From assembly GCA_016208905.1 (NCBI GenBank), contig JACQXG010000055.1, positions 1-47,284 on the forward strand: a stretch of 47,284 bases of DNA, read 5' to 3'. The notes under the pieces were generated by a model. The model was given only the letters and a program-made list of their open reading frames with translations. It was not told the DNA's origin and made no database searches. The DNA comes from Nitrospirota bacterium (GTDB taxonomy: Bacteria; Nitrospirota; Thermodesulfovibrionia; UBA6902). Shown piece by piece: positions 1 to 47,284 of the stretch (position 1 is its first letter; the number at the start of each line of letters is the position of its first letter). The position numbers and the translations under genes were made by a program.

Positions 1-1160
1 GGGAATTTGGACACAACCTCTCTGACGTCATCCTTAAGAAGTCCGGCAATGGCAAAGCTCTGGCCATCACCCAGTTCTACTGTGGTATTGACCCGTCTTG
101 TGGTTATGCTGGGGATTAAGAACCCGCTCAGAGAGACGGCGTTTGTAAAATCGAGTTCAGATACTTCCGGCGCAATATTCATACTGATCTTATTGCTGCT
201 TAATACCGTCGGCGTAAATTTGAGCGCAACGCCGAATTCCTTGAAGTCTATGGTCACCCTTCCAAAATCCTGGGGTATCGGGATCGGGAATTCACCGCCT
301 GCGAGGAACTCGGCTGACTGTCCGCTGAGGGCAATCAGTGTCGGTTCAGCCAGTATTTTAATAAGCCCGTTTTCTTTTAAGGCGGCAATAAAAACATCCC
401 AGGTCGCTCCGTCAGCAGTAAATCTGAAGAGCGCATTTACAGGATCAGAGACATTCAGTGAGTTAGCAGGCCAGCCATCTTCCGGCAACTGTACTAAATT
501 ATCCAGCATGGTAAGCCCGAGATTACTTCCAGTGCTGCTTATAAAATCAAAATTAAAGCCCAGTCTCTTGGCGACCTGTCTTGATATCTCGCCGACCTTG
601 ACCTCAAGCATGACCTGATGCACTCCTCTGACTTCCAGCATATTGATGACCTTTCCCGGCGCATAAGCTCCGGACAGCGCCAGTATCTGAGAGAGATTTG
701 AAGCGCCTGAAACACTGCCTGTAAGCGCGATGCTGTCATGAGTTGCAGATACCCTGATATCATTTTCTCCGGGAAATATCTCACGCAGTTTTTCCTTCAG
801 CCGGGAGGTGTCCGGGGAGACCTCCAGATCAAAGACAGAGCGCAACGTACTATCGCTCCATAGAGTAAGACTCGTCACCCCTATTGATTTTCCGGTTAGA
901 TAGACTTGCGTGGGCGTCAATACGTTCGCATCGGCAATTTCAGGATTAGCAATAGAAACACGTTTTACAGGCAGGGGTGATTCAATGATAAACGATCTGC
1001 CCGCTGTAAGACTGATTTTCTGGGGGGTCAGGGTATCAATGGGCGCCTGCTTTATTTCTTCTCCGTTACTTTCAACGCTGGAAAGCAGCAGCAAGATAAA
1101 AAATAACATAAAAACACGCAGTAAAAATCTCTTGCCGTCATTACAGATACATTCAAACAT
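1..1160 (-). CDS. cpaC: Flp/tad pilus secretin CpaC (RcpA), C-terminus cut by window edge
   Basis: I translated this frame from an ATG at 1158-1160; it stays open for 386 codons to the left edge. It has an N-terminal hydrophobic stretch (about residues 13-28), then an N-terminal domain of the pilus/BON-like type (residues 45-180) and the beginning of a secretin domain. Recognisable secretin segments are EVKVGEISRQVAKRLGFNF, ILAEPTLIALSGQSAEFLAGG and the VELGDGQSFAIAGLL stretch near the cut. Proteins of this family form the outer-membrane channel of tad-type IVc pili. It starts 3 nt after the cpaB stop, so the two are co-transcribed. The final secretin strands lie outside the window. Confidence 0.93.
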   Translation of the reverse strand, partial: MFECICNDGKRFLLRVFMLFFILLLLSSVESNGEEIKQAPIDTLTPQKISLTAGRSFIIESPLPVKRVSIANPEIADANVLTPTQVYLTGKSIGVTSLTLWSDSTLRSVFDLEVSPDTSRLKEKLREIFPGENDIRVSATHDSIALTGSVSGASNLSQILALSGAYAPGKVINMLEVRGVHQVMLEVKVGEISRQVAKRLGFNFDFISSTGSNLGLTMLDNLVQLPEDGWPANSLNVSDPVNALFRFTADGATWDVFIAALKENGLIKILAEPTLIALSGQSAEFLAGGEFPIPIPQDFGRVTIDFKEFGVALKFTPTVLSSNKISMNIAPEVSELDFTNAVSLSGFLIPSITTRRVNTTVELGDGQSFAIAGLLKDDVREVVSKF

Positions 1161-1163
1161 AAT

Positions 1164-1991
1164 TTACCTCCCCTCGATCCGCTCTTTAGTTACGCTGTTT
1201 CCTTTTATTACTTCCACTGTATAAGCGCTTTCTTTTTTACCTTGAGTCCCTGTTTTCGGTTTATTTGATGAATATGATGCAAGCAGTGTATCTCTTGTGG
1301 AACCTCTGGTTAATACATCAACAGTGTCCGTAAAATTCCTCATGGCAAGCTGTATCTTGCCCTCAGTTGCCGCGTGGGCGAGCTTTTCCGCCTCGATCGC
1401 AGACACCTCAAGGGTAATTACATCCACTTCGGTCGGCTTCTGGCCTTTTTGTTCGGTCTCTATTTTAGTGCCTGTAGCCAGGACCAGCACATTTTCAAGG
1501 ACGGTCTTGGTGAATGGGTCATCTTTGCCGTCCTTTCTCAGCGTCACCAGCACATCTACCCGGTTACCGGGGTGAATAAAGCCTGAAACACCGATCACCT
1601 TGTCCACCTTTACGGCCATAGCGCGCATATTCGGACTTACTACAGCCGCAACCCCTCCGGTCTCGATACTTTGAGGGGCCAGACTGGACTCAAATATCGG
1701 CTCGCCGGCCTTTACAGCTGTGATTACCACCCTGCCTGCCAGTGCGGATTTCTCATGAAAATATCCTTCGGGCAGACTGTCCTTAAGATAAGGTTTATAC
1801 GATACCGCATCTTTGGTGATCACTTTTCCCCAGGGAAGGCTGACAGATGCCACAGCAATATCAACTGTTGTTAATGGTCTGTCATCTTTTGCATCAGCCT
1901 TTTTCTGTAACCAGTCATAAGTTATAATGCTGGTAATGAGGGCTATAATTATTCCGGCGCCCAGCAAAATAATCGGTTTATATTTCCCCAT
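1164..1991 (-). CDS. cpaB: Flp pilus assembly protein CpaB (RcpC)
   Basis: About 275 aa. An N-terminal membrane anchor (about residues 7-25) is followed by an SAF/AFP-like domain containing ALAGRVVITAVKAGEPIFESSL, then the RcpC/CpaB domain with HPGNRVDVLVTLR and the VDVITLEVSAIEAEKLAHA segment that is characteristic of the family. CpaB is a periplasmic factor working with the secretin CpaC. Two adjacent ATGs exist (1994 and 1991); the GGAGG 6 nt upstream favours the second. It sits between the prepilin peptidase and cpaC in the standard tad order. Confidence 0.94.
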   Translation of the reverse strand: MGKYKPIILLGAGIIIALITSIITYDWLQKKADAKDDRPLTTVDIAVASVSLPWGKVITKDAVSYKPYLKDSLPEGYFHEKSALAGRVVITAVKAGEPIFESSLAPQSIETGGVAAVVSPNMRAMAVKVDKVIGVSGFIHPGNRVDVLVTLRKDGKDDPFTKTVLENVLVLATGTKIETEQKGQKPTEVDVITLEVSAIEAEKLAHAATEGKIQLAMRNFTDTVDVLTRGSTRDTLLASYSSNKPKTGTQGKKESAYTVEVIKGNSVTKERIEGR

Positions 1992-2015
1992 CATACACCT
2001 CCATTTTATTAGTAG

Positions 2016-2558
2016 TTATACCAATGTCATAATCCTGGATTCCAGTACAACAGCCAGAAATGTGCCGATGGCAATTGATACCCCGTAACACAGCCTCAGC
2101 TTCATTTCTCCACCGGAAGGCGGAATGAATACAATCCTTCCTGTTAGTATGAAAGCCTTCAGCATTAGATAATATCTTTTAAGCGCTTCCTTTACATATC
2201 CTTTGAATGTTAAAACCGTCAGCGCATGAATACCGCCGATAATTGCGATAAAAAGAAATGCAATAAATACTCCCTGAGGACCGAGAAATCCGCCGACAGC
2301 GCCCAGGAGCTTCACATCCCCCGCGCCCATGCCGCCCGCAAAATAAAATAAGATCAATACACCTATGCCGAGACCTATCCCTTCTACACTGAATAGAAGG
2401 CCTTCTAGTCCGCTTAGGGAGCTATTGTAAGCAATAGCTGTAACCATGGCCGGATAGGTCAGAATATTGGGGACCTTGCGAAATCTTAAATCATTTATGA
2501 TAGCAATCAGCAGCAGAGCTGCCAATAACGTCAGAACTGTCATATCTGCTAAGATCAT
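2016..2558 (-). CDS. cpaA: Type IV prepilin peptidase, CpaA/TadV type (A24)
   Basis: About 180 aa of mostly hydrophobic helices. Two aspartate motifs of the A24 family are visible: IINDLRFRKVPN near the N-terminus and GGMGAGDVKLLGAVGG in the middle (the GxGD motif). The short form, without the zinc-binding methylase domain, is typical of tad loci. It would cleave the leader of the Flp pilin encoded directly upstream. The frame is open from a TTG at 2570, but the ATG at 2556-2558 has an AAGGGG just upstream and is preferred. 24 nt separate it from cpaB. Confidence 0.92.
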   Translation of the reverse strand: MILADMTVLTLLAALLLIAIINDLRFRKVPNILTYPAMVTAIAYNSSLSGLEGLLFSVEGIGLGIGVLILFYFAGGMGAGDVKLLGAVGGFLGPQGVFIAFLFIAIIGGIHALTVLTFKGYVKEALKRYYLMLKAFILTGRIVFIPPSGGEMKLRLCYGVSIAIGTFLAVVLESRIMTLV

Positions 2559-2636
2559 ATACCCCTTCAACCTTACTTCTTATTGAATTTCTTCCTTATT
2601 CCAGCTAAGCATCCCACATGCTATTTCCCATTTTGA

Positions 2637-2672
2637 AATTACATTCCCCATCCCGTGATGGGGAATGTAATT
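2637..2672 (-). terminator. Perfect 16-bp hairpin between flp and cpaA
   Basis: AATTACATTCCCCATC and its exact reverse complement are separated by a 4-nt loop. It lies 23 nt after the flp stop and about 80 nt before the cpaA start. No long U-run follows in the direction of transcription, so it is more likely an attenuating or mRNA 3'-end-protecting hairpin than a full terminator. That would keep pilin mRNA above the level of the assembly genes. Confidence 0.7.
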
Positions 2673-2695
2673 GTTGCACTCGACGACGATCCTCA

Positions 2696-2857
2696 CTACG
2701 GCATGGCCGTATCTACTGCTGTAAACGCAGCTTTTACCTTTACACCAATTGCGTAAACTACAGTAATAATAATCGCTGCAATTGCCGCCACCATTATTCC
2801 GTATTCAACAGCAGTCGCTCCTTCTTCATCCTTGAAAAATCTTATTAATTTTCTCAT
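2696..2857 (-). CDS. flp: Flp/Fap-type major pilin, 53 aa
   Basis: I translated this 53-residue frame directly. It starts MRKLIRFFKDEEGATAVEYG, which carries the Flp prepilin signature: a short basic leader, cleavage after the glycine of EEG, then ATAVEYG with Glu and Tyr in the mature N-terminus. A 20-residue hydrophobic segment (IMVAAIAAIIITVVYAIGV) follows. A strong GGAGG lies 9 nt before the ATG. It is the first gene of the tad operon and the substrate of the downstream CpaA peptidase. Confidence 0.95.
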   Translation of the reverse strand: MRKLIRFFKDEEGATAVEYGIMVAAIAAIIITVVYAIGVKVKAAFTAVDTAMP

Positions 2858-2906
2858 CCTGTTTCACCTCCTTCCCTTATGTTTTCAGTTTTAAAATTTA
2901 TCTAAC

Positions 2907-2939
2907 AGGCTCTCACATTTTATTTTTTATTTAGAGCCT
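2907..2939 (-). promoter_or_regulatory. Leader stem-loop of the flp transcript
   Basis: AGGCTCT (2907-2913) and AGAGCCT (2933-2939) form a perfect 7-bp stem around a 19-nt A/T-only-rich loop. It lies between the predicted flp promoter and its ribosome-binding site, so it would sit in the pilin mRNA 5' UTR, where such stems commonly stabilise abundant messages. Function is inferred. Confidence 0.45.
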
Positions 2940-2946
2940 TACCTTT

Positions 2947-2975
2947 CATATACGTCCACACAAGGTTAATGTCAA
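2947..2975 (-). promoter_or_regulatory. Candidate sigma-70 promoter of flp-cpaABC
   Basis: On the minus strand TTGACA (2970-2975) is followed after exactly 17 nt by TATATG (2947-2952). The -35 is a perfect consensus match; the -10 matches 4 of 6. It lies 90 nt upstream of the flp start. Confidence 0.5.
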
Positions 2976-2993
2976 TAGTCTTAAAAAATATTA

Positions 2994-3092
2994 GGGGTCA
3001 AATCTTTTTGATAAAAAGTATCCAGAATAATTAAGAGGGTCAGATCTTTTCGGAGTCAGATTTATTGCTTCAAAAAAAGGGTCAAATCTTTT
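2994..3092 (+). repeat. Three direct GGGTCARATCTTTT motifs upstream of the transposase
   Basis: GGGTCAAATCTTTT occurs at about 2995-3008 and 3079-3092, and GGGTCAGATCTTTT at 3037-3050. A degenerate GGAGTCAGATTTA lies at 3052-3064. All point the same way, towards the transposase at 3130. No copy was noticed elsewhere in the window. They may be recognition sites of the transposase or remnants of the element it mobilises. Confidence 0.65.
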
Positions 3093-3129
3093 AATTGACA
3101 ACGATATCAATTCATGATAAATATTAATT

Positions 3130-4137
3130 ATGGCGAGGCCCTTGAGAATAGAATACCCCGGAGCGGTATATTATGTTACCTGCCGCGGGAATGATAGAAG
3201 AATGATTTTTATTGATGACAGTGACAGGAAAGAATTCCTCGATAAACTGGTCCGTTCATGCAATATCTATAACATCAAAACATACAGCTTTGTTCTCATG
3301 CCGGACCATTTCCATCTGCTCATAGAGACTCCGCACGGCAACCTCGGGAATTTCATGCGCCATTTCAGTATCACATATACAGGTTATTACAGCCGGAGAC
3401 ATAACCGGACAGGTCATCTCTATCAAGGCAGATACAGCAGTGTGCTGGTTGATATGAAAACATATTTAACGGCGCTTTCAAGACATACTCATCTCAATCC
3501 CATAAGAATAAAAGGCATGAAAAGAAAATCCATCGAAGAAAAGAAACAGCGCCTGATGGATTATAAATGGAGCAGTTTGCACGGATATATCGGAAAAAAG
3601 CAGACCAGAAAATTCATTGATTATCAAACCGTGCTGGAAGAGTTCGGAGGCAATAATGATAATGGCAGGCGTGCGTACAGGAAAAGGATAATTGCCGATA
3701 TATCAGAACCGTTAGAAGTAAAAAATAAAATAATTGGCCAATCCTTACTCGGTAAAGGGGAGTTCATAGGGTTTATCAGGTCCAATTTCCTTAACGGCCA
3801 AAGGGACAAGGAACTGCCGTCTTTGACCAAGATACACAAATACCATGCACAGGAAAAAATAATCGAAACCATAGAAAAGGAAACCGGCTGGGACCTTAAC
3901 GCATTAAAGACCGACAGAGGAATAATGAGGCAGCTTGCAATTGATCTCTTGTTCAGGAAGGGCGGATTGTCCGGAAGCGAGATCGGCAGGATGATGGGAA
4001 TTGACTACAGCACTGTGAGCCAGCAGAGAAAACGTTTAAGATTAAAAATGCAAAATAATTTCAACCTGAATCATATACTTGAGAGATTAGAAAAAAATAT
4101 TATGGGCAGCCAATTCGATAGAATTGACCGCCACTGA
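3130..4137 (+). CDS. REP-associated tyrosine (Y1/HUH) transposase with DnaA-like C-terminal helix-turn-helix
   Basis: 335 aa. The N-terminal half is an IS200/Y1-type transposase domain: MARPLRIEYPGAVYYVTCRG, the HUH motif in MPDHFHLLIET (about residues 58-68), and FMRHFSITYTGYY with GHLYQGRY further on. HLNPIR and YKWSSLHGY are typical of the RAYT branch. The C-terminal 60 residues contain a helix-turn-helix (LSGSEIGRMMGIDYSTVSQQRKRL) resembling the DnaA C-terminal domain. Such single-copy enzymes act on short palindromic repeats rather than moving as classic insertion sequences. It is flanked upstream by three GGGTCARATCTTTT motifs; I see no terminal repeat after the gene. Confidence 0.92.
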   Translation: MARPLRIEYPGAVYYVTCRGNDRRMIFIDDSDRKEFLDKLVRSCNIYNIKTYSFVLMPDHFHLLIETPHGNLGNFMRHFSITYTGYYSRRHNRTGHLYQGRYSSVLVDMKTYLTALSRHTHLNPIRIKGMKRKSIEEKKQRLMDYKWSSLHGYIGKKQTRKFIDYQTVLEEFGGNNDNGRRAYRKRIIADISEPLEVKNKIIGQSLLGKGEFIGFIRSNFLNGQRDKELPSLTKIHKYHAQEKIIETIEKETGWDLNALKTDRGIMRQLAIDLLFRKGGLSGSEIGRMMGIDYSTVSQQRKRLRLKMQNNFNLNHILERLEKNIMGSQFDRIDRH

Positions 4138-4155
4138 ACACCCATGCCTCTCCTC

Positions 4156-4473
4156 TTAATGCAGGGTCTTGAGGAATTCCTTATATTCACGGGGAGGGTC
4201 AACGATCTCCAGCCCGACGCTTTTTGATTTGTCTTCAGGCGAGTTCTCCGCCCATTTTACATTACAGCTAAGGTTGATAGTCTTCCCATTAGTCAGTTTA
4301 AGTTCAAGATCAAGTTCTGTCCCAGGAATATATGTATTCTTCTTTGCAGGGGCAGTGATCATATAGATCCCGGTTTCTGAAATGTTTTCGATAAAAACCG
4401 AACAATTATTAATACATGAAATACGCTCTGCTTTTAAATTAATGGTCACTCTCCTGGCGAGTCTTCTTTCCAT
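4156..4473 (-). CDS. PilZ-domain protein (c-di-GMP binding)
   Basis: About 105 aa, a single PilZ domain. Both c-di-GMP-binding elements are present: the arginine cluster RRLARRV at the N-terminus, and NISETGIY, equivalent to the (D/N)xSxxG motif. The frame is open from 4494, but AAGGAAG lies 7-8 nt upstream of the ATG at 4471-4473, so this start is preferred. PilZ proteins transmit c-di-GMP levels to motility, pili or exopolysaccharide. An HD-GYP c-di-GMP hydrolase lies at 8965-9948 and a pilus locus at 1-2857, but no direct link is shown. Confidence 0.88.
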   Translation of the reverse strand: MERRLARRVTINLKAERISCINNCSVFIENISETGIYMITAPAKKNTYIPGTELDLELKLTNGKTINLSCNVKWAENSPEDKSKSVGLEIVDPPREYKEFLKTLH

Positions 4474-4644
4474 AAAGTTCTTCCTTTCATACATTATTAA
4501 TAATCAGCTGCCCGGTAACTATTGCAGAACTTTAAATAAAAATGATAATTTTGTCAAGAAAAGATTGAATTGAAAAAAATTGACAGATGTATAAATCAGG
4601 AGCTAAAATAATTTTCACAAACTGCATTATATCTGGAGGAATAT

Positions 4645-4848
4645 ATGCCTGTATATGAATACATATGTCTAAAATGCAACGAGAATTTTGCACTTCTTCA
4701 GAGTTTATATCCTTCTGAGAGAAATACAGAATGTCCTAAATGTTCTTCCACTGAGGTCAAAAAAGTCCTCTCATCATTCAGCTGTGTGTCAGGTTTAAAA
4801 ACAGCGCCATCTTCAGCGCCGGCGCCCGGCTTTGGCGGAGGGGGCTGA
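4645..4848 (+). CDS. FmdB-family zinc-ribbon protein
   Basis: 67 aa. It begins MPVYEYICLKCNENF and has a second knuckle ECPKCSS, giving the Cx2C...Cx2C zinc ribbon of the FmdB/CxxC regulatory family, with a Gly/Ala/Pro-rich tail ending in GFGGGG as usual. A GGAGG lies 6 nt upstream of the ATG. Function in bacteria is largely undefined; it was named after a putative regulator of the formamidase operon. Confidence 0.9.
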   Translation: MPVYEYICLKCNENFALLQSLYPSERNTECPKCSSTEVKKVLSSFSCVSGLKTAPSSAPAPGFGGGG

Positions 4849-4861
4849 GGAATATCTTCAT

Positions 4862-4884
4862 GCTGAATAGTTGATTCAGCTTTT
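4862..4884 (+). terminator. Short hairpin plus U-run after the fmdB-family gene
   Basis: GCTGAAT and ATTCAGC form a 7-bp stem around a 5-nt loop, followed by TTTT. It starts 14 nt after the stop codon. The stem is short, so termination may be partial. Confidence 0.5.
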
Positions 4885-4935
4885 CAGAAAGGCTGCCTCA
4901 TCCTAAACTGATAAAATTATTATCAGCTTATATTC

Positions 4936-5538
4936 TCAGTGATCACACTCTTCCAGCCATTTTTTTACAGTATTGATCTCGTCTTCAGTAAGTAATATAT
5001 TTGGAGCTGGTTCTTTTTCTTCCATTACAGCAATGGCCTTGTCAAGCTGGTTTCTGTTGATTTCACAAATATCCGTAAATATATTTATATTTGATTTGGA
5101 TATAATTATAGCAGTCTTTATATCTCGTGCTGCTTCATATTTATAACCTATCTGAGCATACGCTGAACCTCTTGCAAAAAAAGCCGCTCCAAGATCAGGT
5201 TTAAGATTGATTGTTATATTAAAATCCTTGATAGCGCTTTCAAAATCCAACTTTACCATATAAGCAGTTCCACGATATAAATATGCCCGAACATTTTGAC
5301 TGTTCATATCTATCACCATTCCAAAATCATCTATGGCCTTATCAGCTTGATCTGTCTTGAGATATGCCACACCGCGGCTGAGAAGTGCAATTTCCGTCTT
5401 TCCTCTGACCTTCATGAATTCTGTATAATAATCGATGCTTTCCCTGTGTTTCCCTTCTACGAACAGACGCTGGGCCATCTGAAATAATTCTCTGGATGCC
5501 AACCTGGCCTGCCCGCTGGATTTTTTAAGATCACTCAT
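4936..5538 (-). CDS. Tetratricopeptide-repeat protein
   Basis: 200 aa with four or so TPR units between residues 15 and 150, for example ALLSRGVAYLKTDQADKAIDDFGMVI and RAYLYRGTAYMVKLDFESAIKDF. No signal peptide or membrane segment is visible, so it is probably a cytoplasmic scaffold. The tail (residues 155-200) is acidic and not recognised. It stands alone, convergent with the FmdB-family gene; its partner cannot be inferred. Confidence 0.8.
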   Translation of the reverse strand: MSDLKKSSGQARLASRELFQMAQRLFVEGKHRESIDYYTEFMKVRGKTEIALLSRGVAYLKTDQADKAIDDFGMVIDMNSQNVRAYLYRGTAYMVKLDFESAIKDFNITINLKPDLGAAFFARGSAYAQIGYKYEAARDIKTAIIISKSNINIFTDICEINRNQLDKAIAVMEEKEPAPNILLTEDEINTVKKWLEECDH

Positions 5539-5655
5539 CTATTTGACTCTTCTATAAAAAATAAAGGGCCATTGAAATACAACATCATTTACCTGTACTT
5601 AACTTACGTTTCAATTGTTCCTCTCATAAAAGCATAGGACGGTCAATCCCCATCA

Positions 5656-5675
5656 AATATGATTTAAATCATATT
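5656..5675. promoter_or_regulatory. 20-bp perfect palindrome with FNR/CRP-type core
   Basis: AATATGATTTAAATCATATT is self-complementary over 20 nt. Its centre TGAT-N4-ATCA matches the core recognised by FNR/DNR-type regulators. It lies 45 nt upstream of the small Cys-rich gene at 5720 and about 120 nt upstream of the start of the divergent TPR gene, so it could control either. Confidence 0.5.
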
Positions 5676-5719
5676 CTTATTTAATCTTCCTTTATTGAAG
5701 TTAAGCAGTTTGAGAGAAA

Positions 5720-5902
5720 ATGAACTTGTTGTCTATAATATGCAGTATAGTGACAAAACAAAAAACAACTCAGAAAGCTGGTGCAAAAAAGAAAACTATA
5801 AAAAATAAATCTTTGATTGTTTGTTTCAACAAAGACTGCATCCTCAGGAAACAAAAAAACTGTAAGGGATTCGAGGCCTGCCCTGGTTTTAAAGGTAAGT
5901 AA
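5720..5902 (+). CDS. Small basic cysteine-containing protein, unknown function
   Basis: 60 aa, lysine-rich in the first half, with four cysteines in the second (C35, C40, C48, C54; spacing Cx4C, then x7, then Cx5C) in CFNKDCILRKQKNCKGFEAC. This pattern suggests metal binding. The ribosome-binding site is poor (GAGAGAAA). The coding assignment rests on the Cys pattern, the palindrome upstream and the tidy 3-nt gap to the convergent neighbour. I do not recognise the family. Confidence 0.5.
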   Translation: MNLLSIICSIVTKQKTTQKAGAKKKTIKNKSLIVCFNKDCILRKQKNCKGFEACPGFKGK

Positions 5903-5905
5903 AAA

Positions 5906-6184
5906 TTAAAACCAAAAACGGTACACGCCCAGCCATAAAATACATCCGGAAAAAGAAATAAATTTCTCGAAACGACTGAGCCGGTCGGATTTAATTATTG
6001 CATAAAGACTAAACGGTGATGTAAGAAAACATGCTGTAATATAAACCCATTTTGGAAGACTCGGCATATGAGACTGTTCATGAAACGCTGAACAGAAGGG
6101 ACATTCAATCTCTCCTTCAAGCCGGTGACCGCAGCGCGCACATCTGATTATACCCAGTATATCATCCGTATCATGTTGACTCAT
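5906..6184 (-). CDS. Zinc-ribbon membrane protein, unknown function
   Basis: 92 aa. An N-terminal zinc ribbon (CARCGH ... CPFC, residues 15-31) is followed by two predicted membrane segments, about residues 47-64 (YITACFLTSPFSLYAIIK) and 75-92. The architecture of a cytosolic ribbon on a small membrane anchor is common among uncharacterised bacterial proteins. It is convergent with the small Cys-rich gene. Confidence 0.65.
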   Translation of the reverse strand: MSQHDTDDILGIIRCARCGHRLEGEIECPFCSAFHEQSHMPSLPKWVYITACFLTSPFSLYAIIKSDRLSRFEKFISFSGCILWLGVYRFWF

Positions 6185-6327
6185 AAAGTGGGCCCGTTAT
6201 AAAAACTAGTATGAAATATATTACTCCTCTGGTTCATTTGAGAATATAGATACATGATATAAATTATATGATCCGGCCATTATGTGCAATATTAAAATGC
6301 CCTCGGAAATTTGGTCCGGGATGATCC

Positions 6328-8805
6328 ATGTTTTTTGATGATATAATTAGTCAAATGAGACACCGCTACATCACTATATTTTTAGTTTCGTGCTCTGTCC
6401 TCATGTTCGAAATCTCTCTAACGAGGATTTTTTCTATTTACCTCTGGTATCACTTTGCGTTTATGGTGATAAGCATAGCGATGCTGGGTATTGGTTGTGC
6501 CGGATCACTCCTATCTGTATGTTCCCTTTCCATGCAAAAATCTGAAGAAAATAATGAGAATAAATCTGTAGAAAAGCGAAACATCTTCTGCCGGATTTAT
6601 TCAGAATCAAACATTGCTTTTCATGCTGCTCTTACAGGTATCTCCATTCTCATTTGTTACGTAGCATCAAATCATATCCCTTTTGACCCTGTTAAATTTT
6701 CCTGGGAGAACAGGCAATTTTTATATTTGGCATCGTATTGTATTGTCTTAAGCATCCCCTTCTTTTTCTCAGGCATTTTGATTGCAACTGTTTTTTCACT
6801 GAATAGTGAGAACTCAATGTCAATCTACAGTTCCGATCTGTTGGGAGCAGGTACAGGTTCACTTGCAGTGCTTTTCATATTAAATATTGCAGGTCCTGAA
6901 TATGCCGCACTGACTGCATCAACATTGTCCCTTGCCGGCGCTTTAATAACCGGCAAGAAGAACGTAAGAATTCTGGCGCTTGTTTTTCTGGCTTTCAACT
7001 TTATAGTATTCCTGGCACATCCTTCCTTAATAAATGTAAAAATGTCTCCTTACAAACGACTTTCTCTGTACTTGAAATATCCCGGCGCTGAACACATAAC
7101 TACTTATCACAGTTCATATTCACGGATAGACACGTTCAAAAGCCCGGCAGTGAGGTTCGCCCCGGGACTCAGTCTAAAATATCTTGAACTGTTACCGGAA
7201 CAGATAGGATTATCAATAGACGGAGATAGTATAAATGTTGTTACTGCGGCAAACGACAAGTCCAAATTAAAATTTCTGGAATTCCTTCCATCGTCAGTTG
7301 TATATGAGTTAAGGAAGGACGGTGAAGTTATCGTATTTGATCCAAAAGGCGGTCTTCAGATACTTATGGCAAGATATTACGGTTCGAATAAAATACATGC
7401 GGTTGAAAGTAATCCAATGACAGTGAGAATTATAAGAGATGATTTCAGTGAATTTTCAGGCAGTATATATGATAATTATACCCAGGCAGGATATGGTCGA
7501 AATTATATTTACTCCGTGAAAAGGAAGAACTTTCCGCAACTTTCTGACGAACTGTATGATATTATTGACATCCCCATGACAGACACTTCGGTCAGCGGTA
7601 TTTATGGTATATCTGAAGATTACAGATATACTGTAGAGGCTTTCAAAAACTATCTTGACGCCCTTAAAGAAAACGGGATCATAAGCATAAGTTTATATCT
7701 TGTCCCGCCACCGAGGACAGAGTTCAGGATGCTGGCTACGATTATTTCGGCTTTTGAAGAAATGGATGTTAAAGAAATATCTTCCCGAATGGCCGCCATT
7801 AGAAGCTGGGACAGTATTACGCTGCTTGCAAAGAAATCTCCCTTTAACAGCAATGAAATTGAAATTATTAAGACTTTTTGCAGGGAAAGACGTTTTGATC
7901 TTGTTTACTATCCCGGCATAAAGGAGGAGGAATCCAACAGATATATAATAATGCCAGTGGATGAATATTTCACAGGCTTCAGCAAACTCCTTGACACTAA
8001 CCTGAGAAAGCCTTTTATGGATGATTATTTATTTGATATAAAACCTGTCCGTGATGACAATCCCTTTTTCCACTACTATCTCAAGATGGATAATATTAAA
8101 CCTATCTACTACAAAATGGGCCGCAAGTGGCTTTATTTTCTTGAAGAAGGCTATATCCTCCCCATTGTCCTTGTCATAATTCTGGCCTTGTGTATCATAT
8201 TGATTTTGTTTCCTGTTATTTTTAATGCAATAATCAGAAAACACTTTAAACTTGCAGCGGCGCTTCCCACCTTTATCTACTTTTCCATGCTCGGTATCGG
8301 ATTCATGTTTGTCGAGGTATCGCTTATTCAAAAGACCTTCCTCGTACTTGAGAATCCATCATACACTGTTGCCGTCATATTGACATCAGTCCTGATAAGT
8401 TCCGGTTTAGGGAGTATGATCAGTTCAAAATTCCCCGGATTAAAGACGTATTATTCGCCTCTCATAATTGCCGTGCTCGTATTGCTTTACAGTATGATAT
8501 ATCCCATATTACTGGATGCTCTCACTACACACATCATAAAGGCAAGAATGATAATGCTGGCCGTCTCAATTATCCCGCTGGGCTTTTTTATGGGAATCCC
8601 CTTCCCTGCCGGCATAAAAATTCTGGGCCGCAAAAAAGATGGATTAATCCCCTGGGCCTGGGCAATAAATGCCTGCATGTCTGTGCTGGCGCCGATACTC
8701 ACAATAATGCTCGCGCTGGTAACCGGATTTAAGGCAGTCCTCTGGGTCGGGGCCTTGGCATATTTTCTGGCCTTTATTGCCATGATGAAACTCATGAAGT
8801 TATAA
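6328..8805 (+). CDS. Large polytopic membrane protein with spermidine-synthase-like domain
   Basis: 825 aa. The N-terminus (MFEISLTRIFSIYLWYHFAFMVISIAMLGIG) is the conserved first part of a family of membrane-embedded spermidine-synthase-like proteins. About six membrane segments fill residues 15-235. A Rossmann-type methyltransferase/aminopropyltransferase domain follows (about 240-580), with a nucleotide-binding region VIVFDPKGGLQILMARYYG and acidic VESNPM. Roughly seven more membrane segments end the protein (610-820). Whether it makes polyamines is unknown; many relatives are annotated only by similarity. It stands alone with no polyamine genes nearby. Confidence 0.8.
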   Translation: MFFDDIISQMRHRYITIFLVSCSVLMFEISLTRIFSIYLWYHFAFMVISIAMLGIGCAGSLLSVCSLSMQKSEENNENKSVEKRNIFCRIYSESNIAFHAALTGISILICYVASNHIPFDPVKFSWENRQFLYLASYCIVLSIPFFFSGILIATVFSLNSENSMSIYSSDLLGAGTGSLAVLFILNIAGPEYAALTASTLSLAGALITGKKNVRILALVFLAFNFIVFLAHPSLINVKMSPYKRLSLYLKYPGAEHITTYHSSYSRIDTFKSPAVRFAPGLSLKYLELLPEQIGLSIDGDSINVVTAANDKSKLKFLEFLPSSVVYELRKDGEVIVFDPKGGLQILMARYYGSNKIHAVESNPMTVRIIRDDFSEFSGSIYDNYTQAGYGRNYIYSVKRKNFPQLSDELYDIIDIPMTDTSVSGIYGISEDYRYTVEAFKNYLDALKENGIISISLYLVPPPRTEFRMLATIISAFEEMDVKEISSRMAAIRSWDSITLLAKKSPFNSNEIEIIKTFCRERRFDLVYYPGIKEEESNRYIIMPVDEYFTGFSKLLDTNLRKPFMDDYLFDIKPVRDDNPFFHYYLKMDNIKPIYYKMGRKWLYFLEEGYILPIVLVIILALCIILILFPVIFNAIIRKHFKLAAALPTFIYFSMLGIGFMFVEVSLIQKTFLVLENPSYTVAVILTSVLISSGLGSMISSKFPGLKTYYSPLIIAVLVLLYSMIYPILLDALTTHIIKARMIMLAVSIIPLGFFMGIPFPAGIKILGRKKDGLIPWAWAINACMSVLAPILTIMLALVTGFKAVLWVGALAYFLAFIAMMKLMKL

Positions 8806-8964
8806 ATTACTAATCCCAGTCATAATGCCTTGAAATTATAAAATTCAGTTATCGAAACCGGTCCATTCACCTTGATGTTGCATAAATCAGGCGAGCGGCC
8901 TTGCATGAATAATTTAATGCAACTGTAAGGTTCAGTTAATACGCAAATGAGCCGATAACATGTT

Positions 8965-9948
8965 ATGCAACCGAAGAAAATCACGGAGGGAAAAAAGATT
9001 ACTGACACTGTTATATTTGTCGATGATGAAGAATACGTGCGGAAATCCATTGACAGGCTCTTTTCAGACATTGATATGCGCGTGCTCAGCGCTTCCAATG
9101 CCGACGAAGCCCTCAACCATTTTCAAAAACAAGAGATAGCAGTGATCGTCTCGGACAATCAGATGCCGGGGATGAAAGGAATAGACCTTCTATCGAGGAT
9201 CAAAGAAATTTCCCCTGATACCATGAAGATTTTGATGACAGGATCCGCCGACCTTGCAACGGCAGTGGATGCTATCAATCGGGGGGAGGTGTTCCGGTTT
9301 ATTACAAAACCATGGGAAGATGATGCTCTCATACAGACGGTCCAAGAGGCAATCAAGCGTTACCAGATTGTGCAAAGTCTTAAAAAAGAGGATGAGTCAA
9401 CTTTACTTTCCCTTGCTCAAACTATTGAGTTAAAAGACCCTTATACCCGCGGGCACTGTGAGTCGGTGGCCCGGTATGCCATAATGATTGCCGATGCATT
9501 AAAGCTTGCCGACGAAGTGAAAAAAGACATCCGATATGGAAGCTGGCTGCACGATTGCGGGAAAATAGGTGTGCCGGAAAACATACTTAACAAGAACGGG
9601 CCTCTGGATGAAAATGAGTTTGAGATTATAAGAAAACATCCCCGATGGGGCGCTGATGTCGCTGTACAGGCCCGTATGTCTGATACTATAGTTAATATAA
9701 TACTGCATCATCATGAAAGGTATGACGGAAGCGGTTATCCATCAGCTATTCAGGGACATACTATACCCTTTACAGCAAGGATAGTGACGATCGCTGATGT
9801 ATTTGACGCACTGACTTCAGACCGACCATACAGAAAAAGGTTTGACCTGGATAAGGCAGTGCAAATAATGCGAATGATGGAAGGCAACGTCTTTGATCCT
9901 GAGATACTGTATGTCTTCTTGCAAGATTGTTTGAATATAGGCAGGTAA
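8965..9948 (+). CDS. Response regulator with HD-GYP c-di-GMP phosphodiesterase domain
   Basis: 327 aa. The N-terminal receiver domain (about residues 14-130) has the acidic pair D20/D21, the phospho-acceptor D64 in VSDNQMPGMKG and the lysine in FITKPWE. The HD-GYP domain follows (about 148-325): HCESVARYA, HDCGKIGVPENILNK (HD at 196-197) and HHERYDGSGYP (GYP intact). It should hydrolyse c-di-GMP when signalled. No histidine kinase is adjacent. The start has no clear Shine-Dalgarno sequence. The PilZ protein at 4156-4473 is a plausible reader of the same messenger. Confidence 0.93.
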   Translation: MQPKKITEGKKITDTVIFVDDEEYVRKSIDRLFSDIDMRVLSASNADEALNHFQKQEIAVIVSDNQMPGMKGIDLLSRIKEISPDTMKILMTGSADLATAVDAINRGEVFRFITKPWEDDALIQTVQEAIKRYQIVQSLKKEDESTLLSLAQTIELKDPYTRGHCESVARYAIMIADALKLADEVKKDIRYGSWLHDCGKIGVPENILNKNGPLDENEFEIIRKHPRWGADVAVQARMSDTIVNIILHHHERYDGSGYPSAIQGHTIPFTARIVTIADVFDALTSDRPYRKRFDLDKAVQIMRMMEGNVFDPEILYVFLQDCLNIGR

Positions 9949-10202
9949 AATCTGTCTCTATATGCAGGAATTACCCCCCCGACAACAAACTGTTACATTG
10001 TTTAGACCTCAACTTAATTACACAGTAAAATTGGGTACTGACACATTAGCAAGAGAGACTGAATAATTTAAGTGAGACTCCCCTACAAGGCGGGGCTTTT
10101 AACTGCTAAAAACTACAAGGAATCCATTCATCCCCGTGCACCACATGGGGGGGGTATATTGCGTAACTCATTATAGTTAAGCACTCAATCGAAAAAATTA
10201 GC
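9949..10202. other. Non-coding stretch before the TetR gene
   Basis: No credible coding frame. It has a C-run (about 9974-9980), a weak CCCC/GGGG stem around 10080-10096 followed by TTTT that could end transcripts from the HD-GYP gene, and a 7-bp hairpin CCCCGTG/CATGGGG (10132-10150, 5-nt loop). Otherwise nothing recognised. Confidence 0.5.
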
Positions 10203-10231
10203 TTGACATATAATTGGATGCCGTTTAATAT
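10203..10231 (+). promoter_or_regulatory. Candidate promoter of the TetR gene
   Basis: TTGACA (10203-10208), 17-nt spacer, TAATAT (10226-10231). The -35 is perfect; the -10 is moderate. The start codon lies 57 nt downstream. Confidence 0.5.
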
Positions 10232-10239
10232 TATACTAT

Positions 10240-10284
10240 GCTTAATAATAAGCTTAATCTAATTATTGATTCGGTTAATAATTA
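10240..10284. promoter_or_regulatory. Paired inverted repeats, likely TetR operators
   Basis: GCTTA-N4-TAAGC (10240-10253) and TAATTATT-N9-AATAATTA (10260-10284) lie between the predicted -10 and the ATG of the TetR-family gene. Dyads at this place are typical autoregulatory operators of the family. Binding is inferred. Confidence 0.45.
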
Positions 10285-10287
10285 GAT

Positions 10288-10959
10288 ATGAAATCTATTC
10301 CAATGGAAAAAAGGCGCGATCGAAAGAAGCAAGAGACCAAGCAAAAAATCGTAAAGCTTGCTATGTATTTTTTTAACAAACAGGGTTTTGATTTAACTAC
10401 CATGGAACAGATAGCTGAAGAAGTTGATATTTCTAAAGCTACATTATATAACTACTTCCCTGTCAAAGAATCTATCATAAGTGAATATTGGCAACATAAC
10501 GTAAAGGAAATAAAACTTCAAATTCTTCAAATGATCCAGTTGCTGCCTGACACAAAATCTCGTATAAATAAAACATTTTCCAAAGCAGCTACTGAATTAT
10601 TTCAGTCCAAAGAAGACATATATAAAATATATTTGAGTTATTGGCTTAGAAATTTAAATAATCCGTCGTTAAATGAAAGACTTCAAAGCGGGTTTAATGA
10701 TATTTTCAACATGATAATAAAACTAGGTCAGCAGTCAGGTGATGTTAGAAAAGATATGTCTGTCGATCTGCTGGTCAAATATTTGGAGGTTATATTTCTG
10801 ACAACCTGCATAAATTGGCTGTCAGATCCAAAGTTGTTTCCACTGGAAAAAACTTTGGATCTGACCGTTTCCCTGTTTATAGAAGGTGCTGGAATTGGAA
10901 GCCGTAAAAGTAAAAACAAAATCGATGATAAAGATTTATCTCAAGGGACATTGTTATGA
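10288..10959 (+). CDS. TetR/AcrR-family transcriptional regulator
   Basis: 223 aa. The N-terminal helix-turn-helix reads KIVKLAMYFFNKQGFDLTTMEQIAEEVDISKATLYNYFPVKESI, the classical TetR signature. The remaining 170 residues are the ligand-binding/dimer domain and give no clue to the ligand. Upstream inverted repeats suggest autoregulation. The gene downstream (11169) is an unknown and may or may not be its target. A second ATG six codons in (MEKRRDRKK) is an alternative start. Confidence 0.92.
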   Translation: MKSIPMEKRRDRKKQETKQKIVKLAMYFFNKQGFDLTTMEQIAEEVDISKATLYNYFPVKESIISEYWQHNVKEIKLQILQMIQLLPDTKSRINKTFSKAATELFQSKEDIYKIYLSYWLRNLNNPSLNERLQSGFNDIFNMIIKLGQQSGDVRKDMSVDLLVKYLEVIFLTTCINWLSDPKLFPLEKTLDLTVSLFIEGAGIGSRKSKNKIDDKDLSQGTLL

Positions 10960-11097
10960 TAACTTCTAATAGTCTCAATAACTAATGTCACTTGCCCACT
11001 TTTAATAAAAATACTTCAGTTATCATTAATTGGACTTTATAAAATAAAACTGTTATTCTATTCAAAGTTCTTAATGGTAATAAAATCTGAAATAAGG

Positions 11098-11121
11098 CCA
11101 CAACTGCTATAAGCTTTGTGG
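11098..11121 (+). terminator. Hairpin downstream of the TetR gene
   Basis: CCACAA pairs with TTGTGG, and inside it GCT pairs with AGC across ATA. TTTATTTGGTTCTTTT follows. It lies about 140 nt after the TetR stop and 48 nt before the next gene, so it may separate the two transcripts. Confidence 0.4.
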
Positions 11122-11168
11122 TTTATTTGGTTCTTTTATAAATAAATTATCTTTCTGTCGTATATATC

Positions 11169-11561
11169 ATGATACAAAGACAAGAACACCTGAAAAAAAT
11201 AGAGTTAAAAAAACAGCATAGATTAGATGCTGGACTGGTTTCCGACTGTTTCCCGCATGTTTCAGGTATGGTTATTCACATGACTTACTACCATAATGCG
11301 GATAACCCTATTCTTATGGAGCGAACAGTTAATGTCTTTCCTACAAGTTATGCTTATTTTAAAATGGAATGTATGACAAAAGGATGTGAAGAGGGTGGAT
11401 TTGACTTAACATCTGTAATTGTCAAACATATCAAACAACATAAGAAATCTCTTAAAGGGAAGATGGTTTGCAAAGGCAAGAATAGTGACCATGCTCATGA
11501 TCATGCAAGCATCTCTTACGAAGTCAATATAAAATACAGCAGGAAAAAACAGTCTAAATAG
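11169..11561 (+). CDS. Hypothetical protein with conserved Cys/His segment
   Basis: 130 aa, soluble, no signal peptide. The middle is the most distinctive part: ERTVNVFPTSYAYFKMECM, then TKGCEEGGFDLTSVI and KMVCKGK with DHAHDHAS near the end. The cysteines (C67, C72 and the one in VCKGK) plus the His cluster could bind metal. I do not recognise a named family. It is weakly preceded by a ribosome-binding site. The TetR regulator upstream is the only contextual hint. Confidence 0.6.
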   Translation: MIQRQEHLKKIELKKQHRLDAGLVSDCFPHVSGMVIHMTYYHNADNPILMERTVNVFPTSYAYFKMECMTKGCEEGGFDLTSVIVKHIKQHKKSLKGKMVCKGKNSDHAHDHASISYEVNIKYSRKKQSK

Positions 11562-11590
11562 AGTCTCTTTCGATATTTATATTCTTTTTA

Positions 11591-11782
11591 CTAAGCTCCC
11601 TTAAATTTAAAAGCCTTCATTCTTTTTTTGCGGGCTTCTATTCTTTTTCTTTTCTCTTTTACCGAAGGCTTCTCATAATACCTTCGCTTCTTTAGTTCTC
11701 TAAAAATGCCTTCTTTCTGCAGCTTGATTTTTAGATCTCTAATCGCCTTTTCTATATTATTTCCTCTTACTTTGATTTCCAA
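11591..11782 (-). CDS. rpsU: 30S ribosomal protein S21
   Basis: 63 aa, lysine/arginine-rich. It matches the S21 pattern: MEIKVRGNNIEKAIRDLK, then KEGIFRELKKRRYYEKPSVKRK-like core and basic tail. S21 is part of the 30S platform and acts at initiation. The gene starts 6 nt after the RRM gene stop, so the two are probably one transcript. The same RRM-rpsU pairing is known from cyanobacteria. Confidence 0.96.
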   Translation of the reverse strand: MEIKVRGNNIEKAIRDLKIKLQKEGIFRELKKRRYYEKPSVKEKRKRIEARKKRMKAFKFKGA

Positions 11783-11788
11783 AATGAT

Positions 11789-12169
11789 TTATCTTCTCCC
11801 TTTTCTACCCGGTCCCGCGCTGCCTCTACCACCCCTGCTGTTACCAAAACCGCCCGCACCGCCTCTGCCCCTGTCAAAACCGCCCCTTCCTGCTCCTCCA
11901 AAATCTCTCTTCTCTCTAGGGGCTTTCGGTCGCGCTTCATTTACCACAATTGCTCTTTCCATAAATGACGAACCATTTAAGTCCGTTATGGCCTTCTTTG
12001 CGTCCTCCTCTGACGCCATTTCAATAAAAGCAAAACCTTTTGACTGACCCGTATTTGCGTCAGTTATTATCTTGGCTGACTCTACTTCTCCAATTGTCGA
12101 GAAGAGTTTGATAAGATCTTCTTCTGATGCATTAAACGAAATACTACCCACATATAACTTCTTTCCCAT
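11789..12169 (-). CDS. RRM RNA-binding protein with Gly/Arg-rich tail
   Basis: 126 aa. One RRM domain (residues 3-82) has RNP2 LYVGSI and RNP1 KGFAFIEM. The tail (residues 88-126) is an RGG-like Gly/Arg/Phe-rich low-complexity region. Such proteins are single-stranded RNA binders; in cyanobacteria they are often cold-induced. A GGAGAGG lies 10 nt upstream. The leader carries a terminator-like hairpin (see 12188-12225), which suggests regulation of expression in the 5' UTR. rpsU follows directly. Confidence 0.94.
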   Translation of the reverse strand: MGKKLYVGSISFNASEEDLIKLFSTIGEVESAKIITDANTGQSKGFAFIEMASEEDAKKAITDLNGSSFMERAIVVNEARPKAPREKRDFGGAGRGGFDRGRGGAGGFGNSRGGRGSAGPGRKGRR

Positions 12170-12187
12170 TTTTTTTACCTCTCCATT

Positions 12188-12225
12188 AAAATAAAAATGC
12201 CTCGCAGACTTTAAAGCTGTGAGGC
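12188..12225 (-). promoter_or_regulatory. Leader hairpin plus U-rich tract before the RRM-rpsU genes
   Basis: On the minus strand GCCTC (outer stem) and CAG/CUG plus UUU/AAA form an imperfect hairpin (12199-12225). It is followed by ATTTTTATTTT (12188-12198) and then the ribosome-binding site and ATG at 12169. It lies downstream of the predicted promoter and too close to the start for another promoter, so it is an attenuator or thermosensor candidate and not simply the pcm terminator. Confidence 0.5.
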
Positions 12226-12249
12226 TTATGCAACTTTAAAAGTTATAAT

Positions 12250-12258
12250 ACTATAGCA
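12250..12258 (-). promoter_or_regulatory. Extended -10 promoter candidate for RRM-rpsU
   Basis: The minus strand reads TGCTATAGT, an extended -10 (TGn plus 5 of 6 matches to TATAAT). It is 40 nt after the pcm stop and about 80 nt before the RRM start. No convincing -35 is visible, which is normal for extended -10 promoters. Confidence 0.45.
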
Positions 12259-12296
12259 TAATTAAAATTAATTTGTTGCCAGATGAAAAAATGCTG

Positions 12297-13052
12297 TTAT
12301 TTTTGTTTTGCCTCTCCAATCATAGGCACAAAAGCGACTCCTCCCATTTGTACAACATCGAGTTCATTACTGATTTTTGTGACAAGAGTCAATGTCTGAT
12401 AATATAGCGTGTTTCCAAGCGGAATGATTAAGCGCCCTCCTTCCTTCAATTGCTTTATCAGAGGCGGGGGTATATGGTTTACAGATGCCGTAATAATAAT
12501 TGCATCAAAGGGCGCATATTGTTCCCATCCAAAGTAACCGTCTGCATATTTCGTTTTAATATTTTTATAGCCAAGCTTATTGAGAAGCCGGTGTGCCTTA
12601 TCTTTCAGCCCTTCTCTAATTTCAACTGAATATACTTCCTTAACAATCTCAGCAAGGACGGCTGCCTGATACCCGGAACCTGTTCCTATTTCAAGTACCC
12701 GGTCAGAGGATTTGAGATTTAATGCCTCGGTCATCCAGGCAACTACATAAGGCTGGGAGATGGTCTGACCCTCATCAATAGGAAGCGGATGATCTCCGTA
12801 CGCCCTGCCCTTCAGGGAATTTTCAACAAAGAGATGCCTCGGTATTTTCCTCATTGCATCAAGAACACGACTGTCTTTCACGCCCCTTCCAGCAATCTGT
12901 TCTTCAACCATTTTAAATCTTTGAACAGATGTTTGATCATCATTAGACGGTTGATTTTCTACAGACGGATATTTGGAGAGAGCGATCATGGATAAAGAAA
13001 AAAAGATAATGATAAACGTCCTAAGTAAGAGCTTCCATAAACTTTCTAACAT
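12297..13052 (-). CDS. pcm: Protein-L-isoaspartate O-methyltransferase, with N-terminal membrane/export segment
   Basis: 251 aa. The PCMT domain spans about residues 45-250: [26 protein letters not shown], the [15 protein letters not shown] motif, and the SAM-binding loop [18 protein letters not shown]. It repairs isoaspartyl residues in damaged proteins. Residues 1-27 ([18 protein letters not shown]) form a hydrophobic signal or anchor absent from the standard cytosolic enzyme, so a periplasmic or membrane-tethered form is likely. The start overlaps the thiE 3' end by 32 nt. A start at the internal MVEEQ would give the normal cytosolic length. Confidence 0.93.
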
Positions 13053-13650
13053 TTGTTTGAATATCGCCAGTCAAAATTCCTGAAACTGCTGCGGCAGCTT
13101 CTGCCCCGGCGTTCAAGACCTCTTTTACATTTTCCCACGTTATGCCTCCGATTGCAACTATCGGAATATCAATATGGTCCCTTATTTTCCTTAAGACTTC
13201 AATTCCTTTTGGATGTCCGGTATTTTTTGTAGTTGTATAGAATATCGGACCAAAGCCAATATAGTCGGCGCCGGACTCTTGTGCCTTAATCGCCTGATCT
13301 AAATTGTGAGTCGAAATGCCGATTAATTTTTTGTTCCCCACTATTCTTCTTGCTTCTTCAACCGGCATGTCTTGCTGACCCAGATGAACACCATCAGCAT
13401 TAACAGCAAGCGCAATATCTAAATAATCGTTAACAATAAAAGTTACTTTATACTTTTTAGTTATTTCTCTAATACTAATCGCTGCTTTGTAAATGTCTTT
13501 TTTCGGAAGATATTCTTCCCTTAATTGAATTGTTGTGATACCGGCCTCGATGGCCAAACGGACTATTTGAATATGAGAAAGGCCTGCTATTGCTGTATCG
13601 GTGATAAGGTATAATGGGCGGTCTTTTTTAAACGATCTTCTTGCAGTCAT
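13021..13650 (-). CDS. thiE: Thiamine-phosphate synthase
   Basis: 209 aa TIM barrel. Family landmarks are YLITD at the N-terminus, [42 protein letters not shown] and IVAIGGI followed by [11 protein letters not shown]. It joins the pyrimidine and thiazole phosphates to thiamine phosphate. No TPP riboswitch was seen upstream (66-nt gap to accC). It lies in the efp-accB-accC-thiE-pcm run of genes. Confidence 0.96.
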
Positions 13651-13716
13651 TAAGAGGAGTAAATACTATCAGTGAAATATTATTAAGACTAAGTGCTTTT
13701 ATCGCCGGATTTTTGT

Positions 13717-15078
13717 CTACTCAGATGCTGTGTTTTTCTTATTATTTCTTTCAAGGAATTGCGTGTTAATATTACCTTTTATGAAATCTGGATCGTCAAG
13801 TATTTTTAAAAAGAATGGAATAGTAGTTTTGATGCCATCAACAATAAATTCATTTAAGGCCCTCCGCATTTTAAGTATGGCCTCATTCCTGTCTTTCCCA
13901 TGGACTATTAATTTTGCGATGAGGGAATCATAGTGTGCCGGCACCGTCCATCCTGAGTAAGCAGATGTATCTGTCCTGACTCCTCCTCCCCCCGGAGGTA
14001 CGAACAATGAAATCTTTCCCGGAGACGGGATAAATTTCTCAGGGTCTTCAGCATTTATCCTGCATTCGATACTATGTCCTGAAAATTTAATGTTCTGCTG
14101 CCTTAGAGACAGGGGCTCTCCCGCGGCAAGTTTAATCTGTTCCTTGATTATATCAACTCCTGTTATCATCTCTGTAACAGGATGCTCCACCTGAATTCTC
14201 GTATTTATCTCCATAAAATAAATCTGACCGTCATTAGCATAAATAAATTCAATGGTGCCGGCATTTCTGTATTTGAAGGCCTTTGCCGCCTTTATCGCAA
14301 GCTCTCCGATTTTTTTCCTGAATTTAGAATCTGCAAAAGTAAAGGGCGCTTCTTCAAGGAGTTTTTGATGTCTCCTCTGGATAGAACACTCCCTTTCACC
14401 AAGATGGATAATATTGCCCTTGTTGTCGGCAAGAATCTGGACTTCTATATGCCTCATATCAGGAATATATTTTTCAATATACAGATCACCGTTTGCAAAG
14501 GCTGCCAGGGCTTCCTTCTGTGCCATGTAATACATCTGTTGCAAATCTTTTTCTTCCTGTACAATTCTCATACCCTTGCCGCCGCCGCCAGCTGAAGCTT
14601 TGAAAATGACAGGAAACCCTATAGCTTTAGATATCTTCATTGCATCGTCTTCGTTTAAAACAGGGGTTTCACTGCCGGGAACAACTGGTATGCCCCTTCT
14701 TTTCATTAGCTTGCGGGCCATTGATTTATCTCCGCCTATCCGTATGTTTTCAGCAGAGGGGCCGATAAAAGTTATTCTTGAGGCTGTGCATGCCTCTACA
14801 AAATGAGAATTTTCAGCAAGAAACCCGTATCCGGGATGAATTGCCTCAGCGTCTGTAATTTCAGCCGCACTGATAATTGCCGGAATATTCAGATAACTCT
14901 GAGCCGCCGATGCCGGTCCGATGCATATTGCCTCATCAGCCAATCTGACAGGCAGGGTGTTCTTATCTATCTCTGAATAAACAATGGCAGTTTTTATGCC
15001 GAGTTCATGACATGCGCGAATAATTCTTAACGCGATTTCACCTCTGTTGGCTATGAGAATTTTCTTGAATAAACTCAT
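13717..15078 (-). CDS. accC: Biotin carboxylase subunit of acetyl-CoA carboxylase
   Basis: 453 aa, normal length. It starts MSLFKKILIANRGEIALRIIRAC, with the ATP-grasp glycine loop KASAGGGGKGMRIV, the catalytic HLGERECSIQRRHQK and EMNTR-like MEINTRIQVEHPVTEMITG. It carboxylates biotin on AccB, the first step of malonyl-CoA formation. The start overlaps the accB stop by 4 nt (ATGA), indicating translational coupling. Confidence 0.97.
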   Translation of the reverse strand: MSLFKKILIANRGEIALRIIRACHELGIKTAIVYSEIDKNTLPVRLADEAICIGPASAAQSYLNIPAIISAAEITDAEAIHPGYGFLAENSHFVEACTASRITFIGPSAENIRIGGDKSMARKLMKRRGIPVVPGSETPVLNEDDAMKISKAIGFPVIFKASAGGGGKGMRIVQEEKDLQQMYYMAQKEALAAFANGDLYIEKYIPDMRHIEVQILADNKGNIIHLGERECSIQRRHQKLLEEAPFTFADSKFRKKIGELAIKAAKAFKYRNAGTIEFIYANDGQIYFMEINTRIQVEHPVTEMITGVDIIKEQIKLAAGEPLSLRQQNIKFSGHSIECRINAEDPEKFIPSPGKISLFVPPGGGGVRTDTSAYSGWTVPAHYDSLIAKLIVHGKDRNEAILKMRRALNEFIVDGIKTTIPFFLKILDDPDFIKGNINTQFLERNNKKNTASE

Positions 15079-15518
15079 GACATGGGTTCTATACGGAAAA
15101 GAGGCTCTCCGTATTCAACGGGATGTCCGTTTTCAATGAGAATTTGCGAGATAATGCCATCTGTATCACTCTCAATTTCATTCATTAATTTCATTGCCTC
15201 AATAATGCAGAGGACTTGTCCCTTTTTAACGGAACTGCCTGCTTCAACAAAAGGAGGCGATTCAGGTGAGGGCGCCCTGTGAAATATGCCGACAATCGGA
15301 GAAGTAATAGTTACAAACTTCTGTTCAACAACCGCCTCCTCCTTTGTTGCCTTAATTTCCTCAACAACAGGTCTGACTGTGGAAGGCGCTGCTTCAAAAG
15401 ACGGAAAAAACTTTTCTCTTTTAATCTTTAGCTTAGAACCTTCTTTTTCAATCTGAAGCTCTGTAATATCAGTGTCCTTCAAAAGTTCTATCAAGTTTCT
15501 AATTTCATTAAGTTCCAT
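15075..15518 (-). CDS. accB: Biotin carboxyl carrier protein of acetyl-CoA carboxylase
   Basis: 147 aa. The C-terminal biotinyl domain (about 70-147) has the biotin attachment motif EAMKLMNE with the target lysine; a Pro/Ala/Glu-rich linker precedes it, and the N-terminal part starts MELNEIRNLIELLKDTD as usual. It carries carboxybiotin between AccC and the transferase. Upstream lies a short palindromic repeat in the 61-nt gap to efp. Confidence 0.97.
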   Translation of the reverse strand: MELNEIRNLIELLKDTDITELQIEKEGSKLKIKREKFFPSFEAAPSTVRPVVEEIKATKEEAVVEQKFVTITSPIVGIFHRAPSPESPPFVEAGSSVKKGQVLCIIEAMKLMNEIESDTDGIISQILIENGHPVEYGEPLFRIEPMS

Positions 15519-15551
15519 TTTTCCCTCTGTAATTATTTTTGATTGTCACCA

Positions 15552-15576
15552 TAGGGGCGTGGTAACCCTGCCCCTA
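15552..15576. repeat. GTAGGGGC-type palindromic repeat, copy 1
   Basis: TAGGGGC...GCCCCTA forms an imperfect palindrome with inner GGT/ACC pairing (one mismatch, one G-U). It fills the gap between accB and efp. A related palindrome lies at 33781-33805. These look like small dispersed REP-like elements. Confidence 0.6.
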
Positions 15577-15579
15577 CAA

Positions 15580-16137
15580 TTATTTCACCCTCTCAATATA
15601 ATCAGACGTTCTTGTATCAATCTTAATAATATCACCTTCATTCAGGTGAAAAGGCACTTTGACTGTAATCCCTGATTCGAGAAGAGCGGGTTTGCTCCCT
15701 CCGCTTGCTGTATCACCCTTAAAACCGGGATCAGTCTTGACTATTGCCAGTTCTACAAACATAGGCACTTCAACCGCTATTGGTGAACCACTGTAAAATA
15801 ATATTTTTACTGCCATATTTTCTTTAAGAAATTTTCTGGCATCCCCTAACTGTTCCAAAGTCAGAGGGGTCTGTTCATAACTTTCATTGTCCATAAAATG
15901 ATAATGATCGTCCTTATAAAGATACTGCATTGTTCTTTCTTCAAGATTAGGGGTGCTGAATTTCTCCCCTCCCTTAAAGGAATCATCAAAGATGCTGCCG
16001 GTTATAAGGTTTTTCAGCTTTGTTCTGATGATAGCGCCGCCCCTTCCCATTTTATGATGCTGATAGTCAATTATTTCATGAGGCGCCCCTTTATATTCTA
16101 TCTTGGCGCCCTTTTTAAATTCGCTTGTAGATATCAT
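15580..16137 (-). CDS. efp: Translation elongation factor P
   Basis: 185 aa with the three-domain EF-P layout. It starts MISTSEFKKGAKIEYKGAPHEIIDYQHHKMGRGGAIIRTKLKN in outline; the modified-lysine loop is around KMGRGG. The end carries the signature VPFHLNEGDIIKIDTRTSDYIERVK. It relieves ribosome stalling at polyproline. Its ATG is 3 nt after the stop of the damaged pepP, the common pepP-efp arrangement. Confidence 0.97.
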   Translation of the reverse strand: MISTSEFKKGAKIEYKGAPHEIIDYQHHKMGRGGAIIRTKLKNLITGSIFDDSFKGGEKFSTPNLEERTMQYLYKDDHYHFMDNESYEQTPLTLEQLGDARKFLKENMAVKILFYSGSPIAVEVPMFVELAIVKTDPGFKGDTASGGSKPALLESGITVKVPFHLNEGDIIKIDTRTSDYIERVK

Positions 16138-16140
16138 TCA

Positions 16141-17162
16141 TTATACCCCTATTATTTTTAATTTCTTAGGCAGAGAAGTTAATACTTCGGCCTTGTTTCT
16201 TCTTGCTATCACCATATCTTCTATTCTCACTCCGCCGAATCCCGGCAGATATATTCCCGGTTCTATAGTGAACACCATATTTTCTCTTATATCTTCTTTG
16301 CTACGCCATGATACTACAGGCTTCTCATGTACTGCAAGCCCTACCCCGTGTCCGGTGCCGTGTCCAAAAAATTCATCATATCCTTCCTGCGTTATATAAT
16401 CCCTTGCAGCAGAATCAACCTTAGCGGCCTTAATGCCGGCCCTTACGGACTCAATCGCCCTTTTTTGTGCTTCAAGCACATTATAATACAACGCCTTCTG
16501 TTTAGAAATATCCCGGTCATTTATAAGTATCGTTCTTGTCATGTCTGAATAATAACCCTCACATTCGCCTCCCCAGTCAAATACAACAAGATCGCCCTTT
16601 TTTAATCTCCTGTCGGTAGGCTTGGCATGCGGGAGGGCTGACCTGAAACCAGAAGCTACTATAACCTCAAAGGGTAATCTTTTGCAACCTTCCAGCTTGA
16701 GTAATTCCTCTAACTTTAAGGCAAGTTTTTGCTCTGTAATACCTGCGCTAATGAAAGGCAGTAATCTTTTGAATGCCGCTTCCGCCCTTTTGATCGCAAT
16801 TTTTATGTATTGGTTACCGGCTTGAGTCTTATCTTTTGCCTCAGCAGCTTCTTGTATAACGAGTAGCTTACGTGATGATCTTCAAATCCAAGCTTCTTAA
16901 CACCCAATTCCTCAACCAACTCTTTAAGCTCTCTTGTCCTTTCTCCGCGCTCTATCTTGATCTTAAAACCCCTGACCTCATGCCTTGATTGTTCCTGATA
17001 GCGGAAATCAGTTACGAAGATGGCGTCTTTCCTGGTGATAAGGGCATATCCGGCTGAGCCGGTAAAACCTGTGAGGTATTTAACGTTAAGGAGGTCGGTA
17101 ATAAGGATTCCGTCAAGCTTTTGCTTCTGGAGTTGTCTTCTTAAAAAGGCTTTTCTGTTCAT
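16141..17162 (-). pseudogene. pepP: Xaa-Pro aminopeptidase (M24), broken by an internal deletion/frameshift
   Basis: Two frames together make one peptidase. The first (17162 to a stop at 16803-16805) covers the N-terminal domain, ending IRLKPVTN. The second is open from at least about 16812 to 16141 and continues IKIAIKRAEAAFKRLLPFISAG, through FDWGGECEGYYSDMTR, GHGTGHGVGLAVHE, TIEPGIY and GGVRIED, so all metal ligands are intact. Compared with the family, roughly 14 residues of the linker (the ...IEEIRxIKDxxEI... part) are missing at the junction and the frame changes. It could be a real pseudogene or an assembly error. It sits directly before efp. Confidence 0.85.
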
Positions 17163-17167
17163 GTGCA

Positions 17168-17176
17168 ATTATAGCA
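17168..17176 (-). promoter_or_regulatory. Extended -10 promoter giving a possibly leaderless pepP transcript
   Basis: The minus strand reads TGCTATAAT, a perfect extended -10. Only 5 nt separate it from the ATG at 17162, so transcription would start at about the A of the start codon. No Shine-Dalgarno sequence is present. Confidence 0.55.
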
Positions 17177-17193
17177 GATTGTAACTCAGAAAA

Positions 17194-17351
17194 AGAGTGG
17201 AAGAGTGGATGGGTTGAAGAGTATAAGGGGCGAAGGGGATCCTTTACTCATTTACCCTTTAACTCTTTCACCCTTCTACCCATATACCCTTTAACCCGTC
17301 TACTCTTTTTCTCTTTGTCCCTTATACCCTTATGCTCTTTCACTCATTCAC
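17194..17351. repeat. Octamer palindromic repeat, copy A (core inverted)
   Basis: Left arm: five degenerate units GAGT/GGGT+4 nt. Right arm: about fourteen units ACYC+4 nt (e.g. ACCCTTTA, ACTCTTTC). The 27-nt core at 17221-17247 is, on the minus strand, GTAAAGGATCCCCTTCGCCC followed by CTTATAC. It fills the gap between pepP and the caspase-like gene and supplies the latter's stop codon. Confidence 0.85.
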
Positions 17352-19009
17352 TGTTTTAAACTTCACCAGCGCCTTCCCCTGATATTGTCCCTGAATGACA
17401 GGCGTCTGCTCCACGTTGTGAATGCTTCTGGCGTAGTAAGGGACGCCGTCTGCTTTGTCGGAGATGTATCTGTAAATCTCTTCGAATGTAAGTTCATTGT
17501 TTTTGTCGTAATCCGCGTTCTTGTCATGGATGGCTTTAAGAAAGAAATACGTGAACATGCCATGCTTCTTCTCGTTGTACCAGCTTGACACCTGACTGCG
17601 TGTGGAGCTTGAAATCACAACGCCGTTTTTCAGGTTGATGACCGGGTTGTCTATCTCCAGCACAATCGGGGAGATGTTGCGTATATGTCCGCCCCTGAAA
17701 AGCATGAATCCATCACTACGGTTACGGACTTTGCGGAAATCCTGGACAGGTTCTCATAAAAAACGTCAAGCGAGTACCCGCTTTTTTCAACATACTGGGG
17801 GTCAGCATCGACCGGGACAAAGTAGCCCTTCCTGTCCTTCAATCCGGGAGCGCCGTGTCCGGCGTAGTAGATGAACACATCAGATTTTTCCGGCTTTACC
17901 TGGTTGAAGAGTTTACCTTTATGGTCGTCCTTTGTCCCGAAATAGGTTTCAAAGTCTCCCTTTGTTGCATTGGAGATAAAGAAGATATTGCCCTCTTTGA
18001 AGCCGAGGACTTCAGTCAGATATGTCTTTACTGTCCGTGCGTCATTGACGGCGAAGTCGACATTTTTTGTATGCCTGTAATCCGAGTTGCCGATGACCAC
18101 TGCAAAGGCGTCTTTGTTTTGCGCTTTGGTGATGGGGAGATTCTGTTCAATGTCCACGCTCAGGCCCGTGGCAAGTTTTATCTCTCCTTTTGTCTCTTCA
18201 ACTGCCTTAACAATTATCTCCTGCGCTCTTTTCTGATAGGCGTTCATCACAAGGTCCAGCGCCTTTGCAATGTTGAACTGCTGCCGTTCCTCGTTTATCT
18301 TTATCGTAACGGGGATCTTTTCCCCGTCTCTGATGCGCTTGTTTGTATAGAACATGAATTTAATGTCCCTGAATTTACCGGCAGGCAGACCGCCGATATT
18401 GAAATGCGTGACACCCCCGCCTCCGATATAGACATTTTCGCCTGTCACAATATCAACCGCCACGCTCCTTGCATCGCCGTGTCCCATGTTTTGAATTCTC
18501 ACTGTCATCTCGACATTTTCCATTGGCTCGACCCTTGAATTGCCGCTCTGATCATCAATGCCCGTGTCAGCGACAACGAGTTTCGGCGGCTCAAAGGACT
18601 TTGTCATGAAGGCTATCTTTATCGGTTCAGCGTCAAAGCCGTTGGTCTCTTTTATGTTTACCTGGAGCTTCACATCCGCTGTTGCGACGTCCTCCGATGC
18701 AGTTAGTGAAATCTCTTTGTTCAATGTCTGTCCTGCTGCAATATTACCGAGAGGAATGCTTTTGTCAAAGCTCAGGCCGTCTATCTTTTTATCAATGCTC
18801 AATTCCACAGCAGCGTCAAAGGCATCGCCCTTGCCTTTGTTTTCAATAGTCAGAGTGATCTTCCCGGTCTCCTGTTCTGAAAATTTCACAGTCGCTGAAA
18901 TATCCGGCGGCGCAGGAAAGACGCTGACTTTTGAGGAGCCTTTCCCGGCAAAGGATGTTGATGAAAGAATTAAGAATGATAATGCAACTAAATAAATTTG
19001 CCTGATCAT
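17340..19009 (-). pseudogene. Secreted caspase-like protease (C14) with CARDB-type repeats, frameshifted after the catalytic Cys
   Basis: A signal peptide (residues 1-21, ending SSTSFA) is followed by two CARDB/APHP-like beta domains (about 38-135 and 145-245; ITLTIENKGKGDAFDAAVEL, MTVRIQNMGHGDARSVAVDI). The caspase fold starts near residue 300 (AFAVVIGNSDY), with catalytic H385 in YYAGHG and C436 in MDSCFSG. Just after this the frame ends (stop at 17651-17653), and the remaining domain (GGHIRNISPIVLEIDNP to FKTVNE) continues in another frame down to 17340. One base appears to be missing in the G4 run at 17692-17695. Function: an exported peptidase or scaffold; decayed or mis-sequenced here. 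Confidence 0.85.
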
Positions 19010-19030
19010 ATTATCCCCCTTTCGAATAAA

Positions 19031-19155
19031 GTAGAAGAGTCAACGGGTAAATGGGTTAAAGGGTGAATGGGTAGAAGAGTATATGAGTAAAGGCCACCCT
19101 TCGCCCCTTATACCCTTATACTCATCCACTCTTCAACCTTTTCACTCTTATACCT
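19031..19155. repeat. Octamer palindromic repeat, copy B
   Basis: Left arm: GAGTcaac, GGGTaaat, GGGTtaaa, GGGTgaat, GGGTagaa, GAGTatat. Core 19087-19113: GTAAAGGCCACCCTTCGCCC plus CTTATAC. Right arm: ACCC/ACTC units to about 19155. It lies directly upstream of the caspase-like gene start, between it and the DUF2442 gene. Confidence 0.88.
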
Positions 19156-19181
19156 GTTTGACGGACAGATATTGGATTATT

Positions 19182-19442
19182 CTAACTTTTACTCTTCAAC
19201 GGATATTTCTCAGGATTTTCGAGATTATCAATTTCCAGATCTATATCCAGTTCCGGCCAGTATAAATGATAGCCGTGAAGCAACTGGACATTTTGTATGG
19301 CGCTCAACGTCTGAGCCTTAAAATAAGGATAATCGTTATAACTCAGAAAGTATTCCCTTTCTTTCACAAAGAGCCATATGCCGAAAGGAGTTATATTCTC
19401 AACGCTTACTAAAATGCTTTTGCCATGCTTTAATGATTTCAT
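19182..19442 (-). CDS. DUF2442 domain protein
   Basis: 86 aa. The motif HLYWPELDIDLEIDNLENPEKYP is the family's C-terminal signature, and FLSYNDYPYFKAQT lies in the middle. DUF2442 genes are very often next to DUF4160 genes, as here, where the two overlap by 44 nt. The pair has been treated as toxin-antitoxin-like by association, but function is not established. Confidence 0.82.
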   Translation of the reverse strand: MKSLKHGKSILVSVENITPFGIWLFVKEREYFLSYNDYPYFKAQTLSAIQNVQLLHGYHLYWPELDIDLEIDNLENPEKYPLKSKS

Positions 19443-19645
19443 GTCTATGCTCCTCTATGATTCTTTGGATATCATTTAGCCGTCTCGGACTTAATCCATG
19501 ATACACGGCTAACGATACAATCGGTTCGAGCCAGAACTTCGCTTCACCGTATTCACATGTAACATGGATATGAATCCGCTCCTCTTCCTTTGAAAGGAAG
19601 TAAAACCTGCCAGTATCCTTTTTCTCTGAAAATAGATGGGCTCAT
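19399..19645 (-). pseudogene. DUF4160 domain protein, frameshifted
   Basis: I translated this region by hand. From the ATG at 19643-19645 the frame reads MSPSIFREKGYW and then diverges; a +1 shift near 19605-19617 restores GRFYFLSKEEERIHIHVTCEYGEAKFWLEPIV in segments, through RRLNDIQRIIEEHRHEIIKAW to a stop at 19399-19401. This is the whole length of a DUF4160 protein (about 80 aa). One extra base in the TACTGGCAGG region would explain it. The second part overlaps the start of the DUF2442 gene. Confidence 0.75.
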
Positions 19646-19736
19646 TTGTATACAATTTAAAACAAGTTACGGTTTATTAGCAATCTGTTTTTAGCTGGTT
19701 CAATCTGCAAGATTGAACCAGCACAGAGTCTGGTAA

Positions 19737-20534
19737 TTACAGTTTGTCTGCGCTCTTCTGAATGGAAAGCAGCTCCAAATCATAAAGCAGTGTCTCATTC
19801 GGGCCTACTTCACGTCCTGCGCCACGTTCTCCATATGCAAGATCAGGCGGAACAATCAACAGCCACTTTGAGCCAATCTTCATAAGCTGGAGGGCTTCGG
19901 TCCATCCAGGAATAACAGCGTTGACCGGAAATGTTGCCGGCTCTCTGCCGTATGAGCTGTCAAATTCATTCCCGTCTATATGTGCAACACGAAAATGTAC
20001 AGTTACAATATCAGATACTTTAGGTTTATCTCCTGAACCTTCTTTAATGACCTTATACTGCAAACCACTCGGAAGCGATATTAAGCGTTGTGTTGCCACT
20101 ATCTCCCAATCAAACTTAGTATTCAATCCCCTCGGAAAGTCCTGAAGCACGTTCCAGTATATCTTCCTGCCCTTGCCTGTCTTCACCTTTCCGAAATCCC
20201 CTTCAAAATGAAGCTTGTCTTCAGTGTACGTCTGACCGTTTATTGTCAGCGCAAGATCAACCTCTGCCTCCTCATTCGCATCTCCAATTACGTCAAACTC
20301 AAACACCATCCTGTTGCCGGCCTGTTTGACGACCTCGTTCCTGACCTCGGCGGCGTCTGCAGGGGAAAAAAGTAAAAGAGTTAAAGAGTGTAAGAGTATA
20401 AGGGACAAAAAATAGAAGAGTAGACGGGTTAAAGGGTAAATGGGTAGAAGGGTTAAAGAGTTAAAGGGTAAATTAGTAAAGGACCCCCTTCGCCCATTAT
20501 CCTTTTCTACTCTTTTACCCTTATACTCGTCCAC
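19737..20534 (-). CDS. FKBP-type peptidyl-prolyl isomerase, exported, signal peptide apparently repeat-derived
   Basis: 265 aa as drawn from a GTG at 20534. The C-terminal FKBP domain (about 155-260) has LPSGLQYKVIKEGSG, VTVHFRVAHIDGNEFDSSYG, VIPGWTEALQLMKIGSKW and IPPDLAYGERG-like VPPDLAYGERG. Before it is a beta-rich domain (residues 62-150: RMVFEFDVIGDANEEAEVDL, YWNVLQDFPRGL) seen in other exported proteins. Residues 38-56, LLFYFLSLILLHSLTLLLF, followed by SPADA-AEV, look like a signal peptide, but this part is encoded by the pyrimidine strand of octamer repeat C. No ATG is available; GTG at 20534 or TTG at about 20416 could start it. The GTG overlaps the neighbouring gene by 14 nt. Confidence 0.85.
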   Translation of the reverse strand: MDEYKGKRVEKDNGRRGSFTNLPFNSLTLLPIYPLTRLLFYFLSLILLHSLTLLLFSPADAAEVRNEVVKQAGNRMVFEFDVIGDANEEAEVDLALTINGQTYTEDKLHFEGDFGKVKTGKGRKIYWNVLQDFPRGLNTKFDWEIVATQRLISLPSGLQYKVIKEGSGDKPKVSDIVTVHFRVAHIDGNEFDSSYGREPATFPVNAVIPGWTEALQLMKIGSKWLLIVPPDLAYGERGAGREVGPNETLLYDLELLSIQKSADKL

Positions 20535-20604
20535 CCTTACCCCCTTTTACTCTTTCACTCTTATTCTCTTCAACCCTTATACTCTTCAACTCTTCCACCC
20601 TTTT
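20371..20604. repeat. Octamer palindromic repeat, copy C (largest)
   Basis: Left arm about eleven GRGT+4 units (20378-20475); core 20476-20502 (GTAAAGGACCCCCTTCGCCC then ATTATCC); right arm about twelve ACYC+4 units (ACTCtttt, ACCCttat, ACTCgtcc and so on) to about 20604. Both arms are translated: the left arm encodes the FKBP protein's hydrophobic leader, the right arm the last ~20 residues of the four-helix-bundle protein. Confidence 0.9.
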
Positions 20605-20943
20605 AATGTATTTGATAAAGTTCAGATGTTTTTTTCTTAGAACCTCAACAGCATCGAATATATCTGTAGTTTTCAGATAACCAAGTCTCTTTGATATTAC
20701 AATCTGCGTTTCTATCTCTGAAAGGGAACCTAACGCAATATATAGAAACTGCAAAAACTCCTTTCTGGAATTCCTTGCAGCGCCTTCAGCTATGTTTGAT
20801 GGAATTGATATAGCAGCTCTTCTTAACTGCGATGTTAATCCAAAAACTTCTTCTTTTGGAAATTTCGCCGTGATACGATAAATCTTCTCTACCAGTTCTA
20901 TCCCTAATTTCCATATATCAAGGTCCTTATGTGTCATCCTCAT
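20521..20943 (-). CDS. Four-helix-bundle protein (S23 / 23S rRNA intervening-sequence-protein family)
   Basis: 140 aa. The core is typical of the family: THKDLDIWKLGIELVEKIY, FPKEEVFGLTSQLRRAAISIPSNIAEG and RKEFLQFLYIALGSLSEIETQ, ending around residue 118. The final ~20 residues (LKSIRVEENKSERVKGGKG) are a charged tail encoded by octamer repeat C. The family includes the intervening-sequence proteins of 23S rRNA and is structurally akin to the Avd accessory protein of diversity-generating retroelements; no reverse transcriptase or variable repeat was seen here. AGAGGGG lies 3-4 nt before the ATG at 20943. Copies C and D of the repeat flank the gene. Confidence 0.9.
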   Translation of the reverse strand: MRMTHKDLDIWKLGIELVEKIYRITAKFPKEEVFGLTSQLRRAAISIPSNIAEGAARNSRKEFLQFLYIALGSLSEIETQIVISKRLGYLKTTDIFDAVEVLRKKHLNFIKYIKRVEELKSIRVEENKSERVKGGKGGRV

Positions 20944-20955
20944 GTCCCCTCTGTT

Positions 20956-21019
20956 TGTTCCTCTTATCCCCTTTTACCCTTACACGCATTAACCCTTACA
21001 CTCATCCACCCTTCTACTA
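20956..21019. repeat. Octamer repeat, half copy D (pyrimidine arm only)
   Basis: Units CCCCtttt, ACCCttac, ACGCatta, ACCCttac, ACTCatcc, ACCCttct, ACTA run into the aroQ stop codon. No core and no purine arm are present. It lies between the four-helix-bundle gene and aroQ. Confidence 0.8.
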
Positions 21020-21460
21020 ATTTTCAACAATGTTTTCTGCAATTGATACCGCAGCCCGCAAACCTAACAAATAGCTTTCATATCCAAAACCGGAGATCTG
21101 ACCATGCGAGACAGGAGCAATAAGAGACTTATGCCTGAATTCCTCGCGTTTGTGAATGTTTGACAGATGCACTTCAACAGTGGGTATTTCAACAGCAGCG
21201 ATTGCGTCTCTAATAGCGATACTCGTGTGAGTATAAGCGGCGGGATTGATCACAAGAGCGGCGTATTTTTTTGAGTTCTGTATCAAATCGACAATCTCGC
21301 CTTCGTGGTTAGACTGCCTGATATCAAGCTCAACCTTCAATTTCTTCGCAAGCTGCTTGAGCAGCTTATTGATCTCGTCAAGAGTCTTGGTACCATAGAC
21401 ATCGGCCTCCCTCTTACCGAGGAGATTAAGATTAGGGCCGTGGATGATCAGTATCCTCAT
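21017..21460 (-). CDS. aroQ: 3-dehydroquinate dehydratase, type II
   Basis: 147 aa, full length. [23 protein letters not shown] at the start includes the catalytic tyrosine in [33 protein letters not shown] and [18 protein letters not shown] are the family's conserved segments. It performs the third shikimate step. The start overlaps coaBC by 4 nt. The stop codon comes from octamer repeat D. Confidence 0.97.
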
Positions 21461-22641
21461 TTTTTCTCCCCCTTCACCTGTAACATAGTGTCAAGAATGA
21501 CATTCGCAACTTCAATCTTTTTCATTAAAGGATAATCAGTGACATTGCCTTTTCTGTCAATTATGGTAACAATGTTTGTGTCGACATCAAATCCGGAGCC
21601 TTCACAAGATATATCATTGAGAACTATCAGGTCAAGATTTTTTTCTTTTAGCTTTGTGCTCGCACTGTTCATGTCCTTACCTGACTCTGCTGCAAATCCT
21701 ATAAGGACCCTATTCCCCTTCTTCTTTCCCAGCTCCCTGAGTATATCGGCGTTCCTCTTTAATTTCAAAAGCATTTCATCCTTTTTTCTAAGTTTTACCT
21801 TAGCTGTCTCAGAGGGTGAATAATCAGATACGGCCGCAGCCATAATAACCGCTGTCGCCTTCTTTAGATGTTTAAAGACCTCGGCCTCCATCTCCGACGT
21901 TCTTTCTACAGATATAAAAGAGACGCCCGCGGGAGGTTCAAGAGACGACGGTCCGCTAATCAGCGTAACATCTGCGCCCCGCCTTAAAGCGGCCCTGGCA
22001 ATCGCATAGCCCATCTTGCCTGATGAACGGTTTGAGATAAATCTGACCGGATCTATCGGCTCAACAGTCGGGCCTGCAGTTACTAAAATATTTTGCCCCG
22101 TTAGGTCCTTAGTTGCCAATGCCGCTTCCGCTGCCTCGATAATCTCTGCAACCTCAACCATACGGCCTTCGCCCTCTTCTCCACAGGCAAGACTGCCTGA
22201 TGCCGGACCAATAAACTGCACCCCTGATTTGTTCAGCTCTCTGATATGTTTTTTTACTACTGGATTGCGGTACATTCTGGAATTCATCGCAGGCGCGATT
22301 AGTACAGGCCCTTCATAGGTCAGCCAGAGATTGCTCAGGAGATTATCTGCAATTCCGCATGAAAATTTGTTAATAGTATTGGCGGTTGCAGGTGCAATAA
22401 TGAACAGATGTGCTTCTTTTGACAGATTTATATGGCTGAAAGGATCATCGAAAAGGTTGGAATAAACAGGCGTGCCAGTCACCGCTTCCAATATATAGGG
22501 GGTAATAAAACGGCATGCCGCCTCAGTCATTACTACCTGAACATGTGCCCCTTTCTCTATAAGCCGGCGTGCTATATCTACCGATTTATATGCCGCTATG
22601 CTTCCGGTAATTCCCAAAAGGACATTTTGATCTTTCAACAC
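21457..22641 (-). CDS. coaBC: Bifunctional phosphopantothenoylcysteine decarboxylase / ligase
   Basis: 394 aa. The CoaC half (1-180) has [46 protein letters not shown] and [13 protein letters not shown] with the catalytic Cys. The CoaB half has [26 protein letters not shown] and FAAES followed by NDIS. It makes 4'-phosphopantetheine for CoA. Another CoA gene, coaE, lies at 30199. It starts 5 nt after the rpoZ stop. Confidence 0.97.
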
Positions 22642-22646
22642 CTGGT

Positions 22647-23030
22647 TTAGCTATCCCCAAATATATCCTCAATTGTTTTCTTTTGCTCTGATTCGCCCTT
22701 CTCGCTCAGATATACCTTTAAGTCCTTTTCAAGTTCAGTCATATCTTCCGGCATTGTTTCTTTCTGCTGGGCTTCGTCCATCATTCGTTTATTACTGAGC
22801 TTCCTGGCTTCTTCACTTGCTTTGACGGCCGCTTCTCCTATAAGAACATTTATGGCGCCGGACGCTACTTCCTCTATAGCAAGTGTTGTAATTTTCTGTG
22901 CTTTTGAAGATATTACAGGCAGGGACCCCTGTGACAAGGCCTTGGCCCTTTTAACCGAGGCAACTACAAGTCTGTAAGTACCGTCAATTTTTTCTTTGTC
23001 ATACTTTATCGGCAGTGAAATTATATCCAT
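22647..23030 (-). CDS. rpoZ: RNA polymerase omega subunit
   Basis: 127 aa. The omega core is present: YRLVVASVKRAKALSQGS followed by TTLAIEEVASGAI, and an extended acidic tail (EDMTELEKDLKVYLSEKG). It assists assembly of the beta' subunit. It follows gmk, the usual gmk-rpoZ-coaBC order. Confidence 0.93.
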   Translation of the reverse strand: MDIISLPIKYDKEKIDGTYRLVVASVKRAKALSQGSLPVISSKAQKITTLAIEEVASGAINVLIGEAAVKASEEARKLSNKRMMDEAQQKETMPEDMTELEKDLKVYLSEKGESEQKKTIEDIFGDS

Positions 23031-23045
23031 AAAACCTCCATTATT

Positions 23046-23693
23046 TTATTTAACGTTATAAATATTTTCTATCCATTTCGGATCAACCCTTGATGTCCTG
23101 AGTCTTGATGATATAATTATACTTTCCAGTTCTCTATATGCCTTATGAAGACTGTTATTGACAACAATATAATCATAATCATTATAGTGCGCAATTTCAG
23201 CTTTTGCATTTTCAATGCGCCTTGCTATTACATCTTGTGAATCTGTCTTGCGATTTATCAGCCTTTCCTCCAGAATTTTTAAAGATGGAGGAAGAATAAA
23301 GATGTAAACGGCATTTGTACAGGTCTTTTTCAGCTGTATCGCGCCATGAGTATCAATGTCAAGTATTATATCATAACCTTCCCTGTTTAACTTTTCCAGT
23401 CTTTTTAATGAGGTGCCATAGAGGTTGCCGTGCACAGTCGCCCATTCGGCAAACTCACCTTTATTGATCATGCTCATAAATTGTGTCTTACTTACAAATG
23501 TATAGTCAACATGATTCGTCTCTCCTTTTCTTGGTTGTCTGGTAGTATAAGAAACGGAGAGTTTAATATCAGGAATTTTCTTTAATATTCTTCGGCAAAG
23601 TGTTGTTTTGCCTGCACCCGAAGGGGCCGATATCACAAATAATGTCCCATTATTTTTTTTTTGTCGATTGCTTCTGCTCTTAGTTTCAGCCAC
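23046..23693 (-). CDS. gmk: Guanylate kinase
   Basis: 215 aa. The P-loop SAPSGAGKTTLCRRIL is at residues 22-36. GMP-binding segments SVSYTTRQPRKGE and HVDYTFVSK follow, then GEFAEWATVHGNLYGT and IDTHGA. A basic N-terminal extension of about 15 residues (KSRSNRQKKNNG) precedes the fold. It phosphorylates GMP to GDP. 4 nt after the remA stop. Confidence 0.97.
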   Translation of the reverse strand: MAETKSRSNRQKKNNGTLFVISAPSGAGKTTLCRRILKKIPDIKLSVSYTTRQPRKGETNHVDYTFVSKTQFMSMINKGEFAEWATVHGNLYGTSLKRLEKLNREGYDIILDIDTHGAIQLKKTCTNAVYIFILPPSLKILEERLINRKTDSQDVIARRIENAKAEIAHYNDYDYIVVNNSLHKAYRELESIIISSRLRTSRVDPKWIENIYNVK

Positions 23694-23697
23694 TTTA

Positions 23698-23955
23698 TTA
23701 CTCTACAGAAAACCTTTGTGTTATAGTTTCAACCTGAAGCGCAGAAAGAATTACGTGGTCGCTATCAGTCACAATTATGGCCCTTGTCTTCCGACCCTGT
23801 GTTGCGTCGACCAGCTTCCCTCTCTCACTTGCTTCGTCACGCAACCGTTTCATGGGGGATGAACCGGGGGCAACAACCGCTATTACGCGGGAGGCTGAAA
23901 CCACATTTCCAAAACCTACATTTATGAGCACTACTCCCTGACCGGATTTTATCAT
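23698..23955 (-). CDS. remA: RemA/DUF370 family regulator
   Basis: 85 aa. The family sequence is clear: [32 protein letters not shown] and [23 protein letters not shown]. In Bacillus RemA is a DNA-binding activator of matrix genes; in most phyla the gene simply sits upstream of gmk, as here. 130 nt separate it from yicC with no gene in between. Confidence 0.92.
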
Positions 23956-24085
23956 TATCTTACCTCATAAATCTTACAGATTTCCTGAATTCTTTACCTT
24001 TAACTATAGATTTTTCAATAACTATCTGTGGCAACTCATAACTTTTGGAGTTAATTATCCTGATGATATAATTGTATCCTGGATT

Positions 24086-24940
24086 CTATTGTAAGTTCTG
24101 TACCTGTTCTCTTATTTTTTCAAGCTCATGTTTAACTTCAACAACGTTGTTGGCAATTTCGAAGTTCTGCACTTTAGATCCAATTGTATTTATCTCCCTG
24201 CGCAGCTCCTGTATAATGAAATCCATTTTTTTACCGACAGAGTCATTTGATTTTAACACATCAGTAAAATGGTTCAGATGACTGTTCATTCTTACAATCT
24301 CTTCCGTGATATCAGATTTTTCAATCATTATAGCGGTTTCCTGAATGAGACGTGTCTCGTCAACTTGTACGCCGTCCAGAAACTCTTTCAGTTTCTCACG
24401 CAGTTTTTCTCTGGCGGAGGCGGCAAACTCAGCCCTTTTTTGTTCAATATTAGCTATATATTCTTTTATAAAAACTATTCTTTCAGAAATATCATGAATC
24501 AGATTTTTCCCTTCTTCAATTCTGGTCCTGCTTAATTCTTCCAGCGCTGCTTCGAGTGCCTTGTAAAAATCGGCTACATCGATCTGAGGCTCATCCAGGA
24601 TGAATAGATCTCTTTGTGATGCAAGCATATTAATCCCAATATTGTCGGAGAGAGAAAGTTCATCTTTTAATGAAGCAAAGGCATTATAATATTCCCTCGC
24701 AAGGGATTTGTTTACTTTCAACTTAATATTATCCATTTCCTGTTTTGGAACTAATATTTCTATATGTCCCCGCTCAATCTTCTTCTTTATTATTTTTTTG
24801 ATCTCAGGTTCATAGGAAAAGAGATAGTATGGCATATTAATGTGTACGTCGAGATTTTTATGGTTTGAAGAACGGATTTCGACCTTAAAATTCCCGGAGG
24901 ACCCCTTTCCATATCCTGTCATTGATTGTGTTAGTATCAT
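24086..24940 (-). CDS. yicC: YicC/YloC family endoribonuclease
   Basis: 284 aa. It starts with SMTGYGKGSSGNFKVEIRSSNHKNLDV and ends with KMDFIIQELRREINTIGSKVQ and a helical tail, both hallmarks of the family. Members are endoribonucleases involved in sRNA turnover. It heads the yicC-remA-gmk-rpoZ-coaBC-aroQ block, with a good promoter upstream (25002-25030). Confidence 0.95.
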   Translation of the reverse strand: MILTQSMTGYGKGSSGNFKVEIRSSNHKNLDVHINMPYYLFSYEPEIKKIIKKKIERGHIEILVPKQEMDNIKLKVNKSLAREYYNAFASLKDELSLSDNIGINMLASQRDLFILDEPQIDVADFYKALEAALEELSRTRIEEGKNLIHDISERIVFIKEYIANIEQKRAEFAASAREKLREKLKEFLDGVQVDETRLIQETAIMIEKSDITEEIVRMNSHLNHFTDVLKSNDSVGKKMDFIIQELRREINTIGSKVQNFEIANNVVEVKHELEKIREQVQNLQ

Positions 24941-25001
24941 AATTAATATAACTTCATTGTTTTAATTTATTCGAAACCAATAAAATTGTGCAGAACGTAA
25001 C

Positions 25002-25030
25002 ACTATATAATACTTAATAAAATATGTCAA
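25002..25030 (-). promoter_or_regulatory. Sigma-70 promoter of the yicC block
   Basis: On the minus strand: TTGACA (25025-25030), 17-nt spacer, TATAGT (25002-25007). The yicC start is 62 nt downstream. Confidence 0.65.
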
Positions 25031-25083
25031 TCTAGTCAGCGATAAACTAATTGATAATGTTGATAGCTTATACCCGCAAGAAT

Positions 25084-25103
25084 TTGCTGCATAATAGCAG
25101 CAA
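25084..25103 (-). terminator. 7-bp hairpin after clpC
   Basis: TTGCTGC and GCAGCAA pair perfectly around a 6-nt loop, 38 nt after the clpC stop. No strong U-run follows, so termination is uncertain. Confidence 0.4.
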
Positions 25104-25140
25104 GGTTATAAACGCATTTCCAGGGAGGTTCAAGATTTAT

Positions 25141-27576
25141 TTATGAAACAAATGCTTCGATTTGGCTTTCAATAAATACAGGAGAATCGTTTTCCAAAAT
25201 AACGTTAACTTTTTTTACCTCTTTAAACTTTCCCCTGAGAATCTCTTCAGAAAGAGGATCTTCAATGTGTCTTTGTATTGCCCTTCTCATCGGCCTGGCA
25301 CCGTACGACGGTTGGTAATTTTTATCAATCAACCATTCAACCACTTCATCAGACAGTGTAACTGCAAGATCATGATCAAGAAGCTGTTTATTGAGCTCGT
25401 TGATAAGTAAATTAACAATTTTCACTAAGTGTATTTTTTCGAGCTGGTGGAAAACCACAATTTCATCAATTCTATTTAGAAATTCAGGATTAAACTTCTT
25501 TTTCAGTTCATCAAGTACCGCATCCTTTATTTTTCTGTAATTATTCTTGGTAGATTGTTTCTGAAAGCCAAGAGGCGTAGAATTTTCAATGAACTTTGTG
25601 CCGACGTTTGATGTCATAATTATTACTGTATTCTTAAAATCAACCTTTCTGCCAAGGTTATCTGTAATTACACCTTCATCAAGTACCTGAAGTAAAATAT
25701 TGAACACATCGGGATGGGCTTTTTCAATCTCATCAAAAAGCACAACTGAATACGGCCTCCGGCGTACTGTTTCTGTCAGTTGTCCGCCTTCCTCATAACC
25801 AACATATCCAGGGGGTGCACCTGTTAATCTGGATACATTGAATCTTTCCATATATTCTGACATATCTATTTTTACAAGTGCTTTATCATCATTAAAAAGA
25901 AATTCGGTAAGTGCTTTTGCAAGCTCGGTCTTTCCAACTCCTGTGGGGCCAAGAAAGAAAAACGACCCAATAGGCCTTGTCCTTGATTTTAAGCCGGCGC
26001 GTGACCTCCTGATCGCCTTTGCAATGGCCCTTACCGCCTCATCTTGAGCAACGATTCTGTTATGAAGTTCATCTTCCATACGAAGGAGTTTTTCTGATTC
26101 TTTTTCTTCAAGCTTTGACAGAGGAATGCCCGTAATCTTTGCAACAGTATATGCAATATCATCATCCAGTACAAGAGGTATTTCTTTCTGCTGGTTTTCA
26201 CGCCATTTCTTATTGAGATTATCATAGAGCTTTCTTACCCTGTCCTCTTCATTCTTAACAGAAGCTCCTTTCTCGAAATCATGGAGTTTTATGTAAAGAT
26301 TTTTTTCTTTGTTAAGTCGTTTAAGCTCTTTCTCAAGTTCACGAAGTTCAGGAGGCATTGTATATCTTTTTAATTTTATCCTTGCACCGGTCTCGTCCAT
26401 AACGTCTATTGCTTTATCAGGCAGATATCTTTCAGTAATATACCGGTCTGATAAAGTAACACATGCTTTAATAGCTTCATCACTCACTTTCACCTTGTGA
26501 TGTACTTCATATCTTGTCTTTAATCCATCGAGGATTTGAATACTCTCCTCTGTTGATGGAGGCTGCAGATTGATAGGTTGGAAACGACGTTCAAAAGCTC
26601 CATCTTTTTCAATATATTTTCTGTATTCATCAGGTGTAGTGGCGCCAATACATTGAATTTCGCCTCTGGAAAGCGCAGGTTTCAGCATGTTTGATGCATC
26701 GATTGATCCTTCGGCAGCACCGGCTCCGACAAGCGTGTGCAACTCATCTATGAAAAGAATTATATTGCCGGACTGGACAATTTCTTTCATTACGAGCTTA
26801 AGTCTTTCCTCAAACTGTCCCCTATATTTAGTGCCTGCGATAAGGGCGCCAAGATCCAGACTGACAATTCTTTTTTCCAGAAGATTTTCCGGTATTTCCT
26901 CAGCAATTATACTCTGTGCAAGCCCTTCTACAATAGCTGTCTTTCCCACCCCTGACTCCCCTATAATTACGGGATTGTTCTTGACCCTCCTGCCTAAAAT
27001 TTGTAAGACCCTTTCGATTTCTTTTTCTCTGCCTATTACAGGGTCAAGCTTACCTTCTCTTGCAAGCTGAGTTATATCTCTGCCAAACTCATCAAGGGCC
27101 GGTGTATTAGTTTTCTTTTCCTTGGTGCCGGACTGTGTTTTTCGCATCGAAAGGTTAATTGCAAGCTGTCTGACGCCAAGAAGATTTGCCCCAAGACTTC
27201 TCAGTATCTTACCGGCAATACCTGCGTCTTCCCTGATTAATCCGATAAGGAGATGCTCACTTCCTATATAGCTGTGTCCAAGCAACCTTGCCTCTTCAAC
27301 GGCAAGTTCAAGGACTTTTTTTGCTCTTGGGGTAAATGGAATATCACCAAAAGTAAGAATATTGGATCCGGAGGGTAGGTTTCTTTCAACTTCCATTCTC
27401 AGCTCTTCTGCTGAAAGCCCCATCTTCTTCAGAATTATCATGGGGAGACTTTCTTCTTCTTTTAGCAGACCAAGGAGTAAGTGCTCTGTACCGAGGTAGT
27501 CATTTTGCCGCTTTTCAGCCTCTTCACGTGCATAAATGATTACTTTTCTGCCTCTTTCCGTGAATTTCTCAAACAT
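25141..27576 (-). CDS. clpC: ATP-dependent Clp protease ATP-binding subunit ClpC
   Basis: 811 aa, full length. An N-terminal double Clp domain (1-145, MFEKFTERGRKVIIYAREEA) is followed by AAA1 with Walker A GESGVGKTA, a UVR-containing middle region (about 420-470), and AAA2 with GPTGVGKTELAKAL and the FDEIEKAHPDVFNILLQ motif. It unfolds substrates for ClpP. No ctsR-mcsA-mcsB genes accompany it, so it is not in the Firmicutes-type operon. A near-consensus promoter lies directly upstream. Confidence 0.97.
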   Translation of the reverse strand: MFEKFTERGRKVIIYAREEAEKRQNDYLGTEHLLLGLLKEEESLPMIILKKMGLSAEELRMEVERNLPSGSNILTFGDIPFTPRAKKVLELAVEEARLLGHSYIGSEHLLIGLIREDAGIAGKILRSLGANLLGVRQLAINLSMRKTQSGTKEKKTNTPALDEFGRDITQLAREGKLDPVIGREKEIERVLQILGRRVKNNPVIIGESGVGKTAIVEGLAQSIIAEEIPENLLEKRIVSLDLGALIAGTKYRGQFEERLKLVMKEIVQSGNIILFIDELHTLVGAGAAEGSIDASNMLKPALSRGEIQCIGATTPDEYRKYIEKDGAFERRFQPINLQPPSTEESIQILDGLKTRYEVHHKVKVSDEAIKACVTLSDRYITERYLPDKAIDVMDETGARIKLKRYTMPPELRELEKELKRLNKEKNLYIKLHDFEKGASVKNEEDRVRKLYDNLNKKWRENQQKEIPLVLDDDIAYTVAKITGIPLSKLEEKESEKLLRMEDELHNRIVAQDEAVRAIAKAIRRSRAGLKSRTRPIGSFFFLGPTGVGKTELAKALTEFLFNDDKALVKIDMSEYMERFNVSRLTGAPPGYVGYEEGGQLTETVRRRPYSVVLFDEIEKAHPDVFNILLQVLDEGVITDNLGRKVDFKNTVIIMTSNVGTKFIENSTPLGFQKQSTKNNYRKIKDAVLDELKKKFNPEFLNRIDEIVVFHQLEKIHLVKIVNLLINELNKQLLDHDLAVTLSDEVVEWLIDKNYQPSYGARPMRRAIQRHIEDPLSEEILRGKFKEVKKVNVILENDSPVFIESQIEAFVS

Positions 27577-27593
27577 GATAAACTCCTATGTTT

Positions 27594-27622
27594 AATATAT
27601 CGTTTCTACTGTATATTGTCAA
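27594..27622 (-). promoter_or_regulatory. Sigma-70 promoter of clpC
   Basis: On the minus strand: TTGACA (27617-27622), exactly 17 nt, TATATT (27594-27599). The clpC ATG is 18 nt further, giving a very short leader with AGGAG. Confidence 0.75.
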
Positions 27623-27741
27623 GGCAACAGACAGTAAATTAAGATACTTGATGTACTTTTAAGTCGGAACAAAAGGAGTAATTCTTAAGCAGATATTAAA
27701 AAACATGCGAAGGTCCATTAGTATATGAAGTCAGAAAGATG

Positions 27742-28206
27742 TCATATCTTTTTTTTATTGTATACAATGTCTTTAATTTCCTGCATGAATTCTTTTATAT
27801 CTTTAAATTGTCTGTATACCGAGGCAAATCTTACATATGCTACTTCATCGATTTCTTTGAGACCATCCATTATCTGTTCGCCAAGCACTGAACTCGGTAT
27901 TTCTTTTTCATTTGATTCCTGAAGATTTTTTTCGACCCTCATAACTAATGCTTCAATCGATTCAACACTGACAGGTCTCTTTTCACATGCTTTTTCAAGT
28001 CCTTGAAGTATTTTTTGTCTGTCATAAGGTTCTCTTCTGTTATCTTTTTTGATAACGTGCGGTAAGATATTTTCTATCCTTTCATAGCTGGTAAAACGTC
28101 CTTCACACTTCAAGCATTCGCGCCTTCGACGAATTACATCTCCATCCTTGCTCTGCCTTGAATCAATTACTTTATCTTCGATGTGATTGCAGAAAGGACA
28201 ACGCAT
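27742..28206 (-). CDS. nrdR: Transcriptional repressor NrdR
   Basis: 154 aa. The zinc ribbon [17 protein letters not shown] ... [18 protein letters not shown] is followed by an ATP-cone domain (about 49-140). NrdR represses ribonucleotide reductase genes in response to dATP. No nrd gene lies in the window. It follows glyA, a common arrangement, with a 79-nt gap. Confidence 0.97.
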
Positions 28207-28285
28207 AACATTTTATTTTAAAGATATTCTTTGAATTTGAGGAACCAATCCTCTATATATCATGTACCGATAAATCAGGGATTGC

Positions 28286-29533
28286 CTATATTTCAATGTC
28301 TTCGTAAACAGGAAATTTCTTACATAGTGCTTTAACCTTTTCCCTAACATGTTTAATAGTCCCATTGTTTGGGGGGCCATCCAGTATTTTTGAGATAAGG
28401 TCAGCAATAATAACCATTTCAGGTTCCCGCATATGCCTACTCGTAACTATCGGGGTTCCGATTCTTATTCCGCTTGTGATAGTGGCAGGCAATTTATCGT
28501 GAGGTATGGAATTTTTGTTTACCGTGATGCCGGCCGAATCAAGCGCTTTCTCTGCATCGCTGCCGGTAATTTTTTTGTTAGTAAGATCGATCAGCATCAG
28601 GTGTGTATCAGTGCCCCCTGAAATAATTTTAATGCCCTTATTCATAAGGGCATCCGCCAGCTCTTTAGCGTTCTTGATAATTTGCAACTGATAGCGACTA
28701 AACTCCGGTGTCAAGGCTTCCTTAAATGCCACTGCCTTTGCGGCTATAACATGCATGAGAGGGCCGCCCTGTATCCCGGGAAAAACCATCTTGTCTATGG
28801 CCTTTGCATATTCGGCTTTGCACATAATAATTCCGCCCCGAGGCCCTTTAAGAGTCTTGTGTGTAGTAGTAGTAACAAAATCCGCGTACGGCACCGGAGA
28901 TGGATGATTACCTGTTGCAATCAGTCCTGCAATATGCGCTATGTCAGCAAGAAAATATGCCTGGACCTCTTTTGCAATATCTGATAAAACCTTGAAGTCA
29001 ATTATCCTTGAATAAGCGCTTGCCCCTGCCAAAAGCAGTTTGGGCTTGTGTTTCTTTGCCATCCGCCGTACCTTATCATAATCAATAAGGCCCGTCTTCT
29101 TTTCTACACCGTAAGAAAAAGTTTTATAAAGACTGCCCGAAAAATTGACTTGCGCCCCATGAGAAAGATGTCCTCCATGGCTGAGACTTAAACCAAGGAT
29201 TTTATCTCCCGGCTTCAACATAGAAAAATAGACAGCCATATTCGCCTGGGTCCCGGAATGGGGTTGTACATTTACATGCTCAGCGCCGAAAAGCCTCCTG
29301 GCCCTTTCGATAGCCAGAGATTCAACTATATCAGCATATTCACAACCTCCATAATAGCGTCTCCCGGGATAACCTTCAGCATATTTATTTGTAAAGACTG
29401 ATCCCTGGGCTTCAAGCACTGCCCTGCTCGCATAGTTTTCGGACGCAATCATGACAATCTTGTCCTGTTCGCGCTTTATTTCATTTACGATTGCGTTATA
29501 AATATCGGGATCATTTTTTTTCAGTTCGTTCAT
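28286..29533 (-). CDS. glyA: Serine hydroxymethyltransferase
   Basis: 415 aa, full length. Landmarks are [17 protein letters not shown], the [16 protein letters not shown] motif, and the PLP lysine in [15 protein letters not shown]. It interconverts serine and glycine with tetrahydrofolate. It follows rpiB by 9 nt in one transcript. Confidence 0.98.
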
Positions 29534-29542
29534 GTTTATTAT

Positions 29543-29992
29543 TTATTTGTTTATCCTTGATTCTATCGCCTTAATTTTGTCGAGTCTTCTCTGATGCCTG
29601 CCGCCTTCAAAGTCTGTTTTAAACCAGACCTTAACTATTTCTTCGGCAGTCTTGCCGTTAATAATTCTTCCGGGCAATACCAGCAAATTCGCATCATTAT
29701 GCATCCTGCTCATTTTTGCCGAATAATCTTCACTGCACAATGCCGCCCTTACTCCCGGGAATTTATTTGCAACAATAGACATGCCGATCCCGGTGCCGCA
29801 TATGAGTATGCCCCTGTCTACATTGCCTTTTGATACTGCCTCTGAAACTTTTTCACCATAGTCCGGGTAATCACATGACTCCTCGCACTTTGTGCCGAAA
29901 TCTTCCCAGTCTACATCAAGCTCTTCAAGGATTGGTATTATTTCGTTTTTCATTGCGATTCCGGCATGGTCACAACCTATGGCTACTTTCAT
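29543..29992 (-). CDS. rpiB: Ribose-5-phosphate isomerase B
   Basis: 149 aa. It starts MKVAIGCDHAGIAMK and has GILICGTGIGMSIVANK with the catalytic Cys, and later NLLVLPGRIINGK. It interconverts ribose-5-P and ribulose-5-P. First gene of rpiB-glyA-nrdR; CGGAGGT is at the right distance from its ATG. Confidence 0.97.
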   Translation of the reverse strand: MKVAIGCDHAGIAMKNEIIPILEELDVDWEDFGTKCEESCDYPDYGEKVSEAVSKGNVDRGILICGTGIGMSIVANKFPGVRAALCSEDYSAKMSRMHNDANLLVLPGRIINGKTAEEIVKVWFKTDFEGGRHQRRLDKIKAIESRINK

Positions 29993-30183
29993 AATACCTC
30001 CGAAATAGTGCTGGATTGCAGAACAACAATATCGAATCCGGCTATAATTTTACTTTATTCCACTGTTTAATGGAGAGTAAAGTCTGTCCAGAAGCGGTAC
30101 CTGTCAGAACTTTATATTTCCAACAAAGTAGATTATATTATCAGCCTCATAAATGTAAGTCAAGGATAGTATTCGCCAAAGTT

Positions 30184-30192
30184 TGTTATAAT
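30184..30192 (+). promoter_or_regulatory. Extended -10 promoter giving a possibly leaderless coaE transcript
   Basis: TGTTATAAT is a perfect extended -10 element. The coaE ATG begins 7 nt after it, so the predicted transcription start coincides with the start codon. Confidence 0.55.
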
Positions 30193-30198
30193 TCCAGG

Positions 30199-30795
30199 AT
30201 GCCAACAATCGGACTTACAGGCAATCTGGGAATGGGTAAATCTACCGTATTGGGACTTTTTAACAAACTTGGCGCCATCACTTTCAATATAGATGAATTT
30301 GTTCATAATATTCTTAAAAAGCCCGATGTGATTAAGAGAATTGCGAAGATCCTCGGCAAAGATATTCTGCTCGCCAATTCGAGAAACATTTCCATAAATA
30401 AAAAACGTGTAGCAAACATAATCTTTAATGACCCGTATAAACGAAAAGCCGTCGAAAAAATAATCCATCCTGAGGTTTTAAAGATTATTAAACGAAGCAC
30501 ATCGGACATATTAAGAAGGGAACCGTCTGCAATAATCATCTTTGAAGTTCCCTTACTATTTGAGGCCGGTTATGCAAGGTATTTTAAAAAGACAATCGTC
30601 GTCTATTGTAAACGCAATACCTCGATAACAAGGCTTGCCAGGAAAGGTTTATCCAGGACCGAGGCCATTAAAAGAATGCGCGCTCAAATGCCGATTAATG
30701 AAAAAAAGAAACTTGCCGACTTATTGATTGACAACAATAACGGGATAAAAAATACTGAACTTCAGGTCAGACAAATATTTCAGGGACTCACCTAA
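30199..30795 (+). CDS. coaE: Dephospho-CoA kinase
   Basis: 198 aa from the ATG at 30199. MPTIGLTGNLGMGKSTV carries the P-loop, then NIDEFVHNIL and FEVPLLFEAGYARYF are family motifs. It phosphorylates dephospho-CoA in the last step of CoA synthesis. The frame stays open upstream to 30016, but that extension has no family similarity and the promoter lies inside it. Convergent with the HDOD gene (10-nt gap). Confidence 0.94.
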   Translation: MPTIGLTGNLGMGKSTVLGLFNKLGAITFNIDEFVHNILKKPDVIKRIAKILGKDILLANSRNISINKKRVANIIFNDPYKRKAVEKIIHPEVLKIIKRSTSDILRREPSAIIIFEVPLLFEAGYARYFKKTIVVYCKRNTSITRLARKGLSRTEAIKRMRAQMPINEKKKLADLLIDNNNGIKNTELQVRQIFQGLT

Positions 30796-30805
30796 ATATA
30801 AAACA

Positions 30806-31630
30806 TCAGAAAACAATGTCCCTGCTTATATTCTCTTCTATATCTTTTAAATCCTTATCTGTTATACCGAGTATTTCAAGGGAAGAAGGATAAAAAGGAT
30901 AATCAGGATTAGTATTGGTCGCACTCACAATGTCCCTTGTTGTTATATAATCCGCAATATGAATAACAGCTGCATTCTTGATATTCCTCTTCGCAAGAGC
31001 CGGACTATGATGATAAAGTGCAACATCATGAACAGAATCCGGCAATTGCCATTTATCGGTCAGCCAGGCGCCGATATCAGCATGAGTAAATCCAAAGACT
31101 TCTTTCTCAGCTTCAAGGAGAGGCACTTTCTTTTCCATAGCCCTCAATACCCTAAAGTAATCATCGGGAAAATATCTGTTCATCACCAGGAAACCGAGAT
31201 CATGAAGTAATCCGCTTACCACAAGTTCGTCTGAAAAGTTCATACCCAGTTCTTTTGACAAACGCCTTGTGATAACTCCCGCTGCAGCAGAATGTTCAAA
31301 TATCCTTTCATAGGAAATTGCCTTCTCGCCTTTTCTTTCATCGAGTATGGTCATTATCGAAATTCCAAATGCGATATTTTTCACATTATTGAAACCAATT
31401 CTGATAATTGCGTTACTGATCGTCCCGGCAGGCAGCGTGAACCCGAAAAATACGGAATTCGCGACACTTAATATTTTTGCCGATATGGCAGGATCTTTTT
31501 CAACAATCTTTTCCAATTCACCTGCAGATGCCAGATCATCACTAACAAGCCTTAGAATTTCTTGCGCAATAACGGGGATAGTCGGGAGTTTGGTGATCTT
31601 CTGTACATAAAGCTTTAATGAATTTTTCAC
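30806..31630 (-). CDS. HDOD-domain signalling protein
   Basis: 274 aa, essentially a single HDOD domain: KLPTIPVIAQEILRLVSDD, KILSVANSVFFGF, SGLLHDLGFLVMNRYFPD and ADIGAWLTDKWQLPDSVHDVALYHHSP. HDOD proteins resemble inactive HD phosphohydrolases and act in signalling or regulation; no output domain is attached here. It stands alone. Confidence 0.92.
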   Translation of the reverse strand: MKNSLKLYVQKITKLPTIPVIAQEILRLVSDDLASAGELEKIVEKDPAISAKILSVANSVFFGFTLPAGTISNAIIRIGFNNVKNIAFGISIMTILDERKGEKAISYERIFEHSAAAGVITRRLSKELGMNFSDELVVSGLLHDLGFLVMNRYFPDDYFRVLRAMEKKVPLLEAEKEVFGFTHADIGAWLTDKWQLPDSVHDVALYHHSPALAKRNIKNAAVIHIADYITTRDIVSATNTNPDYPFYPSSLEILGITDKDLKDIEENISRDIVF

Positions 31631-31700
31631 TTATCAATGCTCCCTTATTATTGAACTATCCCGAAGCAGAGCTTCAAGGAATTCTATTGTTAATTTGTAT

Positions 31701-32618
31701 CTATATCAAGTCTTCAAAATGAGTTAGTCTTTTGAACTCCTGATAACGGTTTTCAATTTCTGAATAATCAAGGCTTTTTATCTTTTCAAGACTGAATGCC
31801 TCGACATTGTATGAAGCCATGACACTGCCGAATATGATGGCCTTGCGGATATTTGATTCTTCAAAGTTCATTGTATTGGAAAGATAGCCCATGAACCCTC
31901 CCGCAAAGCAGTCCCCTGCGCCAGTCGGATCAAATACAGACTCAAGAGGATAAGCGGGTGCAGCGAAGATTTTCTTGTCTCTGAACATGAGCGCCCCGTA
32001 TTCTCCACGCTTGATAATCAGCGTCTTGGGACCGTATGAAAGTATGATATTGGCGGCCTTGACCAGGTTCGGCTCTCCGGAAAGTTCTCTTGCTTCGCCG
32101 TCATTTATCAGGAGAATATCAACTAATTTCAAGGTCTCAATAAGTGAATCCCGCTTCCCCTCGATCCAGAAATTCATTGTGTCGCATGCAACAAGGGCAG
32201 GTTTTTTGACCTGTTTTAACACATCTCTTTGCAAGTCAGGATCTATGTTTGCAAGAAAGACAATCTTCTTGTCCCTGTAGCTCTCCGGGAGTTTCGGCTT
32301 AAATGACTGAAAAACATTAAGCTGTGTATCAAGGGTCCTCGCCTCGTTTAATTCAAATCCATATTCACCCTTCCATCTGAATGTCTTGCCTTCTGACCTT
32401 TCAATTCCTTCAATATCGATCTTGCGGCTTTTCAGGAACTTAAGGTGTTTGTCCGGGAAATCCGTGCCCACCACCGCAACTATCGAGACGTCCGTGAAAT
32501 AACTTGCTGCCGTGGAAAAATATGTGGCGGAGCCGCCGAGTACCTCATCCACTTCACCAAACGGCGTTTTAACGGAATCAAATGCGACTGAACCGACAAC
32601 GACTAATGACATATTCAT
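31701..32618 (-). CDS. PfkB-family carbohydrate kinase
   Basis: 305 aa, ribokinase fold. The N-terminal motif GGSATYFSTAASYF and the C-terminal DPTGAGDCFAGGFMGYL (with the catalytic Asp) are clear. The substrate cannot be told. Similar proteins often annotated as sugar or adenosine kinases in Nitrospirota-like genomes. It is third in line after the aldolase and dehydrogenase, so a sugar or polyol phosphate path is possible. Confidence 0.9.
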   Translation of the reverse strand: MNMSLVVVGSVAFDSVKTPFGEVDEVLGGSATYFSTAASYFTDVSIVAVVGTDFPDKHLKFLKSRKIDIEGIERSEGKTFRWKGEYGFELNEARTLDTQLNVFQSFKPKLPESYRDKKIVFLANIDPDLQRDVLKQVKKPALVACDTMNFWIEGKRDSLIETLKLVDILLINDGEARELSGEPNLVKAANIILSYGPKTLIIKRGEYGALMFRDKKIFAAPAYPLESVFDPTGAGDCFAGGFMGYLSNTMNFEESNIRKAIIFGSVMASYNVEAFSLEKIKSLDYSEIENRYQEFKRLTHFEDLI

Positions 32619-32695
32619 TACCCCCGATCATTTTTATATTGCACGCAAATAACATGTTACATAAAAGTAAAAGCTGCTGGTTGTTGCTTGTTCAG

Positions 32696-32723
32696 GCTGA
32701 TAGCTGAACGCTGACAGCTGATC
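32696..32723. repeat. Heptamer repeat GCTNAYA, copy 1 (four units)
   Basis: GCTGATA GCTGAAC GCTGACA GCTGATC in tandem. It lies in the gap between the PfkB kinase gene and the dehydrogenase stop. A longer array of the same type lies at 44281-44322. Confidence 0.75.
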
Positions 32724-32727
32724 CCTA

Positions 32728-33756
32728 TTATCTTCTTTGTGGCTCAAATATTACCTTAATTGATTCTTTGGCCTCAGCCACGAGTTGAAAACCCAGCCCG
32801 CCTTCATTGAATGATAACCTGTGTGTGATCATGCCGGTCAATTGCACCCGGCGATTGCTAATCAGGTTTATAGCAATTTCCAGATCATTGGGGGCCGCGC
32901 CGTAAGAAGTCATCAATGTAATTTCATTGCGCCACATGTCGTTCATAGGCACAGGTACCATGACTTCAGGTTCGGGCACTGCAAAAAATAAACCTGTGCC
33001 TCCCGGGGCTATACAGTTCAATGCAGTTGTTGACGCAGGCAACGCCCCTGCACATACTATCACAAGATCGGCAAGCCTGTTGCCGTTGATTTCAAGGAGC
33101 CGCTTTTGAACATCGTCTTTTGCATTTATCACTGAATCAGCTCCAAAACGTTTTGCAGCATTCAAGCGGTATTCAGTGATGTCCGAGGCTATGATCTTAC
33201 CTGCGCCAAGCGCACGGGCAAGCGCAACATGGATAAGTCCTGAAATACCACTGCCGATAACAAAAACAGTCTGTCCGGGTTTCAGCCGCGCCAGCCTTTG
33301 GCCGCGGACTACGCAGGCAAGGGGTTCGATAAATGTTCCTTCTTCATAGGACATGTCATCAGGCAGACGGTAAACTCCACGGTCAACGTTGATTTGAGGA
33401 ATCCGGATATATTCGGCAAACCCGCCCGGATCGTAATTTGTCCTGTGCAGGGTATCGCAAGCTGTATGAGAGCCGTTCAGGCAGTAGTAACAGTTATTGC
33501 ACGGGACATGATGTGAGACGAAAACACGGTCGCCTATCTTGTAATTCTTAACATCTTTACCCACTTCTACAATCTCACCGGTAATTTCATGTCCGAGCAC
33601 GCGCGGGGCCTTCTTGATGCGGTACCATTCCATGACATCGCTTCCGCATATTCCGGTAGCGTGGGTCTTTACAAGAAGCTCCCCCGCTCCTATCTTCGGA
33701 ACAGGCATCTCCTCAACACGGACGTCGCTGTTGTTGTAATACATTAATACGCGCAT
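32728..33756 (-). CDS. Zinc-dependent medium-chain alcohol/polyol dehydrogenase
   Basis: 342 aa MDR family. The catalytic zinc ligands are in GICGSD and GHEITGEIVEVG, the structural zinc cysteines in CNNCYYCLNGSHTAC, and the nucleotide-binding loop in VFVIGSGISGLIHVALARALG. It resembles sorbitol/threonine dehydrogenases; the substrate is unknown. The LsrF-like aldolase lies 58 nt upstream and the PfkB kinase 109 nt downstream on the same strand. Confidence 0.92.
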   Translation of the reverse strand: MRVLMYYNNSDVRVEEMPVPKIGAGELLVKTHATGICGSDVMEWYRIKKAPRVLGHEITGEIVEVGKDVKNYKIGDRVFVSHHVPCNNCYYCLNGSHTACDTLHRTNYDPGGFAEYIRIPQINVDRGVYRLPDDMSYEEGTFIEPLACVVRGQRLARLKPGQTVFVIGSGISGLIHVALARALGAGKIIASDITEYRLNAAKRFGADSVINAKDDVQKRLLEINGNRLADLVIVCAGALPASTTALNCIAPGGTGLFFAVPEPEVMVPVPMNDMWRNEITLMTSYGAAPNDLEIAINLISNRRVQLTGMITHRLSFNEGGLGFQLVAEAKESIKVIFEPQRR

Positions 33757-33780
33757 GGTTCAGATATTCATCCAATCAAT

Positions 33781-33805
33781 TAGGGCGAGAGAACCTCGCC
33801 CCTAC
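33781..33805. repeat. GTAGGGGC-type palindromic repeat, copy 2
   Basis: GGGCGAG and CTCGCCC pair around AGAAC, with flanking TA...CTAC. It fills the gap between the aldolase and dehydrogenase genes and is related to the palindrome at 15552-15576. Confidence 0.6.
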
Positions 33806-33814
33806 ATTACACAA

Positions 33815-34612
33815 TTATTTCTTTGCCTTATTTTTTTCTTCTTTAAAAATCTCGACGGCTTCTTTCGGAGTGGCTTTCTGGTGAATTACAGACCTCAGTG
33901 CTCTTGCCATGGCAACGGGATGCGGGTGCTGCCATACATTCCTGCCGAGATTGACGCCTATCGCGCCTTTCTGCATTCCGTCATGAACGAAATCAAACAC
34001 CTGAAGCTCGGTGTCGCATTTGGGCCCGCCGGCGATTACTATCGGGACAGGACAACCGTTTGTCACTTTCTCAAAGTCTTCACACCAGTATGTCTTCACG
34101 ACTCTGGCGCCGAGCTCGGCTGCAATGCGGCAGCACAGTGAAAGATAGCGCGCGTCCCTTTTCGCAAGCTCTTTTCCAACAGCGGTTACCGCCATAACAG
34201 GAATGCCGTATTTCTCGCATTCATTCACAAGATTCGCAAGGTTCATCAATGTCTGGTGCTCATATTCACTGCCGACAAAAACTGACAGGCCGACGGCCGA
34301 TACATTTAGTCTTATTGCTTCTTCTATCGATGTGGTGATGCTCTCATTGGCGAGGTCTTTGCCGATTACACTGGATCCCCCTGATACACGGAGGATTATC
34401 GGCAGGCTATTGTCCGGATCAATACATGCGCGCAGTACTCCTCTGGTGACAAACAGCGCGTCGCTGTAACGGACAATCGATTTGATGGTCTCTCCGGGCC
34501 TTTCAAGTTTTGATGTCGGACCTAGAAAATATCCGTGGTCAACCGGCATAAAAAAACACTTGCCGTCCGCTTTGATAATCTGCGCCAGACGGTTCTTCAT
34601 TCCCCAATCCAT
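33815..34612 (-). CDS. LsrF-like class I aldolase / thiolase (DeoC/FbaB superfamily)
   Basis: 265 aa. It matches the LsrF/FbaB class I family: MDWGMKNRLAQII, VDHGYFLGPTSKLERP, FVGSEYEHQ and MAVTAVGKELAKRD, with the Schiff-base lysine at about K173 in RVVKTYW, and GGPKCDTE followed by GVNLGRNVWQHPHP. LsrF processes phosphorylated autoinducer-2, while archaeal-type relatives are fructose-bisphosphate aldolases or ADH synthases. No lsr transporter or kinase LsrK is present, so AI-2 use is not supported; a sugar-phosphate aldolase role is likelier. Confidence 0.88.
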   Translation of the reverse strand: MDWGMKNRLAQIIKADGKCFFMPVDHGYFLGPTSKLERPGETIKSIVRYSDALFVTRGVLRACIDPDNSLPIILRVSGGSSVIGKDLANESITTSIEEAIRLNVSAVGLSVFVGSEYEHQTLMNLANLVNECEKYGIPVMAVTAVGKELAKRDARYLSLCCRIAAELGARVVKTYWCEDFEKVTNGCPVPIVIAGGPKCDTELQVFDFVHDGMQKGAIGVNLGRNVWQHPHPVAMARALRSVIHQKATPKEAVEIFKEEKNKAKK

Positions 34613-34624
34613 AATAAATCCTCC

Positions 34625-35416
34625 TTACTTGCTCTTTCTGTATTTTTCCGCGTCCTGTTTAAGTTTCAAAGATTCCTCAATCATCATTACGTACTTGATA
34701 TACTCCACTCCGAATTGTATAAGTTCTACATCATCTGTCCTGATCTTTTCCACAGTTTCAGTATCGACATCAAATATATTAAGGAAATTGCTTTTGAATA
34801 TAAAATCCCTGAATTTATCCAGGTCATAACTCGCCATAAAAAACTGTGATTGTTTTTGAGGGTCCAGTTCGGGCTGGCCTATGAGATTTCTCCGCAGCTG
34901 AAGCGCCTTCCAGCCCCGGTTGACTCTGTCATATAAATCGACCTCCTGGTCTTTACGCCAGGACTCTATAGTCCACTGCTGTTTTTCATGGAAACCATAG
35001 CAATGCGGTTCTCTGATAAAGAAATAAAACTCTTCAGAGTACGGACCATCTTTGCCGTCTTTCTTGAGAGTGCCCTGGCCTACAGGATAGTAGCGGCAGT
35101 TGGCAGGCCTGTCGGTGTAAACAGTGCAGCCTTCATCAGTAACAAAAGGGCAGTTCCTTTTTTCATCATCATTCATTTTGAGTATCGCATAGGGATGCGA
35201 TGATTGTTCATCAATTTTCATAATAGTATACGTTCCGAGAAAATCACCGGAAGACATCCCTAACCTCTTTTTCAGTCTCATAACGTCATAAGGGGTCAGA
35301 AGGATTTCAATTCCACTGCAGCAATGGGTAAAACATTTAATACCTTTATGACATCTGAACTTGAATTTTGTGTCGAGTGTATATTTTTCGGGTACCACCG
35401 AGTCCATCTTACTCAT
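34625..35416 (-). CDS. YkgJ-family cysteine-cluster protein
   Basis: 263 aa. The N-terminal half carries the Fe-S/zinc cysteine cluster pattern: FRCHKGIKCFTHCCSG, NCPFVTDEGCTVYTDRPANCRYYPVG and later EPHCYGFHE. Residues 150-263 are unrecognised, helical and rich in charged residues. The role of YkgJ proteins is unknown, possibly metal-centre or oxidation related. 12 nt upstream of the LsrF-like aldolase gene, with GGAGA before its ATG. Confidence 0.88.
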   Translation of the reverse strand: MSKMDSVVPEKYTLDTKFKFRCHKGIKCFTHCCSGIEILLTPYDVMRLKKRLGMSSGDFLGTYTIMKIDEQSSHPYAILKMNDDEKRNCPFVTDEGCTVYTDRPANCRYYPVGQGTLKKDGKDGPYSEEFYFFIREPHCYGFHEKQQWTIESWRKDQEVDLYDRVNRGWKALQLRRNLIGQPELDPQKQSQFFMASYDLDKFRDFIFKSNFLNIFDVDTETVEKIRTDDVELIQFGVEYIKYVMMIEESLKLKQDAEKYRKSK

Positions 35417-35601
35417 TTTTATTGTCTCCTTGATCTGAAATCGAATTTAGGATTATAACAATTTTAAGGGATTAAATCCAAAAGGATGTTGTTAAGGCTT
35501 TTATTGGTGGATGGTCATAAATTATTACTCATTTGTATCATGGAGCAATAATGTGCGGTCACGCGTTTAAAAACACCTTACCAGAAATAACAATGTTTGG
35601 T

Positions 35602-36624
35602 TCACTTGTCGTAGTGACACTTCCTGCACAAATCGAACATGTCCTCAACTTCAAAAGCCCAGAGATGAGGGAAGTTTGATGCATGCGGGTCATGGCAGCT
35701 CGCGCATGAAAGCTTCTTGCCTGTTCTAACAGGGTCAGGCCTGTCGCGTGTCGGATGTCCCTGAGTCGAAAATGCGTCTCCAAGCACGTGCCTCCCGCTT
35801 CCTCTGTCAGCATGACAGGTCACGCAAAGGTCCCATGTGGATTTATAAAGATTAGCCGGATATTGCGAAGAATGGGGACTGTGGCATATGGCGCATTTAC
35901 CAAGCGTAACAGGACCATGAATGAACTTCTTTGACTGCCAATCCGTTTTTTGCTCGATATGGCATCCGAAACATACTTCCGTATCAGGCTTTTTCACAGA
36001 GTATTTTGGGTCAGAATCCATATCGTGACAGCTAAGGCAGCTCCAGACAGCTACCGGACCGTGAACATACGGGGAGGCAGCAATTTTATTGTGACACGAG
36101 TAACATGTGGATGTAGCCTGAATAACTGTCTTCTTATCGAAGGTCTCAGCGATAAAAGATGTCGGACTTACGGGTCTCTTATCAGTCTCCTTCGGTTCCA
36201 GCATATGACATTCACTACACCGCGAATTCTCTCCCGCGTGAAAATAATCCTTTTTAAAACCCGCCGGTGTTTTCATATAATTGCCTACAAGATCAGACCT
36301 TCTGAAAACATTTAACGTAGTGTTGAATACCTGCTTGCCTTCTCTTGAAGCGGTTATGTCTATTTTGTTTATGCCAAGCGCTAACGGAACGGAAAAACAC
36401 TCATATTTTTTATCGGGGACAATACTTGCCTTTTCTTTATCATTGACCTTTACTGTGATCAAATCAGCAGACGCTTGAGGTACTTCCATGGAAATATTCA
36501 GAAGGTCGAATTCCATAACCGTTTTATCGGGAGGGTATTGAAGTGTGACAGCCTCAGCTTCTGCAATCCGTAAGATAATAAATGATAATACCAAAAAGGT
36601 ACAGGATAATATTTTTATTCGCAT
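35602..36624 (-). CDS. Octahaem c-type cytochrome, exported
   Basis: 340 aa. A signal peptide (1-25, ending AEAEA) is followed by an Ig-like or beta-rich domain (about 27-115), then eight CxxCH motifs between residues 135 and 340: CSECH, CYSCH, CLSCH, CFGCH, CAICH, CVTCH, CASCH and CRKCH. The spacing is of the doubled-CxxCH type found in periplasmic or extracellular electron carriers. It is third in an operon behind a 13+-haem cytochrome and a TlpA-like protein, overlapping the latter by 10 nt. Confidence 0.93.
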   Translation of the reverse strand: MRIKILSCTFLVLSFIILRIAEAEAVTLQYPPDKTVMEFDLLNISMEVPQASADLITVKVNDKEKASIVPDKKYECFSVPLALGINKIDITASREGKQVFNTTLNVFRRSDLVGNYMKTPAGFKKDYFHAGENSRCSECHMLEPKETDKRPVSPTSFIAETFDKKTVIQATSTCYSCHNKIAASPYVHGPVAVWSCLSCHDMDSDPKYSVKKPDTEVCFGCHIEQKTDWQSKKFIHGPVTLGKCAICHSPHSSQYPANLYKSTWDLCVTCHADRGSGRHVLGDAFSTQGHPTRDRPDPVRTGKKLSCASCHDPHASNFPHLWAFEVEDMFDLCRKCHYDK

Positions 36625-37622
36625 TTAGAAATGGACGACGGTAGAATTTTCTTGTCAATAAGCTTTCCGATGGCCTTCCTGTACATTTCGATTGACTTGT
36701 CCTTTTCGCCTTTCAGCTCGTAAGCCTTGCCCAGTTCGTAGAATGTCATCTGAGGATACGGATTTGCTACAGCGGCAGAATTAAGAAGTTCTACAGCCCT
36801 GTCAATATCTCCCTTTAAAATAAGCGCTCCTCCAAGGCCTGTCTGCGCATCGTGTGATTTAGGGTCAAGCTCCATGGCCTTGTTAAAAGCCTCAAGCGCT
36901 TTGTCAGCTTCTTTTGTATCAAGATACAGGTAACCGAGGAGAATATGAGATTGCAGCATTGCAGGGTCAGCATTGACAGACTTTATTGCTGTCTCTATTG
37001 CCGCGTCGAGCATTTGTGATTCAGTGAATTTCAGCGCAAGATTATACAACCTTGATGCCTCCAGAAACGATTTGTCTTTTTCCTCTTTGTGTGGTGAGAG
37101 AACTTCTTCCAGCCCGCTTTCATCTATCTCCCCGAGGATTTTTTTTATGTAACCCCTGAGTTTGGTTTTGTACGTAAGCGGATGGCTTGGGATATCATAA
37201 GCGATCAGGCCCTGCCTGTCTATAATTACGGTTGTCGGTAAAACCCTGACCCCATAATCGCTGTATATCTTCCGCTCTGTATCAATCAGCAAAGGACAGT
37301 CAATTCCATTATTCTTAAAAATCATCAGGGCCTCTTCTTTATTGTCGCTTTCTTCGATTACGCTGATTACCTCCATACCTTTACTTTTATATTTATCCAG
37401 TATATCTTTCGCGTCCTGCAAGGCAAGCAATGAGCGGTCCTGGTCAGTCCTCCAGAAAATAATAACCGTCACTTTCCCTTTATACTCTTTCAATGAAATG
37501 CTTTTCCCCTCAACCGAGTTAATAGTAAAATCAGGCGCGGCCCCGCCGTAAGATATGCTTATTGCATCGGATGCAGGTGTGAATAACAGGAAAATAGCAA
37601 GCCCCAGAATAAAAAAAATCAT
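36615..37622 (-). CDS. TlpA/thioredoxin-fold protein without active-site cysteines, fused to TPR repeats
   Basis: 335 aa. A signal peptide (1-20) is followed by a TlpA-like domain (about 25-155: APDFTINSVEGKSISL, VTVIIFW, GVRVLPTTVIIDRQG). The active-site position after FW reads RTDQDRS instead of the usual ATWCPPC, so it cannot do dithiol chemistry. Three or so TPRs follow (about 205-310: HILLGYLYLDTKEADKALEAF, FYELGKAYELKGEKDKSIEMY). In an operon between two multihaem cytochromes, it is likely a periplasmic assembly or scaffold factor. Overlaps by 4 nt upstream, 10 nt downstream. Confidence 0.9.
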   Translation of the reverse strand: MIFFILGLAIFLLFTPASDAISISYGGAAPDFTINSVEGKSISLKEYKGKVTVIIFWRTDQDRSLLALQDAKDILDKYKSKGMEVISVIEESDNKEEALMIFKNNGIDCPLLIDTERKIYSDYGVRVLPTTVIIDRQGLIAYDIPSHPLTYKTKLRGYIKKILGEIDESGLEEVLSPHKEEKDKSFLEASRLYNLALKFTESQMLDAAIETAIKSVNADPAMLQSHILLGYLYLDTKEADKALEAFNKAMELDPKSHDAQTGLGGALILKGDIDRAVELLNSAAVANPYPQMTFYELGKAYELKGEKDKSIEMYRKAIGKLIDKKILPSSISKCE

Positions 37623-38986
37623 CCGTTTATCTCCTTTTTTACCCTATCGTATTTTTTTATTTTATGACAGCCGGGAGTGCAGCTGCCTCCTGTATCCGTC
37701 TTTTGAAAGTTTACAGGGAGGTCCCAGGCGCCGAAGGGGACGGCTTCCCTTATGTGCTTCGGAAAGTTACTCGCGTGAGTTTCATGACAGGCCCTGCAGG
37801 TCCTGCCCTTTTCCGCCTTGTTGACATGTCTGAAATGAAGGTTCTCATTCCCGTTTCTGAAGTTGGTCAGTTTAGTGGTTTCAGGATTAAGAACGATTGT
37901 TTTTTCGTGGCAGCTGAAACAAAGGTTGTAGTTTTCCACTGTAAAAGGCATATAAAACGTCGAAGGATAAGGGCTTCTCAGTATTCTGAAATTTTCCGAG
38001 CCATGAGGATTGTGACATCCGGAACAGTCCTTCTGCTTTATGGGCCCGTGCTGGTCGGTATTTTCCGCCAGCCATTTTTTTATATCAGCAGTGACAGTGC
38101 CGTCAGCCTTATTGTAGGCCCTGTTATGACAGCTCAGGCACATATCCATAGGCTCCATCAACAGGTTCTTTGCAATGTTCGACATATGAGCATCATGGCA
38201 ATTGAGGCAGGACCTTTCAGTCTCCAGCGCCCCGTGTTTGACCTTTGCCTGGCTTATCTGTTCTTTCTTGTCTTTATGGCAATCCAGGCATAATGAGGAC
38301 GTTTGAGAGTTGAGCATGAACTGTTTTGCGGCGGAGTGAGGGTTATGGCAGCTGGTACATTTTTCAGAGACAGGCTTATGAACGAACTCAGCCTTATGAA
38401 TAGCTTCAGCCTTATCAGTGTGACACATAAAGCAGAGGCCCGGTCCTTCTTCTTTAAGGTTCTTCGCGTAATCAGCAGTGTGAGGATCGTGGCATGCCAC
38501 GCATCCTCCGACAGCAGCCGGGCCATGAACAAACTCGCCTGCAACCATGCCTTCATCATGGCAATTAAAACAGAGAGCGCCTCCTTTTGCCAACAGCTGA
38601 AATTTATTGGGAGATTCATGAGGACTGTGACAGGCCATGCATTCACCTTCTTCAACAGGAACATGAATGAACTTTTTGGCTTTAAATTTTTCGTGGCAGG
38701 AATAACAAATTTTGGCAAGGTCTTTTACTTTTCCGAATTTATTTTTTTCAGGTTTGTCTGCATGTTTTGAAAGTTCGCCATGACAGACAATGCATTCGCC
38801 TGCAGCAACAGGGCCATGAACATATTTTGCCTTCCCCATAGTCGCATGGCATTGTGATGTTATACATGAATCTTTAGGTTTTTCAACCGCCTTTTCCTGA
38901 GCTGATGTGGTCCTGCCGGTCAATCCTGCCGCAATTAAAGTGACAATTGAAAATAGAAAAAGAATAGTAGTAGTTTTCTTGTTCAT
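37619..38986 (-). CDS. Multihaem c-type cytochrome, 13 CxxCH plus two atypical sites
   Basis: 455 aa. The signal peptide (about 1-29) ends TTSAQ. I count 13 CxxCH motifs (CIVCH, CYSCH, CMACH, CFNCH, CVACH, CFMCH, CTSCH, CLDCH, CLNCH, CLSCH, CSGCH, CFSCH, CRACH). In addition there is a Cx4CH (CITSQCH) at the N-terminus and a Cx3CH (CTPGCH) at the C-terminus. Repeated FVHGPV and CxxCHxPH spacing indicate a tandem-repeat cytochrome of the doubled-CxxCH family, a likely periplasmic electron conduit. First gene of the three-gene cytochrome operon. Confidence 0.95.
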   Translation of the reverse strand: MNKKTTTILFLFSIVTLIAAGLTGRTTSAQEKAVEKPKDSCITSQCHATMGKAKYVHGPVAAGECIVCHGELSKHADKPEKNKFGKVKDLAKICYSCHEKFKAKKFIHVPVEEGECMACHSPHESPNKFQLLAKGGALCFNCHDEGMVAGEFVHGPAAVGGCVACHDPHTADYAKNLKEEGPGLCFMCHTDKAEAIHKAEFVHKPVSEKCTSCHNPHSAAKQFMLNSQTSSLCLDCHKDKKEQISQAKVKHGALETERSCLNCHDAHMSNIAKNLLMEPMDMCLSCHNRAYNKADGTVTADIKKWLAENTDQHGPIKQKDCSGCHNPHGSENFRILRSPYPSTFYMPFTVENYNLCFSCHEKTIVLNPETTKLTNFRNGNENLHFRHVNKAEKGRTCRACHETHASNFPKHIREAVPFGAWDLPVNFQKTDTGGSCTPGCHKIKKYDRVKKEING

Positions 38987-39190
38987 CGAACCTCCGTGGA
39001 TTTGATCATATCAATGCATAAGGACTCTTAATATACTTATAACTCTCACTTTTTTCAATAGCCGCCGTATGGCATTTATATTTTGAGCTCTTTGCAATCG
39101 ACTAAAAGTCAGCTGATTAGCGATGAAGGTTGGCAGATTAGTGCCTTAGAAATAAAAAGGAGTTAGCAAGAGATGGATTTGATTCAAATC

Positions 39191-39994
39191 CTACCTTACA
39201 ATAACCCCCGCATAGCCGACTACATAATCATAATCGCCGCTTACTTCACCTGATGTCATATATTTTACAAGAACAGCTTCTGAAGCTCCCAGTTTATTGG
39301 CGGCAAAGAGCATCGCAGTTACAGGAATTACACCGCACATACTGATATCCTGGTCCCTGACGGTTTTATATAGTCCCTCAGGGTCCAGCGCTATTACCCT
39401 GTCAATCGCCCTCTTGTCTTTTTTCCTCGCCGCTGAATCTGATACATAATGGCTCATATCAGAACTTGCAATAATTGTTACCGTGTCTTCCGAATCTTTC
39501 ACTACAGACGCCAAAGCTTCTCCAACCACTCTGCATATGTCCAGGGAGACGGGCATCATAGTAATGGGGACTATAGTAACATCAGACGATAAATGGAGAA
39601 TAAACGGAAGCTGGACCTCAAGTGAATGTTCCATCTGATGGGCAAGAATATCATCGGTGATTTCTGCGGAATAATTCATCAGCTTCCCGGCAATATCTTC
39701 ATTAATTTTTAATTTTCCGGTCGGCATCTGCCAGATACCGGATGACATGATTGAGACAGGAGAGCCAAAACCTGTATGATTGGGTCCTATCAATATAAAA
39801 GTGCGCGGGACTTTAATTCTTGAATACACGGAGCCGGCAACCCTGCCGGAATACATTAGCCCTGCATGAGGCGAGACTAATCCTATTGCATGTTCTTTTT
39901 CAATATCGGCTTCAATATAATTGTCTACCTGTCTGGTGAGTCTTAAAGGAGAAGCTTCGTAGAATTGTCCGGCTACAGCAGGTTGTCGTATCAT
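39191..39994 (-). CDS. amrB: MEMO1-family protein AmrB (AmmeMemoRadiSam system protein B)
   Basis: 267 aa. Conserved parts include MIRQPAVAGQFYEASP, LVSPHAGLMYSGRVAGSVY, the LIGPNHTGFG motif, HQMEHSLEVQLPFI, IIASSDMSHYVSD and the C-terminal GDYDYVVGYAGVI. In many prokaryotes it is encoded with AmrA (AMMECR1) and a radical-SAM AmrS; neither is in the window, so it stands alone here. Chemistry is not settled. Confidence 0.93.
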   Translation of the reverse strand: MIRQPAVAGQFYEASPLRLTRQVDNYIEADIEKEHAIGLVSPHAGLMYSGRVAGSVYSRIKVPRTFILIGPNHTGFGSPVSIMSSGIWQMPTGKLKINEDIAGKLMNYSAEITDDILAHQMEHSLEVQLPFILHLSSDVTIVPITMMPVSLDICRVVGEALASVVKDSEDTVTIIASSDMSHYVSDSAARKKDKRAIDRVIALDPEGLYKTVRDQDISMCGVIPVTAMLFAANKLGASEAVLVKYMTSGEVSGDYDYVVGYAGVIVR

Positions 39995-40281
39995 GTTATC
40001 ACCCTGCGAATATATTTAACCCGAAAAATGCATTTAAAATAATGCAGATGTTGGAAAATTAATTAATTGTCGATACCTTAAACGCAATATTCATTAATTG
40101 GAACGTACACACTTTAATTCAAAGCCTTATGCACGATTTCTATTATAGTCATCGAGTTAAATGAATGAATAGCTCACCTCCAGGGGAGCGAATTTAATAT
40201 AAAGAAATTTCCTTACATTCGCATTTACTGCAGTGAATGCTAATTTATTTTTCAATGTCTGCATTATTAGGGTTAATTTTT

Positions 40282-42027
40282 TCAATACTCACGATACTCA
40301 TTATCGGCAAGATTTTTAAACTTCGTATATTTTTCCATAAATGCGAGTTCAACTACCTTTGTCGGTCCGTTCCTCTGTTTTGCTATATCCAGTTCAGCAA
40401 TCCCTTTCTTCTGTGAATCCTGCTTTTTATAATATTCATCTCTGTAAAGAAATAATATTGTATCAGCGTCCTGCTCAATAGCGCCTGACTCTCTCAAGTC
40501 GGCAATCATCGGGTTTTTTCTTTCACCCCTCAATTCACAGCTTCTGTTAAGCTGGCTGATGACTATAACGGGCACGGACAGGTCTTTTGCAAGCGCCTTC
40601 AACGAACGTGAAATATCAGAAATGACCTGTTCTCTGGCAATATTTGAATTAGATCCGCTCATAAGCTGCAGATAATCGATGACGATCAGGTTTAACCCGT
40701 GTTCCGCCTTCAGCCTTCTTGACTTGGCCCTGATATCAAGTATTGAATTAAATGAATCGTCTATATATATCTTTGCCTCAGAAAGCTTGCCTGCCGCGTT
40801 AACGAGTTTTCTGTAATCTTCCTTGCTGTGATATCCTGAACGCACAGCCTTTGAATCAACTTCCGCCTCAGCGCACAACATCCTCAGGACAAGCTGTTCT
40901 TTCGTCATTTCAAGGCTGAAAACAGCTATCGTATCTTTCTCTTCAATAGCAGCATGTGCAACAATATTCAGGCAGAAAGCGGTCTTCCCCATTCCGGGCC
41001 TTGCTCCAATTACTACTAAATCTCCGGGATGAAAGCCTGTTGTGGCCTCATCAAGTTCGTCAAAGCCCGTTGCCAGACCTGTTATACGTTCTTTCTTGTC
41101 AAAAAGCCTGTCAACAAGCTCAATAGTATCTTTTACTACGCTCTTTATGTGGACATATGTCTGCCTGACCGCCTTTTCAGAAATATTAAAAATCTTAGTT
41201 TCTGCCAGGTCCAGAAGTTCATGTACATCCTGATTGGTATCATAACTTATCGTTACAATTTCCGTAGCAGTAGAAATGAGATTTCTCAGTATGGACTTTT
41301 CTTTAACAATTTTGGCATGGTATTTCGCATTCGCAGACGTCGGCACCAGATTTACAATTGAGCTTAAATAAGAGGCCCCCCCTACTTCTTCAATCTGCTC
41401 TTTCCGGTTCAACAGTTCCGTAAGGGTGATTAAGTCGATCGGCTCGTTCTTTTCATAAAGTTCAAGCATTGCAGTAAATATCTTTTTGTGGGCGTCTTTA
41501 TAAAAGTCGTCCGGTGTCAGATGCTCTATCGCAGTGGCAATGGCCTCGTTTTCAAGCAGCACTGCCCCGAGAACAGACTGCTCAGCTTCAATATTCTGGG
41601 GCGGCAGACGGTCAAGGCCGGTCACCGGTTTGAACGAACCGCCTTCCACATATGTACCGAGACGTTTTATCGGCTCTTCAAGGATTATCTTGCGTTTGTC
41701 TATTTCGACTCCCTGTTTGGCAATTTCTTCAGCTATGTCCTTAGAGGTCACTGAGCCGAACAGTTTATCTTCTTCCCCTGCCTGGGCCTCTATACTGAGA
41801 GTCATTGAGGACAACTGCTTCGCCAGGTCCTCTGCTGATTGTTTGACCTTTTTGGCTTTTACAAGGATAATTCTTTTCTCGTGTTCAAACTGTTTTATGT
41901 TTTTCGGATTTGCTTCCACTGCAAGGTTCCTCGGTATCAGATAATTTCTCCCGAATCCTTTCTTCACGTTTACGATGGCACCTATTTCACCGAGATCTTT
42001 CACGTCTTCTTTTAATATAACTTTCAT
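40282..42027 (-). CDS. Ribosomal protein L9 (C-terminally truncated) fused in frame to replicative DNA helicase DnaB
   Basis: 581 aa in one open frame. Residues 1-126 are L9: MKVILKEDVKDLGEIG, KKGFGRNYLIPRNLA, FGSVTSKDIAEEI, KRLGTY. The last ~20 residues of normal L9 and its stop are missing. Residues 136-581 are DnaB: LDRLPPQNIEAEQSVLGAVLLE, Walker A GARPGMGKTA, Walker B LIVIDYLQLMSG and SQLNRSCELRGERKN, full length. rplI and dnaB are neighbours in many bacteria. A GTG at 41623-41625 preceded (13 nt) by GGAAGGCGG could let DnaB start separately. Either a real fusion or an assembly deletion. Confidence 0.9.
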   Translation of the reverse strand: MKVILKEDVKDLGEIGAIVNVKKGFGRNYLIPRNLAVEANPKNIKQFEHEKRIILVKAKKVKQSAEDLAKQLSSMTLSIEAQAGEEDKLFGSVTSKDIAEEIAKQGVEIDKRKIILEEPIKRLGTYVEGGSFKPVTGLDRLPPQNIEAEQSVLGAVLLENEAIATAIEHLTPDDFYKDAHKKIFTAMLELYEKNEPIDLITLTELLNRKEQIEEVGGASYLSSIVNLVPTSANAKYHAKIVKEKSILRNLISTATEIVTISYDTNQDVHELLDLAETKIFNISEKAVRQTYVHIKSVVKDTIELVDRLFDKKERITGLATGFDELDEATTGFHPGDLVVIGARPGMGKTAFCLNIVAHAAIEEKDTIAVFSLEMTKEQLVLRMLCAEAEVDSKAVRSGYHSKEDYRKLVNAAGKLSEAKIYIDDSFNSILDIRAKSRRLKAEHGLNLIVIDYLQLMSGSNSNIAREQVISDISRSLKALAKDLSVPVIVISQLNRSCELRGERKNPMIADLRESGAIEQDADTILFLYRDEYYKKQDSQKKGIAELDIAKQRNGPTKVVELAFMEKYTKFKNLADNEYREY

Positions 42028-42383
42028 TATTACACGCTCCTATATTTTTGTTATTTTATTCTGGTATTCCTGAACCGAATTAATCAGCTATTGTAGCTCA
42101 ACCACTGTGAAAATTCAAAGCTAAAAAAAATATTTCTGTTTGCATAATAATTATCGTTGATTATTAATGTCTTATCAACATTTAGTACCTTAGAAATAAA
42201 TTCATTGCATTTTTTGACAAAAAATAAATTCGAATATCGAAATACGAAACAAATTCAAAATTTAAATGATCTAAATTCAAAACCGTTTTGGACATTTTGA
42301 TTTTACTCATTTGATATTGTTTCGTATTTCGTGTTTAGGATTTATAATTTTCCAGCTTGTCTGGGTTAGGTATTATTTAATTA
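42028..42383. other. Non-coding gap with an imperfect inverted-repeat element
   Basis: No gene in 356 nt. The part 42224-42346 is an AT-rich palindromic element: perfect 15-bp arms CGAAATACGAAACAA (42238-42252) and its complement (42317-42331), with further imperfect pairing of AATTCAAA-type segments inside. It resembles dispersed MITE/REP-like elements seen in many bacterial genomes. The rest is AT-rich spacer and the L9-DnaB leader. Confidence 0.7.
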
Positions 42384-43757
42384 TTAATCAGGGAATATCT
42401 TCCCGGGATTGAGTATTCCCTTCGGGTCAAAGACGTTCTTGATTTTTTTCATAATCTCAATACTCACGTCTGACAGTTCCATGCCCACAAACTGTTTTTT
42501 TGAAAGCCCTACACCATGTTCTCCGGAGATGGTCCCATTCAATTTAAGTGTCGCTTCAAAAATATCCTTAACAGAATCTTTGGCCCTTCCGTACTCCTCC
42601 ACGTCATTTTTATCTGTCATGATATTCACATGAATATTTCCATCGCCGGCATGGCCGAAGTTTGCTATTATCAGTTTATTTTTTTCAGCAATTTCTCTTA
42701 TCGCCCGAAGCATTTCAGGAATCCTCCCGCGGGGAACGACAATATCTTCATTTATCTTTGTCGGCCTGATATGGTAAAGGGCCGGCGATACCGCCCTCCT
42801 CGCCTCCCATATCCGCTGTTTTGAAAACATGTCTTCGGCAATGCTTACATTCCCGTTAAAAGAAGTACAAATGGATGCGATTTTCTCAGCCTCTTCCGAT
42901 ACTGCGGAGTGCTGCCCGTCAACTTCAATCAGCAGCAGGGCCTCAGCATTGACGGGGAGCCCGAAAGATTTGTAATTTTCTACGGCCATGATCGATTCAT
43001 GGTCCATGAATTCAAGGGTCCTGGGAATTATTGAAGAAGAGGTGATTTTGCTGACGGTCTGCGCGGCATCCTCGATATGAGAATATGTGCATAATAAGGT
43101 GACCGTCGCTTCAGGCATCGGCAGCACCTTCAGAAATATCTTTGTTATGATTCCAAGCGTCCCTTCAGAACCTACAAGAAGCCTCGTCAGGTCATATCCG
43201 ACAACCCCCTTGAAGGTCCTTCCTCCTGTCATTAAAACCCTGCCGTCCGGTAAAACTGTTTCAAGTCCGAGCACATAGTCTTTTGTCACTCCATACTTAA
43301 TGGCCCTCGGACCTCCGGCATTTTCAGCAACGTTACCGCCCAGTGTACAAAATTTCATACTTGCAGGGTCAGGCGGATAAAAAAGATCCACATCCTCCAG
43401 TCTTTCCTGTAAATGAGAATTGATTACTCCGGGCTCGACAATTGCAACCATATTTTTAGCATCGATATCAATGATCCTGTTCATTCCCTCCAGAGAAAGA
43501 ATTACAGCGCCCTTTAAAGGCACAGCTCCGCCCGTCATTCCGGTTCCCGCGCCTCTCGGGACAATTGGAGTATCAGTATTAAAGGCAAATGCCGCCACTT
43601 CTGAAACTTCTTCAGTGCTGACAGGTCTTACGACTGCTGACGGAGCGCCCTCGGCAGAGGAGGCATCAAACCCGTAACAAAATAGTTCCTCTTTGCCTGT
43701 TGATACTCTCCCCGGAATAATGTTTTCTGTTTTCTTTTTGAAAAATTTAAATGCCAT
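42384..43757 (-). CDS. FAD-binding oxidase, GlcD type (glycolate/D-lactate oxidase subunit)
   Basis: 457 aa. The FAD-binding part has PIVPRGAGTGMTGGAVPLKGAV, YPPDPASMKFCTLGGNVAENAGGPRAIKYG and GSEGTLGIITKI; the C-terminal part has IANFGHAGDGNIHVN and GTISGEHGVGLSKK, then FDPKGILNPGKIFP. It oxidises a 2-hydroxy acid; glycolate versus D-lactate cannot be told. No GlcE/GlcF Fe-S partner lies beside it. Confidence 0.93.
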   Translation of the reverse strand: MAFKFFKKKTENIIPGRVSTGKEELFCYGFDASSAEGAPSAVVRPVSTEEVSEVAAFAFNTDTPIVPRGAGTGMTGGAVPLKGAVILSLEGMNRIIDIDAKNMVAIVEPGVINSHLQERLEDVDLFYPPDPASMKFCTLGGNVAENAGGPRAIKYGVTKDYVLGLETVLPDGRVLMTGGRTFKGVVGYDLTRLLVGSEGTLGIITKIFLKVLPMPEATVTLLCTYSHIEDAAQTVSKITSSSIIPRTLEFMDHESIMAVENYKSFGLPVNAEALLLIEVDGQHSAVSEEAEKIASICTSFNGNVSIAEDMFSKQRIWEARRAVSPALYHIRPTKINEDIVVPRGRIPEMLRAIREIAEKNKLIIANFGHAGDGNIHVNIMTDKNDVEEYGRAKDSVKDIFEATLKLNGTISGEHGVGLSKKQFVGMELSDVSIEIMKKIKNVFDPKGILNPGKIFPD

Positions 43758-43781
43758 TACGGTTTAATTATAACAGCTGAC

Positions 43782-44264
43782 TTATAACTTATACCCTATC
43801 TTCCTCAAAAACTCTTTTCTCTGCCCTTTATCAGAATCAGTTTCAACCCCTTTCGGAGAAAGGCCGTCTATGACACCAAGTATCCCCTTCCCCAGTTCTG
43901 TCTCTGCAACAACTACCTCTACGGGATTTGCTGTTGCGCAATAAATGCCGCAAACTTCCTGACAGTCCTTTATGGCATTGAGCACATTAATCGGAAATCC
44001 GTCTTTCATGATAATCAGGAATACATGACCTGCGCCGATTCTCTCAAGATTCATAACACAGGCATCGACTAACTCAGGTTCATTCCCTTCATGCCTTATC
44101 AGACAAGGGCCGGAAGCTTCCGTAAATGCTATGCCGAATTTAGCCTGGGGAATATTTGTGACAAGAATCTCATACAGGTCCTCTGCAGTTTTTATAAAGT
44201 GTGTCTGGCCCAGTATAATATTGCACCCATCGGGGATGTTGATTTTTACAGTCTTAAGCTCCAT
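43782..44264 (-). CDS. Adenosine-specific kinase family protein
   Basis: 160 aa from the ATG at 44262-44264, which has a strong GGAGGG 5 nt upstream (the frame is open to 44300). Motifs GIAFTEASGPCLIRHEGNEPELV, HVFLIIMKDGFPINVLNAIKDC, CGIYCATANPVEVVVAET and GVIDGLSPKGVE match the family first described as adenosine-specific kinases in archaea. Biological role in bacteria is unclear. Confidence 0.85.
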   Translation of the reverse strand: MELKTVKINIPDGCNIILGQTHFIKTAEDLYEILVTNIPQAKFGIAFTEASGPCLIRHEGNEPELVDACVMNLERIGAGHVFLIIMKDGFPINVLNAIKDCQEVCGIYCATANPVEVVVAETELGKGILGVIDGLSPKGVETDSDKGQRKEFLRKIGYKL

Positions 44265-44280
44265 GTTCCCTCCTTTCAAA

Positions 44281-44322
44281 GCCTGCAGCTTATAGCTCAC
44301 AGCTAACAGCTTACAGCCAATA
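44281..44322. repeat. Heptamer repeat GCTNAYA, copy 2 (six units)
   Basis: GCCTGCA GCTTATA GCTCACA GCTAACA GCTTACA GCCAATA in tandem, occupying the divergent intergenic region between the adenosine-specific kinase gene and DUF4390-ntrYX. It ends 3 nt before an extended -10 element. Confidence 0.8.
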
Positions 44323-44325
44323 CTA

Positions 44326-44334
44326 TGTTATAAT
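44326..44334 (+). promoter_or_regulatory. Extended -10 promoter of DUF4390-ntrY-ntrX
   Basis: TGTTATAAT, a perfect extended -10; the start codon is 36 nt downstream. The heptamer repeat occupies the -35 region. Confidence 0.55.
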
Positions 44335-44369
44335 CAAAAATTAATTTTTTATATATTGTCAAAAAGCAA

Positions 44370-44936
44370 ATGAAAAAACAACTTATTGTCCTCATCTCAT
44401 TCATAAGTTTTTTCTTTACTGCCCCGTACGCATCTGCTGTGACCCCCCGGATTATGGGGCCTGAAATGGAAATTATAAATAATAATATTATTGTTAATCT
44501 TTACATTGACAATATTACTGAACTTGAAACGCATATAAAATCGGGGATTGAAAAGGAGATTATATTTACTGTAGAACTTCTGAGGGCCTGGAGATTCTGG
44601 CCTGATGAGTTTGTAGTCTCAAAAAAGATCGCAAAGGTCATAAGGTATGACAATCTAAGGGAACAATACCGGGCGACATACTACGACGGGGTCATCCGCC
44701 GCGAAAATCATTTTAAGGATTACAATTCAATGAGGGACTGGATTTTTACCGCTGACAGCATAAATCTCGCTAATGTCAAAGAACTTGAACCCGGCGATTA
44801 TTATATTAGAGTAGTCGTTGAATCAAAAAGTTTGGAACAGTTACCGTTATTGGGTTTTTTAATGCATTTTATCCCCGAAGTTGAGATGAGTCTGGCAAAA
44901 GAATCCATACCGTTTGTCATAGGGGACAGGCAATGA
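44370..44936 (+). CDS. DUF4390 exported protein
   Basis: 188 aa. A signal peptide (1-23, ending PYASA) is followed by a beta-rich domain (NNNIIVNLYIDNITELETHIKSGIEKEIIFTVEL in segments, then RAWRFWPDEFV, and GDYYIRVVVESKSLEQLPLLGFL). DUF4390 genes commonly precede NtrY-type kinases, as here, where the stop overlaps the ntrY start by 4 nt (ATGA). It may be a periplasmic sensor partner, which is inference from context. Confidence 0.88.
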   Translation: MKKQLIVLISFISFFFTAPYASAVTPRIMGPEMEIINNNIIVNLYIDNITELETHIKSGIEKEIIFTVELLRAWRFWPDEFVVSKKIAKVIRYDNLREQYRATYYDGVIRRENHFKDYNSMRDWIFTADSINLANVKELEPGDYYIRVVVESKSLEQLPLLGFLMHFIPEVEMSLAKESIPFVIGDRQ

Positions 44937-46984
44937 GAAATCTCAGGGTGCTTCTCGGGCTCTTCATTATCAGCATTATAGCGATCATAATCACCGGGGT
45001 CGTATTAAATTATCTCGGCATTGAACATGGCCCGCTTCTGATTAAAATAGGCTTCATCTTTATAATTGTGAATCTGGTATTGTACGTGCTGCTGCTGATT
45101 TTTTTTGTAGGCCGGAATCTTGTTCGTCTGTATACGGAAAAGAAACGTAAGGCCATAGGCTCCAAATTCAGGACAAAACTTGTTGTTTCCTTCCTCGGAC
45201 TTGTTCTCATTCCGTCAGTCCTTCTTTTATTTCTTTCGAATCAATTGATAAACAATTCCATTGATACATGGTTTTCACTGGAAGTCCAAAAGCCCATATA
45301 CGAATCAATGGACATAGCCAGGGCCCTGTATTTCAAGGAACGTCAAAACGCTAAAAGTTATGCAAAGCTCCTTGCGTCAAATAAAGGTCTGTTAAACTGG
45401 CGCGATCAGACGGAAACCCTGCCGGAAAATTATAACAGTTATCTGCTCAATCAATCTGACGGGTCCCGTTTAGTTGATGACGCCTTTAAAGACCGTGCCG
45501 GTACAGATATCCTGCCGACAGACAAAGGTGATATCATAAAAGCCGCCTCGCCGGTCAGGGAAGGCGGCAGGATTACAGGGGTTGTTGTAGTTGAGACCAT
45601 CATTCCGCGGGATGTGGTTGTGAAAATGGAATCGATACAGAGCGCGTTTAATGAATACCTGCAAATAAAGACCCAGCAGAACCCCGTCAGATTCATATAC
45701 TTTTTAGTGCTCACGATAGCCGCTTTGCTGATTATCTTTCTCGCCTTGTGGATATCACTGCGTATTGCCGGGGGGATAACCGTTCCCATTCAATCACTTG
45801 CAGAGGCGACCAAAACCGTTGCGCACGGCAATCTGGATTTCAGGATCAACCTCAAAAGAGACGATGAAATCGGTTTATTGATCGATTCATTCAACAAAAT
45901 GCTTGACGATTTACAGAAAAGCAATCAGTCCCTGGAAAAAGCCTATAAAGAATCAGACCGCAGAAGACTCAGCATGGAATCAATCCTGGAAAGCATCAAT
46001 ACCGGGGTTATCTTTTTCGACCGTACAGGAAGGATAATCACCCTGAATAACGCGGCCTGTTTCCTGTTAAACATTGAACGAAGCGCCCTGGAGGGCCTGA
46101 GCTACAAAGAACTTTTAGAGAAGCTCCATTCTGATGAACTCAGTTCAATGGTCAGGCATCTCAGCGATAAAGGATTTGGGGCAGTGGAAAAAGAAATCCA
46201 TATATACTTAAACGGCAGGCCGATGGACCTCAGAGTTTATACAACTATTATCAAGGACTCTTCAAATAAATTTGTAGGTACCCTTACCGTTTTTGATAAT
46301 CTCACTGAAGTCGTAATGGCGCAGAGGGCGCTCGCATGGCAGGAAGTTGCTAAAAGGATCGCCCATGAAATTAAAAATCCTCTGACTCCGATAAGACTCT
46401 CCGCTGAAAGGCTTTTGAAAAAATGGAATGAGAAGGCCCCGGATTTTGAAGACGTCCTGAACAGGTCGACCAGGACAATAGTGCAGGAAGTCAACAGTCT
46501 CAGGTCTCTTGTGGATGAATTTTCAAGGTTCGGCAAGATGCCTAAAATCACTCTGGAGCCTACCAATGTCAGTACAATTATAGAAGAAGTCGTTGAGCTT
46601 TACAGCAATTTAAAAGAAGTTGAGATAATCCCCTCTATGGGTCCGGACATACCTGAAATAGAGATCGATAAAAAACAGATAAAAATGGCTTTAATAAATC
46701 TCATAGACAATGCCATACAGGCCAAAACCGATAAGATACGTTTGAATGCCCTCCATGATCCCGCCATGGACCTTATAAGAATAGAGGTCATAGATGAAGG
46801 GACCGGGATAAAGGAAGAAGACAAAGACAAACTGTTTTTCCCCTATTTTTCAACCAGGAAGGAAGGCACAGGCCTTGGACTTGCAATAGTAAACAGCATA
46901 ATATCAAAGCATAGAGGATATATAAGAGTGCGGGACAACGAGCCGAAAGGTACACAGTTTATTATTGAGCTGCCTGTGGGCTAG
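44933..46984 (+). CDS. ntrY: NtrY-like sensor histidine kinase (HAMP, PAS)
   Basis: 683 aa. Membrane segments at about 8-30, 38-60, 84-102 and 253-276 frame a periplasmic domain (about 103-252). HAMP (277-330) and PAS (348-460) follow, then HisKA with phospho-acceptor H478 in HEIKNPLTPIRLSAERLL, and an ATPase domain with NLIDNAIQA, DEGTGI and GTGLGLAIV. This is the NtrY architecture (nitrogen or redox signalling). The response regulator follows 75 nt later. Confidence 0.93.
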   Translation: MRNLRVLLGLFIISIIAIIITGVVLNYLGIEHGPLLIKIGFIFIIVNLVLYVLLLIFFVGRNLVRLYTEKKRKAIGSKFRTKLVVSFLGLVLIPSVLLLFLSNQLINNSIDTWFSLEVQKPIYESMDIARALYFKERQNAKSYAKLLASNKGLLNWRDQTETLPENYNSYLLNQSDGSRLVDDAFKDRAGTDILPTDKGDIIKAASPVREGGRITGVVVVETIIPRDVVVKMESIQSAFNEYLQIKTQQNPVRFIYFLVLTIAALLIIFLALWISLRIAGGITVPIQSLAEATKTVAHGNLDFRINLKRDDEIGLLIDSFNKMLDDLQKSNQSLEKAYKESDRRRLSMESILESINTGVIFFDRTGRIITLNNAACFLLNIERSALEGLSYKELLEKLHSDELSSMVRHLSDKGFGAVEKEIHIYLNGRPMDLRVYTTIIKDSSNKFVGTLTVFDNLTEVVMAQRALAWQEVAKRIAHEIKNPLTPIRLSAERLLKKWNEKAPDFEDVLNRSTRTIVQEVNSLRSLVDEFSRFGKMPKITLEPTNVSTIIEEVVELYSNLKEVEIIPSMGPDIPEIEIDKKQIKMALINLIDNAIQAKTDKIRLNALHDPAMDLIRIEVIDEGTGIKEEDKDKLFFPYFSTRKEGTGLGLAIVNSIISKHRGYIRVRDNEPKGTQFIIELPVG

Positions 46985-47059
46985 AATTTAAAAACTGACA
47001 AATCATAAAATCCGTTACATAAGGTATAATGATAAGATTTTCAAAAGAGTAAATTAATT

Positions 47060-47284
47060 ATGGCCAAAATATCAAAAGCAACGATAATGGTGGTTGATGA
47101 CGAGGAAAGCATACTTGATACTTTATCCGGCATCCTTGAGGACGAAGGGCATCAGGTAATCACGGCGTCATCAGGCGAAAGCGCGCTGGCCAAATGCTCT
47201 GAAACTCCTCCGGATATTGTACTTCTTGATGTGTGGATGCCGGGGATGGACGGCATAGAAACGCTGAAGAAACTTCGAAAGAAC
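47060..47284 (+). CDS. ntrX: NtrX-type response regulator, cut by window edge
   Basis: 75 codons are visible from the ATG at 47060: a receiver domain with the acidic pair in MVVDDEESI, phospho-acceptor D57 in LLDVWMPGMDG, then ETLKKLRKN. The sigma-54 AAA+ and DNA-binding domains expected of NtrX would lie beyond the edge and cannot be confirmed. Position after ntrY supports the call. TATAAT at 47025-47030 could add a local promoter. Confidence 0.75.
   Translation, partial: MAKISKATIMVVDDEESILDTLSGILEDEGHQVITASSGESALAKCSETPPDIVLLDVWMPGMDGIETLKKLRKN

Follow-up and report, generated by a model that had tools for sequence, protein, structure and literature searches.

A TlpA-TPR protein without the CxxC redox centre recurs beside multihaem cytochrome genes of Nitrospirota and is a candidate apocytochrome chaperone

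A System I review treats it as an open question whether CcmG and ResA serve apocytochromes purely as reductants or as holdases too, and the earlier work on the holdase role relied on engineered Cys-to-Ser mutants (PMC3601427). According to the same review, CcmG with one or both cysteines replaced by serine still permits some cytochrome c formation, apocytochrome and thiol-less CcmG may interact in vitro, and apocytochrome binding is thought to be done by the TPRs of CcmI and NrfG (PMC3601427). A second report describes SirG, encoded in one gene cluster, as an apocytochrome chaperone that is required along with CcmI for a cytochrome whose haem site is atypical (PMC6976685). A third source describes CnoX as a holdase in which C-terminal TPRs follow an N-terminal domain of thioredoxin type that has SXXC in place of a functional CxxC (PMC8129009).

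The locus studied here lies in a window, the whole stretch of DNA that was analysed, of 47,284 nucleotides from a Nitrospirota bacterium (GCA_016208905.1, contig JACQXG010000055.1, our C42 of a 2.19-Mb genome that is 86% complete). Three consecutive minus-strand genes encode a 455-aa cytochrome with 13 CXXCH motifs and probably 15 haems (37619..38986; ORF, Pfam and motif count), a 335-aa TlpA-TPR protein with an ATG start (36615..37622; ORF, Pfam, AlphaFold2 model and fold matches), and a 340-aa cytochrome with eight CXXCH motifs, preceded by an N-terminal region that has no haem motif (35602..36624; ORF, Pfam and motif count). An earlier note on this DNA had proposed that overlapping start and stop codons link the middle gene to both cytochrome genes, and it does share 4 nt (37619-37622) with the gene upstream of it and 10 nt (36615-36624) with the one downstream. 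A promoter and terminator scan was uninformative, with no terminator-like sites and 13 promoter-like sites against 7.1 expected. Elsewhere in the window, at 40282-42027, L9-like (rplI) and DnaB-like sequences share one 581-aa ORF (gene names assigned by eye). The nearest relatives have these as separate ORFs of 154 and 465 aa, and the long ORF is either an in-frame fusion or an assembly artefact.

The middle protein begins with an N-terminal export signal at about residues 1-20 (37563..37622, minus strand), recognised by eye from a putative FTPASDA/IS cut and seen as a hydrophobic helix in the model. It is followed by a TlpA/ResA-like thioredoxin-fold domain at residues 27-165 (37128..37544, minus strand; Pfam, model and fold matches), where Pfam AhpC-TSA matches residues 26-142 at 2e-19, above its cut-off. 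The C-terminal half matches TPR families of Pfam, with the TPR domain placed at residues 184-324 (36651..37073, minus strand). The AlphaFold2 model has a pLDDT of 87.2 and a pTM of 0.50, and thus the single domains can be trusted and their relative orientation is unsure. In fold comparisons, residues 22-165 of the model match ResA/DsbE-like chains (3gl3, Z 21.9; 4nmu, Z 21.0; ResA, Z about 20), and residues 184-324, approximately, match TPR chains. The positions of CxxC align to Q61 and S64 in the context WRTDQDRS (QDRS, residues 61-64, 37431..37442, minus strand), so that the redox centre of the ResA/CcmG type is absent. The earlier note had described just this arrangement, a TlpA-like domain with RTDQDRS in place of CxxC, preserved fold motifs and appended TPRs, and these points were all borne out. 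Its term "cysteine-less" holds for the CxxC motif but not for the whole protein, which contains Cys109 and a penultimate Cys334.

We surveyed 395 Nitrospirota genomes for this arrangement. The TlpA-TPR protein as query matched 26 genomes at E <= 1e-30, the 8-haem gene as bait matched 41, and the 13-haem gene matched 57 genomes at 66 places, of which 65 neighbourhoods were read (the one left out, G249:C91, lies at a contig end). Recurring association with cytochromes had been set as a test beforehand, and a same-strand TlpA gene was found within 5 kb in 46 of the 65 loci (43 of 56 genomes). Relatives with an intact CxxC in the same position were also looked for in these loci, and an alignment-based count gave CxxC in 0 of 49 readable cluster TlpA domains. 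In the family to which the window belongs, 15 of 21 listed genomes carry the protein, and exactly these 15 carry the 13-haem gene. The 19 loci without a neighbouring TlpA comprise, by script thresholds, five with the 8-haem gene and 14 with neither, one of which (L231) nonetheless has an adjacent 8-CXXCH gene. At L231, L233, L236 and L238, the TlpA-less pair of a 13-haem and an 8-CXXCH gene has two lipoprotein-like genes behind it, and the ends of these resemble NHL-type repeats by eye. Directly downstream of many clusters (L079, L081, L166, L167 and others) lies a histidine kinase with one CXXCH, often joined by an NtrC-like regulator.

A scan of named genomes returned 43 loci, of which 34 (L082-L115) showed kinship beyond a bare TPR match; the other nine (L116-L124) matched in the TPR part only and were set aside, and L106 and L112 lack the active-site stretch. 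These kin come from MAGs titled Nitrospirae, Nitrospiraceae or Thermodesulfovibrionia, with other labels on L085, L089, L091 and L100. Two are from MAGs titled Deltaproteobacteria, with the same two cytochromes alongside, and the tree labels show these two as Myxococcota. Since the scan used one short TPR peptide pattern, the wider taxonomic spread is undersampled; the TlpA-TPR protein without CxxC recurs across families and probably across two phyla. Paralogues were also found away from any 13-haem gene (L063, L065-L068, L070, L101, L103-L105), in the company of 4-haem cytochromes, an SCO-like gene and NrfD-like genes (names by eye). One of them (L065) overlaps the SCO-like gene, which has a CPDVC motif. 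A literature search at record level found no earlier description of such a protein.

As a control, a ResA profile was run in seven cluster-bearing genomes, and 30 of its 42 matches had their loci inspected. Seven of these were cluster-type proteins and 23 lay outside the clusters. All 23 have CxxC or UxxC, the latter in six cases through an in-frame TGA, indicating that thiol loss tracks the cluster and not the organism. Eight genomes that lack a cluster TlpA gave 49 matches, 30 of them with loci, and the 25 TlpA-like ORFs inspected there all have CxxC. The TGA codons stand at the first active-site cysteine (FWATWUPWC and similar) in L253 (own genome, C57:833-1189), L255, L261, L264, L266 and L270, and judging from this motif these genes are likely to encode selenoproteins.

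A tree of 60 rows placed all domains without CxxC on one side of a branch with support of 100/99, and the grouping stands in a tree of 46 rows with the active-site loop removed, making it unlikely that active-site residues alone produced it. The tree gives the grouping and makes no statement on which side is ancestral. The clade thus both separates from the CxxC TlpAs and adjoins the 13-haem gene. Three subclades each form a group: A with SxxS, B with [QH]xxS, which is the window's type, and C, the 422-aa type. Type A clusters run in the order 13-haem gene, TPR-only protein, one or two TlpA(SxxS)-TPR genes and 8-haem gene, and type B clusters in the order 13-haem, TlpA-TPR, 8-haem; L114 and L115 hold a 14-CXXCH cytochrome, A, B and the 8-haem gene in a single run. 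Family f24 (L073-L077) departs from this order: behind the B gene come genes for a large membrane protein, a repeat protein (NHL-like by eye) and a cytochrome with 14 CXXCH motifs and long spacers. The third type occurs at L241 and L242 as proteins of 422-423 aa with the loops ISKS/TDKS, 7 nt after another 13-haem paralogue.

The best reading of the protein, in our view, is that of a putative periplasmic apocytochrome chaperone, or holdase, dedicated to the flanking cytochrome pair, to which we assign a probability of roughly one half. The TlpA-TPR protein would hold unfinished haem proteins during haem attachment, with the thioredoxin-fold groove and its intact cis-Pro loop binding CXXCH segments of the unfolded cytochrome without a mixed disulfide, and with the TPR superhelix holding the chain or passing it on to CcsBA, the synthase of System II. 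Reduction would be left to the ordinary CxxC (or Sec) TlpAs encoded elsewhere in the genome. System II parts, ResB and Cytochrom_C_asm, were found in the 86% complete own genome, where CcmB and CcmH gave no match, and the organism appears to use System II. The earlier note had suggested a scaffold or chaperone for multihaem assembly. This is retained here as the predicted function, with partial support: neither of the two outcomes that the note named as refuting it was seen, but the 19 loci without a neighbouring TlpA, together with the finding of only CxxC among the inspected ORFs of the eight genomes, argue that the protein is not generally required. The 13-haem/8-haem pairs without it and the paralogues away from the 13-haem gene likewise point to an accessory role.

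If this holds, the SxxS proteins are apparently the Cys-to-Ser mutant made by nature and kept beside one cytochrome pair in many families. They would offer a concrete system for isolating the holdase role and a lead on how System II assembles proteins of about 15 haems.

The main rival is a purely structural role, in which the protein would be a stable part of a periplasmic electron conduit and would join the mature 15-haem cytochrome to the mature 8-haem one, perhaps with the dead TlpA face taking one cytochrome and the TPRs the other. TPRs are general docking domains, and the fixed order of 13-haem, TlpA-TPR and 8-haem genes, with their overlaps, would suit a fixed stoichiometry. However, the two cytochromes also occur as a pair without the protein, and the protein occurs away from both of them (L063, L065-L068). 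We regard an adaptor as less likely than the holdase, though as the most serious of the alternatives.

The partner cytochromes bring in a narrower form of the holdase reading. The earlier note had counted 13 or more haems in one cytochrome and eight in the other, in agreement with the 13 upstream and eight downstream CXXCH motifs that we find; the upstream protein adds a CX4CH site at residues 41-47 (CITSQCH, 38846..38866, minus strand), present in 61 of 65 homologues, and a CX3CH site at residues 436-441 (CTPGCH, 37664..37681, minus strand), present in 65 of 65. Its 30 cysteines are exactly twice these 15 sites (13 CXXCH, CX4CH and CX3CH), and in 56 of the 65 13-haem homologues the cysteines of the mature part number exactly twice the haem sites. 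From these counts, the 13-CXXCH cytochrome is probably a 15-haem protein. Proteins similar to it with 20 and 22 CXXCH (L229, L232) are each adjoined by a TlpA-TPR protein without CxxC, and the own genome has a second 8-haem paralogue (L157, C9:11603-12622), 53% identical and with no TlpA gene nearby.

The effect of the putative holdase would perhaps be greatest at the CX4CH and CX3CH sites of its 15-haem partner, and in the strict form the protein would be needed only for haem attachment at one or both of them, comparable to NrfG and SirG for CXXCK or CX12NKGCH. This strict form is in keeping with the high conservation of both sites and with SirG as a precedent (PMC6976685). It is nevertheless doubtful, because lineages without the protein (L233-L238) retain both sites: five TlpA-less 13-haem/8-haem pairs keep CX4CH and CX3CH, as exemplified by lineage f25, which has the pair and both unusual sites and no such TlpA nearby. 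Conversely, the "Deltaproteobacteria" homologues L114 and L115 have canonical motifs near the N-terminus (CLSCH and CLGCH, respectively) instead of CX4CH and yet carry two TlpAs without CxxC.

Another alternative is that the protein still works through a thiol, with a flexible C-terminal Cys334 that would take over from the lost CxxC and act on the thiols of apocytochromes. Of 37 non-redundant members from the window's order, 32 end in Cys-x and five do not, among them L099, which a contig end truncates. This penultimate cysteine is often the only one of the mature protein. In the operon copies, though, the cysteine codon overlaps the 8-haem start, and in the window its TG lies inside the ATG of the 8-haem gene (36621..36623, minus strand; AA-ATG-C), so that the overlap with an ATG or GTG start alone forces TGC or TGT. 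Family f24 lacks the cysteine as well, as do both "Deltaproteobacteria" copies and each of the 25 SxxS proteins. Several paralogues without an 8-haem gene (L063, L067, L068, L103, L107) do keep it, L063 and L067 even without ATG or GTG there, which would allow a minor role. A redox role of Cys334 is thus largely accounted for by the overlapping start codon, and we consider this alternative very improbable.

Conservation and substitution rates speak for selection rather than decay. An alignment of 20 rows from the window's order keeps S64, P129 and T131 in all 20 and R63 in 19, with position 61 being Q, H or L; Pro129 (37236..37238, minus strand), at the thioredoxin-fold cis-Pro position, is also invariant in alignment A1. 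For the TlpA domain, six pairs give a dN/dS of 0.06-0.17, similar to that of the TPRs (0.08-0.13), with 0.03-0.08 for the cytochromes, all rough values because dS is partly saturated. A decaying TlpA reductase kept solely for its TPRs, which the loss of CxxC and the TPR-only protein at the corresponding position of SxxS lineages might suggest, is hardly credible and was rejected in view of the invariant residues, a dN/dS near 0.1, the intact fold and the lack of CxxC in all three subclades. The TlpA-TPR arrangement is real, recurrent and under selection.

Among described systems, CnoX (YbbN) resembles the window protein in architecture alone, a thioredoxin-type domain with C-terminal TPRs. The window protein belongs to the TlpA family, is exported and is tied to cytochromes, whereas CnoX is cytoplasmic. 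PF14561 TPR_20, which we take to be the CnoX TPR family, scored 17.4 bits, under its cut-off of 25, and the CnoX structure 3QOU was not among the matches listed (50 in each of two fold lists). CnoX may serve by analogy, not by demonstrated kinship, as a precedent for a redox-dead thioredoxin-TPR holdase. The ResA-like WAxxUGC long protein family NF041054 aligns to residues 27-256 at 42.4 bits against a cut-off of 300 and differs, by its family name, in having a Sec-containing active site.

CcmI, NrfG and SirG of System I share TPRs that adjoin the cytochrome served, and PF23914 (TPR_CcmH_CycH) falls on residues 217-316 at 34.3 bits, under its cut-off of 42; in the window protein, however, the TPRs are fused to a TlpA domain, and the organism appears to be a System II one. 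With ResA and CcmG (DsbE) the protein shares the fold (Z about 20-22), the FW and cis-Pro motifs, export and the link to cytochrome c, but it has no CxxC and bears a TPR tail, and its NCBIfam scores of 75.7 bits for ResA (cut-off 170) and 23.3 for DsbE (cut-off 123) are both below threshold. The holdase reading would make it a natural split: what CcmG/ResA do as holdases would be separated from what they do as reductases and combined with the task of CcmI, NrfG and SirG in System I. We tentatively raise the possibility that these proteins represent a third class of chaperone for cytochrome c, formed by an ancient thiol-free clade combining a CcmG/ResA-like domain with CcmI-like TPRs, which would work beside the System II synthase and serve one 15-haem lineage with two non-canonical sites in at least two phyla.
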